Positions 1 to 64,000 of a stretch of 64,000 nucleotides of DNA are shown here, one piece after another. Positions within the stretch are counted from its first letter, which is position 1. Each line of letters starts with the position of its first letter. The translations under genes and the position numbers were made by a program. The notes beneath the pieces were generated by a model that searched no databases, was not told where the DNA came from, and worked only from the letters and a program-made list of their open reading frames with translations. The stretch is from assembly GCF_900113135.1 (NCBI RefSeq), contig NZ_FOOH01000001.1, forward strand, positions 62,001 through 126,000. Direction: 5' to 3'. This DNA is from Salegentibacter agarivorans. GTDB lineage: Bacteria; Bacteroidota; Bacteroidia; Flavobacteriales; Flavobacteriaceae.

Positions 1-2
1 TG

Positions 3-98
3 GGATTAACCAGATCAGGTTTTACGGGTATATCTCAGCCTAAGCACCCCGATATTGATTTTATAAATATAAGATTATTTTTGAATGTAAACTGCTAA
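3..98 (+). CDS. possible 3' end of a gene cut by the window edge
   Basis: One plus-strand frame is open from the window edge to a TAA at 96-98, giving 31 codons. It ends in an alternating hydrophobic/polar stretch (INIRLFLNVNC), as the last strand of an outer-membrane barrel might. The family cannot be named from so little. It would converge on murB, with only the hairpin at 123-156 between them. The open frame is short enough to be chance. Confidence 0.35.
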   Translation, partial: GLTRSGFTGISQPKHPDIDFINIRLFLNVNC

Positions 99-122
99 TT
101 GTAAGTTAATTAAGGAAGTGGT

Positions 123-156
123 TTTGTAGGGGAAGCGTTAATTTTTTTCCTACAAA
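123..156. terminator. hairpin between convergent gene ends
   Basis: TTTGTAGG (123-130) pairs with CCTACAAA (149-156). The stem extends inward through two G-T wobbles and two A-T pairs. It lies just beyond the murB stop on the minus strand and could end transcription from both sides. The flanking T-runs are weak, so terminator function is only probable. Confidence 0.4.
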
Positions 157-159
157 TAT

Positions 160-1173
160 TTAAAATACATTAACTTCAGGTTCAAGTTTGACATTGTAAT
201 TTTTATAAATTTTATCCTGAATTTCCCTGGAAAGTGCTAAAATTTCTTCCCCGGTAGCGTTTCCATAATTAACCAATACCAACGCCTGGTTTTTATGAAC
301 TCCTGCATCTCCCTGTCTGTAACCCTTTAAGCCAGCCTGGTCTATTAACCAACCTGCGGGAATTTTTATGTTATTTGCCTGCAAGGCATAAAAAGGCATT
401 TCTGGGAATTTTTTTTGAAGTTTTTTAAATTCAGCCTCTTTTATCACCGGATTTTTAAAAAAACTACCGCTGTTTCCTAATTCCCTGGGATCGGGTAATT
501 TTTGCTGCCTAATGCTTATAACAGCATCAGATACATCTTTAATGTTAGGTTTTTTAATTTGCTTCTTATCTAATTCAGCCTGGATGGCACCATATTCGGT
601 TCTTAATTGATGATCTTTTTTGCTTAATCTAAAATTAACCGATGTGATAATATATTCTCCCTTCAGCTTATTTTTAAATACTGAATTACGATAATCAAAT
701 TCACATTGTTGCAGGTTAAAAGTTTCAATTTCCAGGGTTTGTATTCGCATAGCCTCGCAAGATTCAAATGTATCTTTGAGTTCCACGCCATACGCTCCTA
801 TATTTTGAACGGGTGCTGTGCCCACATTTCCAGGTATTAGGGAAAGGTTTTCTAATCCGCCGTAAGCCTTTTCTATACAATAAAGCACAAATTGATGCCA
901 GTTTTCACCGGCACCAACTTTTAAAACTACTTCATCCCGACTTTCAGAAATAAGTTCTATTCCCTTAATGCCAATATGAACCACTGTTTTATCTATATCC
1001 TGGGTAAGCAACATATTGCTGCCGCCGCCAAGTACAAAAATTTCTGAGGCATAGGTTTGCTGTAAAACATCACGCAATTCATCAGTAGAATGCACCGAGA
1101 CGAATTTCCGGGCATTTACATCTACTCCAAAAGTATTGTGTTCTTTCAGTGAAAAATTTTCAGCAACCTGCAT
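160..1173 (-). CDS. murB: UDP-N-acetylenolpyruvoylglucosamine reductase MurB
   Basis: This cytoplasmic flavoenzyme reduces UDP-GlcNAc-enolpyruvate to UDP-MurNAc with NADPH, the second committed step of peptidoglycan synthesis. At 337 residues it has type I (E. coli-like) length. Visible motifs are NTFG (13-16), the FAD-binding GGGSN (49-53), IPGNVGTAPVQNIGAYG (113-129), the YR pair at 161-162 and GNSGSFFKNP (233-242), which carries the catalytic serine region. It begins three bases after the stop of the upstream aminotransferase on the same strand, so the two are probably co-transcribed. The first ATG fits the family start. The identification is secure. Confidence 0.96.
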   Translation of the reverse strand: MQVAENFSLKEHNTFGVDVNARKFVSVHSTDELRDVLQQTYASEIFVLGGGSNMLLTQDIDKTVVHIGIKGIELISESRDEVVLKVGAGENWHQFVLYCIEKAYGGLENLSLIPGNVGTAPVQNIGAYGVELKDTFESCEAMRIQTLEIETFNLQQCEFDYRNSVFKNKLKGEYIITSVNFRLSKKDHQLRTEYGAIQAELDKKQIKKPNIKDVSDAVISIRQQKLPDPRELGNSGSFFKNPVIKEAEFKKLQKKFPEMPFYALQANNIKIPAGWLIDQAGLKGYRQGDAGVHKNQALVLVNYGNATGEEILALSREIQDKIYKNYNVKLEPEVNVF

Positions 1174-1176
1174 AGC

Positions 1177-2367
1177 CTATTTATTATATTCTTCCAGGGC
1201 TATTTTTAGAATTTCTATGGCTTTTTCCAGGTTTTCTTTTTTCAAAACATAGGCAATTCGCACCTGGTTCATACCGGTATTTGGAGTAGAGTAGAAGCCG
1301 TTAGCAGGAGCTACCATTACTGTTTCCCCGTTATACTGAAAATCTTCAAGTAACCACTGAGCAAATTTATCGGCGTTTTCAATGGGCAATTCTGCGATGC
1401 AGTAAAATGCACCTTTGGGTTTTGCTACTTTTACCCCGGGAATTTGCTCTAAACCTTCAATTAAAAGGTTTCTTCGCTCGGTATATTCCTTATTTACTTC
1501 TTCAAAGTATTCATCTGGAGTATCTAATGCAGCTTCAGCGGCAATTTGAGCAAATGTAGGCGGGCTTAATCTTGCCTGAGCAAATTTCATCGCGGCAATC
1601 ATAACTTCCTTATTTTTTGAAACCAGGCAGCCAATTCTTGCACCACACATGCTGTAACGTTTAGAAACAGAATCTACCATAATAGCGTTTTGATCAAGAC
1701 CGGGAATGCTCATAATTGAATGATGCTTAACCCCATCGTAAGCGAATTCACGATAAACTTCATCTGCAACAATAAACAAATCGTGTTTTATTGCTAAATC
1801 TGCCAACTGCTGAATTTCATCACGCGTATAAAGATACCCGGTTGGGTTTCCAGGGTTACAAAGCAAGATCGCTTTAGTTTTATTGGTAATTAATTTCTCA
1901 AACTCTGAAATAGCAGGAAGCGAAAAATTATCTTCAATAGATCCTTTTATAGGCACGATATCAACTCCTGAAGCTGTAGCAAATCCGTTGTAATTTGCAT
2001 AAAAAGGCTCGGGAATTATAACTTCATCGCCGGGATCGGTAATGCTTCCCATAGCAAATAATAAAGCTTCTGAACCTCCGGTGGTTATAATAATATCTTC
2101 AGCATCTACCGGGATATCATTCTTATGATAGTATTTCGCTAATTTGGTTCTATAAGATACAAAACCCGCAGAATGGCTATAAGAAAGAACATCTATATCA
2201 TTATTCTTAACCGCGTCTAATGCTGCTTTAGGTGTTTCAATATCTGGTTGCCCAATATTTAACTGGTAGATTTTTTTTCCTTTTTTTACTGCTGCTTCAG
2301 CAAAAGGAACTAGTTTTCTTATGGGAGATTCGGGCATATTGCGCCCTTTGTTTGAAATACTTGGCAT
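1177..2367 (-). CDS. pyridoxal-phosphate aminotransferase, class I/II (aspartate aminotransferase-like)
   Basis: This is a fold-type I PLP enzyme that transfers an amino group between an amino acid and a 2-oxo acid. Counting from the upstream ATG at 2391, NPGNPTG is at 179-185, ADEVYREF at 209-216 and SVSKRYSMCGARIG at 241-254, with Lys244 as the Schiff-base lysine. I prefer the internal ATG at 2367 (MPSISNKG), because the eight extra residues from 2391 look non-conserved. It precedes murB by three bases. The substrate cannot be read from the sequence: aspartate, aromatic and alanine-type enzymes share these motifs. Confidence 0.85.
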   Translation of the reverse strand: MPSISNKGRNMPESPIRKLVPFAEAAVKKGKKIYQLNIGQPDIETPKAALDAVKNNDIDVLSYSHSAGFVSYRTKLAKYYHKNDIPVDAEDIIITTGGSEALLFAMGSITDPGDEVIIPEPFYANYNGFATASGVDIVPIKGSIEDNFSLPAISEFEKLITNKTKAILLCNPGNPTGYLYTRDEIQQLADLAIKHDLFIVADEVYREFAYDGVKHHSIMSIPGLDQNAIMVDSVSKRYSMCGARIGCLVSKNKEVMIAAMKFAQARLSPPTFAQIAAEAALDTPDEYFEEVNKEYTERRNLLIEGLEQIPGVKVAKPKGAFYCIAELPIENADKFAQWLLEDFQYNGETVMVAPANGFYSTPNTGMNQVRIAYVLKKENLEKAIEILKIALEEYNK

Positions 2368-2489
2368 GAGATTGTTTTTAATACTGTGCAAAAATGCAAA
2401 ATTCCTTTAAAATTTTAGGCCTATTTATGTTATAATCGGCCTAAAAAAAATATGTACATTTTTAAGATGAAATGTACAATTATGAGCGT

Positions 2490-2620
2490 AAAAAAGCCGT
2501 TTGAAAAGTCTTATTTCTGTCAGGCTGTTCCCATCGATTTAGGATGGTTTCAGCTTCTAAGATTTTAGATCCTGAAATAAACTCAGGATGACTTTATAAA
2601 AACATTTCAAACGGCTTTTT
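2490..2620. terminator. terminator stem enclosing a dispersed repeat
   Basis: A perfect 16-bp inverted repeat (AAAAAGCCGTTTGAAA at 2491-2506, its complement at 2605-2620) lies just beyond the DUF1573 stop. On the minus strand the stem ends in a T-run, as an intrinsic terminator does. The 98-nt loop is not random: it holds the GTCA...CTTCTAA and TTAGATCCTGAA...TCAGGATGAC modules found as repeats elsewhere in the window. A close relative of the whole unit, stem plus loop edges, occurs at 11564-11650. Confidence 0.75.
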
Positions 2621-2637
2621 ATTTCTTCATCTTAAAA

Positions 2638-3027
2638 TTAACGGCTGCTATCGTCCTCGATAACTCTACCTTTAATTTTAAGCGATTTTGTGGCTTCTTC
2701 GGCATTAGAATAAACGGTAACCGTTTTTCTAATTGGGCCCACAAGTTGAGTGTTATATTTTACCTGGATTTCGCCGGTTTCTCCCGGTTGAATTGGTTCT
2801 TCTGGTTTCTTTGGAATTGTACACCCACAACTTGAAGTTACATTGGCAATAACCAATGGAACATTCCCCGTATTGGTGAATTCAAAAACGCGAACACCGT
2901 CACTTCCTTTTTTTATTTCGCCATAATCAATAGTTTCACTCTTGAATTCTATTTTGGCTGTTTCCTGCGCCATTGCTGTGCCTAACCCGGCAACAACAAA
3001 AATGGCAATTGCGATTAACTTTTTCAT
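2638..3027 (-). CDS. secreted DUF1573 domain protein
   Basis: A 129-residue protein with a clear Sec signal peptide (about residues 1-20, cut after AMA), followed by one DUF1573 domain. This is an immunoglobulin-like fold common in Bacteroidota. The conserved SSCGCT motif sits in the middle, with a GE/GP-rich beta-sandwich pattern (FEFTNTGNVPLVI, QVKYNT). The molecular function of DUF1573 is not established; it is usually periplasmic or surface exposed. The gene stands alone, diverges from valS and is closed by the composite terminator at 2490-2620. Confidence 0.85.
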   Translation of the reverse strand: MKKLIAIAIFVVAGLGTAMAQETAKIEFKSETIDYGEIKKGSDGVRVFEFTNTGNVPLVIANVTSSCGCTIPKKPEEPIQPGETGEIQVKYNTQLVGPIRKTVTVYSNAEEATKSLKIKGRVIEDDSSR

Positions 3028-3128
3028 AATTTCTGGTTTTTAATAAACGAAAGGTAAAGATAAGTTGAAATGACGTACACTCAAAATTATATTCAAATCA
3101 ACTTCTTTTATAATCCTTAAGTTATAAT

Positions 3129-3136
3129 TACTTTTG
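3129..3136 (+). promoter_or_regulatory. candidate -7 promoter element of valS
   Basis: TACTTTTG matches the flavobacterial -7 consensus TAnnTTTG and lies 28 bases before the valS ATG. No good TTG is seen at the usual -33 distance. Confidence 0.4.
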
Positions 3137-3164
3137 CCTTTATTTTTCAAAAACCAGACCAAAT

Positions 3165-5795
3165 ATGGCGATTGCTTCCCAATACGATTCAAAAAAAGTA
3201 GAAGATAAATGGTATAACTACTGGATGGAAAACAAGTATTTTCATTCTGAAGTAGATGAGCGTGAGCCTTACACCATTGTAATACCGCCGCCAAACGTGA
3301 CCGGGGTTTTACACATGGGCCATATGCTGAATAATACCATTCAGGATGTTTTGGTGAGACGCGCCAGGTTAAAGGGCTTCAACGCTTGCTGGGTGCCGGG
3401 AACAGATCACGCTTCTATTGCAACTGAAGCTAAAGTAGTAGCAAAATTAAAGGCTGAAGGAATTGATAAAAACGATCTTAGCCGTGAGGAATTTCTACAA
3501 CACGCGTGGGATTGGACGCATAAGCACGGTGGTATTATCCTAGAGCAGTTAAAAAAGCTGGGCGCATCCTGTGATTGGGACCGAACCAAGTTTACGATGG
3601 ATGATAATATGTCAGCCTCTGTAATTAAGGTTTTTGTAGATCTATATGAAAAAGGTCTTATCTACCGCGGTTACCGAATGGTAAACTGGGATCCCGTAGC
3701 GAAAACCACACTTTCTGACGAAGAAGTGATTCATATTGAAAAGCAGGGAAATCTTTATTATTTAAATTATAAAGTAGAAGGCAGTGATGATGTTTTAACT
3801 ATTGCTACCACACGTCCTGAAACTATTCTTGGTGATACTGCGATTTGTATCAATCCAAACGATGAACGTTTTACACATTTAAAAGGGAAAAAAGCAATAG
3901 TGCCAATTTGCAACCGTGTAATTCCAATTATTGAAGATGAATATGTAGATGTGGAATTTGGTACCGGGTGTTTAAAAGTAACGCCGGCACACGATGAGAA
4001 CGATAAAATGCTTGGAGATAAGCATAACCTGGAGGTAATTGATATTCTTAATGATGATGCCAGCCTAAATGCCCACGGAATGCATTATGAAGGCAAAGAC
4101 AGGTTCCAGGCCAGAAAAGAAATTGTAGAAGAATTAAAAGAAATGGGTGTGCTTACCAAAACTGAAGAGCACATTAATAAAGTAGGAACCAGCGAGCGTA
4201 CCGGTGCGGTAATAGAACCAAAACTTAGCGATCAATGGTTTTTAAAAATGAAGGAGCTGGCTAAACCGGCAATTGATGCCGTGGTTGGCGATGAAATTAA
4301 CCTGGTGCCAGATAAATTTCTGAATACCTACAAGCACTGGATGGAAAATGTGCGGGACTGGAATATCTCACGTCAGCTTTTGTGGGGGCAACAGATTCCC
4401 GCTTATTTCTACGGAAGTGGAAAAGAAGATTTTGTAGTTGCTGAAACTGCTGAAGAAGCCCTGGAAAAAGCAAGAGAAAAGTCAGAGAATGCTGATCTAA
4501 AGGCTGAAGAATTAATTCAGGATAAAGATGCACTGGATACCTGGTTTTCTTCCTGGTTATGGCCAATGAGCGTTTTTAACGGTATTCTGGAGCCAGAAAA
4601 TGAAGAAATTAAATATTACTACCCTACCAACGATCTTGTTACCGCCCCCGAAATTTTATTTTTCTGGGTAGCACGTATGATTATGGCAGGCTATGAATAT
4701 AGAGGTGAGCGTCCTTTTAAAAATGTCTATCTCACGGGAATTGTACGGGACAAGCAACGTAGAAAAATGTCTAAGTCGCTGGGGAATTCACCAGATCCGC
4801 TGGGACTAATTGAACAATATGGCGCCGATGGCGTTAGGGTAGGAATGCTATTGAGTTCTCCTGCCGGGAACGATTTAATGTTCGAGGAAGACCTATGTAA
4901 GCAAGGAAGTGCTTTTTCAAATAAGATATGGAATGCCTTCAGGCTGGTAAAAGGCTGGGAAGTTTCCGAAGAAAAAGAGCAGGACGAAACATCTAAAATC
5001 GCGATAGACTGGTACACAGCCAGGTTTAGAAAAACGCTTGTAGAAATTGAAGACCATTACTCTAAATACAGAATGAGTGATGCTTTAATGAGCACTTACA
5101 AATTAATTTGGGACGATTACTGTTCCTGGTTTCTTGAAATGGTAAAACCCGCTTACGGGCAGCCTATAGATGTAAAAACATATAAAGCGGTAATAGAAAT
5201 TTTAGAAGATAATTTAAAGATTCTTCATCCTTTTATGCCGTTTGTAACCGAAGAGATTTGGCATGAAATTACCGAAAGAAAAGCATCTGAAGCTTTAATT
5301 ATCGCAAAATGGCCTGAGCTTAAAGATTTCAATGAAGAAATAATCAATGAGTTTACTTTGGCTTCAGAAGTTATTGCGGGAATTAGAAAAATAAGGAAAG
5401 AGAAGAATATTTCATTCAAAAATACCATAGATCTTATGGTGATGAATAATGAAAAAGCTTCAGAATTATTTGATCCCGTAATCTTGAAAATGGGAAATAT
5501 AGATGCTTTTAGCTATGTAGATAAGCAGGTTGAAGGTGCACTTTCATTCCGTGTAAAATCTAATGAATATTTTATTCCAATTGCCGGTTCAATAGATGTG
5601 GAAGCTGAAATTGAAAAACTGGAAGAAGAATTAAAATACAATCAAGGCTTTTTGAATTCCGTGGAAAAGAAACTTTCTAATGAGCGTTTTGTAAATAACG
5701 CCCCGGAAAAAGTGGTTGCTATAGAAAAAGCGAAAAAGGCAGATGCTGAAGCTAAAATTGAAGCGATTAAAGCCAGCTTAAAAAGTTTAAAATAA
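3165..5795 (+). CDS. valS: valyl-tRNA synthetase
   Basis: This cytoplasmic class I synthetase charges tRNA-Val and edits misactivated threonine. It has 876 residues. The catalytic signatures HMGH (50-53) and KMSKS (534-538) are both present. The CP1 editing domain lies between them ([14 protein letters not shown] region), followed by the anticodon-binding helices and the Val-specific C-terminal coiled-coil arm (about residues 810-876, rich in Lys and Glu). The ATG start gives the typical N-terminus. It is transcribed alone, converges on the ACBP gene 26 bases away, and diverges from the DUF1573 gene. Confidence 0.98.
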
Positions 5796-5809
5796 AATTA
5801 AGGGAGATT

Positions 5810-5841
5810 TTGGCGAGGTAGCTATGGGGTTACTTCGCCAA
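5810..5841. terminator. hairpin overlapping the convergent gene ends
   Basis: TTGGCGAGGTA (5810-5820) pairs with TACTTCGCCAA (5831-5841) with one wobble. It sits 14 bases after the valS stop and runs into the last codons of the convergent ACBP gene. It may serve both genes, but the T-tract is poor. Confidence 0.4.
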
Positions 5842-6118
5842 TATGTTCTTCTACAAGTTCTACATATTTTTCGCGAGCTTCCTGCTTGCTTAAATTTTTC
5901 ACCTGTAATAAAGCGTTTATTTTAAAAGCATTTCTAAGATCCCCTTCGTTGGTAGGCGGGACGTAAAATCCGTTTACCTGAGTGGCTTTCTTGTAATAGG
6001 CGTAGAAATGAAGCATAACATCTGGCGCAAATTTTTGCGTGGTTTTGCTGGCCATATCATAGGCTTTTAAAAATTTTTCATCTGTTGTTTCAGGCATAAC
6101 GTACTGCTTATTCATCAA
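5822..6118 (-). CDS. acyl-CoA-binding protein
   Basis: A 98-residue ACBP-type four-helix protein that binds long-chain acyl-CoA esters in the cytoplasm. The family pattern is visible: a first helix with FLKAYDMAS, then LHFYAYYKKAT with the ligand-contacting tyrosines and lysine. The C-terminal helix has EAREKYVELVEE. The gene overlaps the end of psd by 11 bases, as expected for translational coupling, and closes a phospholipid operon. A role in supplying acyl chains for lipid synthesis is an inference from that context. Confidence 0.88.
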   Translation of the reverse strand: MMNKQYVMPETTDEKFLKAYDMASKTTQKFAPDVMLHFYAYYKKATQVNGFYVPPTNEGDLRNAFKINALLQVKNLSKQEAREKYVELVEEHIGEVTP

Positions 6119-6764
6119 TTTTGGCTATTACACTTAGCCCACCTTTTACCTTCTGGTTAAGTTTCACCGAAATTGGTGTGTTTAAAGGTAGAAACACATC
6201 TACCCGAGAACCGAATTTTATAAATCCGCTGTCACTGCCCTGGATTACTTCATTTCCAACTTCAGCATAGTTTACAATTCTTTTTGCCATTGCTCCGGCA
6301 ATTTGCCGGTATAAAACTTCGCCGGCAATATCATTTTCAACCACTACCGTTGTTCTCTCATTCTCTTCACTGGATTTTGGATGCCAGGCCACTAAAAATT
6401 TCCCGGGGTGATATTTACTGTATTTTACTTTTCCACCAATTGGATGCCTGGTTACGTGCACATTTATTGGTGACATAAAAATAGAAACCTGCAAACGTTT
6501 GTCTTTAAAGTATTCTTTCTCTTCTACTTCTTCAATGGCCACTACTTTTCCGTCTACCGGAGCAACGACGTGAGCATCGTTTAAAAGTGTATTCCGTTTT
6601 GGGTTTCTAAAAAATTGAATAATTAGAAAAAACAGTATTATGGTGGCTACCAGGATAGCAAATTTTATCCAGTATGTATTTATTAACGAATAAGATACCA
6701 CGTTTATTGCAATAAGCAGCAAAGCTGCCCACGCCATTATTTTATAACCTTCTTTATGAAACAT
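6108..6764 (-). CDS. psd: phosphatidylserine decarboxylase family protein
   Basis: This pyruvoyl enzyme makes phosphatidylethanolamine from phosphatidylserine. It is the short 218-residue type. Two predicted membrane segments (about 12-30 and 34-52) precede the catalytic domain, which shows VAPVDGKVV (67-75), FMSPINVHVTRHPIGG and HPGKF. The self-cleavage site is Gly185-Ser186 in KFGSRVDVF; the serine becomes the pyruvoyl group. The gene overlaps cdsA upstream and the ACBP gene downstream by 11 bases each, so the three are one translationally coupled unit. The pssA partner is not in the window. Confidence 0.92.
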   Translation of the reverse strand: MFHKEGYKIMAWAALLLIAINVVSYSLINTYWIKFAILVATIILFFLIIQFFRNPKRNTLLNDAHVVAPVDGKVVAIEEVEEKEYFKDKRLQVSIFMSPINVHVTRHPIGGKVKYSKYHPGKFLVAWHPKSSEENERTTVVVENDIAGEVLYRQIAGAMAKRIVNYAEVGNEVIQGSDSGFIKFGSRVDVFLPLNTPISVKLNQKVKGGLSVIAKIDE

Positions 6765-7557
6765 AATCTAGAATATATAGATAAGCATATACAAATGGAC
6801 TCGAAAAAATAATACTGTCTAATCTGTCAAACAAGCCGCCGTGTCCTGGCATTAAGGTGCCGCTATCTTTCACACCGGCCTGCCGTTTAAATTTTGATTG
6901 AATAAGATCTCCAAGAGTTCCAAAAACACTAAGTATTATGGCCATTCCCAGCCAGATAGGGAAGGTGAGGAACTGGGTGTAATAAAATATAAAAAAACTG
7001 GCTACACCACTAAAAATAACTCCGCCCAGAAAACCTTCTACAGTTTTATTGGGAGAAATACGTTCAAAGAGTTTTTTGCTTCCAAAATTCTTACCAACAA
7101 TATAAGCAAAAGTATCATTAGTCCAAATCAGGATAAAAATACCTACTACCAATTTTGGAATAAAAACGCCTTCTATGGTTGGAATTAGCGTGAGAAAAAT
7201 TACCGAAGAAATTAGGTAAAAAATAATAATGATATACTTCTTCTTTTCAAAAACAGGTATTTTTCTTACTACCAGTAAATCTTTTACAAGAAATAAGTTT
7301 ACGAATATGGTAATAAAGAGCAACAGGATTGTAGCATCCTGATTAAATTTTAAATAGCTGAAAAGATAAAAAAGTAAAGCTTGTACACCATAAAGTGCAT
7401 AGCTTTTTAAATGCAGAAGTTTTTGCATTTCTATAAGACAAACTAGTCCTAAAAGATAAAATAAGCTGATAAAAATTAATTCTGAAGAAAGTATAGAAGC
7501 CACCAATATGGATACGTACAACAATCCTGAAATAGTTCTAATAATAGCTTCCCTCAT
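6754..7557 (-). CDS. cdsA: phosphatidate cytidylyltransferase
   Basis: This integral inner-membrane enzyme makes CDP-diacylglycerol from phosphatidic acid and CTP, the branch point of phospholipid synthesis. It has 267 residues, mostly hydrophobic, with about seven or eight membrane segments. The C-terminal CDP-alcohol signature is complete: SKFKRQAGVKDSG followed by MPGHGGLFDRLDS. Its start is three bases past the LUD gene stop and its end overlaps psd. Confidence 0.95.
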   Translation of the reverse strand: MREAIIRTISGLLYVSILVASILSSELIFISLFYLLGLVCLIEMQKLLHLKSYALYGVQALLFYLFSYLKFNQDATILLLFITIFVNLFLVKDLLVVRKIPVFEKKKYIIIIFYLISSVIFLTLIPTIEGVFIPKLVVGIFILIWTNDTFAYIVGKNFGSKKLFERISPNKTVEGFLGGVIFSGVASFFIFYYTQFLTFPIWLGMAIILSVFGTLGDLIQSKFKRQAGVKDSGTLMPGHGGLFDRLDSIIFSSPFVYAYLYILDYVS

Positions 7558-7560
7558 GTG

Positions 7561-8172
7561 TTATAAATCTTCCAGCAGGAGCAAATATAGGTTTTTTGTA
7601 CTACTTCCATAGCTCATAAAATCACCTTCTTTCTGCGTTTCAAAATTTTTGATGGTAGTAATATTAGAAGGAATTCGCTGTTTGTTTCTAAATTTAATGC
7701 CGCGAAGGCCTTCGCCAATTGTATCTATTAACTGGCTTGTAGAAGAAATAATAACAAAATTATCGGGTAAATCGTTGAGTTTGCATTCTTTAATCTGGTT
7801 AGAAGAAATAAGTATAGAACCATCGTTTGCTACCAGGTACTCACAGGTAGAAAGAAAGAATGGAGCCGAACCAGACCTGGTAAAACTAAGGTTGAAACCT
7901 TTAAATTTATCCTGAAGATTGGGATCAAGACAAAAACATTCTTTTTCGTACCAATCGTTTTCCAGTAAAATATTATCAAAAGCTTCTTGCATCTCTTTAT
8001 TGTCTTCACAATAGAGAAATTTACCCCCATTATTTTTAAAATTGAGCATAAAGCGCTCATCAGTAGGGAGTTTTACCTCTGGCATGTATTTTCCCCGCTC
8101 AGCTTTTTCAGGAGATTCCTGTTTTTTGTCTGATTTAGATTTAGGGTTAAGAAATCTTCTAAATAGACTCAT
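7561..8172 (-). CDS. LUD domain protein (LutC/YkgG-like)
   Basis: A 203-residue cytoplasmic protein with a LUD (lactate-utilisation) domain. The part from about residue 40 to the end has the family pattern (CLDPNL, TRSGSAPFFLSTCEYLVANDGSILISSNQ, VIISSTSQLIDTIGEGL). The N-terminal 30 residues are Lys/Ser rich and probably flexible. LutA and LutB partners are absent here. In Bacteroidota this single-domain form sits between ftsH and cdsA, so a role in lactate oxidation should not be assumed. It has its own likely promoter behind the ftsH terminator. Confidence 0.75.
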   Translation of the reverse strand: MSLFRRFLNPKSKSDKKQESPEKAERGKYMPEVKLPTDERFMLNFKNNGGKFLYCEDNKEMQEAFDNILLENDWYEKECFCLDPNLQDKFKGFNLSFTRSGSAPFFLSTCEYLVANDGSILISSNQIKECKLNDLPDNFVIISSTSQLIDTIGEGLRGIKFRNKQRIPSNITTIKNFETQKEGDFMSYGSSTKNLYLLLLEDL

Positions 8173-8207
8173 AGAGTTTTGGGTGTGGTTCTCAACGTCA
8201 TTTTAAC

Positions 8208-8215
8208 CAAAGGTA
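8208..8215 (-). promoter_or_regulatory. candidate -7 element of the LUD-cdsA-psd-ACBP operon
   Basis: TACCTTTG on the minus strand matches TAnnTTTG and lies 35 bases before the LUD gene ATG. It directly follows the ftsH terminator stem, so the -33 region would fall inside that hairpin. No clear TTG is seen there. Confidence 0.42.
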
Positions 8216-8255
8216 AAAAATCTTAATTTAACACTTAGATAAATTAAGATTTTTT
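8215..8255. terminator. perfect AT-rich hairpin between ftsH and the LUD gene
   Basis: AAAAAATCTTAATTTA (8215-8230) and its exact complement (8240-8255) form a 16-bp stem with a 9-nt loop and six T residues at the end on either strand. It lies 16 bases past the ftsH stop and probably ends or attenuates rsfS-ftsH transcription. Confidence 0.75.
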
Positions 8256-8271
8256 AAACCGTGGTTGTGAA

Positions 8272-10341
8272 CTATTTATTAACTGAATTATTTTCAGTTA
8301 TCGTGTTCTCTTCAGAATCACTTCCGGGGGTGGGATTTTGTTCTTCGGTTTCAGCGGCTTTTTCTTCGATTTTAGGAGTTTCTTCTTTCTTTCCTAAAAC
8401 TTCAGTTTTTTCCTTGTCCTTATCATAAGGTCTTTTTCCGAAGATAGTTTCCAAATCATCTTTAAAGATTACCTCTTTATCAAGAAGAATATCGGCTAAC
8501 TGTCCCAGTTTATCTTTATGTTTGGTAAGTAGATCTATGGCTCGCTGATATTGGGTTTCAATTAAATTTGAAATCTCTTTATCAATAAGCTCAGATGTAC
8601 TTTCACTATATGGCTTGGTGAAATTATATTCACTCTGGCCAGAAGAATCGTAATAAGTAAGGTTTCCAACTTTATCGTTCAACCCATAAATAGTAACCAT
8701 TGCTTTAGCTTGTTTAGTTACTTTTTCAAGATCACTTAAAGCTCCGGTTGAAATTTTATCAAAAACCACTTTCTCTGCGGCACGTCCACCCAGGGCAGCA
8801 CACATTTCATCCAGCATTTGCTCTGGTCTTACAATAAGACGTTCTTCAGGCAAATACCAGGCGGCACCAAGTGATTGTCCACGCGGAACAATAGTTACCT
8901 TTACCAGTGGCGCAGCATGCTCTAACATCCAGCTTACAGTCGCGTGACCGGCTTCGTGGTAGGCAATTGCTTTCTTCTCGTCTGGAGTAATTATTTTATT
9001 CTTTTTCTCAAGTCCTCCCACTATACGGTCTACCGCATCAAGAAAATCCTGTTTTCCTACCGCTTTATTGCCTTTACGTGCAGCGATAAGTGCAGCTTCG
9101 TTACAAACATTGGCAATATCAGCTCCAGAGAATCCCGGAGTTTGTTTTGCTAAAAATTCAGTATCAAGTTCTTCGGCTACTTTTTTAAGTGGCTTTAAGT
9201 GAACTTCAAAAATTTCTTTTCTTTCATTTAAATCTGGAAGATCAACATAAATTTGTCGGTCAAATCTTCCAGCACGCATTAGCGCTTTATCCAGTACATC
9301 GGCACGGTTGGTTGCGGCAACTACAATAACGTTAGTATTGGTTCCAAAACCATCCATTTCTGTTAATAGCTGGTTTAAGGTATTTTCACGTTCATCGTTA
9401 GAACCCGAGAAATTACTTTTTCCTCTGGCACGTCCAATAGCATCAATTTCATCAATAAAAATGATGGAAGGTGATTTCTCCTTGGCTTGCTTAAATAAGT
9501 CACGAACCCTTGAAGCACCAACTCCTACAAACATTTCTACGAAATCTGATCCAGAAAGTGAGAAAAAAGGCACTTTAGCTTCTCCTGCAACTGCTTTTGC
9601 CAACAAGGTTTTACCGGTTCCCGGAGGTCCTACAAGTAGAGCTCCTTTAGGAATTTTACCACCTAGCGAAGTATATTTCTCTGGATGTTTAAGGAAATCT
9701 ACTATCTCCTGAACTTCTTCTTTTGCGCCTTCCAACCCGGCAACATCTTTAAAAGAAGTTTTTACATCGGTATTTTGGTCAAATAATTTTGCTTTTGATT
9801 TACCAATATTGAAAATCTGGCCTCCCGCACCGCCACCGGCACCAGAGCTCATTTTTTTCATTATAAAAATCCAAACACCAATAATGAGGATAAAGGGTAA
9901 TAATGCCCAGAAAATCTCGCTCATTACGTTACTTTGCGTATCGTAAACAACAGTGGTATCTAAATTATTTTCAGCTTTTATTTCCTTGATATCGTCTTCA
10001 AGGTTTTGCAAATCACCAAACTCAAAACTATAAGCCGGAGTTTCACCACCGGTGTTAAAAAGTTCGGGATCGTTAGCTTGCCTATGTATATCTTTTTGTG
10101 CTGCCTCTTCGGTTAGATAAACCTTAGCTTGTTTTCGGTTTACAATCTCTACCTTTTTTACATCACCGTCTCTAAGGTAAGATAGAAATTCAGCCGGATT
10201 GGTTTGCGCTGGTTCACTAAAACCGCCTCCACTAAAGAAATTGATTCCTATAAATATAATAATTATAGCGGCATAGATCCAGTAAGCATTAAACTTGGGC
10301 TTCTTGGGATCTGTATTTTTTTTGGGTTGCTGTTTCGCCAT
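8272..10341 (-). CDS. ftsH: ATP-dependent zinc metalloprotease FtsH
   Basis: This inner-membrane AAA+ protease degrades misassembled membrane proteins and regulatory proteins. It has 689 residues. A first membrane helix (about 19-36) is followed by a periplasmic domain and a second helix (about 143-161). The AAA module has Walker A GPPGTGKT (238-245) and Walker B IFIDEID (294-300). The zinc site is HEAGH (462-466), and a Glu/Lys-rich disordered tail of about 50 residues closes the protein. It follows rsfS by 24 bases. The order rsfS-ftsH-LUD-cdsA-psd is familiar from Flavobacteriaceae. Confidence 0.98.
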
Positions 10342-10365
10342 TCTTGGTAATTCTAAATTAAATAA

Positions 10366-10737
10366 TTAGTAATTGGTTTCTATGGAAGTGATTTTAGCAT
10401 CACCCCAAAGACTTTCAATATCGTAAAACTCTCTAATATGCTTCTGGAAAACGTGAACAACCACGTTTACATAATCTAAAAGTACCCACTCTGCATTTTC
10501 TCCGCCTTCTACGTGCCAGGGTTTGTCTTTAAGAGCCTTACTTACAGTTTTTTGGATGGAATTCACAATGGCGTTTACCTGTGTGTTGGAAGTCCCGTTG
10601 CAAATTATAAAATAATCACATACGGTATTTTCTATTTGCCTAAGGTCAAGAATATCAATGTCGTTACCTTTTACTTCTTCAATTCCTTTAATTATATGCG
10701 CAATAAGTTGATCGTTGTTCGCTTCTTTTTTTGCCAT
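10366..10737 (-). CDS. rsfS: ribosomal silencing factor RsfS
   Basis: A 123-residue member of the RsfS/Iojap/YbeB family. The family binds ribosomal protein L14 on the 50S subunit and blocks subunit joining under nutrient limitation. Diagnostic residues are DILDLRQIENTVCDYFIICNGTS, the KPWHVEGGENAEWVLLDYVNVVVHVF block, and FYDIESLWGDA near the C-terminus. It is first in its operon, ahead of ftsH, and divergent from birA with 95 bases between the start codons. Confidence 0.95.
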   Translation of the reverse strand: MAKKEANNDQLIAHIIKGIEEVKGNDIDILDLRQIENTVCDYFIICNGTSNTQVNAIVNSIQKTVSKALKDKPWHVEGGENAEWVLLDYVNVVVHVFQKHIREFYDIESLWGDAKITSIETNY

Positions 10738-10755
10738 TAAAATTAATTATTTTCG

Positions 10756-10763
10756 CAAAGTTA
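10756..10763 (-). promoter_or_regulatory. candidate -7 element of rsfS-ftsH
   Basis: TAACTTTG on the minus strand fits TAnnTTTG and lies 18 bases upstream of the rsfS ATG. The -33 TTG is not evident. Confidence 0.42.
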
Positions 10764-10832
10764 TTACTTTTTAGCTGTTTATAGGCTTAGTTTACATAAC
10801 ATTTAACGCCCGTTTCATTTCTTACTATTACT

Positions 10833-11564
10833 ATGCGTATAATCAAAGTTAATGCCACCAATTCTACTAACGAATTTGCCCGGGAGCTCTACCGGGACAA
10901 TACCTCTTTTGAGTATATATGTGTAGTGGCCCAGGAGCAAACCAAAGGCCGCGGCCAACGCGGGTCTGGTTGGGTTTCAAATGCAGGGGAAAACCTTACT
11001 TTTAGCGTTTTATATCCAAAAATAAAAGTTGGGGTAAACCATCAGTTTTTAATGAGCGCCACCGTTTCACTGGCAATTATTGAAGTGTTAAACAAATTTA
11101 ATGTGCCTGCCTTAAAGGTAAAATGGCCTAACGACATAATGTCAGCACGCTATAAAATTAGCGGAATTCTTATTGAAAACATCCTGAAAAATAATGAAAT
11201 AGTAGCTTCTATAATTGGAGTTGGATTAAATGTGAATCAAACTGAATTTCCCGGCCTTCCACAGGCTTCTTCCTTAAAATTAGTCACTGGGAATAATTTT
11301 AACCTGGATGAATTATTAAAAAGAATTACCGATGAATTTGAAGATAAATTAACTCAAATTAATGCTGATACTGAAGCCTCAATTTTAGAAAAATATGCCA
11401 GGAATATGTTTAGGCGGGATTTGGTATCTACCTTTCAACTGCCAGATGACACTTATCTCACGGGAATTATTCGCGGTGTCACCACTTCAGGTAGGTTGAA
11501 TTTGGAAATAGAAGATTCGGTTTTTAAAACCTTTGATTTAAAAGAAATTAAACTGATGTATTAA
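10833..11564 (+). CDS. birA: biotin--[acetyl-CoA-carboxylase] ligase
   Basis: This enzyme activates biotin with ATP and attaches it to carboxylase carrier lysines. In this window the likely acceptor is pyruvate carboxylase at 19309. It has 243 residues with the ligase signature GRGQRGSGW (39-47), KVKWPNDI (95-102) and KISGILIEN (108-116). The C-terminal small domain follows. There is no N-terminal helix-turn-helix, so this is the monofunctional type that cannot repress biotin genes. It diverges from rsfS and ends in the composite terminator. Confidence 0.95.
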   Translation: MRIIKVNATNSTNEFARELYRDNTSFEYICVVAQEQTKGRGQRGSGWVSNAGENLTFSVLYPKIKVGVNHQFLMSATVSLAIIEVLNKFNVPALKVKWPNDIMSARYKISGILIENILKNNEIVASIIGVGLNVNQTEFPGLPQASSLKLVTGNNFNLDELLKRITDEFEDKLTQINADTEASILEKYARNMFRRDLVSTFQLPDDTYLTGIIRGVTTSGRLNLEIEDSVFKTFDLKEIKLMY

Positions 11565-11650
11565 AAAAACTGTTTGAAGGCTTTATTTCCGTCAACCTGA
11601 ACTTGTTTCAGGTTCTAAGTCGAATAAAAAAACATTCAAACAGCCTTTTA
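11564..11650. terminator. terminator-like stem enclosing a dispersed repeat (second copy)
   Basis: CTGTTTGAA (11570-11578) pairs with TTCAAACAG (11635-11643), flanked by A and T tracts, between the convergent birA and SRPBCC genes. The 56-nt loop carries GTCAACCTGAACTTGTTTCAGG. The loop edges (TTATTTCnGTCA on the left, AATAAAAAAACA on the right) resemble those at 2490-2620. The two loci therefore look like copies of one element rather than independent terminators. Two unpaired C residues (11644-11645) interrupt the outer stem. Confidence 0.7.
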
Positions 11651-11654
11651 AAAT

Positions 11655-12047
11655 TTATAGCTTCCCAATATTTTCAGCTAAAGTATTTATGAATTTGGTT
11701 AATGGTTTTTTCACCATCATCGCCATCATCGCATTAAATTCACCATTAAATTCCATCTTCACTTCACTTTGATTTTCGTTTAAAGCTTCGATATGCGCTT
11801 TTAATTTAAAATCAAATTTATCTGATGTAGAACCTAATACAACCAATTCTGGCTCTATGGTTTCCTGGATTTCTAATTTTATAACCGGCATTCCTTTAAG
11901 GCCAAAAACAAAAGTTTTCTCATCTCTAACTTCAAATACTTCCTTGCTCTCAGGCATTAATTGTTCATAATTCTCAACCTTGGTCAAAAAATTGAACATT
12001 TCCTGCTGACTTTTATCTGCAGTAACTTTTGGGCTTTCTATATCCAT
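11655..12047 (-). CDS. SRPBCC (START/Bet v1-like) family protein
   Basis: A 130-residue cytoplasmic protein with the helix-grip pattern of the SRPBCC superfamily: an N-terminal Ser-Pro strand, FNFLTKVENYEQLMPE, alternating strands (LEIQETIEPELVVLGS, SEVKMEFNGEFN) and a long C-terminal helix (MVKKPLTKFINTLAENI). Such proteins bind hydrophobic ligands in a cavity; the ligand is not predictable here. Its ATG overlaps the pyrE stop by one base, so the pair is co-transcribed, though no functional link to pyrimidine synthesis is known to me. Confidence 0.75.
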   Translation of the reverse strand: MDIESPKVTADKSQQEMFNFLTKVENYEQLMPESKEVFEVRDEKTFVFGLKGMPVIKLEIQETIEPELVVLGSTSDKFDFKLKAHIEALNENQSEVKMEFNGEFNAMMAMMVKKPLTKFINTLAENIGKL

Positions 12048-12691
12048 TATTTATTTTTCCAGTTTGCGGGATCCTGACGCCATTCTCTTAAAATACCGGC
12101 TTCAGTTGCATTAATATAATTGGTGCGTTGTGCAGTTTCCAATAAAAAATCATAATCGCTAAGCGTATGTAATTCTATTCCTTCTTTTTCAAAATTTTCA
12201 TCGGCAGTTTTAAAACCGTAAGTAAAAATGGCAAGCATACCTTTTACATTAGCTTTGGCTTCTTTTAGAGCTTTTACCGCGTTTAAACTACTGTTTCCGG
12301 TACTAATTAAGTCTTCAATTACCACCACGGTTTGGCCCTCAGAGAGATTTCCTTCAATCTGGTTTTTTCGTCCGTGGCTTTTAGCTTCTGGGCGAACATA
12401 GATAAACGGAAGACTTAAAATCTCGGCTACCAACATCCCAATACCAATGGCGCCTGTTGCTACCGCTGCAATAACATCAGGTTTTCCATAAAGCTCTTCA
12501 ATTTGGCGTGCAAACTGTTCCCTTATGTGATTTCTAATTGGCGGATAGGAGAGAACTATTCGGTTATCGCAGTATATTGGCGATTTCCAACCGCTGGCCC
12601 ATGTAAATGGTTCTTGTGCATCTAATTTTATTGCTTTAATTTGCAATAACAGTTCAGCAGTTGTTCTGGCTGTTTCTTTATTTAAAATCAT
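12047..12691 (-). CDS. pyrE: orotate phosphoribosyltransferase
   Basis: This enzyme makes OMP from orotate and PRPP in de novo pyrimidine synthesis. It has 214 residues in the cytoplasmic type I PRTase fold. The PRPP loop VVVIEDLISTGNS is at 122-134. The catalytic loop RPEAKSHGRKNQIEG is around 100-114, and ATGAIGIG is at 79-86. The start codon is only 7 bp from the start of the divergent NUDIX gene, so its promoter must lie inside that gene. A -7 element there predicts a leaderless or nearly leaderless message. Confidence 0.96.
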   Translation of the reverse strand: MILNKETARTTAELLLQIKAIKLDAQEPFTWASGWKSPIYCDNRIVLSYPPIRNHIREQFARQIEELYGKPDVIAAVATGAIGIGMLVAEILSLPFIYVRPEAKSHGRKNQIEGNLSEGQTVVVIEDLISTGNSSLNAVKALKEAKANVKGMLAIFTYGFKTADENFEKEGIELHTLSDYDFLLETAQRTNYINATEAGILREWRQDPANWKNK

Positions 12692-12695
12692 ACTG

Positions 12696-12703
12696 CAAAT
12701 GTA
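12696..12703 (-). promoter_or_regulatory. candidate -7 element of pyrE overlapping the NUDIX start codon
   Basis: TACATTTG on the minus strand matches TAnnTTTG. Its last base is four bases from the pyrE ATG, so the transcript would start at or next to the start codon. The element covers the first five bases of the divergent NUDIX coding sequence. Confidence 0.5.
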
Positions 12704-13322
12704 TAAAGTTTTTGTAAATGATATTCCCTTAATTCTCTCAACAAAGAAAGATTTAGGTGAAAACTATGTATCACTGCCAATTAAGAAGGTTAGAATTAAG
12801 CGGATAATTAAAAAGATTACTAAAGGTGAACTGCTTTATGTGAATCTTTACCACGAAAAAGAAGAAAAACTATTAAAGCATTTGTTTAAAAAGTTACGCG
12901 TGGTTACCGCCGCCGGCGGAATGGTTTTAAACGATAAAGATGAAATTCTTTTTATCTACCGAAAAAAACGTTGGGATCTTCCAAAAGGTAAGACTGAAAA
13001 AAACGAAACTATAGAAGCTTCTGCGATAAGAGAAGTGGAAGAAGAAACGGGGGTTGAAGGTTTAAAAGTGACTAAATTTCTACAGAAAACTTACCATATA
13101 TTTAAACGAAAAGGACGTTACAGGCTTAAAGTTACCCATTGGTACGAGATGCGTACTTCTTATGATGGAGAATTGAGGCCCGAAACCAAAGAAGGAATTG
13201 AAAAAGCAAAATGGAAAGATTTGAAGAAAAGCCAAAAGGCCCTTCAAAAATCTTATGCAAATATTAAACTTCTTTTTTCTGAAAAATATTTAACGAGGCA
13301 TTCTGAAGATAGGGTAGCGTAA
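12699..13322 (+). CDS. NUDIX hydrolase
   Basis: A 207-residue protein with an N-terminal domain of about 65 residues and then a NUDIX fold. The NUDIX box GX5EX7REUXEEXGU is intact at 97-119 (GKTEKNETIEASAIREVEEETGV), so it should hydrolyse a nucleoside-diphosphate-linked substrate with Mg2+. The N-terminal part looks like a small beta domain of unknown role. The substrate is unknown. The gene is divergent from pyrE, and its last 33 bases overlap the end of the convergent M14 peptidase gene. Confidence 0.88.
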   Translation: MYKVFVNDIPLILSTKKDLGENYVSLPIKKVRIKRIIKKITKGELLYVNLYHEKEEKLLKHLFKKLRVVTAAGGMVLNDKDEILFIYRKKRWDLPKGKTEKNETIEASAIREVEEETGVEGLKVTKFLQKTYHIFKRKGRYRLKVTHWYEMRTSYDGELRPETKEGIEKAKWKDLKKSQKALQKSYANIKLLFSEKYLTRHSEDRVA

Positions 13323-15041
13323 ATGCGCCGTTTCATAATGTTTAGATTGTTTATGCAACCAGTCTAATTGGTAGTAAGAGTTGTTTGAAAATTCTGCGTC
13401 ATTACGTTTCTTTTCTTCAAAACGTTCTTTTAAGTCGGGATTTTTATCAAGCATTTTTTTAGCGATATCTTCAAAAACATAAGGTGAAAACCCTTCTTTT
13501 TGCTGCAGAACGGTATCAAAGAAATTCCAGTTAAAGAAAGAATCCGGCGCTTCTGGCTCTAAAGTTTCAATTAAATAGCGCGCACCTTCCTGAAAGGTTT
13601 TAACCACAAAATCTCCTTTTCTAAACCTTACTGAATCCATCTTTTTAGAAACTTTGGTTTCACTATGCATATAATGGCCTTCATAAGCCTGATCTCTGGT
13701 TTTAAAATCTTCTATTTTATAAGTTTCAACATATAAAGTGGTATCGCTTTGTAGTGGTTCCAGTTTAATTTTGTTCAGCTTTAAAAGATCGGTGAGTTGC
13801 CACCATCCTTGCGGAACAATATAAGCCCGGGGAATTTCAATAGTGTCTTCAGCAATAAAATTATTATAGTAGTCTATTTCTTTGGTAAAAGGTTTTTTGC
13901 TGTCATACTTTAAACGTTCGCCACCGGTAACTTCACTGGCAATCATTTCACCTTCGTAACCTTTAAAACTGCGCCGGCTGGGATTTTCCGTATCAGGTTT
14001 AAAATTTATAGGATACCAGCGATCTGTGAGATATTTCCTGGAGGCCCGGTTGCGAATATCTTTCATGCGTTCCCTGTCATTTTCAGCAATGCCAATCATA
14101 CTGCGAATCAGCTCATATGTTCCTCTTACACGTTTTGGATAAGGTTTTAGCATATGTGTTTCTACCATCATTCCAATGGTGTTCCAAAGCGTGGTATAAC
14201 CTGTAGAATAACGAGCATGATCGTTGAACTGCGAGAATCCTTCTTCAGGTACTTCATTAAAAACATTCACATAAGGCGTAATATCCCAGTCTTTTTTAGC
14301 TAATGAATCCTCTAACGCAGGCATAATTTGTTCATCTAAATAAGCACCAAGCTCGCCGCCAAGTTTATTATGTTGAGTAAAAAGATGGGTGAGGGTGTAT
14401 TGATAATCGGCGCCATTACTTACATGATTGTCAATAAAGATATCGGGTTTTACGTGGTGAAAAATCTCGTAAAAGCTTCGGGTGTTTCGGGTATCGGCTT
14501 TTATAAAATCCCGGTTTAGGTCGTAGTTTCTCGCATTTCCTCTAAAACCGTATTCAGCAGGACCATTTTGATTGGTTCGGCTGGTAGAATTTCGGTTTAA
14601 AGCGCCACCTATATTATAAACAGGAATTGTTGCTAAAACGGTATTTGTTGGAGTTTTAATAGAATCTCCCGCCAGATCCCTAAAGAGCATCATCGTTGCA
14701 TCTATCCCATCACTTTCCCCCGGGTGAATTCCATTATTTATTAGAATTATACTATTTTCTTCTCTTAATTCTTCAAAATCAAAATCTTCATTTGGGCTGT
14801 AAATGGCAAGATGAAGCGGTTCGCCACTGTCAGTTTTTCCGAATTCTTCCAGGCTTATTTTGCCAGAGCTTTCAGCAAGTAGGGTGTAAAAATCAATAAT
14901 TTCGTCATACGTACCGGTTTCTTTACCACCACTTTTTTCAAAACGGGTTTCAAGATCATAATCGGTAACTAATTGATATTTTTCTAAATCGCAGGAAATC
15001 AGCGAAAGTAGCCCCACACTCAAAACGAGAATTTTTTTCAT
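13290..15041 (-). CDS. M14 family zinc carboxypeptidase-like lipoprotein
   Basis: A 583-residue exported protein that probably removes C-terminal residues from peptides. The start at 15041 (MKKILVLSVGLLSLISC) gives a lipoprotein signal with the lipobox cysteine at residue 17; the upstream ATG at 15095 adds 18 residues with no signal character. The zinc-site motif NGIHPGESDG and the later DNHVSNGAD histidine mark the M14 domain in the first half. The C-terminal half has no motif I recognise. The 3' end overlaps the convergent NUDIX gene by 33 bases. Confidence 0.85.
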   Translation of the reverse strand: MKKILVLSVGLLSLISCDLEKYQLVTDYDLETRFEKSGGKETGTYDEIIDFYTLLAESSGKISLEEFGKTDSGEPLHLAIYSPNEDFDFEELREENSIILINNGIHPGESDGIDATMMLFRDLAGDSIKTPTNTVLATIPVYNIGGALNRNSTSRTNQNGPAEYGFRGNARNYDLNRDFIKADTRNTRSFYEIFHHVKPDIFIDNHVSNGADYQYTLTHLFTQHNKLGGELGAYLDEQIMPALEDSLAKKDWDITPYVNVFNEVPEEGFSQFNDHARYSTGYTTLWNTIGMMVETHMLKPYPKRVRGTYELIRSMIGIAENDRERMKDIRNRASRKYLTDRWYPINFKPDTENPSRRSFKGYEGEMIASEVTGGERLKYDSKKPFTKEIDYYNNFIAEDTIEIPRAYIVPQGWWQLTDLLKLNKIKLEPLQSDTTLYVETYKIEDFKTRDQAYEGHYMHSETKVSKKMDSVRFRKGDFVVKTFQEGARYLIETLEPEAPDSFFNWNFFDTVLQQKEGFSPYVFEDIAKKMLDKNPDLKERFEEKKRNDAEFSNNSYYQLDWLHKQSKHYETAHLRYPIFRMPR

Positions 15042-15197
15042 AGTATCCTTTGCAATTGAAAGTATAAACTTAACTAAAACGTGCCTAGCCACCAAAAAAC
15101 TTGGACTAATTGGCGTTTGTTAAAGTAAACCTAATCTGCTTTAAAAACTTTTCAGCCGAAATATTAAAAGCTAATTTTAAACTAAAATGCTGAAATT

Positions 15198-16484
15198 ATG
15201 AAAAAGCTTACTACAATTATAGGCCTTTCTCTTTCCTGCTGCTTAGCCATTCCGGCCCAGGCTCAGGTAAATACAGACCTTAGTGAAGAGAAGAAAAAAG
15301 AACTGTCGCAACAACCTGCAGACGTAGTAGAAACTGCAATTGGCGAACTTAGGTTAGTGCCACCTTTTTCTTCAGAATCTGTTACTAAAGAGAGTGAAGT
15401 TATTGGCTGGGGAGATAAAAAACCACAGGCGCCCGCGGGATTTAAAGTGACGATGTTTGCAGAAAACTTAAAGCATCCGCGTAGAACTTATATCGCACCT
15501 AACGGTGATATTTTTGTTGTTGAATCTAATACAAAAAACAGCGCCGACAGGATTATCTTAATTCGTGATAAAGATAGTGATGGTAATCCAGATTATCAGG
15601 ATGTATTTTTGGATGACTTAAATCAACCTTACGGAATGTTAGTTTTAGATAATTATTTCTACGTTGCCAATACCGACGGACTTTACCGATATCCATATAC
15701 TGAAGGGGATATGAAAATTGAAGCTGAAGGAGAGAAAATTCTTAGTCTTCCTGCAGGTGGGTATAATAATCACTGGACGCGTAATTTACTCGCTAATGAA
15801 GATGGAAGTAAAATTTATGTGTCCGTAGGTTCTGCCAGTAACGTGGGTGAATACGGAATGGATAAAGAAGAAAGACGTGCCGCAATTCTGGAAATTAATA
15901 CCGACGGAAGTGGGGAGAAAATTTATGCTTCAGGATTAAGAAATCCTGTTGGAATGGACTGGAACCCGGTAACTGGGGAACTTTGGGCTGCCGTAAATGA
16001 ACGAGACAAAATTGGAAATAATCTAGTGCCAGATTATATTACTAGCGTAAAAGAAGGCGGCTGGTATGGCTGGCCTTATTCTTATTTTGGGCAAATTCAG
16101 GATCCTCGCTGGGCCGATGATCCACATATGGAGTTGGTGAAAAAAACTATTGTACCAGATGTACCCGTGGGACCACATACCGCATCTTTAGGATTGGCAT
16201 TTTACACCAAAGATAAATTCCCTGAAAAATATAAAAACGGTGCTTTTGTAGGGCAGCATGGTTCCTGGAACCGGGCCGTTTTCTCCGGTTACAAAATTAT
16301 TTTTGTGCCTTTTGATGAAAATGGAAAACCAGGCCAGCCCGAAGATTTTCTTACCGGATTTATAGCTGATGAAGCAGAAAGTAAAGTCCACGGGAGACCT
16401 GTAGGAGTTACAGTTACTCCAGACGGAGCTCTTTTGGTAAATGATGACGATGCAAATGTAATCTGGAAAGTTTCAGCTGAATAA
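15198..16484 (+). CDS. PQQ-type sugar/sorbosone dehydrogenase family protein
   Basis: A 428-residue secreted beta-propeller of the glucose/sorbosone dehydrogenase (GSDH) family. The signal peptide covers about residues 1-22 (AIPAQA). Family blocks include the PAGFKVTMFAENLKHPR entry strand, NHWTRNLLAN, a GLRNPVGMDWNP block that is the most recognisable GSDH signature, GGWYGWPYSYFG, and VGQHGSWNR. Enzymes of this family oxidise aldose sugars in the periplasm with pyrroloquinoline quinone, but not all members bind PQQ. It is followed 11 bases later by a TonB-dependent receptor, suggesting one operon. Confidence 0.85.
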   Translation: MKKLTTIIGLSLSCCLAIPAQAQVNTDLSEEKKKELSQQPADVVETAIGELRLVPPFSSESVTKESEVIGWGDKKPQAPAGFKVTMFAENLKHPRRTYIAPNGDIFVVESNTKNSADRIILIRDKDSDGNPDYQDVFLDDLNQPYGMLVLDNYFYVANTDGLYRYPYTEGDMKIEAEGEKILSLPAGGYNNHWTRNLLANEDGSKIYVSVGSASNVGEYGMDKEERRAAILEINTDGSGEKIYASGLRNPVGMDWNPVTGELWAAVNERDKIGNNLVPDYITSVKEGGWYGWPYSYFGQIQDPRWADDPHMELVKKTIVPDVPVGPHTASLGLAFYTKDKFPEKYKNGAFVGQHGSWNRAVFSGYKIIFVPFDENGKPGQPEDFLTGFIADEAESKVHGRPVGVTVTPDGALLVNDDDANVIWKVSAE

Positions 16485-16495
16485 AATATAAAATA

Positions 16496-18781
16496 TTGGA
16501 AAAAAAATTACTGGCACTTTTGTGCCTACTTTGGATAGGAAACCTGTTTTCTCAGGAAAATCAATTTAAAATACTGAATGCGAATAATAACGAACCTATA
16601 GAAGATGTTTCAATTTACAAGGCTTCATCGCTGGTTGCTGTTACAGATGAAGATGGGAATTTCAGCTTTACTTCAGGGGAATTACCTGGGGATTTTCAGA
16701 TTTCCGCCCTTGGTTTTGAAACCCTAGAAGTTGAACTTACCTCAAGCACTCCGCAGGAAATATATTTGAGTCCGACTTCCGAAACGCTTTCAGAAGTTGT
16801 GGTGCGTAGTACCGTAATTCCGAAATCACTTAGAGAAGTTCCGGCTTCGGTGAATCTTGTAACACAAACAGATTTTAATAGAACCGATGCTACCAACGTT
16901 CTGGAAACTTTTAATAATGTCCCCGGAATGTTTGTAAATCAGGGAGCTTTAAATACCAATAAGATCAATATTCGTGGTATTGGTGCGCGTTCGCAATACA
17001 GTACCAATAGAATTCAGGCGTATTTTGATGGTATACCGTTAACAACTGCAGAAGGAGAGCTCACCTTAGACGATTTTGACCAGGAAAGTTTAGATCGAAT
17101 AGAAGTGATAAAAGGTCCTACTTCCAGTATTTACGGCGCTGGATTGGGCGGTTCCATAAATCTATACTCCAAACAGTTAGGAAAAGAAGAAGCCCGCTTA
17201 GGATTAAAAACGCAGTATGGAAGTTTTAATACCCGCAAACAGGTTTATCAGGCTTCAAATACAACCGCTAATTCTGGTTTATTTGCAACTTTTAGTAATT
17301 TAACCAGCGATGGCTACCGCGACAATGGAAATTACGATCGGAAGTCGGCTTTAGTAAACGGAAGTCTTAAAACCAACGAAAATGGAAGTTTATCTTATCT
17401 CGCAAATTTCACCCGCTTAAAAGCTTTTATTCCGAGTTCTATTAATGAAGAAGATTTTTTAAACAATCCGGGACCCGCGGCATTTACCTGGGGCCAATCG
17501 CAGGGATATGAATCTTATGATCGTGGCATGCTGGGAGGTTCTTATACACATTCACTTTTTGATAATTTAAAGAATACCACAAGTATATTTCTGAGTTTTA
17601 GAAATGCCTACGAGCCGCGACCATTTGACATTTTAAAGGAAGAGCGTGTTTCGGCGGGGGTTCGAACTAAGTTCAATTTAAATACCCAGGTTTTTGAATT
17701 TCCTTCAGAAATTAGTTTTGGTGCCGAATATTATAATGAGTGGTATGAAACCGGAACTTTTGCTAATTTATACGAAGATTTTCCCGGCGAAGGAAGTGTT
17801 TTAGGTGAGCGTGAAAGCAACAATGAACAGGACAGAAATTATGCTAACTTTTTCGCTCAAATTAATTTTGAAATTACTGATAAATGGAACCTAGAAGCAG
17901 GTTTTAATTTAAACACCACAAATTATAGTTTAACCGATCTTTATACGCAAGACGAAGTAGACCAAACCGGGGATTACGGTTTTGATCCTGTTTTTTCGCC
18001 AAGACTTGGAACAAGTTATGAAGTTGGCGCCGGAAAGAATATCTACGCGTCCATAAGCCACGGATTCTCAACACCCACCGTTGCTGAAACCTTAACTCCT
18101 GAAGGGCAGATAAACACCAGTCTGGAACCCGAAACCGGAATCAATTATGAAGCCGGATTTAAAGGAAATTGGCTTCAAAATAAATTATATACAGAAATTT
18201 CTGTGTACTCCATTCAGATAGAGAATTTGCTGGTTGCGCAACGCGTGGCAGAAGATCAATATGTGGGTATAAACGCAGGAAAAACCAATCATAACGGAAT
18301 TGAGTTTCTTACTAACTACCGTTTTTTAGTTGGTCCTGGTATTTCAATTAAACCTTATGTAAACGGAGCCATAAACTTTTTCGAATTTGATGAATTTGTA
18401 AATAATGATGAAGATTTCTCCGGAAATGAACTGCCCGGTGTACCAAAATATACAATAAACCTTGGAGTCGATGTTCAGAGCGAATCAGGTTTTGAATTTT
18501 TTGGAAATTTTAGAAACGTAGGAGAAATTCCTCTGGATGATGCCAATTCAGGTTACACAGATGAATACAGTTTAGTAAACTTAAAAGCTGGTTATACTTT
18601 CAATATTTTTCAGGAACTAAATTTAAATTTATACGGCGGTGTAAATAACGCCCTGGATGAGCATTATGCCGCGAGTGTATTAACCAATGCCGTTGGCTTT
18701 GGGGGTGCCGCTCCACGTTATTATTATCCCGGGAATCCCAGAAACTATTTTGGAGGTGTTCAACTGAATTATATTTTTTAA
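16496..18781 (+). CDS. TonB-dependent outer-membrane receptor
   Basis: A 761-residue receptor. It has a signal peptide (to about residue 20), a carboxypeptidase-regulatory-like beta domain (DVSIYKASSLVAVTDEDGNFSF), a plug domain (SLREVPASVNLVT ... INIRGIGARSQ ... DRIEVIKGPTSSIYGAGLGGSINL), and a 22-strand barrel ending in an aromatic residue (YIF). No upstream ATG is in frame, so TTG at 16496 is used as start. There is no SusD partner, so it is a FecA/CirA-type small-molecule transporter rather than a SusCD glycan system. The cargo is unknown; context suggests PQQ or the sugar handled by the dehydrogenase. Confidence 0.9.
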   Translation: MEKKLLALLCLLWIGNLFSQENQFKILNANNNEPIEDVSIYKASSLVAVTDEDGNFSFTSGELPGDFQISALGFETLEVELTSSTPQEIYLSPTSETLSEVVVRSTVIPKSLREVPASVNLVTQTDFNRTDATNVLETFNNVPGMFVNQGALNTNKINIRGIGARSQYSTNRIQAYFDGIPLTTAEGELTLDDFDQESLDRIEVIKGPTSSIYGAGLGGSINLYSKQLGKEEARLGLKTQYGSFNTRKQVYQASNTTANSGLFATFSNLTSDGYRDNGNYDRKSALVNGSLKTNENGSLSYLANFTRLKAFIPSSINEEDFLNNPGPAAFTWGQSQGYESYDRGMLGGSYTHSLFDNLKNTTSIFLSFRNAYEPRPFDILKEERVSAGVRTKFNLNTQVFEFPSEISFGAEYYNEWYETGTFANLYEDFPGEGSVLGERESNNEQDRNYANFFAQINFEITDKWNLEAGFNLNTTNYSLTDLYTQDEVDQTGDYGFDPVFSPRLGTSYEVGAGKNIYASISHGFSTPTVAETLTPEGQINTSLEPETGINYEAGFKGNWLQNKLYTEISVYSIQIENLLVAQRVAEDQYVGINAGKTNHNGIEFLTNYRFLVGPGISIKPYVNGAINFFEFDEFVNNDEDFSGNELPGVPKYTINLGVDVQSESGFEFFGNFRNVGEIPLDDANSGYTDEYSLVNLKAGYTFNIFQELNLNLYGGVNNALDEHYAASVLTNAVGFGGAAPRYYYPGNPRNYFGGVQLNYIF

Positions 18782-18790
18782 AAACTCAGG

Positions 18791-18825
18791 AAAACCTCAC
18801 AGGGTTCCTAATCCGGTGAGGTTTT
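18791..18825 (+). terminator. terminator of the dehydrogenase-receptor operon
   Basis: AAAACCTCAC (18791-18800) pairs with GTGAGGTTTT (18816-18825), and the stem continues inward with one wobble and ends in a T-run. It begins ten bases past the receptor stop. Similar CCTCA-type stems occur at 41422 and 55264. Confidence 0.8.
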
Positions 18826-18843
18826 TCTAAATTTTAATATTAA

Positions 18844-18880
18844 ACGTCATCGCAAGCGAAGATTGAGCGCGGCGATCTTT
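18844..18880. repeat. dispersed GTCATTGCGAG-family repeat
   Basis: CGTCATCGCAAGCGAAG...GCGGCGATCTTT is a diverged member of the GTCATTGCGAG...GCAATCT family seen at 19045, 23699, 23777, 25463, 26725 and 55204. It flanks the first heptad array. Confidence 0.65.
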
Positions 18881-18883
18881 TTT

Positions 18884-18974
18884 AGTTAAAAGTTAAAAGT
18901 TAAGAGTGAAGAGTGAATAGTTAAAAGTGAAAAGGTAAGAGAGAAAAGTTAAGAGTAAAGGATAAGAGAAAAAA
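18884..18974 (+). repeat. degenerate heptanucleotide tandem array, plus orientation
   Basis: About 12-13 consecutive units in strict 7-nt phase, such as AGTTAAA, AGTTAAG, AGTGAAG, AGTGAAT and AGTGAAA, with a loose consensus AGTKAAR. Length is kept while the sequence drifts. No coding frame or motif is seen in it. It lies in the roughly 500-base gene-free stretch between the TonB receptor and pyruvate carboxylase. Confidence 0.75.
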
Positions 18975-19044
18975 GCTAGAAAAAAGAGAGTAGGGGTTAA
19001 ATTCTGAAATCAACATTACCAACTACTAATTCAAGACACAGAAT

Positions 19045-19084
19045 AGATTGCCACTTCCCGCTACTGCATTCTCGCAATGATGCG
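19045..19084. repeat. dispersed GTCATTGCGAG-family repeat, opposite orientation
   Basis: AGATTGCCACTTCCCG...TCTCGCAATGATGCG reads as the reverse orientation of the family member at 18844. The two copies lie on either side of the first array, and the second array follows. Confidence 0.6.
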
Positions 19085-19099
19085 CAACCCAAAATAATA

Positions 19100-19200
19100 A
19101 ACCCTCAACAACAAACATACAAGAACCAAGAACTCACAACCGATAACCGAAAACTCAAAACTCACAACTGCCAACCGGGAACCCACAACCGAAAACCGAA
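19100..19200 (-). repeat. degenerate heptanucleotide tandem array, minus orientation
   Basis: From 19131 ten units stay in 7-nt phase: AACTCAC, AACCGAT, AACCGAA, AACTCAA, AACTCAC, AACTGCC, AACCGGG, AACCCAC, AACCGAA, AACCGAA. Four looser units precede them. Read on the minus strand they are RGTTNNN heptads (GTTGTGA-like), comparable to the array at 18884, so the two arrays form an inverted pair about 150 bases apart. Confidence 0.75.
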
Positions 19201-19308
19201 AAAACTTTTATATAAAATTTAGCATAAAAATATCCCATACTTCTGAATGTTTTAATAGTTTACGGCAATAACTAACTATTGCTAATTAACTCAGCCAAAA
19301 ACATGATG

Positions 19309-22300
19309 ATTCAAAAAGTATTAGTAGCCAATCGTGGGGAAATCGCGATTCGAATTTTTAGAGCCTGCACTGAAATAGGAATAAGAACGGTAGGTATCTT
19401 TACCTTTGAAGATCGCTACTCCCTGCACCGCTATAAGGCCGATGAATCTTACCAAATAGGCCCCGATAAAGAGCCCTTAAAACCTTACCTGGATATAGAT
19501 GCGATAATCAATACCGCCAAAGAGGTGGGGGCTGATGCTATTCATCCCGGTTACGGATTTCTCTCAGAAAACGCCGATTTTGCTCAAGCCTGTAAAGACA
19601 ACAATATTATTTTTATTGGGCCAGAGGTTTCGGTATTAAAAAGCCTGGGCGATAAAGTCACCGCCAAAACAGTAGCGGTAAAAAACAATGTGCCGGTGAT
19701 TCAGAGCAACGAAAAAGATCTGGAAAGTCTGGATATTGCTATTGAAGAAGCCAACCGTATCGGCTATCCCATTATGCTGAAAGCCGCCAGCGGTGGTGGA
19801 GGCCGCGGAATGCGAGTGCTTAGGGAAGAAGCTGAATTGAGAAAAGCTTTTTCAGAATCTAAACGCGAGGCACTGAATGCCTTTGGAGATGATACTGTTT
19901 TTATTGAAAAATTTATTGAAAATCCGAAGCATATTGAGATCCAGATCGTGGGAGACAACCACGGGAATATGGTGCACCTTTTTGAGCGTGATTGCTCTGT
20001 GCAACGCCGTTACCAAAAGGTGATTGAATTCGCACCTTCCTATAACCTTGACCAAACTACCAAGGAGAAACTTTATGAGTATGCCGTGAATATTTGTAAA
20101 GCGGTGAATTATAATAATATTGGTACAGTAGAATTCCTGGTCGATCACGATGGCAGTATTTACTTTATCGAGGTGAATCCACGAATTCAGGTAGAACATA
20201 CCGTTACCGAAGTCGTTACCGGTATAGACCTGGTTAAAGCGCAGTTGTTTATTGCCGGTGGATATAAACTAAGTGACGAGCAGATAAAAATTAAAGATCA
20301 GGAATCGCTTAGCACAAACGGATTTGCCCTGCAATGCAGAATTACTACCGAAGATCCCGCCAACGATTTTCAACCCGATTATGGTACCATTACCACCTAT
20401 AGAAGTGCCTCTGGATTTGGAATTAGGCTGGATGCCGGGAGTTTGTATCAGGGCGTGACTATTTCGCCTTTTTTTGATTCTATGCTGGTAAAAGTTTCTG
20501 CCAGCGGTAGAACTTTAGACGGTGCCTGCCGTAAAATGCGTCGGGCTTTAGCTGAATTTAGAATTAGGGGCGTAAAGACCAATATTCCGTTTTTAGATAA
20601 TATTCTTCAGCATGAAAAATTTAGAGAGGGAAGCGTAACGGTAAATTTTATCGCCAATAACCCCGATCTATTTAAACTGAAAGAAACCCGAAACCGCGCT
20701 ACCAGGATGGTTGAATTTCTAGGTGATGTAGTGGTGAATGGAAATCCCGATGTAAAGGAAATAATAGAAACACCAAAACTAATAAAAGCCGATGTTCCTG
20801 CTTTTGATCACAACGTGGCGTATCCAAAAGGAACCAAAGATTTGCTTACCGAGTTAGGCCCCGATAAGTTTGCCGAATGGTTAAAGAATGAAAAGAAAAT
20901 TCATTTTACCGATACAACTTTTAGAGATGCCCATCAAAGCTTACTGGCCACCAGGATGCGAAGTACAGATATGCTAAAAGTGGCTGAAGGTTTTGCTAAA
21001 AATCATCCCGAAACATTTAGTATGGAAGTTTGGGGAGGCGCTACTTTTGATGTTTGTCTTAGATTTTTAAAAGAAAATCCGTGGGAACGTTTGCAATTAC
21101 TGCGAAAGGCGATGCCGAATATCTTGCTGCAAATGCTAATGCGAGGTTCAAACGGTGTTGGCTATACCGCTTATCCCGATAATTTAATCGAAAAATTTGT
21201 AGCTGAAGCCTGGGAAAATGGGGTAGATATTTTTAGGATTTTTGATTCCCTGAATTGGATGAAATCTATCGCGCCCTGTATTGAATATGTACGCAAAAAC
21301 ACTTCAGGCCTTGCGGAAGCTTCAATCTGTTATACCGGCGATATACTTAACAAAAACAGTAAGTATAATTTGGAGTATTATCTTCAGCTGGCAAGAGACA
21401 TTGAAAATGCCGGGGCACATATTTTAGCGATAAAAGATATGGCCGGACTATTAAAACCTTACGCTGCCGGCGAACTGGTTTCCGCATTAAAAGCTGAGAT
21501 CAATATTCCGGTGCATTTGCATACCCACGATACTTCGTCTATACAGGCGGCTACTTATCTGAAGGCCATAGAGGCCGGGGTAGATGTGGTAGACGTTGCG
21601 CTGGGTGGACTTTCGGGGCTTACCTCGCAGCCTAATTTTAATTCCCTGGTGGAAATGACGAAATCTGGCGAGCGTAAAGCTGATTTCAATATGGAAAAAC
21701 TCAATGAATATTCGCATTATTGGGAAGCGGTAAGAAAGTATTATTTCCCATTTGAAAGCGGACTTAAAGCTGGTACTGCCGATGTTTATAAACACGAAAT
21801 TCCCGGCGGACAATATTCTAATCTTAAACCTCAAGCCGAATCTTTAGGCCTGGCTTCAAGGTTTCACGAAATCACCGCGATGTATTCTAAGGTGAATAAG
21901 CTTTTTGGCGATATTATTAAAGTTACGCCAAGTAGTAAGGTTGTGGGCGATATGGCGCAGTACCTGGTGAGTAATAATTTGAGTATAGAAGATGTGATGG
22001 AGAAGGGTGAAAACCTTTCTTTCCCGCAGTCGGTGGTAAATTTCTTTAAAGGTGATTTAGGGCAACCTCACGGCGGTTTTCCTGCTGAGGTGCAAAAGAT
22101 CATTCTAAAAGATCAAAAACCTTATACCGATAGACCGAATGCACATTTAGAACCTATAGATTTTGAAAAAGAATTTAAGGAATTCTGCGATATTTTCAAG
22201 GAAGGAATGGGTCGAAAACTGGAAATGACCGATTTCCTTTCGTATAAATTATATCCAAAAGTATTTACCGAATATTTTAATCATTACCGAAAATTTGGAG

Positions 22301-22755
22301 AAGTAATGAATATTCCGACGCCAAATTTTTTCTACGGAATGCAACCAGGTGAAGAGATTACCGTAGAAATGGATAAAGGAAAAACCTTGCTTATCGAATT
22401 CTTATCGGTGGGAACTGCAGATGAAGATGGACTCGTAGATGCGTTTTTTAAGGTAAACGGCCAGACCAGAACGGTGAAAATTCAGGATAAATCGGTTAAG
22501 GTTGAAAAAGTGGTTCACCAAAAGATCGATAAGTCTAATGATAAAGAAGTAGGCGCTCCAATTCAGGGTTCAATTTCCTCAATTTTAGTCGAAAAAGGAC
22601 AGAAAGTCAAAAAGAACGAACCTTTATTTGTGATTGAAGCCATGAAAATGGAAACCACCATCACGGCGAATAAAGAAGGCGAAATAGACGAAATAATACA
22701 CAAAGAAGGTACCATGGTCTTTGCCGATGATTTGGTTATTAAGCTGAAAGAATAG
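19309..22755 (+). CDS. pyc: pyruvate carboxylase
   Basis: This biotin enzyme makes oxaloacetate from pyruvate, bicarbonate and ATP to refill the TCA cycle. The best start is the ATG at 19309 (MIQKVLVANRGEIA); the frame is open upstream to 19279, which would add ten residues. Domains in order are biotin carboxylase (ASGGGGRGMR ATP loop, EVNPRIQVEHTVTE), the carboxyltransferase TIM barrel (FTDTTFRDAHQSLLATRMR, LHTHDTS), the allosteric linker, and the biotin carrier. The carrier lysine is in AMKMET at 22645-22647. The length is typical of the single-chain enzyme. BirA at 10833 is the likely biotinylating enzyme. Confidence 0.97.
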   Translation: MQKVLVANRGEIAIRIFRACTEIGIRTVGIFTFEDRYSLHRYKADESYQIGPDKEPLKPYLDIDAIINTAKEVGADAIHPGYGFLSENADFAQACKDNNIIFIGPEVSVLKSLGDKVTAKTVAVKNNVPVIQSNEKDLESLDIAIEEANRIGYPIMLKAASGGGGRGMRVLREEAELRKAFSESKREALNAFGDDTVFIEKFIENPKHIEIQIVGDNHGNMVHLFERDCSVQRRYQKVIEFAPSYNLDQTTKEKLYEYAVNICKAVNYNNIGTVEFLVDHDGSIYFIEVNPRIQVEHTVTEVVTGIDLVKAQLFIAGGYKLSDEQIKIKDQESLSTNGFALQCRITTEDPANDFQPDYGTITTYRSASGFGIRLDAGSLYQGVTISPFFDSMLVKVSASGRTLDGACRKMRRALAEFRIRGVKTNIPFLDNILQHEKFREGSVTVNFIANNPDLFKLKETRNRATRMVEFLGDVVVNGNPDVKEIIETPKLIKADVPAFDHNVAYPKGTKDLLTELGPDKFAEWLKNEKKIHFTDTTFRDAHQSLLATRMRSTDMLKVAEGFAKNHPETFSMEVWGGATFDVCLRFLKENPWERLQLLRKAMPNILLQMLMRGSNGVGYTAYPDNLIEKFVAEAWENGVDIFRIFDSLNWMKSIAPCIEYVRKNTSGLAEASICYTGDILNKNSKYNLEYYLQLARDIENAGAHILAIKDMAGLLKPYAAGELVSALKAEINIPVHLHTHDTSSIQAATYLKAIEAGVDVVDVALGGLSGLTSQPNFNSLVEMTKSGERKADFNMEKLNEYSHYWEAVRKYYFPFESGLKAGTADVYKHEIPGGQYSNLKPQAESLGLASRFHEITAMYSKVNKLFGDIIKVTPSSKVVGDMAQYLVSNNLSIEDVMEKGENLSFPQSVVNFFKGDLGQPHGGFPAEVQKIILKDQKPYTDRPNAHLEPIDFEKEFKEFCDIFKEGMGRKLEMTDFLSYKLYPKVFTEYFNHYRKFGEVMNIPTPNFFYGMQPGEEITVEMDKGKTLLIEFLSVGTADEDGLVDAFFKVNGQTRTVKIQDKSVKVEKVVHQKIDKSNDKEVGAPIQGSISSILVEKGQKVKKNEPLFVIEAMKMETTITANKEGEIDEIIHKEGTMVFADDLVIKLKE

Positions 22756-22796
22756 GTTGAATTTATATTCAATTAAAATCCTTTTTCGCAGAATAT

Positions 22797-22861
22797 GTAG
22801 CCAAAACCTCGAGATTCAGAAAGTCCGATTTTTTATCGGATTTTCGCGAGGTTTTGGCTAC
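22797..22861 (+). terminator. nested hairpin after pyruvate carboxylase
   Basis: GTAGCCAAAACCTCG (22797-22811) and its exact complement (22847-22861) form a 15-bp outer stem. Inside, TCCGAT and ATCGGA form a second hairpin around a T-run. It begins 42 bases past the stop and probably terminates transcription, but its size and nesting also resemble a dispersed repeat. Confidence 0.55.
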
Positions 22862-22863
22862 GG

Positions 22864-22948
22864 TTTTTGGCATTTTTGCCAAAAAATTCCTTGCAAAAGG
22901 CGTCTTTTTCTTTGCTTCGTTTCTTTTGGACGAGCAAAAGAAATGAAG
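22864..22948. repeat. two adjacent hairpin repeats
   Basis: TTTTTGGCA (22864-22872) pairs with TGCCAAAAA (22877-22885). Then CTTCGTTTCTTTTG (22915-22928) pairs with CAAAAGAAATGAAG (22935-22948) around GACGAG, with one wobble. The gap between pyruvate carboxylase and the UDG-like gene is mostly built of such inverted repeats; I see no gene in it. Confidence 0.6.
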
Positions 22949-23025
22949 GGCAGATACAACCAAACCCAGCTTTTGTCACGGAAGATTAAAAAATAACAAG
23001 AAACCAACGTAAAAAACGAAGCAGA

Positions 23026-23685
23026 ATGTTTCACCACACACATCCTTATAAACCTTTTATTCCGGAAAACGCTACAAAACTAATTGTAGGCACATTACCG
23101 CCCCCAAGATTTACGAAAGGGGAATTTAAGGAAGGAGACGTGAACTTCTGTTACGGCAGTCGGGACGGACTTTTATGGATTGTTTTGGATAATATTTTTG
23201 ATCTCGATCTAAAATTTGAAACTACGAAGGCAGCTATAAAGCAACGCAAAGAATTTCTTGAAAAAAGAGGAATTGGTATCTGCGATATGGTAGAAAGCAG
23301 TAGGAGAGAAAAGGTAGATGCTTCCGATCTCGGGATGCAAAAGGTGGAACTTAGAAATATGGTGGGAATTTTAGAAAAACACCCAAAAATAGAAACCCTG
23401 CTCTTTACCGGTGGAAATTCCAAAAATGGTCCTGAGTATTTTTTTAGAAGACATCTAAAGGAAGTTGAAAGTGATATTAGGTTAAAAGTGATTTCTAACG
23501 AGGTGCCCAGGATTCACCAGTTTGTGCTAAAGGGCCGACTTATAAGAACGGTTTCTTTAACGGCACCATCGGGTTCGGCCAATCGAGCTATTGGTAGTAT
23601 GGAGCTTTATAAACAACTGAAACAAAAGAATGAAGATTTTAATACGATAGATTTTAGAGTGATGCAGTACAGAGAGTGGTTTTAA
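23026..23685 (+). CDS. uracil-DNA glycosylase superfamily-like protein
   Basis: A 219-residue cytoplasmic protein. The N-terminal block LIVGTLPPPRF, followed by GDVNFCYGSRDGLLW, looks like the substrate-loop region of the UDG superfamily. LLFTGGNSKNGPEYFFRRHL and the C-terminal LTAPSGSANRAIGS resemble the later strand and the leucine-loop region. If so, it would excise damaged bases such as uracil or hypoxanthine. The usual GQDPYP or HPS motifs of the well-studied classes are absent, so the lesion cannot be stated. The gene stands alone, flanked by repeats. Confidence 0.6.
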   Translation: MFHHTHPYKPFIPENATKLIVGTLPPPRFTKGEFKEGDVNFCYGSRDGLLWIVLDNIFDLDLKFETTKAAIKQRKEFLEKRGIGICDMVESSRREKVDASDLGMQKVELRNMVGILEKHPKIETLLFTGGNSKNGPEYFFRRHLKEVESDIRLKVISNEVPRIHQFVLKGRLIRTVSLTAPSGSANRAIGSMELYKQLKQKNEDFNTIDFRVMQYREWF

Positions 23686-23698
23686 AGTATTTAATATT

Positions 23699-23813
23699 CG
23701 TCATCGCGAGCGAAGGCAAGAAGCGCGGCGATCTTTTATTTTGAGTGAGGATTCAAAAAAACTATTTTATCAAGAAGAGATTGCCATGGCGACTGCGTCT
23801 CCTCGCAATGACG
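23699..23813. repeat. pair of GTCATTGCGAG-family repeats in inverted orientation
   Basis: CGTCATCGCGAGCGAAGG...GCGGCGATCTTT (23699-23737) faces AGAGATTGCC...CTCGCAATGACG (23777-23813). Together they make an imperfect inverted repeat of about 115 bases, the full form of this family. They lie in the gene-free stretch 23686-24114. Confidence 0.65.
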
Positions 23814-23850
23814 ATCCAAAATATTCGGAATTCGTGGGGCAGTTTCATTA

Positions 23851-23945
23851 CCATCATCGCGAGCAAGCCACACGTCAAGCTCCAAAATAAATTCGGGGTG
23901 ACGAATGATACGTCATCCTGAACTCGTTTCAGGATCTAAATTGAA
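23851..23945. repeat. mosaic of repeat fragments
   Basis: CATCATCGCGAGCAAGCC, ACGTCAAGCTCC...ATTCGGGGTGACG and CGTCATCCTGAACTCG followed by TTTCAGGATCTAAA follow one another. These are fragments of the GTCATTGCGAG and GTCATCCTGAA families. Nothing else is recognisable here; 23946-24049 is unremarkable AT-rich sequence. Confidence 0.55.
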
Positions 23946-24049
23946 ATTCTACCTACTTTTACCCTGAATGAAAGATTGAGTGAGACTTTGAAATGATTTA
24001 GAGAGAAGAACTTATAAATTTCGTTTAAAAAAATAATCTTAGTATAAAC

Positions 24050-24094
24050 AAAAACCCTGAATCTAAAAGTATAAACTTTCAAATTCAGGGTTTT
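24050..24094 (-). terminator. terminator of the THX dicistron
   Basis: AAAACCCTGAAT (24051-24062) and ATTCAGGGTTTT (24083-24094) form a 12-bp stem 21 bases beyond the THX stop on the minus strand. It is followed on that strand by a T/G-rich run. Confidence 0.75.
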
Positions 24095-24114
24095 CAGACG
24101 TAGTCAACTTACAA

Positions 24115-24249
24115 CTACTGTAATTCTTTCTTTTCCTGTTCGGCCATGGTGGTTGGTTTTACCTTAAATTTTTTACGTTTAGGTCTTAATTTTCCATGAG
24201 TACCGATCGCAATTTTTCCGCGTTTCGTTTTTTTGTCTCCACGTCCCAT
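24115..24249 (-). CDS. 30S ribosomal protein THX-like
   Basis: A 44-residue, strongly basic peptide beginning MGRGDKKTKRGKIAIGTHGK and continuing with RPKRKKFKVKP. The start MG(R/K)GDKKTKRGKI is the hallmark of the small bacterial 30S protein bTHX, which sits in a cleft at the head of the small subunit. The gene is too short for ordinary gene calling. It starts three bases after the stop of the 47-codon gene at 24253, so the two form a dicistron, closed by the hairpin at 24050-24094. Confidence 0.85.
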   Translation of the reverse strand: MGRGDKKTKRGKIAIGTHGKLRPKRKKFKVKPTTMAEQEKKELQ

Positions 24250-24252
24250 AAA

Positions 24253-24396
24253 TTACTTTTTATTCTGTTGGTCTTTTATGGTTTTTTCATCAATATCAAC
24301 CTTATTGGTCTGTTTATCAGTTTTCCCCGTTGGGTTGGTTGGATTTTCCTGACCTTTCTCTCTTTTTCTTTTATTATCTTCAATTGGACCGCCCAT
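24253..24396 (-). CDS. 47-residue hydrophilic protein of unknown function
   Basis: ATG at 24396 to TAA at 24253. The product begins MGGPIEDNKRKREKGQ and is almost wholly charged or polar (Lys, Asn, Asp, Gln, Thr), with no hydrophobic segment, so it is probably disordered and cytoplasmic. Support for coding is the tight 3-base spacing to the THX gene and a sensible composition. No family is recognised. It lies 78 bases downstream of trpA. Confidence 0.6.
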   Translation of the reverse strand: MGGPIEDNKRKREKGQENPTNPTGKTDKQTNKVDIDEKTIKDQQNKK

Positions 24397-24474
24397 AATT
24401 GTTGTTTTTTTGATTCACTTACTAAGATAATAATTCAGAATCTTAAAACCTGCCAAGACCATGTTAGAATTTGG

Positions 24475-25248
24475 TTAAACCGGTCTGATGTTTTTCACAA
24501 AATCGCCTATATTATTTTTCCCATTAGCATTAAGATGTTTGATAAATGCCGAACCAATAATAGCGCCTTTTGCATATTCCGTAGCCTGGTTGAAGGTCTC
24601 TTCGTCGCTAATTCCAAAGCCTACAATTTGCGGATTTTGAAGTTTCATTGCTGAAATTCTTTTAAAATAATCTCTGGTTTCCTCACTAAATCCGGAAGTA
24701 GAACCCGTAACACTCGCAGTACTTACCATATAGATAAATCCGTTAGAAACAGAATCAATAAACCGAATACGCTCTTCAGAAGTTTGCGGCGTGATCAGGA
24801 AAATATTCTGAAGCCCGTTTTCTTCAAAAATCGACTTGTATTCTTCATTATACACATCAACGGGTAGATCCGGAATTATAAGTCCGTCAATTCCGGTTTC
24901 AGCGCATTTTTTGCAGAATTTCTCTACACCATACTGAAGAATTGGATTAAAATATCCCATAATAACCAGTGGAATTTCAACAGAGTCCATAATTCCTTTA
25001 AGCTGTTCAAAGAGTCTATTGGTAGTCATTCCGCTTTTCAGCGCCTTGGTAGAACTCTCCTGAATAGTTGGGCCATCGGCCAGGGGATCGCTAAAAGGCA
25101 AACCGATTTCAATAAAATCCACCCCGTTCTTTTCTAAATCCTGAATAATGGAAACTGTATCTTCGAGTTCAGGATAACCGGCGGTAAAATAGATAGAAAG
25201 CATCTTTTGCTCTTCCTGAAGTTTTTTATTTATTCTGTTCATTTTCAA
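24475..25248 (-). CDS. trpA: tryptophan synthase alpha subunit
   Basis: It cleaves indole-3-glycerol phosphate to indole and glyceraldehyde 3-phosphate, and indole is channelled to TrpB. It has 257 residues in a TIM barrel. The catalytic acids are Glu47 (FIEIGLPFSDPLADGP) and Asp58 in the same block. The phosphate-binding VGFGIS and the flexible loop region STASVTGST are present. It is the last gene of the trp operon; the 247-base spacer to trpB is made of repeats. Confidence 0.97.
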   Translation of the reverse strand: MKMNRINKKLQEEQKMLSIYFTAGYPELEDTVSIIQDLEKNGVDFIEIGLPFSDPLADGPTIQESSTKALKSGMTTNRLFEQLKGIMDSVEIPLVIMGYFNPILQYGVEKFCKKCAETGIDGLIIPDLPVDVYNEEYKSIFEENGLQNIFLITPQTSEERIRFIDSVSNGFIYMVSTASVTGSTSGFSEETRDYFKRISAMKLQNPQIVGFGISDEETFNQATEYAKGAIIGSAFIKHLNANGKNNIGDFVKNIRPV

Positions 25249-25261
25249 TATTCTTATAAAT

Positions 25262-25494
25262 CGTCATTCTGTCCCGAAACTTCGGGATATTTCAGAATCT
25301 AATTTGTTTTCAATTTTTTCGCCACGAATACACTAATATTTTTTATTCCTAAATTTTTAGCACTCGTAGCAATCTATATTACTGTATACGTCATTCTGAA
25401 TTCATTTCAGAATCTAAGTTGTTGTCTTATTTTCTTGCCACGAATACACTCATCCCTATTATGTCATTGCGAGGGCAGCGCCCGTGGCAATCTT
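25262..25494. repeat. mosaic of dispersed repeats in the trpB-trpA spacer
   Basis: The spacer contains a CGTCATTCTG...TTTCAGAATCTAA module (from 25262), two copies of GCCACGAATACACT (25321 and 25437), a second CGTCATTCTGAA...TTCAGAATCTAAG module (25389-25419) and a GTCATTGCGAG...GCAATCT module from 25463 that abuts the trpB stop. The modules are unequal and irregularly spaced. None codes for protein. Confidence 0.7.
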
Positions 25495-25495
25495 T

Positions 25496-26677
25496 TTACA
25501 AATCGAAATAATCAATATAGGTACTCAAATCTTTATCGCCACGACCCGAAAGATTGATTACTACTACATCATCTTCTTTAAATTTTCGGTTTTCAAAAAT
25601 CGCCAGGGCGTGAGAAGTCTCAATAGCAGGAATAATCCCTTCCAGTTTTGCCAGTTCCTGGCCGGCATTCATAGCCGCTTTATCGGTTATGGAAATAAAC
25701 TCTCCACGGCCACTTCTAAACAAATTGGCGTGCATTGGTCCCACACCCGGATAATCGAGGCCGGCAGAAATAGAATACGGCTCAGTAATTTGTCCGTCAT
25801 CGGTTTGCATCAGCAGCGTTTTACTGCCGTGAATAATACCTTCTTTTCCTAAAGCTGAGGTTGCAGCACTTTCACCGCTTTGTATACCTTTTCCGGCAGC
25901 TTCCACCGCAATAATCCCAACTTCCGGATTGTCTAAATAATGATAGTAAATTCCGGCTGCATTACTTCCTCCACCTACACAGGCCACTACATAATCAGGA
26001 TTTTCCCGATTTTCTTTTTCTTTCAGCTGAACTTTAATTTCCTCAGAAATCACCGCCTGAAATCTCGCTACCATATCGGGGTAGGGATGAGGCCCAACCA
26101 CGGAACCAATGATGTAATGAGTATCCAGCGGGTTGTTGATCCAGTCTCGAATCGCCTCGTTCGTGGCATCTTTTAAGGTTCGACTTCCCGATTTTGCCGG
26201 AACTACTTTGGCTCCAAGCATCTTCATTCTGGCCACGTTTGGCGCTTGTCGTTCAATATCAATTTCGCCCATATAGACAATACATTCAATGCCCATAAGC
26301 GCACAAACGGTAGCCGTAGCTACACCGTGCTGGCCAGCACCGGTTTCAGCGATTATGCGGTCTTTTCCAAGGCGTTTTGCCATTAAAATTTGTCCTACGG
26401 TGTTATTGACCTTATGCGCACCGGTATGGCATAGATCTTCCCGTTTCAGATAAATTTTTGTGCCGTATTTCTTACTGAAACGCTCTGCATAATAAAGCGG
26501 TGTTGGGCGCCCTACATAATCGTGCAACAAATCTTTAAACTCTTTCTGAAAAGATTCCTCTTTCATAATATCCAGGTATTGCGAACGCAACTCCTCTACA
26601 TTGGGATAGAGCATTTCGGGAATAAAAGCTCCGCCAAAATCGCCGTAATATCCTTTTTCGTTAGCCTGATAGCTCAT
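25496..26677 (-). CDS. trpB: tryptophan synthase beta subunit
   Basis: This PLP enzyme condenses indole with serine to tryptophan. It has 393 residues. The PLP lysine is Lys89 in HTGAHKVNN. The phosphate-binding glycine loop is GGGSNA, and the C-terminal [10 protein letters not shown] is conserved. The start [21 protein letters not shown] is typical. It is sixth in the trp operon, between trpF and trpA. Confidence 0.98.
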
Positions 26678-26724
26678 TTTTATTTTTTTTATTTGAGTGC
26701 TTCGAATGCACTAATTTCTATCTA

Positions 26725-26808
26725 GTTATTGCGAGGGCAGCGCCCGTGGCAATCTTTATAATTTTAAACAATAGATTGCTTCTCCCCATCGGGATTGCAA
26801 TGACGTAG
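26725..26808. repeat. complete GTCATTGCGAG-family inverted element in the trpF-trpB spacer
   Basis: GTTATTGCGAGGGCAGCG...GGCAATCTT (26725-26756) faces AGATTGCTTCTCC...GCAATGACG (26773-26806). The two halves are about 32-36 bases and separated by an A/T-rich core, which would fold into one long hairpin in the trp mRNA. Confidence 0.7.
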
Positions 26809-26814
26809 TTATTA

Positions 26815-27462
26815 TTAAAACCGCTTTTTAAATTCTTTTAATTTTTCAACATTCTTAAAACCAGCTTTCTCTTCAAATTTACTATTTACATCTATGGCGT
26901 ACAGCAAATTTTCTTTACCATTTTCTACAAAATAGGCTTTAAGCTCTTGAATTGCTTCAACTTCTTCCGGTCCAATTCCTCCACTTAAAAAAAAAGGTTT
27001 TGTTGAAGGATAATCTTTTAAAACCTCCCAATTAAAAGTAATTCCGTTTCCGCCTTTATTTTTCCCTTTAGTATCAAAAAGGAAATAATCTACAACAGTT
27101 TCATATTCCTTTAAACGCTCAAAATCGAAATCGTCTTTAATAGAAAACACCTTTATAAATTCCACTTCAGTTTCGATCAAAAGCGTTTTTAGTTCAGCGC
27201 AAAAAGCAGCGCTTTCCTCACCGTGTAACTGAATAGCATTTAGATCATGCTCTTTAATTCTCTCAAGGATAATATTGATCTCTTCATCAACAAAAATGCC
27301 GGTTTTTTTAACTGCTGAAGGAATTTTAGGCATCTTAGCCTCGAAATACCTGGGAGTTTTTTCGTAAAAAATAAACCCCATATAATCAGGCTGAAGTTTT
27401 GCAACTTCGCTGATGTTTTCGGGATGCTTCATCCCACATATTTTGAGTTTTATGTTTTTCAT
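26815..27462 (-). CDS. trpF: phosphoribosylanthranilate isomerase
   Basis: It carries out the Amadori rearrangement of phosphoribosylanthranilate, the third step of the tryptophan branch. It is a TIM barrel with the catalytic cysteine in KICGMK at the N-terminus and the aspartate in IFVDE. FLSGGIGPE and YAIDVNSKFE form the phosphate-binding end. I take the ATG at 27462 (MKNIKLKICGMK), which places the cysteine motif at the usual distance; the frame extends eight codons further to 27486. It is fifth in the operon, unfused to trpC. Confidence 0.93.
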   Translation of the reverse strand: MKNIKLKICGMKHPENISEVAKLQPDYMGFIFYEKTPRYFEAKMPKIPSAVKKTGIFVDEEINIILERIKEHDLNAIQLHGEESAAFCAELKTLLIETEVEFIKVFSIKDDFDFERLKEYETVVDYFLFDTKGKNKGGNGITFNWEVLKDYPSTKPFFLSGGIGPEEVEAIQELKAYFVENGKENLLYAIDVNSKFEEKAGFKNVEKLKEFKKRF

Positions 27463-27517
27463 TTTTAGCGTTCTTTTATTCTCCACCTTAGCTTCGGAAT
27501 TACTGAAAGTCTATTAA

Positions 27518-27621
27518 ACGTCATCCTGAATTTATTTCAGGATCTAAGTTATTGATAATCCAAATTTGTTAGAATCCCGAAGTAAATTCGGGATAAAGTC
27601 TGAAACAAGTTCAGCTTGACG
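27518..27621. repeat. complete GTCATCCTGAA-family element in the trpC-trpF spacer
   Basis: CGTCATCCTGAATTTATTTC followed by AGGATCTAAG opens the element, and GTCTGAAACAAGTTCAGCTTGACG closes it. An inserted CCCGAAGTAAATTCGGG hairpin lies between. Start and end are imperfect inverted repeats (CGTCA...TGACG). It fills most of the spacer. Confidence 0.7.
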
Positions 27622-27654
27622 AAAACCAGACTTTAGGATAGCCCAACTATTTTA

Positions 27655-28440
27655 TTATTTGCTCAATTCTCTCACAAACTCAGCCGCAGCTTTTCCCGGA
27701 TCATCAGTTTTCATAAAATTCTCACCGATCAAAAATCCTTTGTAAGCAAATTCCTGCAAATCTTTGATTGCGTCAACTGAGCTAATTCCGCTTTCAGAAA
27801 CTTTTACAAAATCATCGGGGATCTTTTCTGAAAGCTTTTTGCTAATATCGGTAGATACTTCAAAAGTCTTTAAATTCCTATTATTTACACCCAACATATC
27901 TAAACTAGGCATAATAGACTTTTGCAATTCTTCTTCGTTATGCACTTCCAGCAATACTTCCAGACCTATACTTTTTGCAAATTCTGAAAGTCTTTTAATT
28001 TCTTCCCGTTCCAGCACCGCAGCGATAAGTAAAATCACATCGGCACCGTGAGCTCTGGCTTCCAAAAGTTGATATTCATCAATAATAAATTCCTTTCGCA
28101 ATAAAGGCATTTTAACCGCCGCACGGGCATAAAGCAAATCGTCTAAAGATCCGCCAAAATATTTGCCATCGGTTAATACAGACATTCCGGAAATTCCTGC
28201 ATCTTCATAGCCTTTAGCTACATCTTCAACATTCAGATCCTGATTAATTACCGATTTTGAAGGGGAACGTCTTTTATGTTCAGCAATAATCCCGGTTTTA
28301 CTGGTTCTTAATTTTTCTGCCAGAGAAATTGTTTCGCGCTCAAAAAGCGCCGATTGTTCCAATTGTGACACGGGAACTACCAGTTTTTTTAAGACCAGTT
28401 CTTTATGTTTGTCGGCAATTATTCTATCTAGAATGTTCAT
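27655..28440 (-). CDS. trpC: indole-3-glycerol-phosphate synthase
   Basis: It closes the indole ring from CdRP. It has 261 residues in a TIM barrel. Conserved blocks are IIAEHKRRSPSKSVI (catalytic Lys), LLRKEFIIDEYQL, VLLEVHNEEEL and LGVNNRNLKTFEVS, ending with VSESGISS. It is a free-standing enzyme, not fused to trpF. It is fourth in the operon. Confidence 0.97.
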   Translation of the reverse strand: MNILDRIIADKHKELVLKKLVVPVSQLEQSALFERETISLAEKLRTSKTGIIAEHKRRSPSKSVINQDLNVEDVAKGYEDAGISGMSVLTDGKYFGGSLDDLLYARAAVKMPLLRKEFIIDEYQLLEARAHGADVILLIAAVLEREEIKRLSEFAKSIGLEVLLEVHNEEELQKSIMPSLDMLGVNNRNLKTFEVSTDISKKLSEKIPDDFVKVSESGISSVDAIKDLQEFAYKGFLIGENFMKTDDPGKAAAEFVRELSK

Positions 28441-28473
28441 TTTTATAATCTTTGTTCTATAAAGTTTTTTAAT

Positions 28474-28556
28474 ACGTCATCCTGAACTCGTTTCAGGATC
28501 TAAGTTGATTAATAATCAAAACATGTTAGAAGCTGAAACAAGTTCAGCTTGACGGT
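28474..28556. repeat. complete GTCATCCTGAA-family element in the trpD-trpC spacer
   Basis: CGTCATCCTGAACTCG with TTTCAGGATCTAAG opens it, and TTAGAAGCTGAAACAAG with TTCAGCTTGACG closes it, about 83 bases in all. This is the cleanest copy in the window and can serve as the family type together with the copy at 45963. Confidence 0.72.
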
Positions 28557-28592
28557 CGTAAGACTTTCTACCTCTTTTTAATGCTAACTTCT

Positions 28593-28690
28593 TTACTCGA
28601 TAATCGAGATTGAATGCTCTAAGGCTTACGTCGAAATCAAATTATATTTTTCAATAATAATGCTTCGTGAGCTTGCTCCGAAGTATTTTA
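28593..28690. repeat. GCTTGCTCCGA-family element next to trpD
   Basis: TACTCGATAATCGAGATTG...TGCTTCGTGAGCTTGCTCCGAAGTA aligns over about 100 bases with the loop sequence at 34921-35012 behind the rhodanese gene. It abuts and slightly overlaps the trpD stop codon. Confidence 0.65.
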
Positions 28691-29695
28691 ATTGCTCAAT
28701 TCCTGTAACTTCTCCAATACTTTTAAAGCTTTCCCTGAATTTATAGATTCCCGGGCGGTTTCAAAACCTTCTTTAACACTAATTTGTTTAGCAGTTGCGA
28801 TTGCCATTCCGGCGTTAGCGCAAACCACGTTATTTTGGGCCTGGGTACCTTTTCCTTTTAATATATTCACGAAAATTTCTGCAGAACTTTCAATGGAACC
28901 GCCACCGGCAATTTCTTCCTGATTTAAGGTTTCTACCCCAAAATCTTCCGGACTCAGCATTCCTTCAGAATTATTGGAAATTGTTTTGGTATTTCCGGTA
29001 AGGGAAATTTCATCATAACCATCTAAAGCATGCAAAATAGTGAAATTCTTATCGGTGTTTTGATATAGGTAACCATACATTCTGGCTAGTTCCAGGTTAA
29101 AAACTCCTACAAGCTGATTTTGCGGAAAAGCAGGATTTACCATTGGCCCAAGCATATTGAAAAAAGTCTTTACCGCAAGCGACTTCCTGATTGGCGCCAC
29201 GTTTTTCATCGCTGGGTGGAATAGGGGAGCGTGTAACACACATATCCCGGCTTCGGCGATACATTTTTCAAGAAATCCGGCATCATTACTAAATTTAATT
29301 CCCAGGCTTTCCATAACATTAGAACTACCACTTACCGAAGAAACTCCGTAGTTTCCGTGTTTTGCCACATTTACTCCCGCTCCTGCCGTTACAAAAGAGG
29401 AAGTGGTAGAAATATTAAATGTATTTTTCCCATCACCACCGGTTCCGCACAGATCTATCGGGTTATAGTCACTTAAATCTATGGCTACACAAAGTTCTAA
29501 AAGCGCATCCCGAAATCCCTCCAGTTCTTCTATAGTAATGCTTCGCATCATATAAACCGTGAGAAATGCAGCGATCTGACTTTCGTTATATTCTCCATTA
29601 GAAATACTGAAAAGCGCCTGCTTCGCTTCATCTTTGGAGATGGTTTCGTGATTAATTAACCTGTTTAGTAGTTCTTTCATATCTAATTTTGTCAT
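28688..29695 (-). CDS. trpD: anthranilate phosphoribosyltransferase
   Basis: It joins anthranilate to PRPP. It has 335 residues. The PRPP-binding glycine loop is DLCGTGGDGKNTFNISTTSS, followed by KHGNYGVSSVSGSSN (the KHGN site). The first ATG (MTKLDMKELLNRLINHE) is used; a start five codons later is possible. It is not fused to trpG. It is third in the operon. Confidence 0.96.
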   Translation of the reverse strand: MTKLDMKELLNRLINHETISKDEAKQALFSISNGEYNESQIAAFLTVYMMRSITIEELEGFRDALLELCVAIDLSDYNPIDLCGTGGDGKNTFNISTTSSFVTAGAGVNVAKHGNYGVSSVSGSSNVMESLGIKFSNDAGFLEKCIAEAGICVLHAPLFHPAMKNVAPIRKSLAVKTFFNMLGPMVNPAFPQNQLVGVFNLELARMYGYLYQNTDKNFTILHALDGYDEISLTGNTKTISNNSEGMLSPEDFGVETLNQEEIAGGGSIESSAEIFVNILKGKGTQAQNNVVCANAGMAIATAKQISVKEGFETARESINSGKALKVLEKLQELSN

Positions 29696-29759
29696 TCCCG
29701 TAAAAACGGGAATCTGTTTAATTGGAATTTGTAACTCCCGCGAAAGCGGGAGTCTTCTT
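29691..29759. repeat. GTCATTCCCG hairpin repeats in the trpG-trpD spacer
   Basis: CCCGTAAAAACGGGAATCT and CTCCCGCGAAAGCGGGAGTCT are two short hairpins of the same repeat type in tandem. They reach into the first codons of trpD on the left side. Confidence 0.6.
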
Positions 29760-29805
29760 AAGCATTACTATCACTTCTTAGAGATTTCCGCCTGCTCGGA
29801 AATGC

Positions 29806-30372
29806 CTATGATTCTACCCAATTCTGAATCATTTTTTTTCCATCTGGAGTCAATACCGATTCTGGGTGAAACTGCACTCCACGCACATCAAACTCACGGT
29901 GACGAAGGGACATGATTTGTCCTTTTTCATCGTAGGAAGTTGCTTCCAGGGAATCGGGAAGCTCTTTTAAAACTACCCAGGAATGGTAACGGCCTACGTT
30001 CATTCTTTTTGGAAGATCTTTAAAAAGTGGTTCATCGTCTACACAAAGATCCATCGTGGTAGCAATGCCGTGATAAACCGATTCCAGATTGCCCAACGTC
30101 CCGCCAAAAACTTCGCCTATGGCTTGTTGCCCGAGGCACACACCTAAAATGCTTTTAGTTGAAGCATATTTTTCTATAATTGGTTTTAATAATCCGGCTT
30201 CACTTGGAATTCCCGGGCCGGGAGAAAGCAGGATCTTATCATATTCCTCCACGTCTTCCAGCTCTAACTGGTCGTTTCTTATTACGGTGACCTCGCAATC
30301 TAATTCTTCTAAATAATGTACAAGGTTGTACACAAAAGAATCGTAATTATCTATAACTAATATTTTTTTCAT
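29806..30372 (-). CDS. trpG: anthranilate synthase glutaminase subunit
   Basis: This class I glutamine amidotransferase supplies ammonia to TrpE. It has 188 residues. The catalytic triad is Cys79 (GVCLGQQAIGE), His169 and Glu171 (VQFHPES). The oxyanion motif LSPGPGIPSEAG is at 49-60. Whether it also serves folate synthesis (PabA function) is not visible here. It follows trpE by 33 bases, the only trp spacer apart from the leader without a repeat. Confidence 0.96.
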   Translation of the reverse strand: MKKILVIDNYDSFVYNLVHYLEELDCEVTVIRNDQLELEDVEEYDKILLSPGPGIPSEAGLLKPIIEKYASTKSILGVCLGQQAIGEVFGGTLGNLESVYHGIATTMDLCVDDEPLFKDLPKRMNVGRYHSWVVLKELPDSLEATSYDEKGQIMSLRHREFDVRGVQFHPESVLTPDGKKMIQNWVES

Positions 30373-30405
30373 TCTACCTGGTGTAAAATTCTATTTTTAA
30401 TTCCT

Positions 30406-31800
30406 TTATATATCTTCAGCGATATCCAATGCCTTGGTTAATGCCCCTAGTTTATTGTAAACCTCCTGTAATTCGTTTTCTTCTACAGACTCTGAAACCA
30501 CGCCTGCGCCGGCTTGATAATGCAATTGGTGATCTTTACTTACAAAAGATCTAATAATAATCGCGTGGTTAAAATTTCCGTGGAAATCCATAAAGCCAAT
30601 AGCACCTCCATAGGCATCACGATTTACATTTTCGTATATCTCTATGAGTTTCATCGCGCTATGTTTTGGGGCACCGCTTAAAGTTCCCGCCGGGAAAGTA
30701 TCGGCTACCACCTGCATTGTAGGCGTTTTAGGGTCTTTGGTGCCGGTTACTTTGCTTACCAAATGTATGACGTGAGAGAAAAACTGAATTTCTCTATATT
30801 TTTCAACCTTCACATTACTTCCGTGTCGGCTTAAGTCGTTACGAGCCAGATCAACCAACATCACGTGTTCAGCATTTTCTTTTTCGTCGGCGGCTAGTTT
30901 TTTGGCTAGTTCAGCGTCTTCTTCATCGTTTCCGGTACGTTTAAAAGTTCCGGCTATAGGATGGATTTCTGCCTGCCCATCCTGAACAACCAATTGTGCT
31001 TCAGGGGAACTTCCGAAGATTTTAAAGTTTCCATAATCAAAATAGAAAAGGTAGGGTGAAGGGTTTACGCTACGTAAAGCCCGATAAACATTAAATTCAT
31101 CTCCCTTAAACTTCTGAGAAAACCTACGCGACAGTACAATTTGAAAAACGTCACCACGATAGCAGTGCTTTTTTCCCAGTCGTACATTTTCCCTGAATTC
31201 TTCGTCTGTAAGGTTTGAAATTGGTTCCTGCTGACGTTCAAAATTATAAGTCGCGAAATTTTTGACTTTTATCAGTTGCTCGATTTCAGCGATCTTTGAA
31301 TCGGTATCGTAACTGTGATCAAAAATATAAGCTTCATTATTAAAATGATTTATAGCGATAATATTTTGATAAACTGCGTAATAAATATCCGGAAGTTTAA
31401 GATCACCATTTCGCTTTTTAATCTCTAAATCTTCAAAATACCGAACTCCATCATAAGCGATATAGCCAAAAAGACCGTTGTTGATAAATTTAAAATCAGA
31501 ATCTTCAGTTTCGAATTGCTTTGAAAATTCCTGGATTTGTTGCGGTACGTTAACTCCAGGAGTGATCTCTGTTACTTTTTTGCTTCCGTCAGGAAAAACT
31601 TCGGTAATCACTTCGTTTTGAATCTTAATAGAAGCGATAGGATTGCAGCATATATACGAGAAACTATTATCGTTGGCATGATAGTCACTACTTTCCAGTA
31701 GGAGACTGTTAGGATATTTGTCCCGAACTTTTAAATAAACACTTACCGGTGTAATGGTATCGGCAAGAAGTTTTTTATAGGTGGTCTTTAGTTGATACAT
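30406..31800 (-). CDS. trpE: anthranilate synthase component I
   Basis: It makes anthranilate from chorismate with TrpG-derived ammonia; the committed step and the usual point of feedback inhibition by tryptophan. It has 464 residues. The N-terminal regulatory part contains LLLESSDYHANDNSFSYIC, where the LLES element binds tryptophan in relatives. The catalytic domain has RRFSQKFKGDEFNVYRALR, IAGTFKRTG, DLARNDLSRHG and the final GAGVVSESVEENELQEVYNK. It is first in the operon, 120 bases after the leader peptide. Confidence 0.97.
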   Translation of the reverse strand: MYQLKTTYKKLLADTITPVSVYLKVRDKYPNSLLLESSDYHANDNSFSYICCNPIASIKIQNEVITEVFPDGSKKVTEITPGVNVPQQIQEFSKQFETEDSDFKFINNGLFGYIAYDGVRYFEDLEIKKRNGDLKLPDIYYAVYQNIIAINHFNNEAYIFDHSYDTDSKIAEIEQLIKVKNFATYNFERQQEPISNLTDEEFRENVRLGKKHCYRGDVFQIVLSRRFSQKFKGDEFNVYRALRSVNPSPYLFYFDYGNFKIFGSSPEAQLVVQDGQAEIHPIAGTFKRTGNDEEDAELAKKLAADEKENAEHVMLVDLARNDLSRHGSNVKVEKYREIQFFSHVIHLVSKVTGTKDPKTPTMQVVADTFPAGTLSGAPKHSAMKLIEIYENVNRDAYGGAIGFMDFHGNFNHAIIIRSFVSKDHQLHYQAGAGVVSESVEENELQEVYNKLGALTKALDIAEDI

Positions 31801-31862
31801 AAATTATTTATTTCTGTCGCTCCCGTTAAGGCGGAGGTTAATTTTCAAATTTCTTATATAAA

Positions 31863-31890
31863 AAAAGGCTTGTCGTGAGACAAGCCTTTT
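31863..31890 (-). terminator. trp attenuator terminator
   Basis: AAAAGGCTTGTC and GACAAGCCTTTT form a 12-bp stem with a GTGA/TCAC loop and end in a T-run on the minus strand. It lies 29 bases after the leader stop and 62 bases before the trpE ATG. The segment 31872-31878 (loop plus part of one arm) is complementary to 31920-31926 at the end of the leader peptide gene, so a competing antiterminator pairing is possible. Confidence 0.88.
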
Positions 31891-31919
31891 GTATGAGATT
31901 ATACTATAGCGATGTTACT

Positions 31920-31976
31920 TCACGACGTTTGACGTAAATTTTTCCACCACCAGGTATTTGTTGTAATTGTTTTCAT
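31920..31976 (-). CDS. trpL: trp operon leader peptide with three consecutive Trp codons
   Basis: ATG at 31976 to TGA at 31920 encodes 18 residues, MKTITTNTWWWKNLRQTS. Three adjacent TGG codons (31944-31952) are the hallmark of a tryptophan-sensing leader. The last codons contain GTCGTGA, which can pair with TCACGAC in the downstream terminator. If the ribosome stalls on the Trp codons when charged tRNA-Trp is low, that segment is free to form the antiterminator and the operon is read. If translation finishes, the ribosome covers it and the terminator forms. The peptide itself needs no function. Confidence 0.9.
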   Translation of the reverse strand: MKTITTNTWWWKNLRQTS

Positions 31977-32014
31977 AAAATATAATAAATGCCAATTATT
32001 GGCTTTCATTGCTT

Positions 32015-32044
32015 CAAAGATAGAAAGCTCTTTTAAATAAACAA
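32015..32044 (-). promoter_or_regulatory. trp operon promoter
   Basis: On the minus strand TTG (32044-32042), a spacer of exactly 19 bases, and TATCTTTG (32022-32015) match the flavobacterial consensus TTG-N19-TAnnTTTG fully. It is the best promoter match I found in the window. The leader ATG follows 38 bases later. Confidence 0.85.
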
Positions 32045-32064
32045 GGAGATTTTATAAAAAGAAA

Positions 32065-32095
32065 AGCCGGAAAAGTAAATTTAACTTTTCCGGCT
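32065..32095 (-). terminator. terminator of the MarR-YceI operon
   Basis: AGCCGGAAAAGT (32065-32076) and ACTTTTCCGGCT (32084-32095) form a 12-bp stem with a 7-nt loop, 21 bases past the YceI stop and followed on the minus strand by TTTTCTTTTT. It also insulates the trp promoter that follows. Confidence 0.85.
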
Positions 32096-32115
32096 GGAAT
32101 TGTGCAATCTAATTA

Positions 32116-32616
32116 TTAGAATTTCAACTCAATATTTAAATCGAAATTATCGTAAATCGTTTGATCTCCAAGTCCGCTAAAAAAGCTACCGGAATTGTAT
32201 TTCACATTGTATTTAGAACGGTCTATACTCAATTTAGTAGTCGCAGTATTTCCGTTTTTATCCAAATCGAAAGTTACCGGATGGGTGTTTTCTTTAATAG
32301 TAAGATCTCCAACCACACCATATGTGCCATCGTCTTTTTTAGCTACGCTGGTAATTACCAGTTTTGATGTTGGATGATTATCTACTCCAAAGAAATCATC
32401 TGAATTTAAGTGACCTTCCAAACCTGCTTTATCGTCTCCTTTAAGATCGGTTACGGTAATTGTGGTCATATCCATTACAAATTCACCTCCTGTAATTTCG
32501 TCATTTTCCAATGTTAATTTACCTTCTTTAAGATCTATAGTTCCTGAGTGTGATCCTAAAACTTTTTTTCCTTTCCAGGCGATATTACTAGCCTGGGTAT
32601 TGATTTGTTTTTCCAT
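32116..32616 (-). CDS. YceI family protein without signal peptide
   Basis: A 166-residue protein of the YceI lipocalin-like beta-barrel family, which binds isoprenoid lipids such as quinones in solved members. Conserved blocks are IAWKGKKVLGSHSGTIDLKEGKL, TDLKGDDKAGLEGHLNSDDFFGVDNHPTSKLVITSV, and SIDRSKYNVKYNSGSFF near the end. It starts at MEKQINTQ with no export signal, so unlike its neighbour it should be cytoplasmic. The two are close paralogues separated by 58 bases. Confidence 0.88.
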   Translation of the reverse strand: MEKQINTQASNIAWKGKKVLGSHSGTIDLKEGKLTLENDEITGGEFVMDMTTITVTDLKGDDKAGLEGHLNSDDFFGVDNHPTSKLVITSVAKKDDGTYGVVGDLTIKENTHPVTFDLDKNGNTATTKLSIDRSKYNVKYNSGSFFSGLGDQTIYDNFDLNIELKF

Positions 32617-32674
32617 AATAATTATTAATTTTTCTTTTTCAATTTTCTTTATAGCAATTAATTTCCCTTTAGAA

Positions 32675-33253
32675 TTAGAATTTTAATTCTACCTCAAGTT
32701 CAAAATTATCGTAGATGGTTTGGTCACCAAGGTTATCAAAGAAACTCCCTGAACCATAACGAACATCGTATTTAGAACGGTCTATAGTTAGCTCTGTAGA
32801 AGCTGAATTATCTTCCCAATCTAAATCGAACGTCACGGGATTCGTTTTATCTTTAATAGTAAGATTGGCTACCACCCCGTAAGTTCCATTGCTCTTTTTA
32901 GCAACGCTTGTAATAACCAGTTTTGAAGTTGGATGGTTTTTTACTCCAAAGAAGTCATCAGATTTTAAGTGACCTTCTAATTTTCCTTTATCTTCACCAG
33001 TAAGATCGGTAACGGTGATAGAGCTCATGTCTATTACGAATTCCCCTCCGGTAAGTTCACCATTTTCCATAGTAAAATGTCCGTTTTTAAGGTCTATGGT
33101 TCCGTAGTGAGAGCCGGTTACTTTTTCACCTTCCCAGTTAATGTTGCTTTCTTTTACATCAATTTTTTTATCCTGAGCATTCACTGTTGTAAACGATAAA
33201 AATGATACAAGAAATGCAGATGCAAATACAGTTTTTAAAAGATTCTTTTTCAT
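32675..33253 (-). CDS. YceI family protein, exported
   Basis: A 192-residue protein with a Sec signal peptide (about 1-26, ending VNA) followed by a YceI domain nearly identical in its key blocks to the downstream copy (NWEGEKVTGSHYGTIDL, LEGHLKSDDFFGVKNHPTSKL, TIDRSKYDVRYGSGSFFDNLGDQ). It should be periplasmic. Tandem duplication followed by loss or gain of the signal is the simplest explanation for the pair. It lies in an operon with a MarR regulator and a nitroreductase. Confidence 0.9.
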   Translation of the reverse strand: MKKNLLKTVFASAFLVSFLSFTTVNAQDKKIDVKESNINWEGEKVTGSHYGTIDLKNGHFTMENGELTGGEFVIDMSSITVTDLTGEDKGKLEGHLKSDDFFGVKNHPTSKLVITSVAKKSNGTYGVVANLTIKDKTNPVTFDLDWEDNSASTELTIDRSKYDVRYGSGSFFDNLGDQTIYDNFELEVELKF

Positions 33254-33287
33254 AGCAATTTTTAATTTAAATTAATTTGATTTTGGT

Positions 33288-33920
33288 TTATATTAAATGG
33301 AATAATTCTTCTTCTTGTTTTCTAACTTTTTTTGCGTGTTGCAATTGGTCTTCTTCACTTCGGTACCCGGCTGTAGCGATCACTGCAGTAGTTAAATTTG
33401 TTCCTGAAATTCCCAGTATTTCATCGAACTTTTGCGCGTCAAAACCTTCCATAGGGCAGGTGTCAATTTTTAAATTTGCTGCTGCAGAAAGTAAATTTCC
33501 AAGCGCGATATAAGCTTGTTTCTGCGCCCAAACAGATTGTTGTTCTTCGGTCTTACCTAAAATATTAGAGGTTAACATATCTTTTAATCCGCTTAGATCC
33601 TGCACCTGAACTTCTCGAATTTTACTAATATTCTCCAGATAAGCATCAATATAAGCCTCATTCAATTTCTTAAGTCCTGCGAAGACAAATACGTGTGAAG
33701 CATCAGTAAGTTGAGACTGGTTCCAGGCAGCCGCTTTTAATTTCTCTTTGGTTTCCCTGTCGGAAATCACAAATACCTCGTAAGGCTGAAGTCCGTATGA
33801 AGAAGCAGAAAGCTGAATGCTTTTTTGAAGTTTCTCTACGTCTTCCTGATTTAAAGATTTTTCTGCATCAAACTTCTTGGTGGCATAACGCCAGTTTAAA
33901 TTTTCTATATAATTTTCCAT
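33288..33920 (-). CDS. nitroreductase family NAD(P)H-dependent oxidoreductase
   Basis: A 210-residue flavin enzyme. The N-terminal WRYATKKFDAEKSLNQEDVEKL and SSYGLQPYEVFVI mark the NfsB-like nitroreductase fold, with FMN contacts expected from the RYATKKF region and from the C-terminal ATAGYRSEEDQLQHAKKVRK. Such enzymes reduce quinones or nitro-aromatics with NAD(P)H. It starts ten bases after the MarR gene stop and is followed by the YceI pair, so one operon is likely. Confidence 0.9.
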   Translation of the reverse strand: MENYIENLNWRYATKKFDAEKSLNQEDVEKLQKSIQLSASSYGLQPYEVFVISDRETKEKLKAAAWNQSQLTDASHVFVFAGLKKLNEAYIDAYLENISKIREVQVQDLSGLKDMLTSNILGKTEEQQSVWAQKQAYIALGNLLSAAANLKIDTCPMEGFDAQKFDEILGISGTNLTTAVIATAGYRSEEDQLQHAKKVRKQEEELFHLI

Positions 33921-33930
33921 AGTTATTTTC

Positions 33931-34380
33931 TTATTTTCTTATTTTATTTAAACAATCAGTAACAATTTCAATTTCTTCTTCGCTAATATCCTGAATTAGC
34001 TCTTTTTCTACTGCATCAACTTTTGGGTCAATTTCTTTCAAAAGCTCTAAACCTTTTTCAGTAATACTTATTTCCACTTTTCTACGGTTAGCTTCGCAAA
34101 TAACCCTTTCAGTAAGGCCTTTGGTGATAAGTTTGTCTACCAACCTGGTGGTATTACTCATCTTACTCACCATTCTTTCCTGTATAGTGCTAAGATTTGC
34201 CGGTTTTCCTTTTTGCCCTCTCAATATTCGAAGCACATTAAATTGCTGTATAGAAATATCAAAAGGCTTAAGGGCAGTAGCTACTTGCTCGTCTATAAGA
34301 TTTGCAGTAACCAAAATGCTAAGACTTAGCTTCCTGGCCGGTGGTAAATTGTTCGTTTTTAATTGATCTTCTATATTCAT
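33931..34380 (-). CDS. MarR family transcriptional regulator
   Basis: A winged-helix repressor of about 149 residues. I start it at the ATG at 34380 (MNIEDQLKTNN), because the frame upstream to 34437 runs through the palindrome and the promoter. The DNA-binding part is visible: FNVLRILRGQKGKPANLSTIQERMVSKMSNTTRLVDKLITKGLTER, with the wing CEANRRKVEISITEKGLELL. MarR proteins usually repress their own operon and release it on binding a phenolic or oxidising ligand. Here the operon codes for a nitroreductase and two YceI proteins. Confidence 0.9.
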   Translation of the reverse strand: MNIEDQLKTNNLPPARKLSLSILVTANLIDEQVATALKPFDISIQQFNVLRILRGQKGKPANLSTIQERMVSKMSNTTRLVDKLITKGLTERVICEANRRKVEISITEKGLELLKEIDPKVDAVEKELIQDISEEEIEIVTDCLNKIRK

Positions 34381-34393
34381 TTGTCTAAACAAC

Positions 34394-34412
34394 ATTTGTA
34401 TGTACAAATATA
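34394..34412 (-). promoter_or_regulatory. palindromic candidate MarR operator overlapping a -7 element
   Basis: ATTTGTATGTACAAAT (34394-34409) is a 7-2-7 inverted repeat. On the minus strand TATATTTG (34412-34405) fits TAnnTTTG and overlaps half of it. A bound regulator would cover the promoter, the usual arrangement for MarR autoregulation. The start codon is 13 bases from the palindrome edge. Confidence 0.6.
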
Positions 34413-34577
34413 AGCTAGTTTTGTAATTTAATTCCAAAATAAATGTTAATTTTTTTCGGCCGGAATCGAAGGCAAATGGAGGCGCTGTTTTTTAAAACTT
34501 TCAATATCTTTACACTGAAAAATATATTAGGAATCACAGATCACCTTTGTTTAGGGGATTAATAAAAAATAAAATTT

Positions 34578-34892
34578 ATGAAAGAACTTAGTCAGGATGA
34601 ATGGCAGTCACAGCTGAAAAAAGATGAAAACGCGGTGATTTTAGATGTAAGAACCGAAGAAGAAGTAGAGGATGGGTATATCCCTAAAGCTAAAAACCTC
34701 GATATCTATAAAGGCCAGGAATTTGTAAATGAGGTTGAAAAACTTGATAAAGATAAGAATTACTATATCTATTGCCGTTCTGGAAAGCGTAGTGCACAGG
34801 CTTGCACAATTTTAGATCAGATGGGTTTTGCTAATACCTACAATCTTGAAGGCGGCTTTATGGAATGGGAAGGAGATAAGGCTGGAGATTAA
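34578..34892 (+). CDS. single-domain rhodanese-like protein
   Basis: A 104-residue cytoplasmic rhodanese homology domain. The active loop CRSGKRS begins at Cys66, of the kind that carries a persulfide. The N-terminal ILDVRTEEEVEDGYIPKAKNLDI and the C-terminal YNLEGGFMEWEGD complete the fold. The in vivo sulfur acceptor is unknown. It stands alone, divergent from the MarR gene, and ends in a stem-loop holding a dispersed repeat. Confidence 0.92.
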   Translation: MKELSQDEWQSQLKKDENAVILDVRTEEEVEDGYIPKAKNLDIYKGQEFVNEVEKLDKDKNYYIYCRSGKRSAQACTILDQMGFANTYNLEGGFMEWEGDKAGD

Positions 34893-34898
34893 GTTATT

Positions 34899-35026
34899 AA
34901 AAAGCAGTAAAATCAATTTTACTAGATAATCGAGATTTAAATGCTCCGAGGCATACCGCGAAATTTAAACAATAGTTTTCACTGAATGCCCCGTGGGCTT
35001 GCTCCGAGGTAGTTTTACTGCTTTTT
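34899..35026. terminator. terminator stem enclosing a GCTTGCTCCGA-family repeat
   Basis: AAAAAGCAGTAAAA (34899-34912) and TTTTACTGCTTTTT (35013-35026) form a 14-bp stem with T-runs on both strands, between the convergent rhodanese and secreted-protein genes. The 100-nt loop holds a repeat that aligns with 28593-28690. The design mirrors the elements at 2490 and 11564 but with a different stem and a different repeat. Confidence 0.72.
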
Positions 35027-35029
35027 TAT

Positions 35030-36244
35030 TTAATTAGATCTATCAATTAACAACCAACGTGTTCCTATACTTATTATAGTAAGGATTTTACCATTTGATT
35101 TACTGGTTATACTATTATCCTGCATATCGTCCAGTTTATCTCCATTTACGAAATTAAGCGGCGTGGTACTACTTCCCTTACCTATTAATACCAGTTCCCG
35201 ACCTTTATTGGACGAGGCATCAGGAAATGTAATTGATGAAATATTCGGGTTAATCCTTAAGAAATAAACTTCTTCCCCAATGGTGTAAGTTCCAGTTTGA
35301 CTTCCTGTACTTATAAAATTTCTGGTGTGGTTGTGTTTCCAATTGAGATTACCTGAATTATCTGAAACTAAAATCTGATTTTCTGCTCCCCGGGAATCCG
35401 GAAAAATATATTCTTCAGCCTGAGTTCGACCTATTCCTATACGGCCAGCGAAATATCCGGCAAAAACCCTCGAGCTAGAATTGCCTTCGGCACGAGCGTA
35501 AATTCCGTAGATATTTCCTCTTCCGGTGGAAGTTCCAATTTCAGTTAAAATTCCGTAATTATTGCTGTTTGCACCTTCTGTTCGTCCTACTTTATTGTAA
35601 ATCCCAAAAATATCACTGCTACCGGTTGTTTTATTGGTGTTAAGATGAAGACCATATCGCTCACCCTCTCCCTCACCGGAAATATTTAATTTTATGCCAT
35701 ACTTTATAGCATTGGTTTTACTACGATTCCTTATTTCAATTCCATAAGTATTTCTGGTTTCAGCAGAATTATTATTATCTATTTCAAGGCCTTTTTTAAT
35801 ATCCTGGGAATCATCTGGATTTATGGCAATTTGAAGTTTGCTTTCAATCTCTTCAGTCCCGATACCAATATTTCCTTCCCTGAAGATATTATCTACAATA
35901 TTGCCCGGACTTTCGGTAGAATTAGGTTTATAAAAATTTGCTGCTTTAGCATCATCAACTATAGATTTCCAGATATTTTCCCGATGATGCCAGTAGTAAA
36001 ATCCTGATGGTGAATTATTAAAATTCTCACTAAGAAAAATTAGCATTCCGTGTTGTGCACTTCCGGGATTTTGAGCGGTAAATTTTTTTAGACGGGGAAT
36101 TAATATTCCGTCTATGCTGGAAGGGCTGTCCTTATCTGAAGCAACTATATCTAATTGAGCTCCCGGTTCGGTAGTTCCAATTCCTACCTGGGAGAAAGCT
36201 GTGGTGGCTAAAATTAAAAAATAGAAAAGTATAATTTTTTTCAT
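35030..36244 (-). CDS. secreted protein with VGIGTT-type repeats, function unknown
   Basis: A 404-residue exported protein. The signal peptide (residues 1-18, ending FS) is followed by QVGIGTTEPGAQLDI, a pattern of many large surface proteins in Flavobacteriaceae; GNIGIGTEE and GRIGIGRTQ repeat it. The middle is rich in YGI/YGL turns (YGIEIRNRS, YGIKLNIS, YGLHLNTN, FGIYNKVG, YGILTEIG, YGIYARAE), suggesting a repetitive beta structure. The C-terminus looks like a separate beta domain. No enzyme motif is seen. It is probably a surface or matrix protein. Confidence 0.7.
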   Translation of the reverse strand: MKKIILFYFLILATTAFSQVGIGTTEPGAQLDIVASDKDSPSSIDGILIPRLKKFTAQNPGSAQHGMLIFLSENFNNSPSGFYYWHHRENIWKSIVDDAKAANFYKPNSTESPGNIVDNIFREGNIGIGTEEIESKLQIAINPDDSQDIKKGLEIDNNNSAETRNTYGIEIRNRSKTNAIKYGIKLNISGEGEGERYGLHLNTNKTTGSSDIFGIYNKVGRTEGANSNNYGILTEIGTSTGRGNIYGIYARAEGNSSSRVFAGYFAGRIGIGRTQAEEYIFPDSRGAENQILVSDNSGNLNWKHNHTRNFISTGSQTGTYTIGEEVYFLRINPNISSITFPDASSNKGRELVLIGKGSSTTPLNFVNGDKLDDMQDNSITSKSNGKILTIISIGTRWLLIDRSN

Positions 36245-36359
36245 CCTACTAAAAATACCGGTTAAGACTAAGGTGTTTTTTAGTTAGGGGTGTTTTGGAT
36301 TTTTAAATATACTTTCTGAAAAAAAATTTTACGGCTTCAACTAATAATAAGGGATTTCC

Positions 36360-38369
36360 CTAGCTCTGCGTTTCTTTAATTTTATTCTGAAGCATTTTTA
36401 TTTCGTCTCTGTGTTTTGCCGCCGCCATAAAGTCCAGATCTTTTGCTGCCTTTTCCATTGCTTTTCTTTTTTCCCTAATTCTTTTTTCCAAATCTGGTTT
36501 GGTCATATAGGCTACTTCGGCTTCGGCAGCTTTAGTAGTTAATGGTTTTTCAGCGTCATAAACATCCAGTTTTTCTTTAATTAGTGTACTGTTCTCTAAT
36601 CGTTTAACCAATGCCGTTGGACGAATGTTATTTTCTTTATTATAATTTATCTGCTTGTTTCTTCGATATTCGGTTTGATCTATGGTTTTTTGCATACTGT
36701 CGGTAATTTTGTCGGCATACAAAATCGCTTTTCCTTCTACGTGACGTGCGGCACGACCAATAGTTTGGGTAAGGGACCGGTTGCTTCTAAGAAATCCTTC
36801 CTTGTCAGCATCAATAACCGCTACCAGAGAAACTTCCGGAAGATCCAGACCTTCTCTTAGCAGGTTTACTCCAATAAGAACATCAAACAATCCCCGGCGT
36901 AAATCCTGCATAATTTCTACTCGTTCCAGAGTATCAACGTCTGAATGAATGTAACGGCACCTAATATTAATACGGGTAAGATATTTGGTGAGTTCCTCTG
37001 CCATTCTTTTAGTAAGCGTAGTGACTAGCGTTCTTTGATCTTTCTCGTTCCTGGTGTGAATTTCTTCAATGAGATCGTCAATTTGATTTAAGCTGGGACG
37101 TACTTCAATAACAGGATCTAGAAGTCCTGTGGGTCTAATTACCTGTTCTACGTAAACACCTTCAGATTTCTGTAATTCGTAATCGGCAGGGGTTGCACTC
37201 ACATAAATCACCTGGTTTTGTAGCGCCTCAAATTCTTCAAATTTTAAGGGTCGGTTGTCCATTGCGGCCGGCAGCCTAAATCCATATTCAACTAAAGTCT
37301 CTTTCCTGGACCTATCGCCACCATACATAGCGTGTACCTGCGGAATGGTTACGTGACTTTCGTCAACTACCATTAAAAAATCATCTGGGAAATAATCTAA
37401 AAGACAGAAGGGTCGTGTACCGGGTTGCCTGCCGTCAAGATAGCGAGAATAGTTTTCAATACCTGAGCAATAGCCCAGTTCCCGAATCATTTCCAGATCA
37501 AAATTGGTTCTTTCGTCCAGGCGTTTTGCCTCCAGGTGTTTACCAATATCCCTGAAATAATCAACTTGTTTTACAAGATCGTCCTGAATGTGGTGAATCG
37601 CATTTTGCATCACATCAGGCGATGTCACGAACATATTGGCAGGATAGATATTCAGGCGTTCGTATTTCTCGATAATATCGTTGGTGCCGGGATCAAAAGC
37701 TTCAATTTCTTCAATTTCATCTCCAAAAAAATGTACGCGGAAAGCATTATCGGCATAACTAGGGAACACATCTACGGTATCCCCTTTAATCCTGAAATTA
37801 CCGTGGGAGAATTCAGCTTCGGTACGGGAATACAAACTTTGAACCAGTTGATGTAAGAATTTGGTGCGGGAAATTTGCATATCCCTTTCAATAGAAACTA
37901 CATTTTTACGAAACTCAACCGGGTTACCAATGCCATATAGGCAGGAAACCGAAGCCACGACAATCACATCCCTTCTTCCACTTAACAGCGAAGAAGTAGT
38001 ACTGAGTCGTAATTTTTCAATTTCTTCATTAATCGAAAGGTCCTTTTCAATATAAGTTCCCGAAGTAGGAATAAAAGCTTCGGGCTGATAATAATCGTAA
38101 TAACTTACAAAATATTCCACCGCATTATTCGGAAAGAATTGTTTGAATTCTGAATAAAGCTGGGCAGCAAGTGTTTTGTTATGTGCCAAAACCAGGGTAG
38201 GTTTTTGGACTTCCTGAATAACATTGGCTACAGAGAAAGTTTTACCAGAACCCGTCACTCCCAGCAGGGTTTGGTATTGGTCATTATTATTTATTCCGGT
38301 TACCAGTTGTTCTATCGCTTTTGGCTGGTCGCCGGTGGGTTTGTAATCTGATTCTATCTTAAACTTCAT
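36360..38369 (-). CDS. uvrB: excinuclease ABC subunit B
   Basis: This is the DNA-damage-recognition helicase-like subunit of nucleotide excision repair. It has 669 residues. Walker A GVTGSGKT is at 37-44. The beta-hairpin region is YYDYYQPEAFIPTSGTYIEKD. Motif II is VVDESH, and motif VI is QTIGRAARH. The C-terminal UVR domain (MEKAAKDLDFMAAAKHRDEIKMLQ) binds UvrA/UvrC. It is transcribed alone; uvrA and uvrC are outside the window. Confidence 0.98.
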   Translation of the reverse strand: MKFKIESDYKPTGDQPKAIEQLVTGINNNDQYQTLLGVTGSGKTFSVANVIQEVQKPTLVLAHNKTLAAQLYSEFKQFFPNNAVEYFVSYYDYYQPEAFIPTSGTYIEKDLSINEEIEKLRLSTTSSLLSGRRDVIVVASVSCLYGIGNPVEFRKNVVSIERDMQISRTKFLHQLVQSLYSRTEAEFSHGNFRIKGDTVDVFPSYADNAFRVHFFGDEIEEIEAFDPGTNDIIEKYERLNIYPANMFVTSPDVMQNAIHHIQDDLVKQVDYFRDIGKHLEAKRLDERTNFDLEMIRELGYCSGIENYSRYLDGRQPGTRPFCLLDYFPDDFLMVVDESHVTIPQVHAMYGGDRSRKETLVEYGFRLPAAMDNRPLKFEEFEALQNQVIYVSATPADYELQKSEGVYVEQVIRPTGLLDPVIEVRPSLNQIDDLIEEIHTRNEKDQRTLVTTLTKRMAEELTKYLTRINIRCRYIHSDVDTLERVEIMQDLRRGLFDVLIGVNLLREGLDLPEVSLVAVIDADKEGFLRSNRSLTQTIGRAARHVEGKAILYADKITDSMQKTIDQTEYRRNKQINYNKENNIRPTALVKRLENSTLIKEKLDVYDAEKPLTTKAAEAEVAYMTKPDLEKRIREKRKAMEKAAKDLDFMAAAKHRDEIKMLQNKIKETQS

Positions 38370-38504
38370 TCGTGTTCCTCGCTTATTCTCACGAAGCTAA
38401 TCAATAATCCTGCCTATTCAAACTGATAAACTTTTCCTTAACGTTTTTATTGCGAAAGCTTTAGAAACCAAAACTGATATTGCTAAAATGTCATATTTTT
38501 TGAA

Positions 38505-39341
38505 CTACAAATCGCGCTTTTTAAGTAAACGGTATGAAAGAAAAACAAAGATAGTAGTCCAGAAGATAACAATTAATAGCTGATCCCAATGGATTCCATA
38601 ATCTTTATCAAATTCAGATCCTAATTGGGTGGCGGCGGTTTGCACCGCAGATAACCTGGAGAACGGTTCTTTAATGAGATTACTCATAGATTCCAGCGGA
38701 AAAAATCGTGCGATATTATCGGCAATTTCGGAATCCCTAAAAATCTGCCATTTTAAAACTCCATAGACAATACTTTCCAGAATCCACCAGATAAAAAGAA
38801 AACCAAGTGCGAAAGCAGAACGTTTAATAAGAATTCCAAGAAACATACAAAAGGCAAAAAAGCCGGTAAGTTTCACGAAATAGGCGATCATATATTCCAT
38901 ATCTGAAAAGATGATGGAAGCTTCTGTAAAATCTGAGAATGAAAGTCCTAAAATCAACGAAACGATGAATAGAAATAAGGTCGAAATTAAAGAAAACACC
39001 GTGACAGTTAAGAATTTTGAAGCGATGAACTCCTTTTTGCTCAGGCCGTCTATCAGGTTTTGTTTTAAAGTCCGGTTGCTGTATTCATTAGACATCATCG
39101 AGACGATTACGATGGCCAGGAATAGTTTTAACAAAGCCGCGATATAGGAATTAAAATGCCAGATATATGGGAAATTAAAAATCCCCTGATCGGCAACGCG
39201 AAAGTTTATTGCACCTAGATTGAATTCAATAGAAGCAATTAAAGCGATAAAAGTTATTAAAATAAAATAGGTGAAAACCAGTATTTTTGCCGAGCGGCTA
39301 TAGCGTAATTTATGATATTCTATCTCTAAAAGTCGTAGCAT
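38505..39341 (-). CDS. ABC transporter permease
   Basis: A 278-residue inner-membrane protein with about six hydrophobic segments, of the ABC-2/ABC-type 3-like permease kind. A large extracytoplasmic loop follows the first segment. It starts on the last base of the ATP-binding gene, so both are translationally coupled. The substrate is unknown; such pairs export drugs, lipids or peptides, or confer bacteriocin immunity. Confidence 0.85.
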   Translation of the reverse strand: MLRLLEIEYHKLRYSRSAKILVFTYFILITFIALIASIEFNLGAINFRVADQGIFNFPYIWHFNSYIAALLKLFLAIVIVSMMSNEYSNRTLKQNLIDGLSKKEFIASKFLTVTVFSLISTLFLFIVSLILGLSFSDFTEASIIFSDMEYMIAYFVKLTGFFAFCMFLGILIKRSAFALGFLFIWWILESIVYGVLKWQIFRDSEIADNIARFFPLESMSNLIKEPFSRLSAVQTAATQLGSEFDKDYGIHWDQLLIVIFWTTIFVFLSYRLLKKRDL

Positions 39342-40246
39342 TATGCAGATGGAGTTTGATTGGTTAATGTAAGGAATTGTTCTTCCAGGCTTTCTTTACG
39401 TTTTACCAGGTAAGAAAGTGAAAGTCCTTTTTCAAACAAATATTCGTTAATAGTTTCAGCATCCATAGGTTCCTTCAGAATAGCCGTAACAATATTTTCT
39501 TTTTCTGAAACATTTTCTATTCCGGGATGCGCAATAAGTAATTCCTGAAGAAGTTTCATATTTTTTGCCTGCAGTTCAAAGAAACCGTGGCTGGCATTTA
39601 TAGCATCTACAGGGCCGCTGTAAAGTTTCTTCCCATTTCTTATAATAACTACGTGAGAGCAAACTTTTTCAACTTCGTCAAGTAAATGGGAAGCGAGTAA
39701 AATGGTAGTTCCTCCAGCTGCAATTTTCCGGATAATCTCCCGAATTTGATGAATTCCCTGTGGATCCAATCCATTTGTAGGTTCGTCTAAAATTAGAATT
39801 TTCGGATCATTAAGCAGGGCAGAAGCAATGGCCAGGCGCTGCTTCATCCCCAAAGAAAAGGTTCTAAATTTACTGTCTTTTCTATCCAGCAATCCAACAA
39901 TTTCCAGTTTTTCGTCAATTTTATCTTTTGGAACATCTTTAATCTTACACACCAAAGCCAGGTTTTGCGCAGCTGTCATATAAGGGTAAAAATTGGGATG
40001 TTCTATAATGGCGCCCACTTTCTTTAAAGCTTCGTGCGTATCTGTGTTTCCGTTAAACCAGGCAAATTCGCCAGAAGTTTTATTGACTACGTTAAGTACC
40101 ATCCCAAGCGTAGTAGATTTTCCACTTCCGTTAGGCCCTAAAATACCGTAAACATTGCCTTTTTCTATGGTAAAAGACAGTTTGTCTACCGCGGTAAGTG
40201 CGCCATATTTTTTAGTAAGGTCTTTGAGACTTAGAATTGTTTCCAA
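39341..40246 (-). CDS. ABC transporter ATP-binding protein
   Basis: A 301-residue ATPase. Walker A GPNGSGKST is at 37-45. The signature FSLGMKQRLAIA and Walker B ILILDEPTNGLDPQG are complete. Beyond about residue 220 there is an extra C-terminal regulatory domain, as in CcmA/DrrA-type exporters. It drives the permease encoded next to it. It is divergent from the unknown gene at 40341. Confidence 0.93.
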   Translation of the reverse strand: METILSLKDLTKKYGALTAVDKLSFTIEKGNVYGILGPNGSGKSTTLGMVLNVVNKTSGEFAWFNGNTDTHEALKKVGAIIEHPNFYPYMTAAQNLALVCKIKDVPKDKIDEKLEIVGLLDRKDSKFRTFSLGMKQRLAIASALLNDPKILILDEPTNGLDPQGIHQIREIIRKIAAGGTTILLASHLLDEVEKVCSHVVIIRNGKKLYSGPVDAINASHGFFELQAKNMKLLQELLIAHPGIENVSEKENIVTAILKEPMDAETINEYLFEKGLSLSYLVKRKESLEEQFLTLTNQTPSA

Positions 40247-40314
40247 AATTGAAGAAAAGTTTAAAGTATGACGACGAAGTTATGGAATTGTTACAGATTT
40301 CGCTTGAGAAAGCT

Positions 40315-40322
40315 TATTTTTG
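40315..40322 (+). promoter_or_regulatory. candidate -7 element deciding the start of the next gene
   Basis: TATTTTTG fits TAnnTTTG, with a TTG 24 bases upstream (40288-40290). It includes the TTG at 40320 that could otherwise be read as a start codon, which favours the ATG at 40341. Confidence 0.4.
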
Positions 40323-40340
40323 AGAAAAAGCATACATAAT

Positions 40341-41411
40341 ATGGAAGAAAAGCTGATGTCTAAAAAGAAACCTTCATTTGCCGTAAATGAAAGGTTGAAC
40401 CGATATCTGGCCAAACATAACCGAAACACTAAAATTCCGGTTTTCTATGATGATTTATTGCGCTTTTCCGGATCGGTGGTGGTGTACGATCAGCACGAAG
40501 AAGATACATTTTGGGTACGCTGCTATTATCCAGATTTTGAACGGGAAGAAATAGATAACAGCCTGAAACAGGTGTACACCATTATGCATTCAGATGGGAG
40601 TGACGACTCGCTGGAATTCTTAAATGTTGATGCTATAGATTATTGCACCTTCGGAAATTCAAAACCTTTTCGTATAAAAGTGCGAAATATTTTGAATGAT
40701 AGTTTTACCTATTTCTATGTAAAAAAAGCTGATGCTTCCAGGATCTATGGACTCGAATTTGAACATTTGCTTTCTCCACACCGAATAAATTTTCTGGTTT
40801 ATAAAGACACTTTAATTGAAGAACATATTGCCGGAATTCCGGGTGATGTATTTATTGAAGATCATTTGCCGAGTTGTGATAATAGGGCACAAACGCAAAT
40901 TGCAAAACAATTTGTAAAGTTTAATGAACGTTGCACCGTAAGGCTTTTGGGCGATATGCGTTCTTATAATTACGTGGTGATTCCCACGCACGATTTTGAC
41001 CATGTGGAATATCAAATTAGGGCAATAGATTTTGACCAGCAATGTTTTGAAGGGAATTTAAAAGTTTATCGTCCGCAGTTTTTTAAAGAGAATTTAAAAA
41101 TGGTGGAGTTGGTGCAGGACAAACTCCAGGAATCTTCAATAGAACAGTATAGAAAAGAAGAGCGTTCCCTGCTGGCAAAAAGGATTATTAATACCCGCCC
41201 GCGATACAAAGAATTGCTGCGTTGTATGATTAACGATCACGTTTCTACCCAGGCGAATGTAAAAACCTTAAGAAGCGACCTCTATAAATATACCAAGGAT
41301 ATTAAGTTTAAGCGTGCCAGTACTATGGGCCAGATTCTTAGAACGGCGCTAGATTTTGTACGCCGCAATTATGAAGATGTAAATATGAAACGTTTGCTGG
41401 AAAGTTCGTAG
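40341..41411 (+). CDS. conserved protein of unknown function
   Basis: About 356 residues from the ATG at 40341 (MEEKLMSKKKPSF). No signal peptide or membrane segment is seen. The N-terminal two thirds are mixed alpha/beta with many aromatic and acidic residues (FSGSVVVYDQHEEDTFWVRCYYPDF, YNYVVIPTHDFDHVEYQIRAIDFDQQCFEGNLKVYRPQFFKEN). The last 110 residues are helical and basic, with RYKELLRCMINDH and FVRRNYEDVN. I recognise no catalytic motif. The HDFD...DFDQ arrangement is reminiscent of kinase-like or metal sites, but this is weak. It has its own promoter, divergent from the ABC transporter. Confidence 0.7.
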   Translation: MEEKLMSKKKPSFAVNERLNRYLAKHNRNTKIPVFYDDLLRFSGSVVVYDQHEEDTFWVRCYYPDFEREEIDNSLKQVYTIMHSDGSDDSLEFLNVDAIDYCTFGNSKPFRIKVRNILNDSFTYFYVKKADASRIYGLEFEHLLSPHRINFLVYKDTLIEEHIAGIPGDVFIEDHLPSCDNRAQTQIAKQFVKFNERCTVRLLGDMRSYNYVVIPTHDFDHVEYQIRAIDFDQQCFEGNLKVYRPQFFKENLKMVELVQDKLQESSIEQYRKEERSLLAKRIINTRPRYKELLRCMINDHVSTQANVKTLRSDLYKYTKDIKFKRASTMGQILRTALDFVRRNYEDVNMKRLLESS

Positions 41412-41421
41412 GAATAAAAAA

Positions 41422-41452
41422 GCCCTCACAGGTATCAAAAATCTGTGAGGGC
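41422..41452 (-). terminator. terminator of the nucleoid-associated protein gene
   Basis: GCCCTCACAG (41422-41431) and CTGTGAGGGC (41443-41452) form a 10-bp GC-rich stem. On the minus strand it is followed by six T residues; the plus side has none. It therefore serves the minus-strand gene ending at 41518, although it also lies 11 bases past the plus-strand gene. Confidence 0.75.
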
Positions 41453-41517
41453 CGGTTATCTCTCTAAATCCACAAAAATTATTGGTGGATTCGTGGCTAT
41501 TTTTTCAGAAAATTTTC

Positions 41518-42576
41518 TTAACTTTTCTCTTCCTTATTAAAATAAACAAGGTAGTAATACATTTGCTTTTCTTCGTCCCAGCCTTTTTCCACAAACTTAT
41601 CGGCAGACTCTGCGTTTACAAAGTCCATTTTAATCTGAATATGCGTATCAAGATTAATTACGCTTTTAATTTTCTTTCTCGCATCGGTTACTGCTTTGTT
41701 GGCGATAGGGAAATTGGTAAGATCTTCAATTTTGTATTTTGGTGCTTTTTCGGTTTTATAATGCTGAAATTCAGGTAATAATTCGGGATTATCTATTACC
41801 GAATTCAGGAAATTACTTTCTTCAAAATCATCGTTTTTCGCGAAGTAATCCATACTTCGGTTCATAAACATCACCTCTTCTTTTTTATCTTCGGCAGGTA
41901 AAACTACATCTTTAGCGAAGTTCTTGCAGAAGTTTAGATAACTTTTGGTATTGTAATTCTCATCGCGCATTACATCTACCCCTAAAAAGTTTTCCAGCCA
42001 GTATTTGGTATCGTATTTATTAGAATCTACTGAAAGGATTTTATAACCTTCTTCACGGTTTTTATTGAAAATTAGTGCGCCTTTATCGAGTTTGTTGAGA
42101 TTTATTCCTTGTTGAACAATCATCTCCAAAATACTGCCATTTTCTTCAAACTGAAGAAAATCGTGCTTTAATTCAGATTTAAAAATCCCGATTCCGGAAA
42201 CCTTTTCATTATCTATTTGCAGGTTTTCAAAATAAACCACATAAACTTCACCGCTTTTTATGTGCGGGTGAGAAGATTGCTCAAACAATAAAGTAGTGAT
42301 CTTTTTTGAAGCTTCGTGAATATTTCCCGGATCGTCAAAAACTGCATTCGCCAGGTTATATAATTCGTTGAATTCAAGATCGGTTTCGTGAGAAAAATTG
42401 AAATAATTTTCCTCTTTTTCTCTAAAAGGTTTTAGAAAATATTCCTTTATCAAAGGAGTTATTTCATCGTTTAATTGATAAGGAGCCGCAGAGAGAAAAA
42501 TATTCTCGTTTCGGCTTTTGTTCCCAACCCTGTGAATAGAAAGGGATTCAATTTGCGCATTAAAAAGGTTGATCAT
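41518..42576 (-). CDS. 37-kDa nucleoid-associated protein (YejK/NdpA family)
   Basis: A 352-residue cytoplasmic protein. The N-terminus MINLFNAQIESLSIHRVGNKSRNE is the family opening. The central KSGEVYVVYFENLQIDNEKVSGIGIFKSE block and the later YWLENFLGVDVMRDENYNTKSYLNFCKNF are the conserved parts. Members associate with nucleoid DNA, but a precise role is not established. It lies alone between repeat-rich spacers. Confidence 0.8.
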   Translation of the reverse strand: MINLFNAQIESLSIHRVGNKSRNENIFLSAAPYQLNDEITPLIKEYFLKPFREKEENYFNFSHETDLEFNELYNLANAVFDDPGNIHEASKKITTLLFEQSSHPHIKSGEVYVVYFENLQIDNEKVSGIGIFKSELKHDFLQFEENGSILEMIVQQGINLNKLDKGALIFNKNREEGYKILSVDSNKYDTKYWLENFLGVDVMRDENYNTKSYLNFCKNFAKDVVLPAEDKKEEVMFMNRSMDYFAKNDDFEESNFLNSVIDNPELLPEFQHYKTEKAPKYKIEDLTNFPIANKAVTDARKKIKSVINLDTHIQIKMDFVNAESADKFVEKGWDEEKQMYYYLVYFNKEEKS

Positions 42577-42595
42577 TCAGTATATAATTTTTGTC

Positions 42596-42850
42596 ATTTC
42601 CGAGAAGTCGGAAATCTATTTTAATCATCTCCGTCCCAATAAATATCGGGATAAACTGCAGCGGAAATCTTATTTTATTAGTAAGGTATGACGAATTAAA
42701 TTTAATATCAATTCGTCATTGAGGATTACTTCACTCCATTCTTAATTACGATTCTTAATGAAATAGGAACGACTTAGATCCTGAAATAATCCCGACGCCT
42801 CGGGACAGGATAATGGTAAACCAAGATCCCGAAACAAGTTCGGTATAATT
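42596..42850. repeat. repeat fragments and palindromes in an intergenic region
   Basis: GTCATTTCCGAGAAGTCGG with AAATCT and TCCCAATAAATATCGGGA are hairpins of the dispersed type. ATGACGAATT (42688-42697) pairs exactly with 42710-42719. From about 42772 a damaged GTCATCCTGAA-type element (TTAGATCCTGAAATAATCCCG...) continues to 42850. No gene is seen in this 283-base gap. Confidence 0.55.
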
Positions 42851-42859
42851 GCTTCGCAA

Positions 42860-43369
42860 TTAATTCCAGTTTTCATCAAAAGAAAGATCGTCGTAATCGT
42901 TGGTGTTAAATCCCTGGTCAAACATATCTCCACCACCGGCGTCTTCATCGTCTTCGCCTACAAAATCTTTATCCGGTGCACTATCAGGCAATTGGCCGTG
43001 AACAAACATAAGGTTTGGGTAATCTCTACCAGCTTCAATTTCACCAATCTGGGCAAGTTCAATTAAGAAAGTCCACATCTTTAGAAAATCGTAAATATAG
43101 ATTATATTTCTATTGTCTTCATCTAAAATAGACTCGAGGCTGGTTTCGTTCATTAATCGTACTTCACCGCCCATATCAAACTGAGAGAATTCTTCTCCCT
43201 GTTCCCATTTTTCATCGCTTAAATAGAAGGAAGCCATTTCTGTGCCATCAAAGCCAAACGACTGTAAAATGGTGTTATGAAGGTCTTCCAGGCTACTTTC
43301 CTGTAGTATTTCTATATCCCTAAATACATCTTCTTCAGCATCAAGAATTACTCTAAATCGGTAAACCAT
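42860..43369 (-). CDS. PRiA4 ORF3-like (IS1096 TnpR-like) family protein
   Basis: A 169-residue acidic protein. MVYRFRVILDAEEDVFRDIEILQESSLEDLHNTILQSFGFDGTEMASFYLSDEKW is the family pattern. The C-terminus is very acidic (DDEDAGGGDMFDQG). The name comes from a plasmid and a transposon passenger gene, but single chromosomal copies like this one are common and carry no mobility signature. The function is unknown. A TAACTTTG element at 43389-43396 (minus strand), near the heme A synthase stop, may be its promoter. Confidence 0.75.
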   Translation of the reverse strand: MVYRFRVILDAEEDVFRDIEILQESSLEDLHNTILQSFGFDGTEMASFYLSDEKWEQGEEFSQFDMGGEVRLMNETSLESILDEDNRNIIYIYDFLKMWTFLIELAQIGEIEAGRDYPNLMFVHGQLPDSAPDKDFVGEDDEDAGGGDMFDQGFNTNDYDDLSFDENWN

Positions 43370-43393
43370 AATATCAAATTTTAAGGGGCAAAG

Positions 43394-44428
43394 TTACAAA
43401 GTTTTCAACTTTCTGCCCGCCGCAAAGCTTTCCAATAATAAATAAAACTGAAATCCGAACAATATTGAGGCAATTACTAAATGGAGCGGTTGCGAAAGAA
43501 ATGGAAAATCAAAATTATACATCGCAATTCCGGTAGCGATTTCTAATAATAGTAGTATTAAGACCCAGTTTATCTTTCCAAATTGAAGCTGAAGTTTTCG
43601 GTTTTTCCACCATAGAACAAGGTTTACAAAAAGAACAAGAATTGAAAAACTGCGGTGTACATAGAAGTTAAGGTCGGGATTAGCTAACCATAATTCTTTT
43701 GCATCGTATCCAAGTATTTTAACCTGTTCATCAACCAGCTGTCTTACCTGGGTTCCTAAAACCACCTGGATTAGTGTTAATCCCACGGCGAGAATCATTA
43801 AATTTCTAAATGTTCTATTCGGAACTTTGTTTTTTACTTTTTCTTCGGCAATAAATAATAAATAGAGAAGAAGGGCCACAATTACCAGGGCCATAACCAT
43901 ATGAATGGTGATTCTAACCGGCGATAAAACAGAATACACTACGGTGGCACCCAGCCACGCCTGGAATCCCATAAGAAAAACGCTAAGCCAGGAGAGGAGA
44001 GTGATTCGTTTTCTTTTTTTCCATTTTTTGAAGGAAAGTACTGCCATAATTAGCACGGCAAAACCGGCTAAAGCACCCGCGAGCCTATTTATATATTCCA
44101 CCCAGGTATGCGCAGGATTAAAAATAGCGTAATCGTGTTTGGTGTAAGTTTCCCAGTTTTCTTCGGAATATTTTTCTTCAGAAGTAAAATCGGTTGCGGC
44201 TACTTTCAAAGTCTCATCCACAATTATCACCTGTCCTTTTTCATATTCTCGATTGGCCTGAAATTCCAATTCTGAAACTTCTGTAGGTGGAATATAATAA
44301 CCGAAACATTTTGGCCAGTCTGGACAACCCATTCCTGACCCTGTCATTCTTACCACTGCACCGGCAATAATTACCAGGTAAACCAGGATAAGGGAAATTT
44401 TAACCGATTTTCTATACATTTTATTCAA
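43394..44428 (-). CDS. ctaA: heme A synthase (CtaA/COX15 family)
   Basis: It oxidises a methyl group of heme O to make heme A for aa3-type cytochrome oxidase. It has 344 residues with about eight membrane helices in two four-helix bundles. The first has GAVVRMTGSGMGCPDWPKCFG with the paired cysteines of the family, and FNPAHTWVEYINRLAG with heme-ligand histidine. Later ones have ITIHMVMA and NFYVHRSFS. The C-terminal LHLVIA histidine completes the set. It is co-directional with the genes around it but not tightly coupled. Confidence 0.92.
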   Translation of the reverse strand: MNKMYRKSVKISLILVYLVIIAGAVVRMTGSGMGCPDWPKCFGYYIPPTEVSELEFQANREYEKGQVIIVDETLKVAATDFTSEEKYSEENWETYTKHDYAIFNPAHTWVEYINRLAGALAGFAVLIMAVLSFKKWKKRKRITLLSWLSVFLMGFQAWLGATVVYSVLSPVRITIHMVMALVIVALLLYLLFIAEEKVKNKVPNRTFRNLMILAVGLTLIQVVLGTQVRQLVDEQVKILGYDAKELWLANPDLNFYVHRSFSILVLFVNLVLWWKNRKLQLQFGKINWVLILLLLEIATGIAMYNFDFPFLSQPLHLVIASILFGFQFYLLLESFAAGRKLKTL

Positions 44429-44451
44429 TCTTTATTTCTAGTGCAAACTGC

Positions 44452-45885
44452 CTACTGAGACTGCCCACTGTTTACTGATAAGCCCAGTTCTTTTCCCTTT
44501 TTTAGCATCAATTCCCTGGCCGCTTCGTGTTCGTTGGGAATTTCTCCTTCCAGAATTGCTTCTTTAATGGTTTCTTTTATTATACCTATTTCCCGGGAAG
44601 GTTTAATATTAAAAGTTTTCATAATTTCTTCGCCACTTACCGGAGGTTGAAATTGACGAACGTGATCGCGTTCTTCTACCTCTTTCATCTTAGTGCGAAC
44701 CACCTTAAAATTATTGTGGTACTGTTTATAGCGCTTCGGATTCTTAGTAGTTATATCGGCCTCACAAAGTGTCATTAAATCTTCAATATCTTCTCCTGCG
44801 TCAAAAATAAGTCGGCGAACGGCAGAGTCGGTTACGTCGTTATCCACAATCGCAATAGGACGGGAGCTCATTAAAACCAATTTCTGAACATATTTCATCT
44901 TATCGTTAAGCGGAAGACGAAGTCGTTTAAATAGTTTGAAAACCATTTTTGCGCCCACAAACTCGTGCCCGTGAAAGGTCCAACCGATTTTCTTATGGAA
45001 TTTTTTAGTCGGCGCTTTTCCAATATCGTGTAATAAAGCAGCCCAGCGAAGCCAAAGATCATCGGTGTTTTCTGAAATATTATCCACTACTTCCAGGGTA
45101 TGCCAGAAATTATCTTTGTGTTTTTGGCCTTCAATTTCGTCTATGCCTTCCAAAGCGGTTAATTCTGGCATTATAATATGAAGTAATCCTGTTTTATGTA
45201 ATAGCGAAAAACCATTTGAAGGTTTTTCGGCCAGCATTATTTTATGCAGCTCCTCGGTAATTCTTTCTTTCGAAATAATCTTGATGCGTTTCTTATTTCT
45301 GGTAATCGCATCTAAAGATTCCTCTTCAATCTTAAAATTAAGTTGCGTGGCAAAACGAATAGCACGAAGCATTCGAAGTGGATCATCAGAATACGTGATA
45401 TCGGGATCTAACGGAGTTTTAATGATTTTAAACTTCAAATCTTCAAACCCATTAAAAGGATCTAAAAGATTTCCGAAGTTATTTTCATTCAAACCAAGCG
45501 CCAGAGCGTTTATAGTGAAATCTCTACGATTTTGGTCATCTTCTAAAGTACCGTCTTCCACGATGGGTTTGCGACTGTCTTTTTGATAGCTTTCTTTGCG
45601 AGCGCCTACAAATTCAATTTCCATATCATATGCGCGGAGCATCGCAGTACCGTAATTTTTAAAAACCTGTACTTTTGGTTTATGCGGAAGGAGTTTAGCT
45701 ACTTTTCTAGCTAATTCTATCCCACTGCCCACCGCAACTATGTCAATATCTTTAGGCTCACCACGTTGCAAAATATGATCCCGAACAAAGCCTCCTATAA
45801 CATAACTTTCCAGATTGAGTTCTTCTGAGGCCTGGGTAATGACTCTAAAAATATTGTGGGTTAAGGCTCCTTTATAATTCTTCAC
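44452..45885 (-). CDS. cca: CCA tRNA nucleotidyltransferase with HD domain
   Basis: It adds or repairs the 3' CCA end of tRNA, or possibly only the poly(A)-type class II reaction. It has 477 residues. The nucleotidyltransferase head shows YVIGGFVRDHIL and the DIDIVAVG carboxylates. RRDFTINALALGL follows, with the helical neck DDPLRMLRAIRFATQLNF. The C-terminal HD phosphohydrolase domain has HTLEVVD and LLHDIGK. A complete dispersed repeat lies immediately upstream (45963-46041). Confidence 0.93.
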   Translation of the reverse strand: MKNYKGALTHNIFRVITQASEELNLESYVIGGFVRDHILQRGEPKDIDIVAVGSGIELARKVAKLLPHKPKVQVFKNYGTAMLRAYDMEIEFVGARKESYQKDSRKPIVEDGTLEDDQNRRDFTINALALGLNENNFGNLLDPFNGFEDLKFKIIKTPLDPDITYSDDPLRMLRAIRFATQLNFKIEEESLDAITRNKKRIKIISKERITEELHKIMLAEKPSNGFSLLHKTGLLHIIMPELTALEGIDEIEGQKHKDNFWHTLEVVDNISENTDDLWLRWAALLHDIGKAPTKKFHKKIGWTFHGHEFVGAKMVFKLFKRLRLPLNDKMKYVQKLVLMSSRPIAIVDNDVTDSAVRRLIFDAGEDIEDLMTLCEADITTKNPKRYKQYHNNFKVVRTKMKEVEERDHVRQFQPPVSGEEIMKTFNIKPSREIGIIKETIKEAILEGEIPNEHEAARELMLKKGKELGLSVNSGQSQ

Positions 45886-45962
45886 TATTGTAATTTCTTT
45901 GTAAACTTTTAAATCGTTAAAGCCCTTTCATTTTGAACTCTTTTGCGGGGATTCTTAGGAAA

Positions 45963-46041
45963 CGTCATCCTGAATTTATTTCAGGATCTAAGTTGTTAAT
46001 AGTTAAAAGATCTTAGAAGCTGAAACAAGTTCAGCTTGACG
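45963..46041. repeat. complete GTCATCCTGAA-family element
   Basis: CGTCATCCTGAATTTATTTC with AGGATCTAAG at the left end and CTTAGAAGCTGAAACAAG with TTCAGCTTGACG at the right end, total 79 bases. It lies between the TsaC-type gene and the CCA gene and is nearly the same as the copy at 28474-28556. Confidence 0.72.
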
Positions 46042-46063
46042 GAAAAAAGTTATTTAATTGCAC

Positions 46064-46633
46064 TTATTTCCTAATCACTTTTACCTTCCCATCATTGCTT
46101 AATTTAATGATGGCCGAGGGTTTAGCCGATTTTTTATTTTTCTGCAAATTTACTATATAGTCCACACCTTCTAAAATTTCGGGGCTTATTTCAGCGAAAG
46201 ATCCGGGTGTTTTTTCACCACTTATGTTGGCCGATGTAGAAACAATTGGTTTTCTAAATCTTTTTGCCAAATCGTTACTGAATTTATCTTTTGAAACCCT
46301 AATTGCCAAAGAATTATCATCGGCAATTAAATTTTCGGCTACGCGAATTGGATCGTCATAAATAATGGTTGTGGGTTTTCTGGCAAATTTTAAGATATCG
46401 TAAGCTACTTCCGGCACATCTTCTACAAATTGATTGAGCATTTTATAATCTGAAACCAGGCAAATAAGCGCCTGACTTTCATGTCGATTTTTAAGTTTAT
46501 AAACTTTTTCTACCGCTTCAGCATTGGTGGCATCGCAACCAATTCCCCAAACCGTATCGGTAGGGTAGAGTATAAGTCCGCCGCGCTTTAAAGTGGCTAA
46601 GGCGTTTTGTATTTCGGTTTTAAGATCTTCCAT
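46064..46633 (-). CDS. tsaC: L-threonylcarbamoyladenylate synthase (Sua5/YciO/YrdC family)
   Basis: It makes threonylcarbamoyl-AMP for the t6A modification of tRNAs that read ANN codons. It has 189 residues. LYPTDTVWGIGCDATN is the N-terminal nucleotide-binding motif, KNRHESQALICLV follows, and PIVSTSANISGEKTPGSF is the STSAN motif. YciO paralogues look alike; the length and STSAN motif fit either. Its start overlaps the end of the upstream glycosyltransferase by 14 bases. Confidence 0.88.
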   Translation of the reverse strand: MEDLKTEIQNALATLKRGGLILYPTDTVWGIGCDATNAEAVEKVYKLKNRHESQALICLVSDYKMLNQFVEDVPEVAYDILKFARKPTTIIYDDPIRVAENLIADDNSLAIRVSKDKFSNDLAKRFRKPIVSTSANISGEKTPGSFAEISPEILEGVDYIVNLQKNKKSAKPSAIIKLSNDGKVKVIRK

Positions 46634-47735
46634 AAAGGACGTTTTTGTATTCTTGTAGTGTTTGTTTTGCCATTTGTTTAGTAGTAAAATTTTCTACCAA
46701 TTTTCTATGCGCATTTTCAGTAAGACGCGGAATTAACTCCCGGTTTTTTTCTAGAAACAGGATATGTTCAGCCAGTTTTTCAGCATCCAAAGCATCGGCT
46801 AAAAATCCGTTTTCTAAATGGCTCACAATTTCGGGAATTCCACCCACATTTGTAGCAATTACAGGAACTTTGTGGTAAAAAGCTTCGTAGATTACATTGG
46901 GGAGACCTTCTACCTGGGAGGTTAAAAGGAAATAATCAAAAATTTTAAAGAATCTTGATGCATTATTTTTAAATCCGTAGCATTTAACGTGGTCTTCCAG
47001 TCTTAGTTCTTTCAGTCGTTTCAACAAATGCGGGGTTTCCCTAAAATAAAATCCAATTTGTACAAAGTAAAGATCTGTGCGGTTTTCGGTATAAATTAAA
47101 TGGTGCGCGACTTTTAGAAAAGTTTCCAGGTCTTTTGGCCAAATATGGTTAGCAATGTTTCCTATAATGGTTTTCTCTTTCGGAATATTCAATTCGGCTA
47201 AGAGGTCTTCCCTCTTGCTCTTAAATTGCTCTCTTTCCAGTCTAAAACCGTGATAGATTTTCACAAGTTTTGAAGAATCATTAATATTTTCTCCAATTAT
47301 GTTTTTACTCTTTTCGGAAACACAAAGTATCTTTTTAATTTTTGGATAATTGTATTTATAAAGAGTACGTTTTCTATCTCTAATAGGAAAAGAGGTTTTT
47401 TTGCTGAAGATAAAAGGTGGTAGTGATGTAAACTTATCTGCGAATACAGCAAAAGCCAATGCTGTAGGATCGTGAATATGAATAAGGTTAATTTGCTTTG
47501 TTTTAACCAGGCTAATTAATTTAATAATATATCGAAAATCAAAATTGGTTATAATAGGCGCAGCGGCATACGGCAGGTTATTATTTTGAAGGCTTTTTTC
47601 AAATAGATCACCTTTTTTGCATAGAACAAAATTGTTTACTTCCGGGTTTGATTCAGCCAGTTCCAAACATAAATTCTCAATATGTTTTTCCCCACCGCCC
47701 CAGTTTCTAACAGCCGAAAGATGGAGAATATTCAT
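46620..47735 (-). CDS. glycosyltransferase family 4
   Basis: A 371-residue GT-B enzyme that adds a sugar from a nucleotide-activated donor, probably to a surface polysaccharide or lipopolysaccharide core. The N-terminal NWGGGEKHIENLCLEL is the acceptor-side glycine loop. VEGLPNVIYEAFYHKVPVIATNVGGIPEIV is the donor-binding E-x7-E block. The sugar cannot be told. It overlaps the TsaC gene and belongs to the glycan cluster that runs to 52645. Confidence 0.88.
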   Translation of the reverse strand: MNILHLSAVRNWGGGEKHIENLCLELAESNPEVNNFVLCKKGDLFEKSLQNNNLPYAAAPIITNFDFRYIIKLISLVKTKQINLIHIHDPTALAFAVFADKFTSLPPFIFSKKTSFPIRDRKRTLYKYNYPKIKKILCVSEKSKNIIGENINDSSKLVKIYHGFRLEREQFKSKREDLLAELNIPKEKTIIGNIANHIWPKDLETFLKVAHHLIYTENRTDLYFVQIGFYFRETPHLLKRLKELRLEDHVKCYGFKNNASRFFKIFDYFLLTSQVEGLPNVIYEAFYHKVPVIATNVGGIPEIVSHLENGFLADALDAEKLAEHILFLEKNRELIPRLTENAHRKLVENFTTKQMAKQTLQEYKNVLYGRS

Positions 47736-47834
47736 ATTTTATAATTGATTATTTGGACTGAAATTAAGGACAAAACTACGGTAAAATTACAAATATTTTA
47801 ATGCCAAAGGCCGGGTTAGAGTAATTGTTATAGC

Positions 47835-48596
47835 TTATTTCTTTTGAAATTGCGCTTTAATTATTGGCATCCAGAAATCAACAACTTTTGGTTTATTAAA
47901 TCCATGGCAACCCAATGGTAATTGGCCTGCATTTATTTTTAAACCAATTTTAGGTTTTCTATCCAGCGCAAATGCAGCAGCAATTTTATAGTCGGGAATG
48001 TTGAAATTTGGGAAATATTCAGGTACTTTTAAAGACCAAAATACATCTTCAATAGCATAAATTTCATCTTTTTTCTCAAGCTGTTCTTTAATTAGAGGGG
48101 CAAGTTCGTTGGAAATTTGATAAAAAACCTGTGTTTTACGCAGGGAAAGCCCTCCATTTCCTACCTTATAAAAAATAGGAGCCCTTTTTTTCTTCTTTTT
48201 AGATTGAAAAGGTTTTAAGATTTTGGAAGTAAGGTTATTGGTAGCCAACCAGGGTGCTCCAATATAATCGTAAGATTTACTACACCAATTTTCTAATTCA
48301 TTTTTAAAGATAAAAGCATCTAATTGATGAATTAAAATATAGTCATAATTTAGAAAGCGTTCGTAAAAGTGAGAGGCTAACATTAAGCTATTATAACCAG
48401 AAATACCTTTAAAATAATGAGTTTCAAATTCTTCAAAAGTTAGATTAAATTTTTCGTAAGATTGTTTATTAAAATTTTTTGGGCAAATAATAAATACTGG
48501 AAAATCGCCAAGAATTTGTAAGCATTGCATCAAAGAAATTTCTTCCATTTTAGACATTTCTTGCTTGTAAACAGGAATCACAACTGCGGCGCTCAT
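47835..48596 (-). CDS. DUF5672 family glycosyltransferase-like protein
   Basis: A 253-residue protein matching the DUF5672 pattern: AAVVIPVYK at the start, FIICPKNFN, YNSLMLASHFYERFLNYDYILIHQLDAFIF with a DxD-like acid, and WCSKSYDYIGAPWL. The second half has VGNGGLSLRKTQVF. This is a GT-A type fold, so transfer of a sugar is likely but the donor is unknown. It faces the kinase gene at 48803 across a 206-base divergent promoter region. Confidence 0.78.
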   Translation of the reverse strand: MSAAVVIPVYKQEMSKMEEISLMQCLQILGDFPVFIICPKNFNKQSYEKFNLTFEEFETHYFKGISGYNSLMLASHFYERFLNYDYILIHQLDAFIFKNELENWCSKSYDYIGAPWLATNNLTSKILKPFQSKKKKKRAPIFYKVGNGGLSLRKTQVFYQISNELAPLIKEQLEKKDEIYAIEDVFWSLKVPEYFPNFNIPDYKIAAAFALDRKPKIGLKINAGQLPLGCHGFNKPKVVDFWMPIIKAQFQKK

Positions 48597-48740
48597 TTCG
48601 TCATATTAACTTTAGGGACGAATATAATATTAAATTTGTAGTTTAATTATTCTAAACCATATCTCGCTTAACCTAATTCATTATTTGAATTCAAATTCAA
48701 CAAAAACGCGGCTGTATTCATAATATTTGGTCGCTATTTA

Positions 48741-48770
48741 TACTTTTGGATATATTATATCCTAAATTTG
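48741..48770 (+). promoter_or_regulatory. palindrome between two -7 type elements before the kinase gene
   Basis: TACTTTTG (48741-48748) and TAAATTTG (48763-48770) both fit TAnnTTTG. Between them lies the perfect palindrome GGATATATTATATCC (48748-48762). The gene starts 33 bases after the second element. Regulation is possible but no cognate protein is evident. Confidence 0.4.
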
Positions 48771-48802
48771 CCGCTATAGCGATTTTAGCTTAATTAGTTT
48801 CT

Positions 48803-49546
48803 ATGAAAATTATAACTTCAGAAAATCACCGGCATCTCCAGGCTGAAATTGAAAATTTAATTCACAATTTTAATGAAACCGGTGACATGCTGGTAGACGG
48901 GAAGCGTAATAAACTGAAATTATTTGAATTAAAAGGAATTAAGGTAAACGTGAAATCTTTTAAAATTCCCAATGCCGTAAATAAAATAGCTTATCGCTTT
49001 GTTAGAAAATCTAAAGCCGAACGTTCTTTTAAATATGCTGAATATTTATTGAGTAAGAAAGTAGGTACTCCTCAGCCTATTGCTTATGTAGAAGAGACCA
49101 CTGCTTTTTCTTTTTTACGAAGTTTTTATTTAAGTGAGCAGCTGAGTTATGATTTGACATACAGAGAGATTGATTTAAATAAATCCGGTCACGAAGCCAT
49201 TTTAAGAGCATTTACACGGTTTATTTTTGAACTTCACGAGAAAGAAATTGAGTTTCTGGATAATTCACCCGGCAATACATTGATCAGGTTAAATGAGGGG
49301 AATCCTAAATTTTTCCTGGTAGATTTAAATAGAATGAATTTTAAAGCTCTTAATTTTTCAGAACGAATGAAAAATTTCTCGAGGCTAACGCAAGAAAAGG
49401 AGGTGGTGAGAATTATGGCCAACGAATATGCGAAGCAAATTGATAAAAATGAAGAAGAGGTTTTTGAGGCTATGTGGTTTTATATTAGAAAATTCCAGGA
49501 AAGTTTTGTTCGCAAAAAAGCATTTAAGAAAAAATTCAAACTTTAG
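48803..49546 (+). CDS. lipopolysaccharide kinase-like protein (InaA/WaaP/KdkA type)
   Basis: A 247-residue protein-kinase-fold enzyme that probably phosphorylates a lipopolysaccharide core sugar at the inner membrane. VNVKSFK holds the ATP-contacting lysine. HEKEIEFLDNSPGNTLI has the catalytic Asp and the Asn that follow the HxD position. FLVDLNRM replaces the DFG metal-binding motif with DLN, as in this family. The C-terminus is very basic, which fits membrane attachment. It is followed by a rhamnosyltransferase-like gene 23 bases later. Confidence 0.82.
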   Translation: MKIITSENHRHLQAEIENLIHNFNETGDMLVDGKRNKLKLFELKGIKVNVKSFKIPNAVNKIAYRFVRKSKAERSFKYAEYLLSKKVGTPQPIAYVEETTAFSFLRSFYLSEQLSYDLTYREIDLNKSGHEAILRAFTRFIFELHEKEIEFLDNSPGNTLIRLNEGNPKFFLVDLNRMNFKALNFSERMKNFSRLTQEKEVVRIMANEYAKQIDKNEEEVFEAMWFYIRKFQESFVRKKAFKKKFKL

Positions 49547-49569
49547 AGAGTCAATTTTAATTTACAATT

Positions 49570-50418
49570 ATGTTTCAACACTATATTCTTACACGCTTTA
49601 ATTTAAGAGCTGAAGACTGGACTACCACAAAAAATAATGAAAAAGTACTCACCGAAGAATGGTTAGAAGAGCGCTTTGATTTATTTGAAAATTTTTGTTT
49701 TACATCGGTTAAAAATCAAACTAATCAAAACTTTAAATGGTTAGTTTTCTTTGATATTAATACTCCTGAAGTTTATAAAGAAAAAGTAGAAAATTATAGA
49801 AAATCTTACGATAATTTTCTTCCATTTTTTATTGATGGAATGAATAATTTTTTACCGGAAATTGTAAATAATATTAATAAGCTCGATTCCCAGGAATATA
49901 TAATTACCTCCCGGCTAGATAATGATGATTGTATTCATGAGAATTATACCAATGTAGTGCAAAGCTATTTTAAAAAACAAGATCACCAGGCGCTTGATAT
50001 CATTGAGGGCTATACCCTGGAAACAGGAAAAAACACACGTTTAGGAGCTTTAACAAAATTGAATAACCCTTTTATTAGCCTCATAGAAAAAAAGGAAGAT
50101 TTTAAAACGGTTTGGTTTAGAAATCGTCATGGTTCCTGGAAATATGAAAAAAATATGACCAGAATTAAAAACCAAAGACTCTGGTTGAGTATTATTCACT
50201 CAAAAAATAAAGTAAATAGATTTTCGGGCTACGGAAATGTAGACCCTAAAAAACTTTATGAATTCCATATTTCAAAAGAACGAACTGCAGAAATTATGGA
50301 GAATTTAGTGAGCTTTAATTCCTGGAGAATTTTGAGCTTTAAAAACAGGCTAAGCTTAACAAGTAAAAGATATTACAAAGATTTTAAAGCCTTTATTGGT
50401 GTTTATAAAAATAAGTAG
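49570..50418 (+). CDS. putative rhamnosyltransferase-like glycosyltransferase
   Basis: A 282-residue GT-A fold protein. The opening FQHYILTRFNLR and the sequence WLEERFDLFENFCFTSVKNQTNQNFKWLVFFDINTPE match a family annotated as putative rhamnosyl transferase. YIITSRLDNDDCIHENY carries the metal-binding DxDD. The donor is not proven. It forms a dicistron with the kinase. Confidence 0.78.
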   Translation: MFQHYILTRFNLRAEDWTTTKNNEKVLTEEWLEERFDLFENFCFTSVKNQTNQNFKWLVFFDINTPEVYKEKVENYRKSYDNFLPFFIDGMNNFLPEIVNNINKLDSQEYIITSRLDNDDCIHENYTNVVQSYFKKQDHQALDIIEGYTLETGKNTRLGALTKLNNPFISLIEKKEDFKTVWFRNRHGSWKYEKNMTRIKNQRLWLSIIHSKNKVNRFSGYGNVDPKKLYEFHISKERTAEIMENLVSFNSWRILSFKNRLSLTSKRYYKDFKAFIGVYKNK

Positions 50419-50516
50419 TTGGGATTTAAATATTTTCAGGATAAAGTTATTTTCTGTTTAAATTACTACCGAAATTTCATCTACGGAATTTTAATCATTG
50501 AAAAATATCTCCTTAA

Positions 50517-51578
50517 TTAATAGGTAGGAGGTTTGCGATAAGTTTTTATGGGGTAGAAGCCCAGGTTTTTACGCACTTTTAGTTTTCGAATAATATTTAA
50601 TGGTTTTGGTTTTAAATAGCTTTTATCGGCGTGTAAGAAATCTATAGCAGCTTCAATAAGTCGTTCGCTGGATTTGCCATCCTTATAAGGATGCATGTTT
50701 GCATTGAATTCTCGAATTTCTTCCAATAAACTCACATCAGGATCAAGTGCATTTTGCAAGGCATTCTCAATTTTATTAACTTCAGTTATATTAATTAAAT
50801 GGGGTCCGGGTTGGCTGTTTCTAAAAGTTACTACCGGTTTTTCCTGAAGCAGAAATTCAGTAACCACCGAGGTTGAATCTGCTAAAAGCACATCGCTTTC
50901 CTGGAACAACGGAATAAGATCTGTGGTGTCATAATACTTAAGGTTTTCGTTTTCAATTTCCCTAAATTTATCAAGCCTTTCCTGTGGTAATTTGGGATGA
51001 AGCACAACCTTAAATTGCCATTCTCCATTTTTAGAAATACGTTCTATTTCCTTAATCACTTCGTCGTTATAAGCCAGGCTAAGCTTTTTGCTAAAAGTGG
51101 AGGATACTAAAATTGTTGGTTTCTCGTGAGGCACTTCTACCAGCGGAAATAAAGGATCAAGTTTTGGCCAACCTGTTTCCACCACTTCAAAATGCTGATG
51201 TTTTTTTTGTAGGTCTTTAAAGGGTTTAGTAGTAAATGGTCCTTGCGTGGTATAAAGATCAAAAAAACCACGAATTCTAAAATGCCCTTTGGTAAAATTT
51301 CGTTTACTCGGAGCTATACCATGAAAAACCTGCACTTTTAAACCCGGCAGAAAATCGGCAATATTATTGGTAATACTTAAAATAATATGCGGTTGGTAAT
51401 CTATAACCGACTGGATATTTTGTAAAACCACTTTGTCTTTACTAAACTTTGCTTTGGTTTCTTCTGCATCGGCAAACCATTTTATCTCATACCCCCGCTT
51501 TTGGATTTCCTTTTCTAAAGGCTCTCCAATGGGAAATGCATAGCTATAACTTATATATATTAAGAATTTATAATTCAT
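50517..51578 (-). CDS. CDP-glycerol glycerophosphotransferase-like protein
   Basis: A 353-residue protein of the Glyphos_transf family, a GT-B-like fold known from teichoic-acid polymerases. The conserved tail is present: KVVLHPKLPQE, YYDTTDLIPLFQESDVLLADSTSVVTEFLLQEKPVVTF. In a Gram-negative relative it more likely transfers a phospho-polyol or sugar-phosphate to a surface glycan. The start overlaps the stop of the GT9 gene by one base. Confidence 0.82.
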   Translation of the reverse strand: MNYKFLIYISYSYAFPIGEPLEKEIQKRGYEIKWFADAEETKAKFSKDKVVLQNIQSVIDYQPHIILSITNNIADFLPGLKVQVFHGIAPSKRNFTKGHFRIRGFFDLYTTQGPFTTKPFKDLQKKHQHFEVVETGWPKLDPLFPLVEVPHEKPTILVSSTFSKKLSLAYNDEVIKEIERISKNGEWQFKVVLHPKLPQERLDKFREIENENLKYYDTTDLIPLFQESDVLLADSTSVVTEFLLQEKPVVTFRNSQPGPHLINITEVNKIENALQNALDPDVSLLEEIREFNANMHPYKDGKSSERLIEAAIDFLHADKSYLKPKPLNIIRKLKVRKNLGFYPIKTYRKPPTY

Positions 51579-52645
51579 TATTTAAGTCTTTCCAGAAATT
51601 TTATTAAATAAGGCTTAATAAAATGCGGTTTAAATTTTTTGTAAAGTGCCGGAGTTTTTTTGCGTATCTGTTGTTTAGATTTGTTTTTAAATTCTTCGGG
51701 AAAATAGTCTTCAAGATGAGTAGACACCTGTTTTAGTCCATCTTCATAAATATTCCAGTTTATTCTTTTAATTGAAGGAGAAAAAATTGCGAAAGTGGGA
51801 ATATTAATTGCTTTTGCCATATTTATGGCACCTCCTTCATTACCTATCATTGCATCGCAATAGCTTGTTAATGCCATAAACTCCCTTAAACTTTTTCCGA
51901 AAATCTTTAGATGAATATGTTGTTGCGTTCCAGGCAAACAATGATTATAAACTTTTAAAGCTTTTTCTGTTTGAGAAGGAATATAATTAAATAAAAGATT
52001 TCCAGAGGTTTCCTGTACAATTACATCTAATAATTCAGCCAAATACTCAGCCGGATAGGTCTTTTCTGAAGAACTTCCCAGTACTGAAATCATAAAGAGT
52101 GATGTTTCACCTAAAAGCCCTTTATCATCTAATATACTTTTCGCCTTTAGTGATTCTTCTTCAGTTAAATATATTTTAGGTTTTATAGCTAAAGTTGGGC
52201 TTAAATTTAAAGGCTTTAAAAACTGAAGTCGTTTTTCTATAGCCACCCCAGCTTCTATTTCGGGCTTTATATTTCTATTAAATACCCTGTTATATAAAAA
52301 TGAAGTATACCATTTTTTATAGGAAATCCTCATTTCAGCATTAGTGAAACCCGTTATGATAGCTGAGTTTGCTTTAGAGTAAACATCTATAACCACCTGG
52401 TACTTTTCTTTTCTAATCTTAAAAAGAAATTTGAGAAAATTAAATGGATTTTTGTATTTCTGTGGATGAAACGAAATAACCTTGTCTATAAAAGGGTTAT
52501 TTTCTATTACGGGTTTAGTATGCGGGTAAATTAAATAATGTAATTCAGCTTCCGGATACTTCTTCCGAATGGCTTCAAATAAGATTGAGGATGTAAGAAC
52601 ATCCCCAATCATTTTTTGCTGAATTATAAGTATTTTCATTGGCAA
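51578..52645 (-). CDS. glycosyltransferase family 9 (heptosyltransferase-like)
   Basis: A 355-residue GT-B protein related to lipopolysaccharide heptosyltransferases. KILIIQQKMIGDVLTSSILFEAIRKKYPEAELHYLI is the N-terminal signature. FMISVLGSSSEKTYPAEYLAELLD and YCDAMIGNEGGAINMAKAINIPTFAIFSPS mark the donor domain. The start is the first or third codon (MPMKILIIQ). It is coupled to the CDP-glycerol-like gene and lies next to dapD. Confidence 0.87.
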   Translation of the reverse strand: MPMKILIIQQKMIGDVLTSSILFEAIRKKYPEAELHYLIYPHTKPVIENNPFIDKVISFHPQKYKNPFNFLKFLFKIRKEKYQVVIDVYSKANSAIITGFTNAEMRISYKKWYTSFLYNRVFNRNIKPEIEAGVAIEKRLQFLKPLNLSPTLAIKPKIYLTEEESLKAKSILDDKGLLGETSLFMISVLGSSSEKTYPAEYLAELLDVIVQETSGNLLFNYIPSQTEKALKVYNHCLPGTQQHIHLKIFGKSLREFMALTSYCDAMIGNEGGAINMAKAINIPTFAIFSPSIKRINWNIYEDGLKQVSTHLEDYFPEEFKNKSKQQIRKKTPALYKKFKPHFIKPYLIKFLERLK

Positions 52646-52674
52646 TTCTACTCGTAGCTTTCCTATAGCTAAAA

Positions 52675-53490
52675 TTACACCGCGACATTATATTCGCGCA
52701 AAGCATCATTTAGCGAAGTCTTTTTATTGGTAGACTCTTTTCGTTTTCCAATAATAAGGGCGCAGGGTACATTATATTCTCCTGCAGGGAATTTCTTGGT
52801 ATAACTACCCGGAATAACTACCGATCTTGCCGGTACAATTCCTTTCATTTCTTTAGGTTCATCGCCGGTAACATCAATAATTTTAGTTGAAGCAGTTAGC
52901 ACTACATTCGCGCCTAAAACGGCTTCTTTTTCAACTTTAACACCTTCAACCACAATACTTCTTGATCCTAAAAATGCATTATCTTCAATAATTACCGGTG
53001 CAGCTTGCAATGGTTCTAAAACACCACCAATTCCAACGCCACCACTAAGGTGGACGTTTTTACCAATTTGAGCGCAACTACCAACGGTAGCCCAGGTATC
53101 TACCATGGTACCTTCGTCTACATAAGCGCCAATATTTACATAACTCGGCATCATGATTACTCCGCTGGAAATATAGGCTCCATGTCGTGCTACAGCATTA
53201 GGAACCACTCGAATTCCCTTTTCTTTATAACCTCTCTTTAATGGAATTTTATCATGGTATTCAAAAATCCCGGCCTCTAAGGTTTCCATTTTTTGGATAG
53301 GGAAATAAAGCACCACTCCCTTTTTCACCCATTCGTTTACCTGCCAACCGTTTTTGGTAGGTTCGGCGGTTCTTAATTTACCTGCATCTAATAGAGATAC
53401 AACTTCGCGAATGGCCTTTATGGTTTCTGTCTCTTTTAGTAAATCCCGGTTTTCCCAGGCTTCATTGATCTTAGCTTCTAAATGATCCAT
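52675..53490 (-). CDS. dapD: 2,3,4,5-tetrahydropyridine-2,6-dicarboxylate N-succinyltransferase
   Basis: It succinylates tetrahydrodipicolinate in lysine and meso-diaminopimelate synthesis. It has 271 residues. After an N-terminal helical part, a left-handed parallel beta-helix with hexapeptide repeats runs through VRVVPNAVARHGAYISSGVIMMPSYVNIGAYVDEGTMVDTWATVGSCAQIG. The substrate-binding GGVGIGGVLEPL and VVLTASTKI follow. It is transcribed alone, divergent from ruvX, with its own -7 element. Confidence 0.97.
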   Translation of the reverse strand: MDHLEAKINEAWENRDLLKETETIKAIREVVSLLDAGKLRTAEPTKNGWQVNEWVKKGVVLYFPIQKMETLEAGIFEYHDKIPLKRGYKEKGIRVVPNAVARHGAYISSGVIMMPSYVNIGAYVDEGTMVDTWATVGSCAQIGKNVHLSGGVGIGGVLEPLQAAPVIIEDNAFLGSRSIVVEGVKVEKEAVLGANVVLTASTKIIDVTGDEPKEMKGIVPARSVVIPGSYTKKFPAGEYNVPCALIIGKRKESTNKKTSLNDALREYNVAV

Positions 53491-53506
53491 TTTTCTTGAT
53501 TTTTAG

Positions 53507-53514
53507 CAAATATA
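53507..53514 (-). promoter_or_regulatory. candidate -7 element of dapD
   Basis: TATATTTG on the minus strand fits TAnnTTTG, 16 bases before the dapD ATG. No TTG is found at the usual -33 spacing. Confidence 0.42.
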
Positions 53515-53556
53515 AGAGCTTAAGGCTAAATTTTGGTGGTAAAGCAATATAAACAT

Positions 53557-53564
53557 TACCTTTG
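53557..53564 (+). promoter_or_regulatory. candidate -7 element of ruvX
   Basis: TACCTTTG fits TAnnTTTG and lies 14 bases before the ATG at 53579, so the message would have a very short leader. Confidence 0.42.
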
Positions 53565-53578
53565 CGCAAATTTTGCAG

Positions 53579-53986
53579 ATGGCACGAATTATGGCACTTG
53601 ATTTTGGGACAAAACGCACCGGTATTGCCGTAAGTGATGAACTAAAAATGATTGCTTCGGGACTTACTACAGTAAAGACTCCTGAATTGCTTGAATTTCT
53701 TGAGAAATATTTTACTGCAGAAAATGTTGAATTGGTGTTGGTGGGAGAACCCAAGCAAAAAGATGATTCAGCTTCTGAAAGTGAGGTGTATATACAGGAA
53801 TTTTTAAAAGTTTTTACTAAAAAATTTCCGAAAATGCCGGTAAAAAGAATAGATGAACGGTTCACCTCAAAAATGGCATTTCAGTCTATGATAGACAGCG
53901 GACTCAAAAAGAAAAAGCGTAGAGATAAGGCACTTATAGATGAAATAAGCGCGACGATTATTCTGCAAACTTATTTATACGAATAA
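53579..53986 (+). CDS. ruvX: Holliday junction resolvase-like RuvX/YqgF protein
   Basis: About 135 residues of an RNase H-like fold. ALDFGTKRTGIAVSD holds the first catalytic aspartate. LVLVGEPKQKDDS is the glutamate block, VKRIDERFTSKMAFQSM the next, and DKALIDEISATIILQTYL the last acidic motif. The family is linked to pre-16S rRNA processing as well as recombination. I start it at the ATG at 53579, since TTG two codons earlier is a weaker choice. Confidence 0.9.
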   Translation: MARIMALDFGTKRTGIAVSDELKMIASGLTTVKTPELLEFLEKYFTAENVELVLVGEPKQKDDSASESEVYIQEFLKVFTKKFPKMPVKRIDERFTSKMAFQSMIDSGLKKKKRRDKALIDEISATIILQTYLYE

Positions 53987-54008
53987 TTAAATAAGGATAA
54001 ATAATAAA

Positions 54009-54050
54009 TTAGAAGCTGAAACATCCTGAAGTTTCGGGACAGCTTAACAT
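54009..54050. repeat. truncated GTCATCCTGAA-family fragment
   Basis: TTAGAAGCTGAAACATCC and CGGGACAGCTTAACAT retain the right half of the element only. It lies between ruvX and the deformylase gene. Confidence 0.5.
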
Positions 54051-54099
54051 TAAAAAGACTTTTTTAAAAAGGTTATTATAAAAAAATAAAATCAAAAAA

Positions 54100-54690
54100 A
54101 TGATTTTACCAATTGTAGCTTACGGAGATCCGGTTTTACGAAAAAAATGTAAAGAAATTCCGGAAGATTATCCAAAACTGGATGAGTTAATAGATAATAT
54201 GTGGGAAACCATGTATAATGCTTTTGGAGTAGGTTTGGCAGCACCACAAATTGGTCGCCCTATTCGGTTATTCCTTGTAGATTCAAGTCCGTTTGCAGAA
54301 GATGAAGAACTGGAACTGCAGGAACGGGAAGAACTCAAAAAACTTAAAAAGGTTTTTATTAATCCTAAGATCGTGGAAGAAGAAGGGGAAGAATGGGCTT
54401 TTAACGAAGGTTGTTTAAGTATTCCTGAAATTAGAGAAGACGTATTTAGAAAGCCAAAGATTACTATAGAGTACCAGGATGAGAATTTTAATTCACATCG
54501 AGATACTTTTACCGGTTTGGCAGCGCGGGTAATTCAGCACGAATACGACCATATTGAAGGAATTTTATTTACCGATAAACTTTCCAGCTTAAAAAAGCGT
54601 TTGCTAAAAGGAAAACTCGCCGGCATTTCAAAAGGGAAAATAAAAATAGAGTATAAAATGCGTTTTCCGGAAATGAAAAAAGGCCGGTAA
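54100..54690 (+). CDS. def: peptide deformylase
   Basis: It removes the formyl group from new N-termini with Fe2+ or a related metal. It has 196 residues. All three motifs are present: GLAAPQIG (45-52), EGCLS (103-107, metal Cys) and HEYDH (147-151, two metal His and the catalytic Glu). An insertion of acidic residues (EDEELELQEREELKKLKK) between the first two motifs is typical of Bacteroidota. The DUF5606 gene follows 60 bases later; this def-DUF5606 order is often conserved in the phylum. Confidence 0.98.
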   Translation: MILPIVAYGDPVLRKKCKEIPEDYPKLDELIDNMWETMYNAFGVGLAAPQIGRPIRLFLVDSSPFAEDEELELQEREELKKLKKVFINPKIVEEEGEEWAFNEGCLSIPEIREDVFRKPKITIEYQDENFNSHRDTFTGLAARVIQHEYDHIEGILFTDKLSSLKKRLLKGKLAGISKGKIKIEYKMRFPEMKKGR

Positions 54691-54750
54691 TCACTTTGAT
54701 AATTAGTTCTGGCAGCTGATATTTGCCAGCCAAAATTTAACACACACTTT

Positions 54751-55188
54751 ATGGGATTAGATAAAATATTAGCGATTTCGGGAAAACCCGGTTTATATGA
54801 ATTAACCGCTCAAAGTCGTGGCGGATTTATTGTAAAATCAATTCCTGACGGAAAAAAAATGGCCGTGAACATTCGCCATAACGTAAGTTTATTGAGCGAA
54901 ATTGCTATTTATACGTACACGGAAGAAGTTCCGCTTGCAGAAATCTTTGAAAAGATCAAAGAAAAGGAAGATGGAGGAGAAGCAATTAGCCATAAATCTA
55001 ATAAAACTGAATTGGAGAATTATTTCGCTGAAATTCTTCCGGATTATGATGTAGACCGGGTTTATGCCAGTGATATGAAAAAGATCTTTCAATGGTATAA
55101 CCTTCTAATTAAAAACGGCATTACCGATTTTGCTACCACTGAAGAAGAAAATTCAGCCGATAAAGATAATTCCGGGGAAGAAGAATAG
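54751..55188 (+). CDS. DUF5606 family protein
   Basis: A 145-residue cytoplasmic protein. GLDKILAISGKPGLYELTAQSRGGFIVKSIPDGKKMAVNIRHNVSLLSEIAIYT is the family's conserved N-terminal domain. The second half is helical (FAEILPDYDVDRVYASDMKKIFQWYNLL), and the last 15 residues are acidic and probably disordered. The function is unknown. It lies right after def. Confidence 0.85.
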   Translation: MGLDKILAISGKPGLYELTAQSRGGFIVKSIPDGKKMAVNIRHNVSLLSEIAIYTYTEEVPLAEIFEKIKEKEDGGEAISHKSNKTELENYFAEILPDYDVDRVYASDMKKIFQWYNLLIKNGITDFATTEEENSADKDNSGEEE

Positions 55189-55203
55189 GCGACCTATGTT
55201 CCA

Positions 55204-55236
55204 CTCGTCATTGCGAGGAACGAAGCAACCTTCTTA
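55204..55236. repeat. GTCATTGCGAG-family half element
   Basis: CTCGTCATTGCGAGGAACG with AAGCAACCTTC is one half of the family. It sits between DUF5606 and the terminator at 55264. Confidence 0.6.
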
Positions 55237-55263
55237 AAGATTTTTCATTTCTATGACATTCAA

Positions 55264-55298
55264 AAAAACCTCAGAGGTTCAAAATCTGTGAGGTTTTT
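55264..55298. terminator. bidirectional terminator between convergent genes
   Basis: AAAAACCTCA (55264-55273) pairs with TGAGGTTTTT (55289-55298); the stem continues inward with one mismatch. T-runs follow on both strands. It ends DUF5606 on the plus side and the outer-membrane protein gene on the minus side. Confidence 0.8.
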
Positions 55299-55301
55299 AT
55301 T

Positions 55302-56555
55302 TTATAAAATATTATAACCAAAATTTAAGGTGATTGGATTTTTTAGTTTACCGTTAAAGCCCTCATTTCTCATTACATTATTTATTGAATAAATAATTTC
55401 TAAACTCATTTTCTTGTACCTAATCCCAGTCCCTAGATCTATATTAGGATCTGCAATAGTTTTCTCAAATGTAAAATTCGATTGAAAGTTCTCCAAATTA
55501 TAGGCTCCAGAAGGGTCTGTTAGGATATTGGCAACAGCAGCACCCTGAAGATATAGGTTTATATCCTTTTCCAGATGATAATAATACCTAATTCCCAAAG
55601 GAATTATTATACGAGAATAATCTATAAATAAGTCTTCCTTTTCTCCTGCCCAGGCGTCTGGATTGGAGGGTGTAAATCCTTTTTTGTAAATTAATGTTTC
55701 ATTTGAGGTTTTGCTGTATTGAAAAGACGGAGAAGATAAAATAGAAAATTTATTATTAAGGAAGGGGAATATGTATTCTATTTCTACACCTAATCGTGGC
55801 GATAAGAATGAATCTGAATCTTGTTCATTTGAAAAAGATCCCATTTGTACAAATTTTATAGCCGAATAATATACTCCCGCTTTTACGGCCAGGTTCCATT
55901 CTCCTTTTCTTCTTTTATCGGTAAAATTCACGAATTTTTCTTCTTGACAATTGTTGTATTTAGTGAATATTTCAATTAATGAATTGTCTTTATATTTTAA
56001 ATTAGAGAATTGTACCGGATCTATAGAATGGCATTCCAGATTATTTATTAATTGCTGTTTGTATCTATTGTTGGTTCTTATTTTTGTATCATCAACTAAA
56101 TACTTTTTAAAAATTAGCGGTTCGATTTTTCCCTTATCCATACTATAGAAAAATCTTGCAGGGAGATTTTTAGATTTGTAAGAATATAAACTTGCTTTAC
56201 CTTCTATAGCAACCTGCAGGAATAGTGTATCCAGAGTGTAGTTAGGATCTCTCTTATCATCCAAATTTTTATGGTCATCTTTAGAAAGATCTAAATTTAC
56301 GATGGCTCTTTCAAATTTATAGGGTGTATTTAATATTTCAAAGACTTTTACTTCCTCAATTGATTTGTCTTTAATTTCATCATTTTGGGATAATTTATAT
56401 TGAAAACCTTCTGGATTTTTTATTGCTTCAGGATTATCAATTAAACATTCTATTTTTTCTCCCTCATTATCGATAAAATATCCCGGTTGAAAATTTTGTG
56501 AATAAGATGATAGGCTAAAGCATAAAAGTGTAAAGCTTAATAATAATTTTTTCAT
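55302..56555 (-). CDS. exported protein with C-terminal outer-membrane beta-barrel, unknown function
   Basis: A 417-residue protein with a signal peptide (1-20, ending YSQ). The first 200 residues look like a soluble domain (DNEGEKIECLIDNPEAIKNP, VFEILNTPYKFERA). From about residue 225 the pattern is of transmembrane beta-strands with aromatic girdles (WNLAVKAGVYYSAIKF, LSPRLGVEIEYIFPF, PLGIRYYYHLEKDINLYLQGAAVA, ITLNFGYNIL), as in PorT-like barrels. I do not recognise a specific function. Confidence 0.7.
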   Translation of the reverse strand: MKKLLLSFTLLCFSLSSYSQNFQPGYFIDNEGEKIECLIDNPEAIKNPEGFQYKLSQNDEIKDKSIEEVKVFEILNTPYKFERAIVNLDLSKDDHKNLDDKRDPNYTLDTLFLQVAIEGKASLYSYKSKNLPARFFYSMDKGKIEPLIFKKYLVDDTKIRTNNRYKQQLINNLECHSIDPVQFSNLKYKDNSLIEIFTKYNNCQEEKFVNFTDKRRKGEWNLAVKAGVYYSAIKFVQMGSFSNEQDSDSFLSPRLGVEIEYIFPFLNNKFSILSSPSFQYSKTSNETLIYKKGFTPSNPDAWAGEKEDLFIDYSRIIIPLGIRYYYHLEKDINLYLQGAAVANILTDPSGAYNLENFQSNFTFEKTIADPNIDLGTGIRYKKMSLEIIYSINNVMRNEGFNGKLKNPITLNFGYNIL

Positions 56556-56637
56556 TTTTTTTGAAGATGATTAGTGATAGCGAAGATATCTATACATCTT
56601 TTTTTAACAAAAAATTAAGGCTTTAATTTTAAGAAAA

Positions 56638-59127
56638 TTAGTCCAATACCCCCAAAAACTTCAGTCCAAAAATAAAAGCGCCTTCCCGTTGGCCATCCAT
56701 ATTGGAGATCACGTAATCTAATCTTAGCAGTCTGTATTTTCCAAAACCGAGATTATCTATACCTACAGAATATTCAGAATAAGGTTTTTGGTCTTCTGTA
56801 TAAAGTGCGTGCGCCCCAACAACTAAATTATAATTCAACTGATTTAAAAAGGGAATTTTCCCTAAAATCCAGCCTTTAAAATCGTGTTCGGCGTGAGCTT
56901 CAGCATAGGTATTATTAGTACTCATCGCATAATAGGGTAAAAGATTAAACCTTGATAAATTGATGAATCCATTGTTTACCCGCGTTTGATTGCCAATAAA
57001 ATGGCGGTAATCTACAAACGCCATATCTTCAGCATTTAAAAACGTTCCCCCATTTAAGTTATAACCAAATTCACCTTTATTGCCCAGTTTAAATGTTTGT
57101 GTAACCGAAGCTTTAAATTGATCGAAATTATATTCTTCTATACTTGCACCAAAACCTTTTTCATAGCCTAAATACAGTGTAGGATATTTCTCGTTGTTAA
57201 TATTAAATTTCCCACTTGGATAACTCATATATTTTTGTCCAAACCTAATTCGGGTATTAAGGTTTAGTTTAAAAATATCGTGTTCTCTAAATGGCACCGA
57301 ACCCAAATTATCGGGTTGCAGAGGATTGTTTGAAGTGTATTGCACATCGTCATTATCAATGATTACCTGATCGGTAGTGTTGATTAATGGGTTCCTGCTT
57401 TCATAACTAAAGTCTCCAAAAAAATAGAGCCCGTTCATTATTTCCTGCTGATAAGCAATTTCAGCAAAGGAACGTTCGTAAAGCTTCAGGTAATTTCTTT
57501 CAAAAAAGATAGTGGTAATATCGTTTAATCGTTCAGAAATTGGAGTTCTGTCATTAATTTGTGCGGTTTCAATTCCGCCGGAAATACTTAAAACTGGCCT
57601 GCTGGAATTATTAAATTGTTTCTGAAACCCACCTTTTATCCTAAAGCGGTCATCACTGAATCCATAATTAAGTGTAGAGTACAAACGCCAGAATTCCCCG
57701 GAATTCTCATTTTCATTATCATTTTGGCGGTAAGAAATGGTGGTAGAAGTATTCCAGCCCTGCACGGTATTAAAGTGTGTACCCATAAGCGGGGAACTTA
57801 TATTAAAATACCTGTCTTTGTGGGAATTTTGCCAGGAATAACCGAAAACAGGATCGGTTAAATTGAATTTATTTCGCACGTTATCTATAGAATCTAAATA
57901 GGGCATAGAATTTCTAAGTGTTTGAATGCTGTCTTTCTTTACATAATCGTTAATTTCTTCATCTGTTAAAGGCACCGGTCGCAATTTTTCCCAGTAAGCC
58001 GAATCTTTTTTATTGGCAGCTTCGGCAAAAGACATTATCTCTCTGCCAAAATCATTTTTATTGAATTCTGGGTCAAAATTATAATCGCTGTAAACCGCTG
58101 TAAATCTTCCATCTCCTGAAATTCCAAACATGGCAAATTCAAAATCTACCGTTTGTGAAATTTGAACATAAAACCCGTTTTCTTTAGAAAAGCGGTAGTT
58201 CTGTTTAAAATCTAAAGTCTCAATGGGAGGCACCTGTACGGCCTGACCGGTGGTTTGCAATTCTACACCAAAAATTTGCCAAAGCTCTTCAACAATATAA
58301 ATATGGCCTGAAAAAACACGGTCTTTTTCACGCTTCGGGCTTACTTTTATCTTGTTGATGAGGTTCCCATTTTCATCATAAAAAATTCCATCTAACTTAT
58401 AATCGTAATAGTTAAAAGCATATTCTGCGATTGGAGAAACCATTTCACTATTAATCTCAATGGTATTTTCATAAAATGAAAAATAAGATTCCTGCGCCGA
58501 GTTTAAACTGAAACCATTATCGTCGCCACTCACTTTAGAAGCAATAATCTTTTCCTTAAAATCATCGGGACGTTTGTATGAAATTTCAGAAATTGTTTCA
58601 CTTAAATAAACGATACCGCTTCGGGTAGAGTCGAGTCCGCCGCCAAGATCGCCAACTTCCTGTCCCAGTATTTTTTCCGGGGCATTTTTAATTCGCCATA
58701 ATCCGCGGGAATAATAATCGGCGGTATAAGCTTCAAGTTTTTCGGCGTTTCGTTTTCTGAAATCTATCGCTTTTCTGATTATCGCGTTTGCGGGATTTTC
58801 ACCTGAAGAAATATTTACTTCATCCAGACTGGTAGTTTCGGGTATTAAGCTTATATCTAATTCGTGGGGAAATTCTTCAATTGAAATAGTTTTTTTCTGA
58901 GTTTGATAACCCAAAAACTGAAAGACTAAATTGTAATCTCCCGGCCTATTTATTTTTAGTTCATAAACGCCATTTTCATTAGTCGTAGTTCCAAATCTCC
59001 CATCTTCAGTATAAATATTGACATAGGGGAGCGTTTCGTTTTCCGTATCGGTAACCTTGCCGGTAATTTGGGCAGTTAAGTTAATTGATGAAAGAATAAG
59101 AAAAATGATGATGATTTTTTGATGCAT
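56638..59127 (-). CDS. DUF5686 family outer-membrane protein with carboxypeptidase-like regulatory domain
   Basis: An 829-residue protein. The signal peptide (1-19) is followed by a carboxypeptidase-regulatory-like domain (TGKVTDTENETLPYVNIYTEDGRFGTTTNENGVYEL, about 20-105) and then a long DUF5686 region with beta-barrel features to the aromatic-rich C-terminus (FIFGLKFLGVLD). It resembles TonB-receptor architecture without a plug. The function is not established. The gene is transcribed alone. Confidence 0.82.
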   Translation of the reverse strand: MHQKIIIIFLILSSINLTAQITGKVTDTENETLPYVNIYTEDGRFGTTTNENGVYELKINRPGDYNLVFQFLGYQTQKKTISIEEFPHELDISLIPETTSLDEVNISSGENPANAIIRKAIDFRKRNAEKLEAYTADYYSRGLWRIKNAPEKILGQEVGDLGGGLDSTRSGIVYLSETISEISYKRPDDFKEKIIASKVSGDDNGFSLNSAQESYFSFYENTIEINSEMVSPIAEYAFNYYDYKLDGIFYDENGNLINKIKVSPKREKDRVFSGHIYIVEELWQIFGVELQTTGQAVQVPPIETLDFKQNYRFSKENGFYVQISQTVDFEFAMFGISGDGRFTAVYSDYNFDPEFNKNDFGREIMSFAEAANKKDSAYWEKLRPVPLTDEEINDYVKKDSIQTLRNSMPYLDSIDNVRNKFNLTDPVFGYSWQNSHKDRYFNISSPLMGTHFNTVQGWNTSTTISYRQNDNENENSGEFWRLYSTLNYGFSDDRFRIKGGFQKQFNNSSRPVLSISGGIETAQINDRTPISERLNDITTIFFERNYLKLYERSFAEIAYQQEIMNGLYFFGDFSYESRNPLINTTDQVIIDNDDVQYTSNNPLQPDNLGSVPFREHDIFKLNLNTRIRFGQKYMSYPSGKFNINNEKYPTLYLGYEKGFGASIEEYNFDQFKASVTQTFKLGNKGEFGYNLNGGTFLNAEDMAFVDYRHFIGNQTRVNNGFINLSRFNLLPYYAMSTNNTYAEAHAEHDFKGWILGKIPFLNQLNYNLVVGAHALYTEDQKPYSEYSVGIDNLGFGKYRLLRLDYVISNMDGQREGAFIFGLKFLGVLD

Positions 59128-59192
59128 GATGATGAATTTAAGAAGTGGCCAAATTAGGCAAAATAATTATGCTTAGTCTATTTATCTGTTTG

Positions 59193-60371
59193 CTAAAGCT
59201 GTACTTTTTTCTGAAATAATCCCCACAAACCCAGGGCAGGTCCTATAGCAAGCAAACTTAAACTATACACCGGTTCCAATTGATTCAAATAAGTAATTAA
59301 CTGGATACTCACAATAGTAATGGCAAAACCTATGGAATTTACAATGGTAAGGGCTGTGCCTTTAATTTCCGGTGGGGCGTTTCTAGCTACCAATGTTGAG
59401 AATAGAGGTGAATCGGCGACTACCATAATTCCCCAAAAGCATAAAAATGAGATGAGTATTGTTGCTGAAGGCTGTAGAAAAATGAAAGGAAAAATTATAC
59501 AACATAAACCCGATAGGAGTAAAGCGGTCGCAGCGGTTCGTTTTATCCCGGCAATTTCTGAAATATAACCACCCAAAACACAGGAAAGTCCGCCAATTCC
59601 AATAATTATAAATGACCAAAACGGAATATCAAAATTACTTTCGGGAAACGAAATTTTATAAGTCGCTAAAATAATTGGAACAAAAGCCCAAAAAGTATAG
59701 AGCTCCCACATATGCCCGAAATAACCAAAAGCGGCGCTAAGCAGATTTTTATTCTTAAAAACGCTAAAAACAGCATCAACTTTAAACTTGCCCTTTGCTT
59801 TTCTAAATGGACCGTTGGGAACAAATAGAAAAATTAAAAATCCGCCCAGAAATGCGAAACCGGAAGTGGCAATAATAACATAACGCCAGGGTAGGTTTTC
59901 GGTACCGGTGAAAGTCTTTAAAAAATGCGGAAAAGCAGTACCTAAAACCAGGGCTCCAACCAAATAACCGAGCGATTTCCCGAGGCCCATGTCATAATAA
60001 TCTGCAGCGATCTTCATTCCTACAGGATAAATTCCAGCCAGGGAAAATCCTGTGAGAAAACGCAGTAAAAGTAAGGAGTTTAAATTGTTGTTTTCGAGAA
60101 CAATTCCTAGGTTAAAAATTGCTCCAAAAACCGCAGAGATAAAGAAGAGTTTTGAAGGTGGAAACCGGTCGGCAAGGCTAAGAAAAGCAAAGATGAGCGT
60201 GCCCAGAATAAAACCGAATTGTACCGCAGAGGTTAAATGTCCTAAAGCTTCGTCTTGTAAATTAAAATTGAGGTAAAGCTCAGGCATCACCGCATTACCG
60301 GCAAACCAAAGCGAGGTGCAGCAAAACTGGGAAAAAACGATTAGCGGTAGAATCTGTTTTGCCGGCTGCAT
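59193..60371 (-). CDS. MFS transporter
   Basis: A 392-residue protein with twelve predicted membrane helices in two halves. ALGHLTSAVQFGFILGTLIFAFLSLADRFPPSKLF carries the loop 2-3 motif with DRF. GLGKSLGYLVGALVLGTAFPHFL and GGLSCVLGGYISEIAGIKR follow. It resembles exporters of drugs or sugars; the substrate is not predictable. It starts seven bases past the smpB stop, so it is probably co-transcribed with smpB. Confidence 0.85.
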   Translation of the reverse strand: MQPAKQILPLIVFSQFCCTSLWFAGNAVMPELYLNFNLQDEALGHLTSAVQFGFILGTLIFAFLSLADRFPPSKLFFISAVFGAIFNLGIVLENNNLNSLLLLRFLTGFSLAGIYPVGMKIAADYYDMGLGKSLGYLVGALVLGTAFPHFLKTFTGTENLPWRYVIIATSGFAFLGGFLIFLFVPNGPFRKAKGKFKVDAVFSVFKNKNLLSAAFGYFGHMWELYTFWAFVPIILATYKISFPESNFDIPFWSFIIIGIGGLSCVLGGYISEIAGIKRTAATALLLSGLCCIIFPFIFLQPSATILISFLCFWGIMVVADSPLFSTLVARNAPPEIKGTALTIVNSIGFAITIVSIQLITYLNQLEPVYSLSLLAIGPALGLWGLFQKKVQL

Positions 60372-60378
60372 CCAGGAT

Positions 60379-60843
60379 TTATTTGTATTCTTTCTTAATC
60401 CTGTCTAATTTTCGTTTGCTTTCGCGGTCTTTAATAGTCTCTCTTTTATCGTAGAGTTTTTTACCTTTTGCAAGCGCTATTTGCATTTTCGCGAGTCCGC
60501 GGTCGTTAATAAAAACTCGCAGCGGAATAATGGTAAGTCCGGAATTCTTTACTTCTTTTTCTAGTTTTCGTAATTCGCGGCGCTGCAAAAGGAGTTTCCG
60601 CTCACTTTTTGGATTATGGTTAAAATGAGTGGCGTGAGAATATTCTTCAACGTGCATATTAATCACGAATAATTCGTGATTCTGAAATTCACAAAAACTT
60701 TCGGCTATAGAAGCTTTTCCCTGCCTAATGGCTTTTATCTCGGTACCGGCCAGTTTTATCCCGGCCACATATTTATCGAGGATTTCATATTCAAACCGAG
60801 CCTTTCGATTTTTTATATTTATGGTATTGCTGGTCTTCTTCAT
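60379..60843 (-). CDS. smpB: SsrA-binding protein SmpB
   Basis: It binds tmRNA and brings it to stalled ribosomes for trans-translation. I start it at MKKTSNTINIKNRKARFEY (60843), three codons inside the longest frame, giving 154 residues. KYVAGIKLAGTEIKAIRQGKASIAESF and the C-terminal basic tail (KGKKLYDKRETIKDRESKRKLDRIKKEYK) are diagnostic. The tmRNA gene itself is not in the window. The MFS gene follows at once. Confidence 0.97.
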   Translation of the reverse strand: MKKTSNTINIKNRKARFEYEILDKYVAGIKLAGTEIKAIRQGKASIAESFCEFQNHELFVINMHVEEYSHATHFNHNPKSERKLLLQRRELRKLEKEVKNSGLTIIPLRVFINDRGLAKMQIALAKGKKLYDKRETIKDRESKRKLDRIKKEYK

Positions 60844-60849
60844 AAGAAA

Positions 60850-60857
60850 CAAAAATA
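60850..60857 (-). promoter_or_regulatory. candidate -7 element of smpB
   Basis: TATTTTTG on the minus strand fits TAnnTTTG and is six bases before the smpB ATG. This would give an almost leaderless transcript. The -33 element is not clear. Confidence 0.35.
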
Positions 60858-60932
60858 GGAAGCTTTACAGAAACATTACCTGTATTTACAGAATTCGTAA
60901 CACTTTATATCGAATTTCCGTTGGATTAGCCG

Positions 60933-61367
60933 TTATTCCCTTGTAAACCTCTGTTGTACCCCTTCTTCTTCCCCGTCATCATCAACATCATCCATTCCTT
61001 CTACGAGGAGCGTTTCAGAATTTAGGGTAACAATATCCATAACAACCACATCATTTCCAGAAACGGTAAGACTAATGGTGTTACCAGTCGCGGTGTATGT
61101 TCCTTCCTCATCAACGTCTTCTTCACAACCCCATATATCAATCTGTCTGTAAGTTCCGTCTTCGTTGAATTCAACATAATCCTTACCGCAATCTTCGTGG
61201 TCGTTATAAGGTGTTTCTTCACCTTCAACAATTAGAGCGTCTATATACCAGATGCCCAGTAATTCTTCATTAATTTGCGGTGTTTCATTTGGTGAATCAT
61301 CATCTGTGTCACAGGCTGTGAATAATCCAAAGCTTAAAAATGCTAAAAGTAAAATTGGTTTTTTCAT
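60933..61367 (-). CDS. lipocalin-like domain lipoprotein
   Basis: A 144-residue lipoprotein. The lipobox LFTAC places the modified cysteine at residue 19, followed by an acidic linker (DTDDDSPNETP). ELLGIWYIDALIVEGEE, VEFNEDGTYRQ and EGTYTATGNTISLTVSGN suggest a lipocalin-like small barrel of the kind common in Flavobacteriaceae. The C-terminus is acidic (DDVDDDGEEEG). The ligand is unknown. Confidence 0.75.
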   Translation of the reverse strand: MKKPILLLAFLSFGLFTACDTDDDSPNETPQINEELLGIWYIDALIVEGEETPYNDHEDCGKDYVEFNEDGTYRQIDIWGCEEDVDEEGTYTATGNTISLTVSGNDVVVMDIVTLNSETLLVEGMDDVDDDGEEEGVQQRFTRE

Positions 61368-61472
61368 AGGTGTATTTAGTTTGAAGCCGCAAAATAGTAA
61401 AATGAAAATGAAATAAGGAAAATCACAACTGCTATGTGTGACTAATGTTACCCGTCAATTCATCATTTTATC

Positions 61473-61480
61473 TACCTTTG
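61473..61480 (+). promoter_or_regulatory. candidate -7 element of the DUF6503 gene
   Basis: TACCTTTG fits TAnnTTTG and is 48 bases upstream of the ATG at 61529. A TTG at -33 is not seen. Confidence 0.35.
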
Positions 61481-61528
61481 CAAACCATTTTGTTATCTCA
61501 ACAGCCTGTAATCTTTATAATTTTTAAG

Positions 61529-62272
61529 ATGAAAAAATACTTTTTAGGAGCACTTATTATAGCACTCACTTTTGCATGTAATTCTAATGAAGAAACTGCG
61601 CAGCAAATTATAGATAAAGCCATTGAAAATGCAGGCGGAGAAAATTATAAAAAGGCCGAAATAAGTTTCGATTTTAGAAAAGGTTCCTATAGCAGTAGTA
61701 GAAAAGGTGGGAAATTTGAATTAGAGCGCATCCTGGCCGATTCTACCGCCACCCAATACCGGGACGTAGTAAAGAATGAAGGTTTTACCCGTTATTACAA
61801 AGATACCGCAGTACAACTTTCAGATTCTATGAAAAACGTTTATGCAAATTCAGTGAATTCGGTTCATTATTTTGTGCAGCTGCCTTTTGGTTTAAATGAT
61901 GCCGCAGTAAATAAAGAATTAATAGGAAAAGACACCATTAACGATAAAGAATATTATGAAATAAAGGTTACTTTTAATGCAGAAGGTGGAGGTACAGATC
62001 ACGAAGATGTTTATATGTATTGGATTAATACCCAAAATTACCACGTAGATTATCTTGCATATAGTTTTGAAGTTAATGAGGGCGGGTTGCGATTTAGAAA
62101 GGCTTACAACCCCAGAACTATAGAGGGCATTCGGTTTGTAGATTATGAGAATTACAAAACCGATGATTTGGATACTCCTCTAAATGAACTAGATGATCTT
62201 TACGAAGCCCGGCAACTGGAATTACTCTCCAAAATTGAAAACAGAAATATAGAAGTCAATCTTTTGAATTAA
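61529..62272 (+). CDS. DUF6503 family lipoprotein
   Basis: About 247 residues from the ATG at 61529; the frame is open further upstream but without signal character. MKKYFLGALIIALTFAC has a lipobox with the cysteine at residue 17. The rest is one domain with repeated beta strands (AEISFDFRKGSYSSSRKGGKFEL, DKEYYEIKVTFNAEGGG, VYMYWINTQNYHVDYLAYSFEVNEGG), similar to outer-membrane lipoprotein-sorting-like folds. The function is unknown. Confidence 0.75.
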   Translation: MKKYFLGALIIALTFACNSNEETAQQIIDKAIENAGGENYKKAEISFDFRKGSYSSSRKGGKFELERILADSTATQYRDVVKNEGFTRYYKDTAVQLSDSMKNVYANSVNSVHYFVQLPFGLNDAAVNKELIGKDTINDKEYYEIKVTFNAEGGGTDHEDVYMYWINTQNYHVDYLAYSFEVNEGGLRFRKAYNPRTIEGIRFVDYENYKTDDLDTPLNELDDLYEARQLELLSKIENRNIEVNLLN

Positions 62273-62300
62273 ATTCTGAAGAATATTCTTACGCACACCT

Positions 62301-62320
62301 GTTAATTCTTCCTAATTAAC
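62301..62320 (+). terminator. possible terminator hairpin
   Basis: GTTAATT (62301-62307) and AATTAAC (62314-62320) form a 7-bp stem, with further partial pairing outside (CACAC/GTGTTG) and a T-rich tail. It lies 29 bases after the DUF6503 stop. Confidence 0.4.
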
Positions 62321-62402
62321 GTGTTGTTTTAAAAGCTTTAACAACGCCTTAGTTCACATTCTTTGCCTCAGTTCATAACTTTAAATTTCCAAAAAAATAG
62401 TT

Positions 62403-63788
62403 ATGAAAGAGAAAACATTGAAAACCATTAACCCGGCCACGGGTAAAGAATTAGACACTTACGAATATTTTACAGACCAGGAAGCAAAAGATGCCGTGGA
62501 AGAATGTCACCAGGCATTTTTAAAATGGCGTGAAAAATCTCCAAAACAAAGAGCTGAGGTAATTAAAGCAATAGGGGAGAAGCTAACCGAATACAAAGCC
62601 GAATTGGTAAAATTAATGACTGCCGAAATGGGTAAATTACTCAAGCAAGGAGAACAGGAAATTGATCTTTGTGCAGGAATTTGTGAATGGACAGCAGCCA
62701 ATGGTCCCGAAAATTTAAAAGATGAAGAACGTGAGTTGCCAGATGGCGGTCGCGGAATAATCACTTACTCACCTATTGGAGTAATCTACGGAATCCAACC
62801 CTGGAATTTCCCCGCTTACCAGGTAATTAGATATACAATTGCCAACCTTATGGCTGGAAATGGAGTTTTACTGAAACACGCTGAAAGTGTGACCGGTTCA
62901 GGATTACTTCTCGAAAAAATATTTAAAGAAGCCGGTTTGCCCAAAGACCTTTTTAAAGTGCTTTTAATAGACCACGACCAGTCAGATTCTATAATTGAAC
63001 ACGATCTTGTGAGGGGTGTAACCTTAACCGGAAGCCCGGGAGCCGGGAAAATAATTGGTGAAAAAGCAGGCGCTAACCTTAAGAAAACTGTTTTGGAACT
63101 TGGTTCTAATGATGCTTATTTAGTACTTGAAGATGCCGATATTAAGAAAGCTGTGGAATGGTGCGTAAAAGGTAGAGTTTATAATAATGGCGAAACCTGT
63201 GTGGCTGCCAAAAGATTTGTGGTTACCGAGAAAGTCTACGATGAATTTAAAGAAGCTTTTGTAGAAAAGATGAAGAATTTAAAAGCTGGAGATCCAACCA
63301 GTGATGAGAGCGACCTTGGGCCAATGGCACGAGAAGATCTTCGCGAAGAATTGCACGAACAGGTTGAAGACAGTGTGAAGAAAGGAGCGGCAGTACTATG
63401 CGGCGGTAAAATTCCCGATGGTGATGGCTTTTATTATCCTGCTACCGTTTTGGCAAACGTAAAGCCGGGCCAACCTGCTTACGACGATGAACTTTTTGGA
63501 CCCGTGGCTTCGTTGATAAAAGCTAAAGATGATGAAGATGCAATGCGAATTGCTAATGATAGCCGTTTTGGACTTGGAGGGGGAATTTTCTCTGAAGATG
63601 TAGATAAGGCCGTAGAATTGGCCAGTAAGCACTTTGATACCGGGATGGTATTTATTAATTCATTCGGGCTTGCACAACCAAATATGCCTTTTGGCGGAGT
63701 GAAAAATTCAGGTTACGGCCGTGAACACGGTGGCTTCGGACTTAAAGAATTTGTAAACGCCAAAGCGATTAATATTCTAAACGGATAA
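62403..63788 (+). CDS. NAD(P)-dependent succinate-semialdehyde-type aldehyde dehydrogenase
   Basis: A 461-residue cytoplasmic aldehyde dehydrogenase. Glu232 (LELGSNDAYLVL) and the catalytic Cys266 (NNGETCVAAKRF) are intact, as is the cofactor block PWNFPAYQVIRY. The C-terminal FGGVKNSGYGREHGGFGLKEF is typical of the succinate-semialdehyde branch. Whether it prefers NAD or NADP cannot be told. The gene stands alone, with the terminator at 63808. Confidence 0.9.
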   Translation: MKEKTLKTINPATGKELDTYEYFTDQEAKDAVEECHQAFLKWREKSPKQRAEVIKAIGEKLTEYKAELVKLMTAEMGKLLKQGEQEIDLCAGICEWTAANGPENLKDEERELPDGGRGIITYSPIGVIYGIQPWNFPAYQVIRYTIANLMAGNGVLLKHAESVTGSGLLLEKIFKEAGLPKDLFKVLLIDHDQSDSIIEHDLVRGVTLTGSPGAGKIIGEKAGANLKKTVLELGSNDAYLVLEDADIKKAVEWCVKGRVYNNGETCVAAKRFVVTEKVYDEFKEAFVEKMKNLKAGDPTSDESDLGPMAREDLREELHEQVEDSVKKGAAVLCGGKIPDGDGFYYPATVLANVKPGQPAYDDELFGPVASLIKAKDDEDAMRIANDSRFGLGGGIFSEDVDKAVELASKHFDTGMVFINSFGLAQPNMPFGGVKNSGYGREHGGFGLKEFVNAKAINILNG

Positions 63789-63807
63789 TTTTTCGTAATA
63801 ATTATAT

Positions 63808-63850
63808 AAAAATGTAGTTTGAAAGCTTTTAGTTTTTAAACTACATTTTT
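63808..63850. terminator. bidirectional terminator
   Basis: AAAAATGTAGTTT (63808-63820) and AAACTACATTTTT (63838-63850) form a 13-bp stem with T-runs on both strands. It separates the dehydrogenase from the convergent partial gene, and its last base is part of that gene's stop codon. Confidence 0.82.
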
Positions 63851-64000
63851 TAATTCACATATAAAACTTGTGAAGTTCTTGAATCGTCTGGATGTACGGT
63901 TACTATAAATAAACTACCGTAAACTTTTTCATCAATATCCTGGTATTTTTTTCTTCCTAAGATGTAATTTACCCATTCGGGGTTTAGGTTGCTATGCCCA
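63850..64000 (-). CDS. 3' end of a gene cut by the window edge, unknown product
   Basis: The minus-strand frame from the window edge to TAA at 63852-63850 gives about 50 residues, including NLNPEWVNYILGRKKYQDID and ending SRTSQVLYVN. The composition looks coding and the hairpin immediately after it supports a gene end. No family is recognised from this fragment. Confidence 0.6.
   Translation of the reverse strand, partial: GHSNLNPEWVNYILGRKKYQDIDEKVYGSLFIVTVHPDDSRTSQVLYVN

Follow-up and report, generated by a model that had tools for sequence, protein, structure and literature searches.

The locus lies on the minus strand of a 64,000-nucleotide stretch of Salegentibacter agarivorans DNA (the window), where a putative attenuator sits upstream of a complete tryptophan biosynthesis operon, trpEGDCFBA; trpE occupies 30406-31800 and is followed by trpG, trpD, trpC, trpF, trpB and trpA down to 24475 (identities by Pfam). 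The closest relatives of its TrpE come from Salegentibacter, Zunongwangia and Gillisia, the S. salarius protein being 98% identical. On the other side, upstream of the operon, 32116-33253 holds two adjacent similar genes: the nearer (32116-32616) has a YceI domain, and the second resembles it by sequence.

Read in the direction of transcription, the leader opens with a promoter that consists of a -33 element, TTG (32042-32044), and, after a 19-nt spacer, a -7 element, TATCTTTG (32015-32022), which fits the TAHHTTTG consensus (PMC6847099); from this box and the published spacing we predict a transcription start at 32009-32010, 0-1 nt upstream of a first ATG (ATG1, 32009-32007). An 18-codon leader peptide ORF, MKTITTNTWWWKNLRQTS, follows at 31920-31976 (ATG2 at 31976-31974, TGA at 31922-31920) and contains three consecutive TGG codons (31944-31952). 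Between this ORF and trpE stands an intrinsic terminator, identified as a sequence pattern (31890-31863; 12 bp with a 4-nt loop), whose 5' arm (31879-31890) is also drawn by RNAalifold and whose 3' arm (31863-31874) leads into a T run that goes on to 31860, about 60 nt before the trpE start at 31800. Ten terminator-like sites occur in 4 kb, compared with 2.7 expected, and that of the leader is one of the two longest. Segment A, GTCGTGA (31926-31920), overlaps the stop codon and is the exact reverse complement of segment B, TCACGAC (31878-31872), which comprises the terminator loop and the initial 3 nt of the 3' arm; complementarity, covariation and spacing mark A as the proposed antiterminator strand. 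A further segment, P (31931-31938), could pair with A absent a ribosome and thus act as a 1:2 protector. An earlier note made from the sequence had described the promoter, the leader ORF, the three TGG codons, the A:B match and the terminator, and its coordinates were borne out base for base.

The only Rfam family to exceed its gathering cut-off in the window was RF01692 (Bacteroid-trp), which matched at 31879-31996 on the minus strand (69.6 bits vs. a cut-off of 49, full model 1-131; E 1.3e-6 over the whole window); because no other family reached its gathering score there, the element is not assigned to the T-box RNAs. Weinberg et al. (2010; PMC2864571) listed Bacteroid-trp among candidate cis-regulatory RNAs of Bacteroidetes, and the family has been noted upstream of the trp operon of Flavobacterium psychrophilum (PMC6414381), and the element in the window likewise lies before trp biosynthesis genes in a member of the Bacteroidota. 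At E up to 0.001, all 15 genomes of the genus have an RF01692 match (14 above the cut-off), as do 208 of 299 genomes of the family (184 above the cut-off), 27 of 395 in the class sample and 30 of 296 in the phylum sample; the last three scans used stricter filters than the genus scan and so lost weak matches. Only one of 14 control genomes, a Bacteroides, had a match.

Leaders in relatives were collected with a script that required a terminator and a pair of Trp codons no more than one codon apart, and that returned a leader at 196 of 205 loci (none at L116, L133, L173, L177, L178, L179, L181, L190 and L202). Since the script itself demands both features, we judged their conservation only from 80 loci picked by TrpE alone. 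Loss of the Trp codons was looked for among these, and 79 of the 80 have a terminator and a leader ORF in which two or more Trp codons are adjacent, the sole miss being L116, whose contig extends only 165 nt ahead of trpE. Most leaders carry WWW, and some WW or WWH. Among the first 124 loci the terminator is nearly invariant (GGCUUGUC, a 4-7 nt loop ending in CAC, then GACAAGCC), and opposite it an equally conserved UCGUGA lies near the end of the leader ORF. Dropping identical strings reduced the 196 leaders to 183, many of them still close relatives, and 167 of these bear the motif (the other 16 are excluded from the following counts): in 163 of them the A core follows the last Trp codon by 17-22 nt, while over all 167 it falls into the three reading frames 143, 16 and 8 times, and the stop codon may lie within, after or before the motif. 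Because its spacing is fixed but its frame is not, what is conserved is the RNA rather than the peptide. Conservation of A for the sake of the peptide was thus ruled out, as the same RNA motif occurs in all three frames and sometimes past the stop codon; the idea that the motif is a mere copy of the terminator 5' arm was also rejected, as in Flavobacteriaceae the two share only GUC.

The promoter is likewise kept, with a TTG 17-22 nt upstream of the -7 box in 156 of 196 leaders (commonest spacing 19) and the box itself absent, by the pattern used, in 16 of 196. Many start sites of F. johnsoniae lie 4 or 5 nt past the -7 box (PMC6847099). Of the 196 leaders, 62 have an in-frame ATG exactly 5 nt after the box, 56 of these among the 123 leaders of the first set (counts that include close relatives), so in several genera we predict a leaderless ORF or one preceded by a single 5' nucleotide; leaderless mRNAs in general are a minority both in F. 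johnsoniae (PMC6847099) and in F. psychrophilum (5.5%; PMC9723704). In the window, ATG1 at 32009 is in frame, lies 5 nt past the -7 box and fits the predicted start, from which it would open an alternative, leaderless ORF of 29 codons (31920-32009) with a fourth Trp codon. A 33-nt clade-specific insertion separates ATG1 from the start at 31976 and contains a small hairpin, read off the sequences as GCCAA-TAA-TTGGC (31991-32003); ATG2, the start common to the insertion-bearing relatives, lies ~34 nt downstream of the predicted transcription start. In relatives the insertion measures 31-33 nt; it carries a GCC...GGC hairpin, is present in 6 of 15 genomes of the genus, and shows, by eye, seemingly compensatory changes in that hairpin. 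Across these six genomes the upstream ATG is in frame in two, replaced by ATA in two and out of frame in two; since the ATG or the frame is lost in four of six, we take 31976 to be the better-supported start here, and the comparison suggests that a leaderless start may be ancestral to this leader. There is no Shine-Dalgarno site at the leader, and the question raised in the earlier note, how initiation proceeds without one, is answered in part by the near-leaderless start predicted for many relatives.

Covariation in related genomes was examined with the A and B segments of the 183 leaders aligned independently of each other, and the two segments covary. Pair 6 is G-C in 141 leaders, A-U in 26, G-U in 6 and something else in 10 (one U-A), and pair 1 is unformed in 67 of 183. 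The 59 distinct A/B combinations had 88.6% of cells paired at pairs 2-7, compared with a mean of 84.8% and a maximum of 87.5% when B was dealt among the sequences (1000 deals) and with at most 51% when it was slid. For 64 of 73 representatives 89.5% of cells were paired, which is a figure for chosen sequences, as those left out (L140, L141, L142, L143, L148, L163, L198, L199 and L205) mostly have no clear A:B pairing; in these 64, both partners vary at five pairs, a count reached by 1 of 500 shuffles, and the covariation score (0.272) lay above all 500 shuffles and all slides. Because relatedness inflates such numbers, A:B was also examined inside f57 and f33, two further families of the class, where 34 of 41 loci have a leader and pair 6 was A-U in 26, G-C in 5 and G-U in 3, with zero mismatches and a Watson-Crick count equalled by 1 of 5000 shuffles. 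In the first set (L001-L124) pair 6 is invariant (G-C in 112 of 112), so the core there carries no covariation signal either way. One locus, L201, has a wholly different yet complementary A:B pair, GUUGGUUC:GAACCGAC. RNAalifold run on the alignment returned only the terminator, which is expected of mutually exclusive folds.

A terminator so nearly invariant is conserved far beyond the needs of hairpin function, and this would be explained if the short attenuated RNA acted additionally in trans as a small RNA, for which Sinorhizobium rnTrpL offers a precedent (PMC7298713). We consider such a role unlikely, as the double pairing in cis accounts for the invariance and A and B change together; it would, moreover, be an addition to the cis model and not an alternative to it.

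Which terminator arm is contested was assessed in the 183 leaders by comparing the best duplex formed by the stretch from the last Trp codon to the terminator with that of 100 dinucleotide shuffles of the same stretch, against two targets. Target (i) joined the final 5 loop nucleotides to 5 nt of the 3' arm; target (ii) comprised 8 nt from the top of the 5' arm and 2 loop nucleotides. Complementarity to the loop and 3' arm was far above chance (median z -3.36), with at most 2 of 100 shuffles as good in 138 of 183 leaders and 45 falling short of that mark. Complementarity to the 5' arm was at chance (median z +0.22) and reached the same mark in only 4 of 183 leaders, namely L143, L145 and L146, which have clear 5'-arm complementarity instead of A:B, and L141, where it is weaker; L163 looks ordinary on inspection, its match lying further into the arm, at a level not above chance (22 of 100 shuffles). 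The his leader of the genus gave the opposite outcome: in all 15 genomes none of 100 shuffles matched its 5'-arm pairing, and its loop and 3' arm lay mostly at chance (4 and 8 of 100 shuffles in two genomes, 44-90 elsewhere). This test used mononucleotide shuffles, and the 15 close relatives are in effect one case. The approach is thus able to detect the ordinary geometry, and the trp leader is without it.

The his leader of the window's genome (L214; G000 contig 32, before hisG) reads MKNFQLDHHHIYYCAQAR, with one His codon of the run replaced by Asp; across the genus the peptide is mostly QLHHHH. Its 5'-arm antiterminator is CGCUCAGGCGAGGU, and no Rfam family matched it at gathering. Further amino-acid leaders of the genus were screened for an A:B-like geometry: among 8 thr loci no terminator passed the threshold, and among 9 ilv loci 3 had one. 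One of these three, L234, lies before ilvD in a genome of the genus; here a short Ile/Val-rich ORF, MQRINKNSNTSIIVEIIFPLGI, stands ahead of the terminator and is a possible ilv leader.

Described trp attenuators as a rule have an antiterminator that captures the 5' arm of the terminator, and an ordinary E. coli-like geometry of this kind, in which the A:B match would be secondary, has counterparts in the his leader of the genus and in the four leaders named above (more weakly in L141), with L163 added by eye only. For the trp leader we consider it quite unlikely, since in 179 of 183 leaders, that of the window included, more than 2 of 100 shuffles did as well on the 5' arm, with a median z of +0.2. 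The element does share with the E. coli type a short ORF that contains consecutive cognate codons and precedes a biosynthetic operon, and pairing of its antiterminator with the terminator 5' arm was not found. More distant leaders (L143, L145, L146, L163 and L198-L200) either have an ordinary-looking 5'-arm geometry, which stands out in the shuffle test only for L143, L145 and L146, or have a CACAAAG...CTTTGTG-like hairpin that replaces A:B, and given these the geometry may have switched during evolution. In the open-access literature, as far as its texts were accessible, no leader attenuator with an antiterminator directed at the loop and 3' arm is described apart from the poly-U model for S. 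aureus; this is weak evidence of absence.

Equilibrium folds (not kinetics) were computed for fragments of the window RNA as they would emerge from the polymerase. A ribosome footprint was assumed for these folds, and the stall boundaries used (31936 and 31930) are ~3 nt off the later Trp-codon coordinates, which leaves A unaffected. With a ribosome on the Trp codons, the probability of A:B was 0.97-1.0 with RNA out to 31874-31870 and still 0.81-0.96 at 31868, and the terminator won by the next point, 31866. With a ribosome at the stop codon the terminator alone forms; with no ribosome (RNA from 32001 on) an upstream hairpin holds A and the terminator forms, A:B being at 0.27 at 31872 and dropping to 0.05 at 31870. 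The no-ribosome fold forms a hairpin over the Rfam protector stretch (Trp codons plus stop), for which the Rfam alignment marks several non-standard pairs, and the 1:2 pairing (P:A) has moderate support. Early in emergence the leader side pairs with B in 110 of 112 first-set leaders and in 47 of 71 others; once the full 3' arm is out, this pairing leads in 0 of 112 and 1 of 71, respectively. As the full terminator beats A:B at equilibrium, the model requires kinetic timing. The polymerase conceals roughly the last 10-14 nt of RNA, so the interval in which A:B prevails would coincide with the polymerase at the T run. The earlier note had been concerned that an antiterminator of only 7 bp might not suffice; the pairing is indeed short everywhere, and the concern is eased by its target, the loop and first 3'-arm bases, and answered in part by the folds of emerging RNA, in which A:B dominates until the terminator can close.

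The same bases could instead be read as a pseudoknot, in which A would pair with the terminator loop and strengthen the terminator, so that stalling would lower expression. The 6-nt loops of many relatives could pair in this way by 4 bases with the stem unopened; however, the conserved pairing takes in stem bases, hence the stem would have to open, the geometry would be cramped with 4-nt loops such as that of the window, and a biosynthetic operon would be switched off while its product is scarce, all of which makes a pseudoknot very unlikely. That a DNA-binding repressor or TRAP-like protein controls the operon, with the leader incidental, is scarcely credible: the small inverted repeat near the start (32003-31991) that could serve as its site is limited to some Salegentibacter, RF01692 is the only Rfam family over cut-off in the window, and the Trp codons and the switch are conserved across families.

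We regard the parts, the family membership and the A:B complementarity as firm, and ribosome-controlled attenuation with A:B as the antiterminator as the likely reading of them; more specifically, we put the probability that this is a leader-peptide transcription attenuator that senses charged tRNA-Trp and uses A:B (loop plus top of the 3' arm) as its antiterminator at a little over three in four (0.77). The ribosome-stalling reading proposed in the earlier note is well supported on sequence grounds by the relatives, which keep the Trp codons, terminator, A:B complementarity and promoter. As predicted from these parts, RNA ends, ribosome positions, timing and response to tryptophan would be as follows. 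Transcription would begin just past the -7 box, and a ribosome would start on the short leader. When Trp-tRNA is scarce, the ribosome would stall at the WWW codons and leave segment A free, the core of which starts 18 nt beyond the Trp codons; with the polymerase at the T run, A would pair with B, the loop and upper 3' arm just then emerging, and this pairing would keep the terminator from zipping up, such that trpE would be transcribed. When Trp-tRNA is ample, the ribosome would reach the stop codon in or near A and cover A, and the terminator would form; if there were no translation, the upstream segment would hold A (1:2 pairing) and the terminator would form as well. In six relatives (L128, L165, L172, L175, L187 and L196) the leader ORF extends 23-32 nt beyond A, which would be left uncovered by a ribosome at the stop, and in L038 and L161 the stop codon lies far upstream of A.

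Beyond this locus, we find it somewhat more probable than not that most RF01692 trp attenuators in Bacteroidota belong to a 2:4 (not 2:3) class with a race at the termination site, and that the ancestral flavobacterial leader peptide was leaderless, read from the 5' end. If true, the antiterminator could not form before the polymerase has arrived at the T run, which would place the decision at the termination site itself. Such a geometry departs from the textbook rule on which arm an antiterminator must take, and attenuator-finding tools that rely on 5'-arm competition would miss the 2:4 class. It also bears on leader-peptide initiation, where timing matters, in a phylum without Shine-Dalgarno sites. 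In the accessible portions of prior texts the function of the 2010 candidate family is merely inferred, and a covariation-backed switch names the exact bases; the family itself is already published, and it is the switching geometry that seems to be new.

In the Yanofsky-type trp attenuator of E. coli, it is the 5' arm of the terminator (segment 3) that segment 2 pairs with. Like it, the element in the window has Trp codons, a stop codon and a terminator in order, and stalling would pick between two folds; unlike it, the antiterminator segment here would take the loop and the top of the 3' arm, and no Shine-Dalgarno site is present. By score the element belongs to the same sequence family as Bacteroid-trp (PMC2864571), the Rfam model of which ends at the terminator 5' arm and therefore, unlike the full element here, is without segment B. 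Leaderless or near-leaderless leader peptides have precedents (PMC7298713, PMC11857589). In Sinorhizobium meliloti trpL/rnTrpL the ATG of the Trp leader lies at the RNA 5' end, which is comparable with the leaderless start predicted here, although the phylum is different and trans functions have been shown there (PMC7298713). Corynebacterium glutamicum ilvBNC is likewise a small leader switch, with its start codon one nt from the transcript start, and differs in that a shared trinucleotide (76-78) lies in the 5' base of the terminator, so that the 5' arm is contested (PMC11857589). Closer by descent, leader-peptide attenuation of amino-acid operons has been suggested from the transcriptome of F. 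psychrophilum, a member of the same bacterial family (PMC9723704), and the accessible text of the two reports on that species does not give the geometry of the antiterminator (PMC9723704, PMC6414381). A likeness in geometry is found in Staphylococcus aureus ilv, where the predicted antiterminator, as here, spares the 5' arm and pairs on the 3' side, with the poly-U stretch; there the terminator stem is left intact, whereas here the loop and the top of the stem would be taken (PMC5794164).
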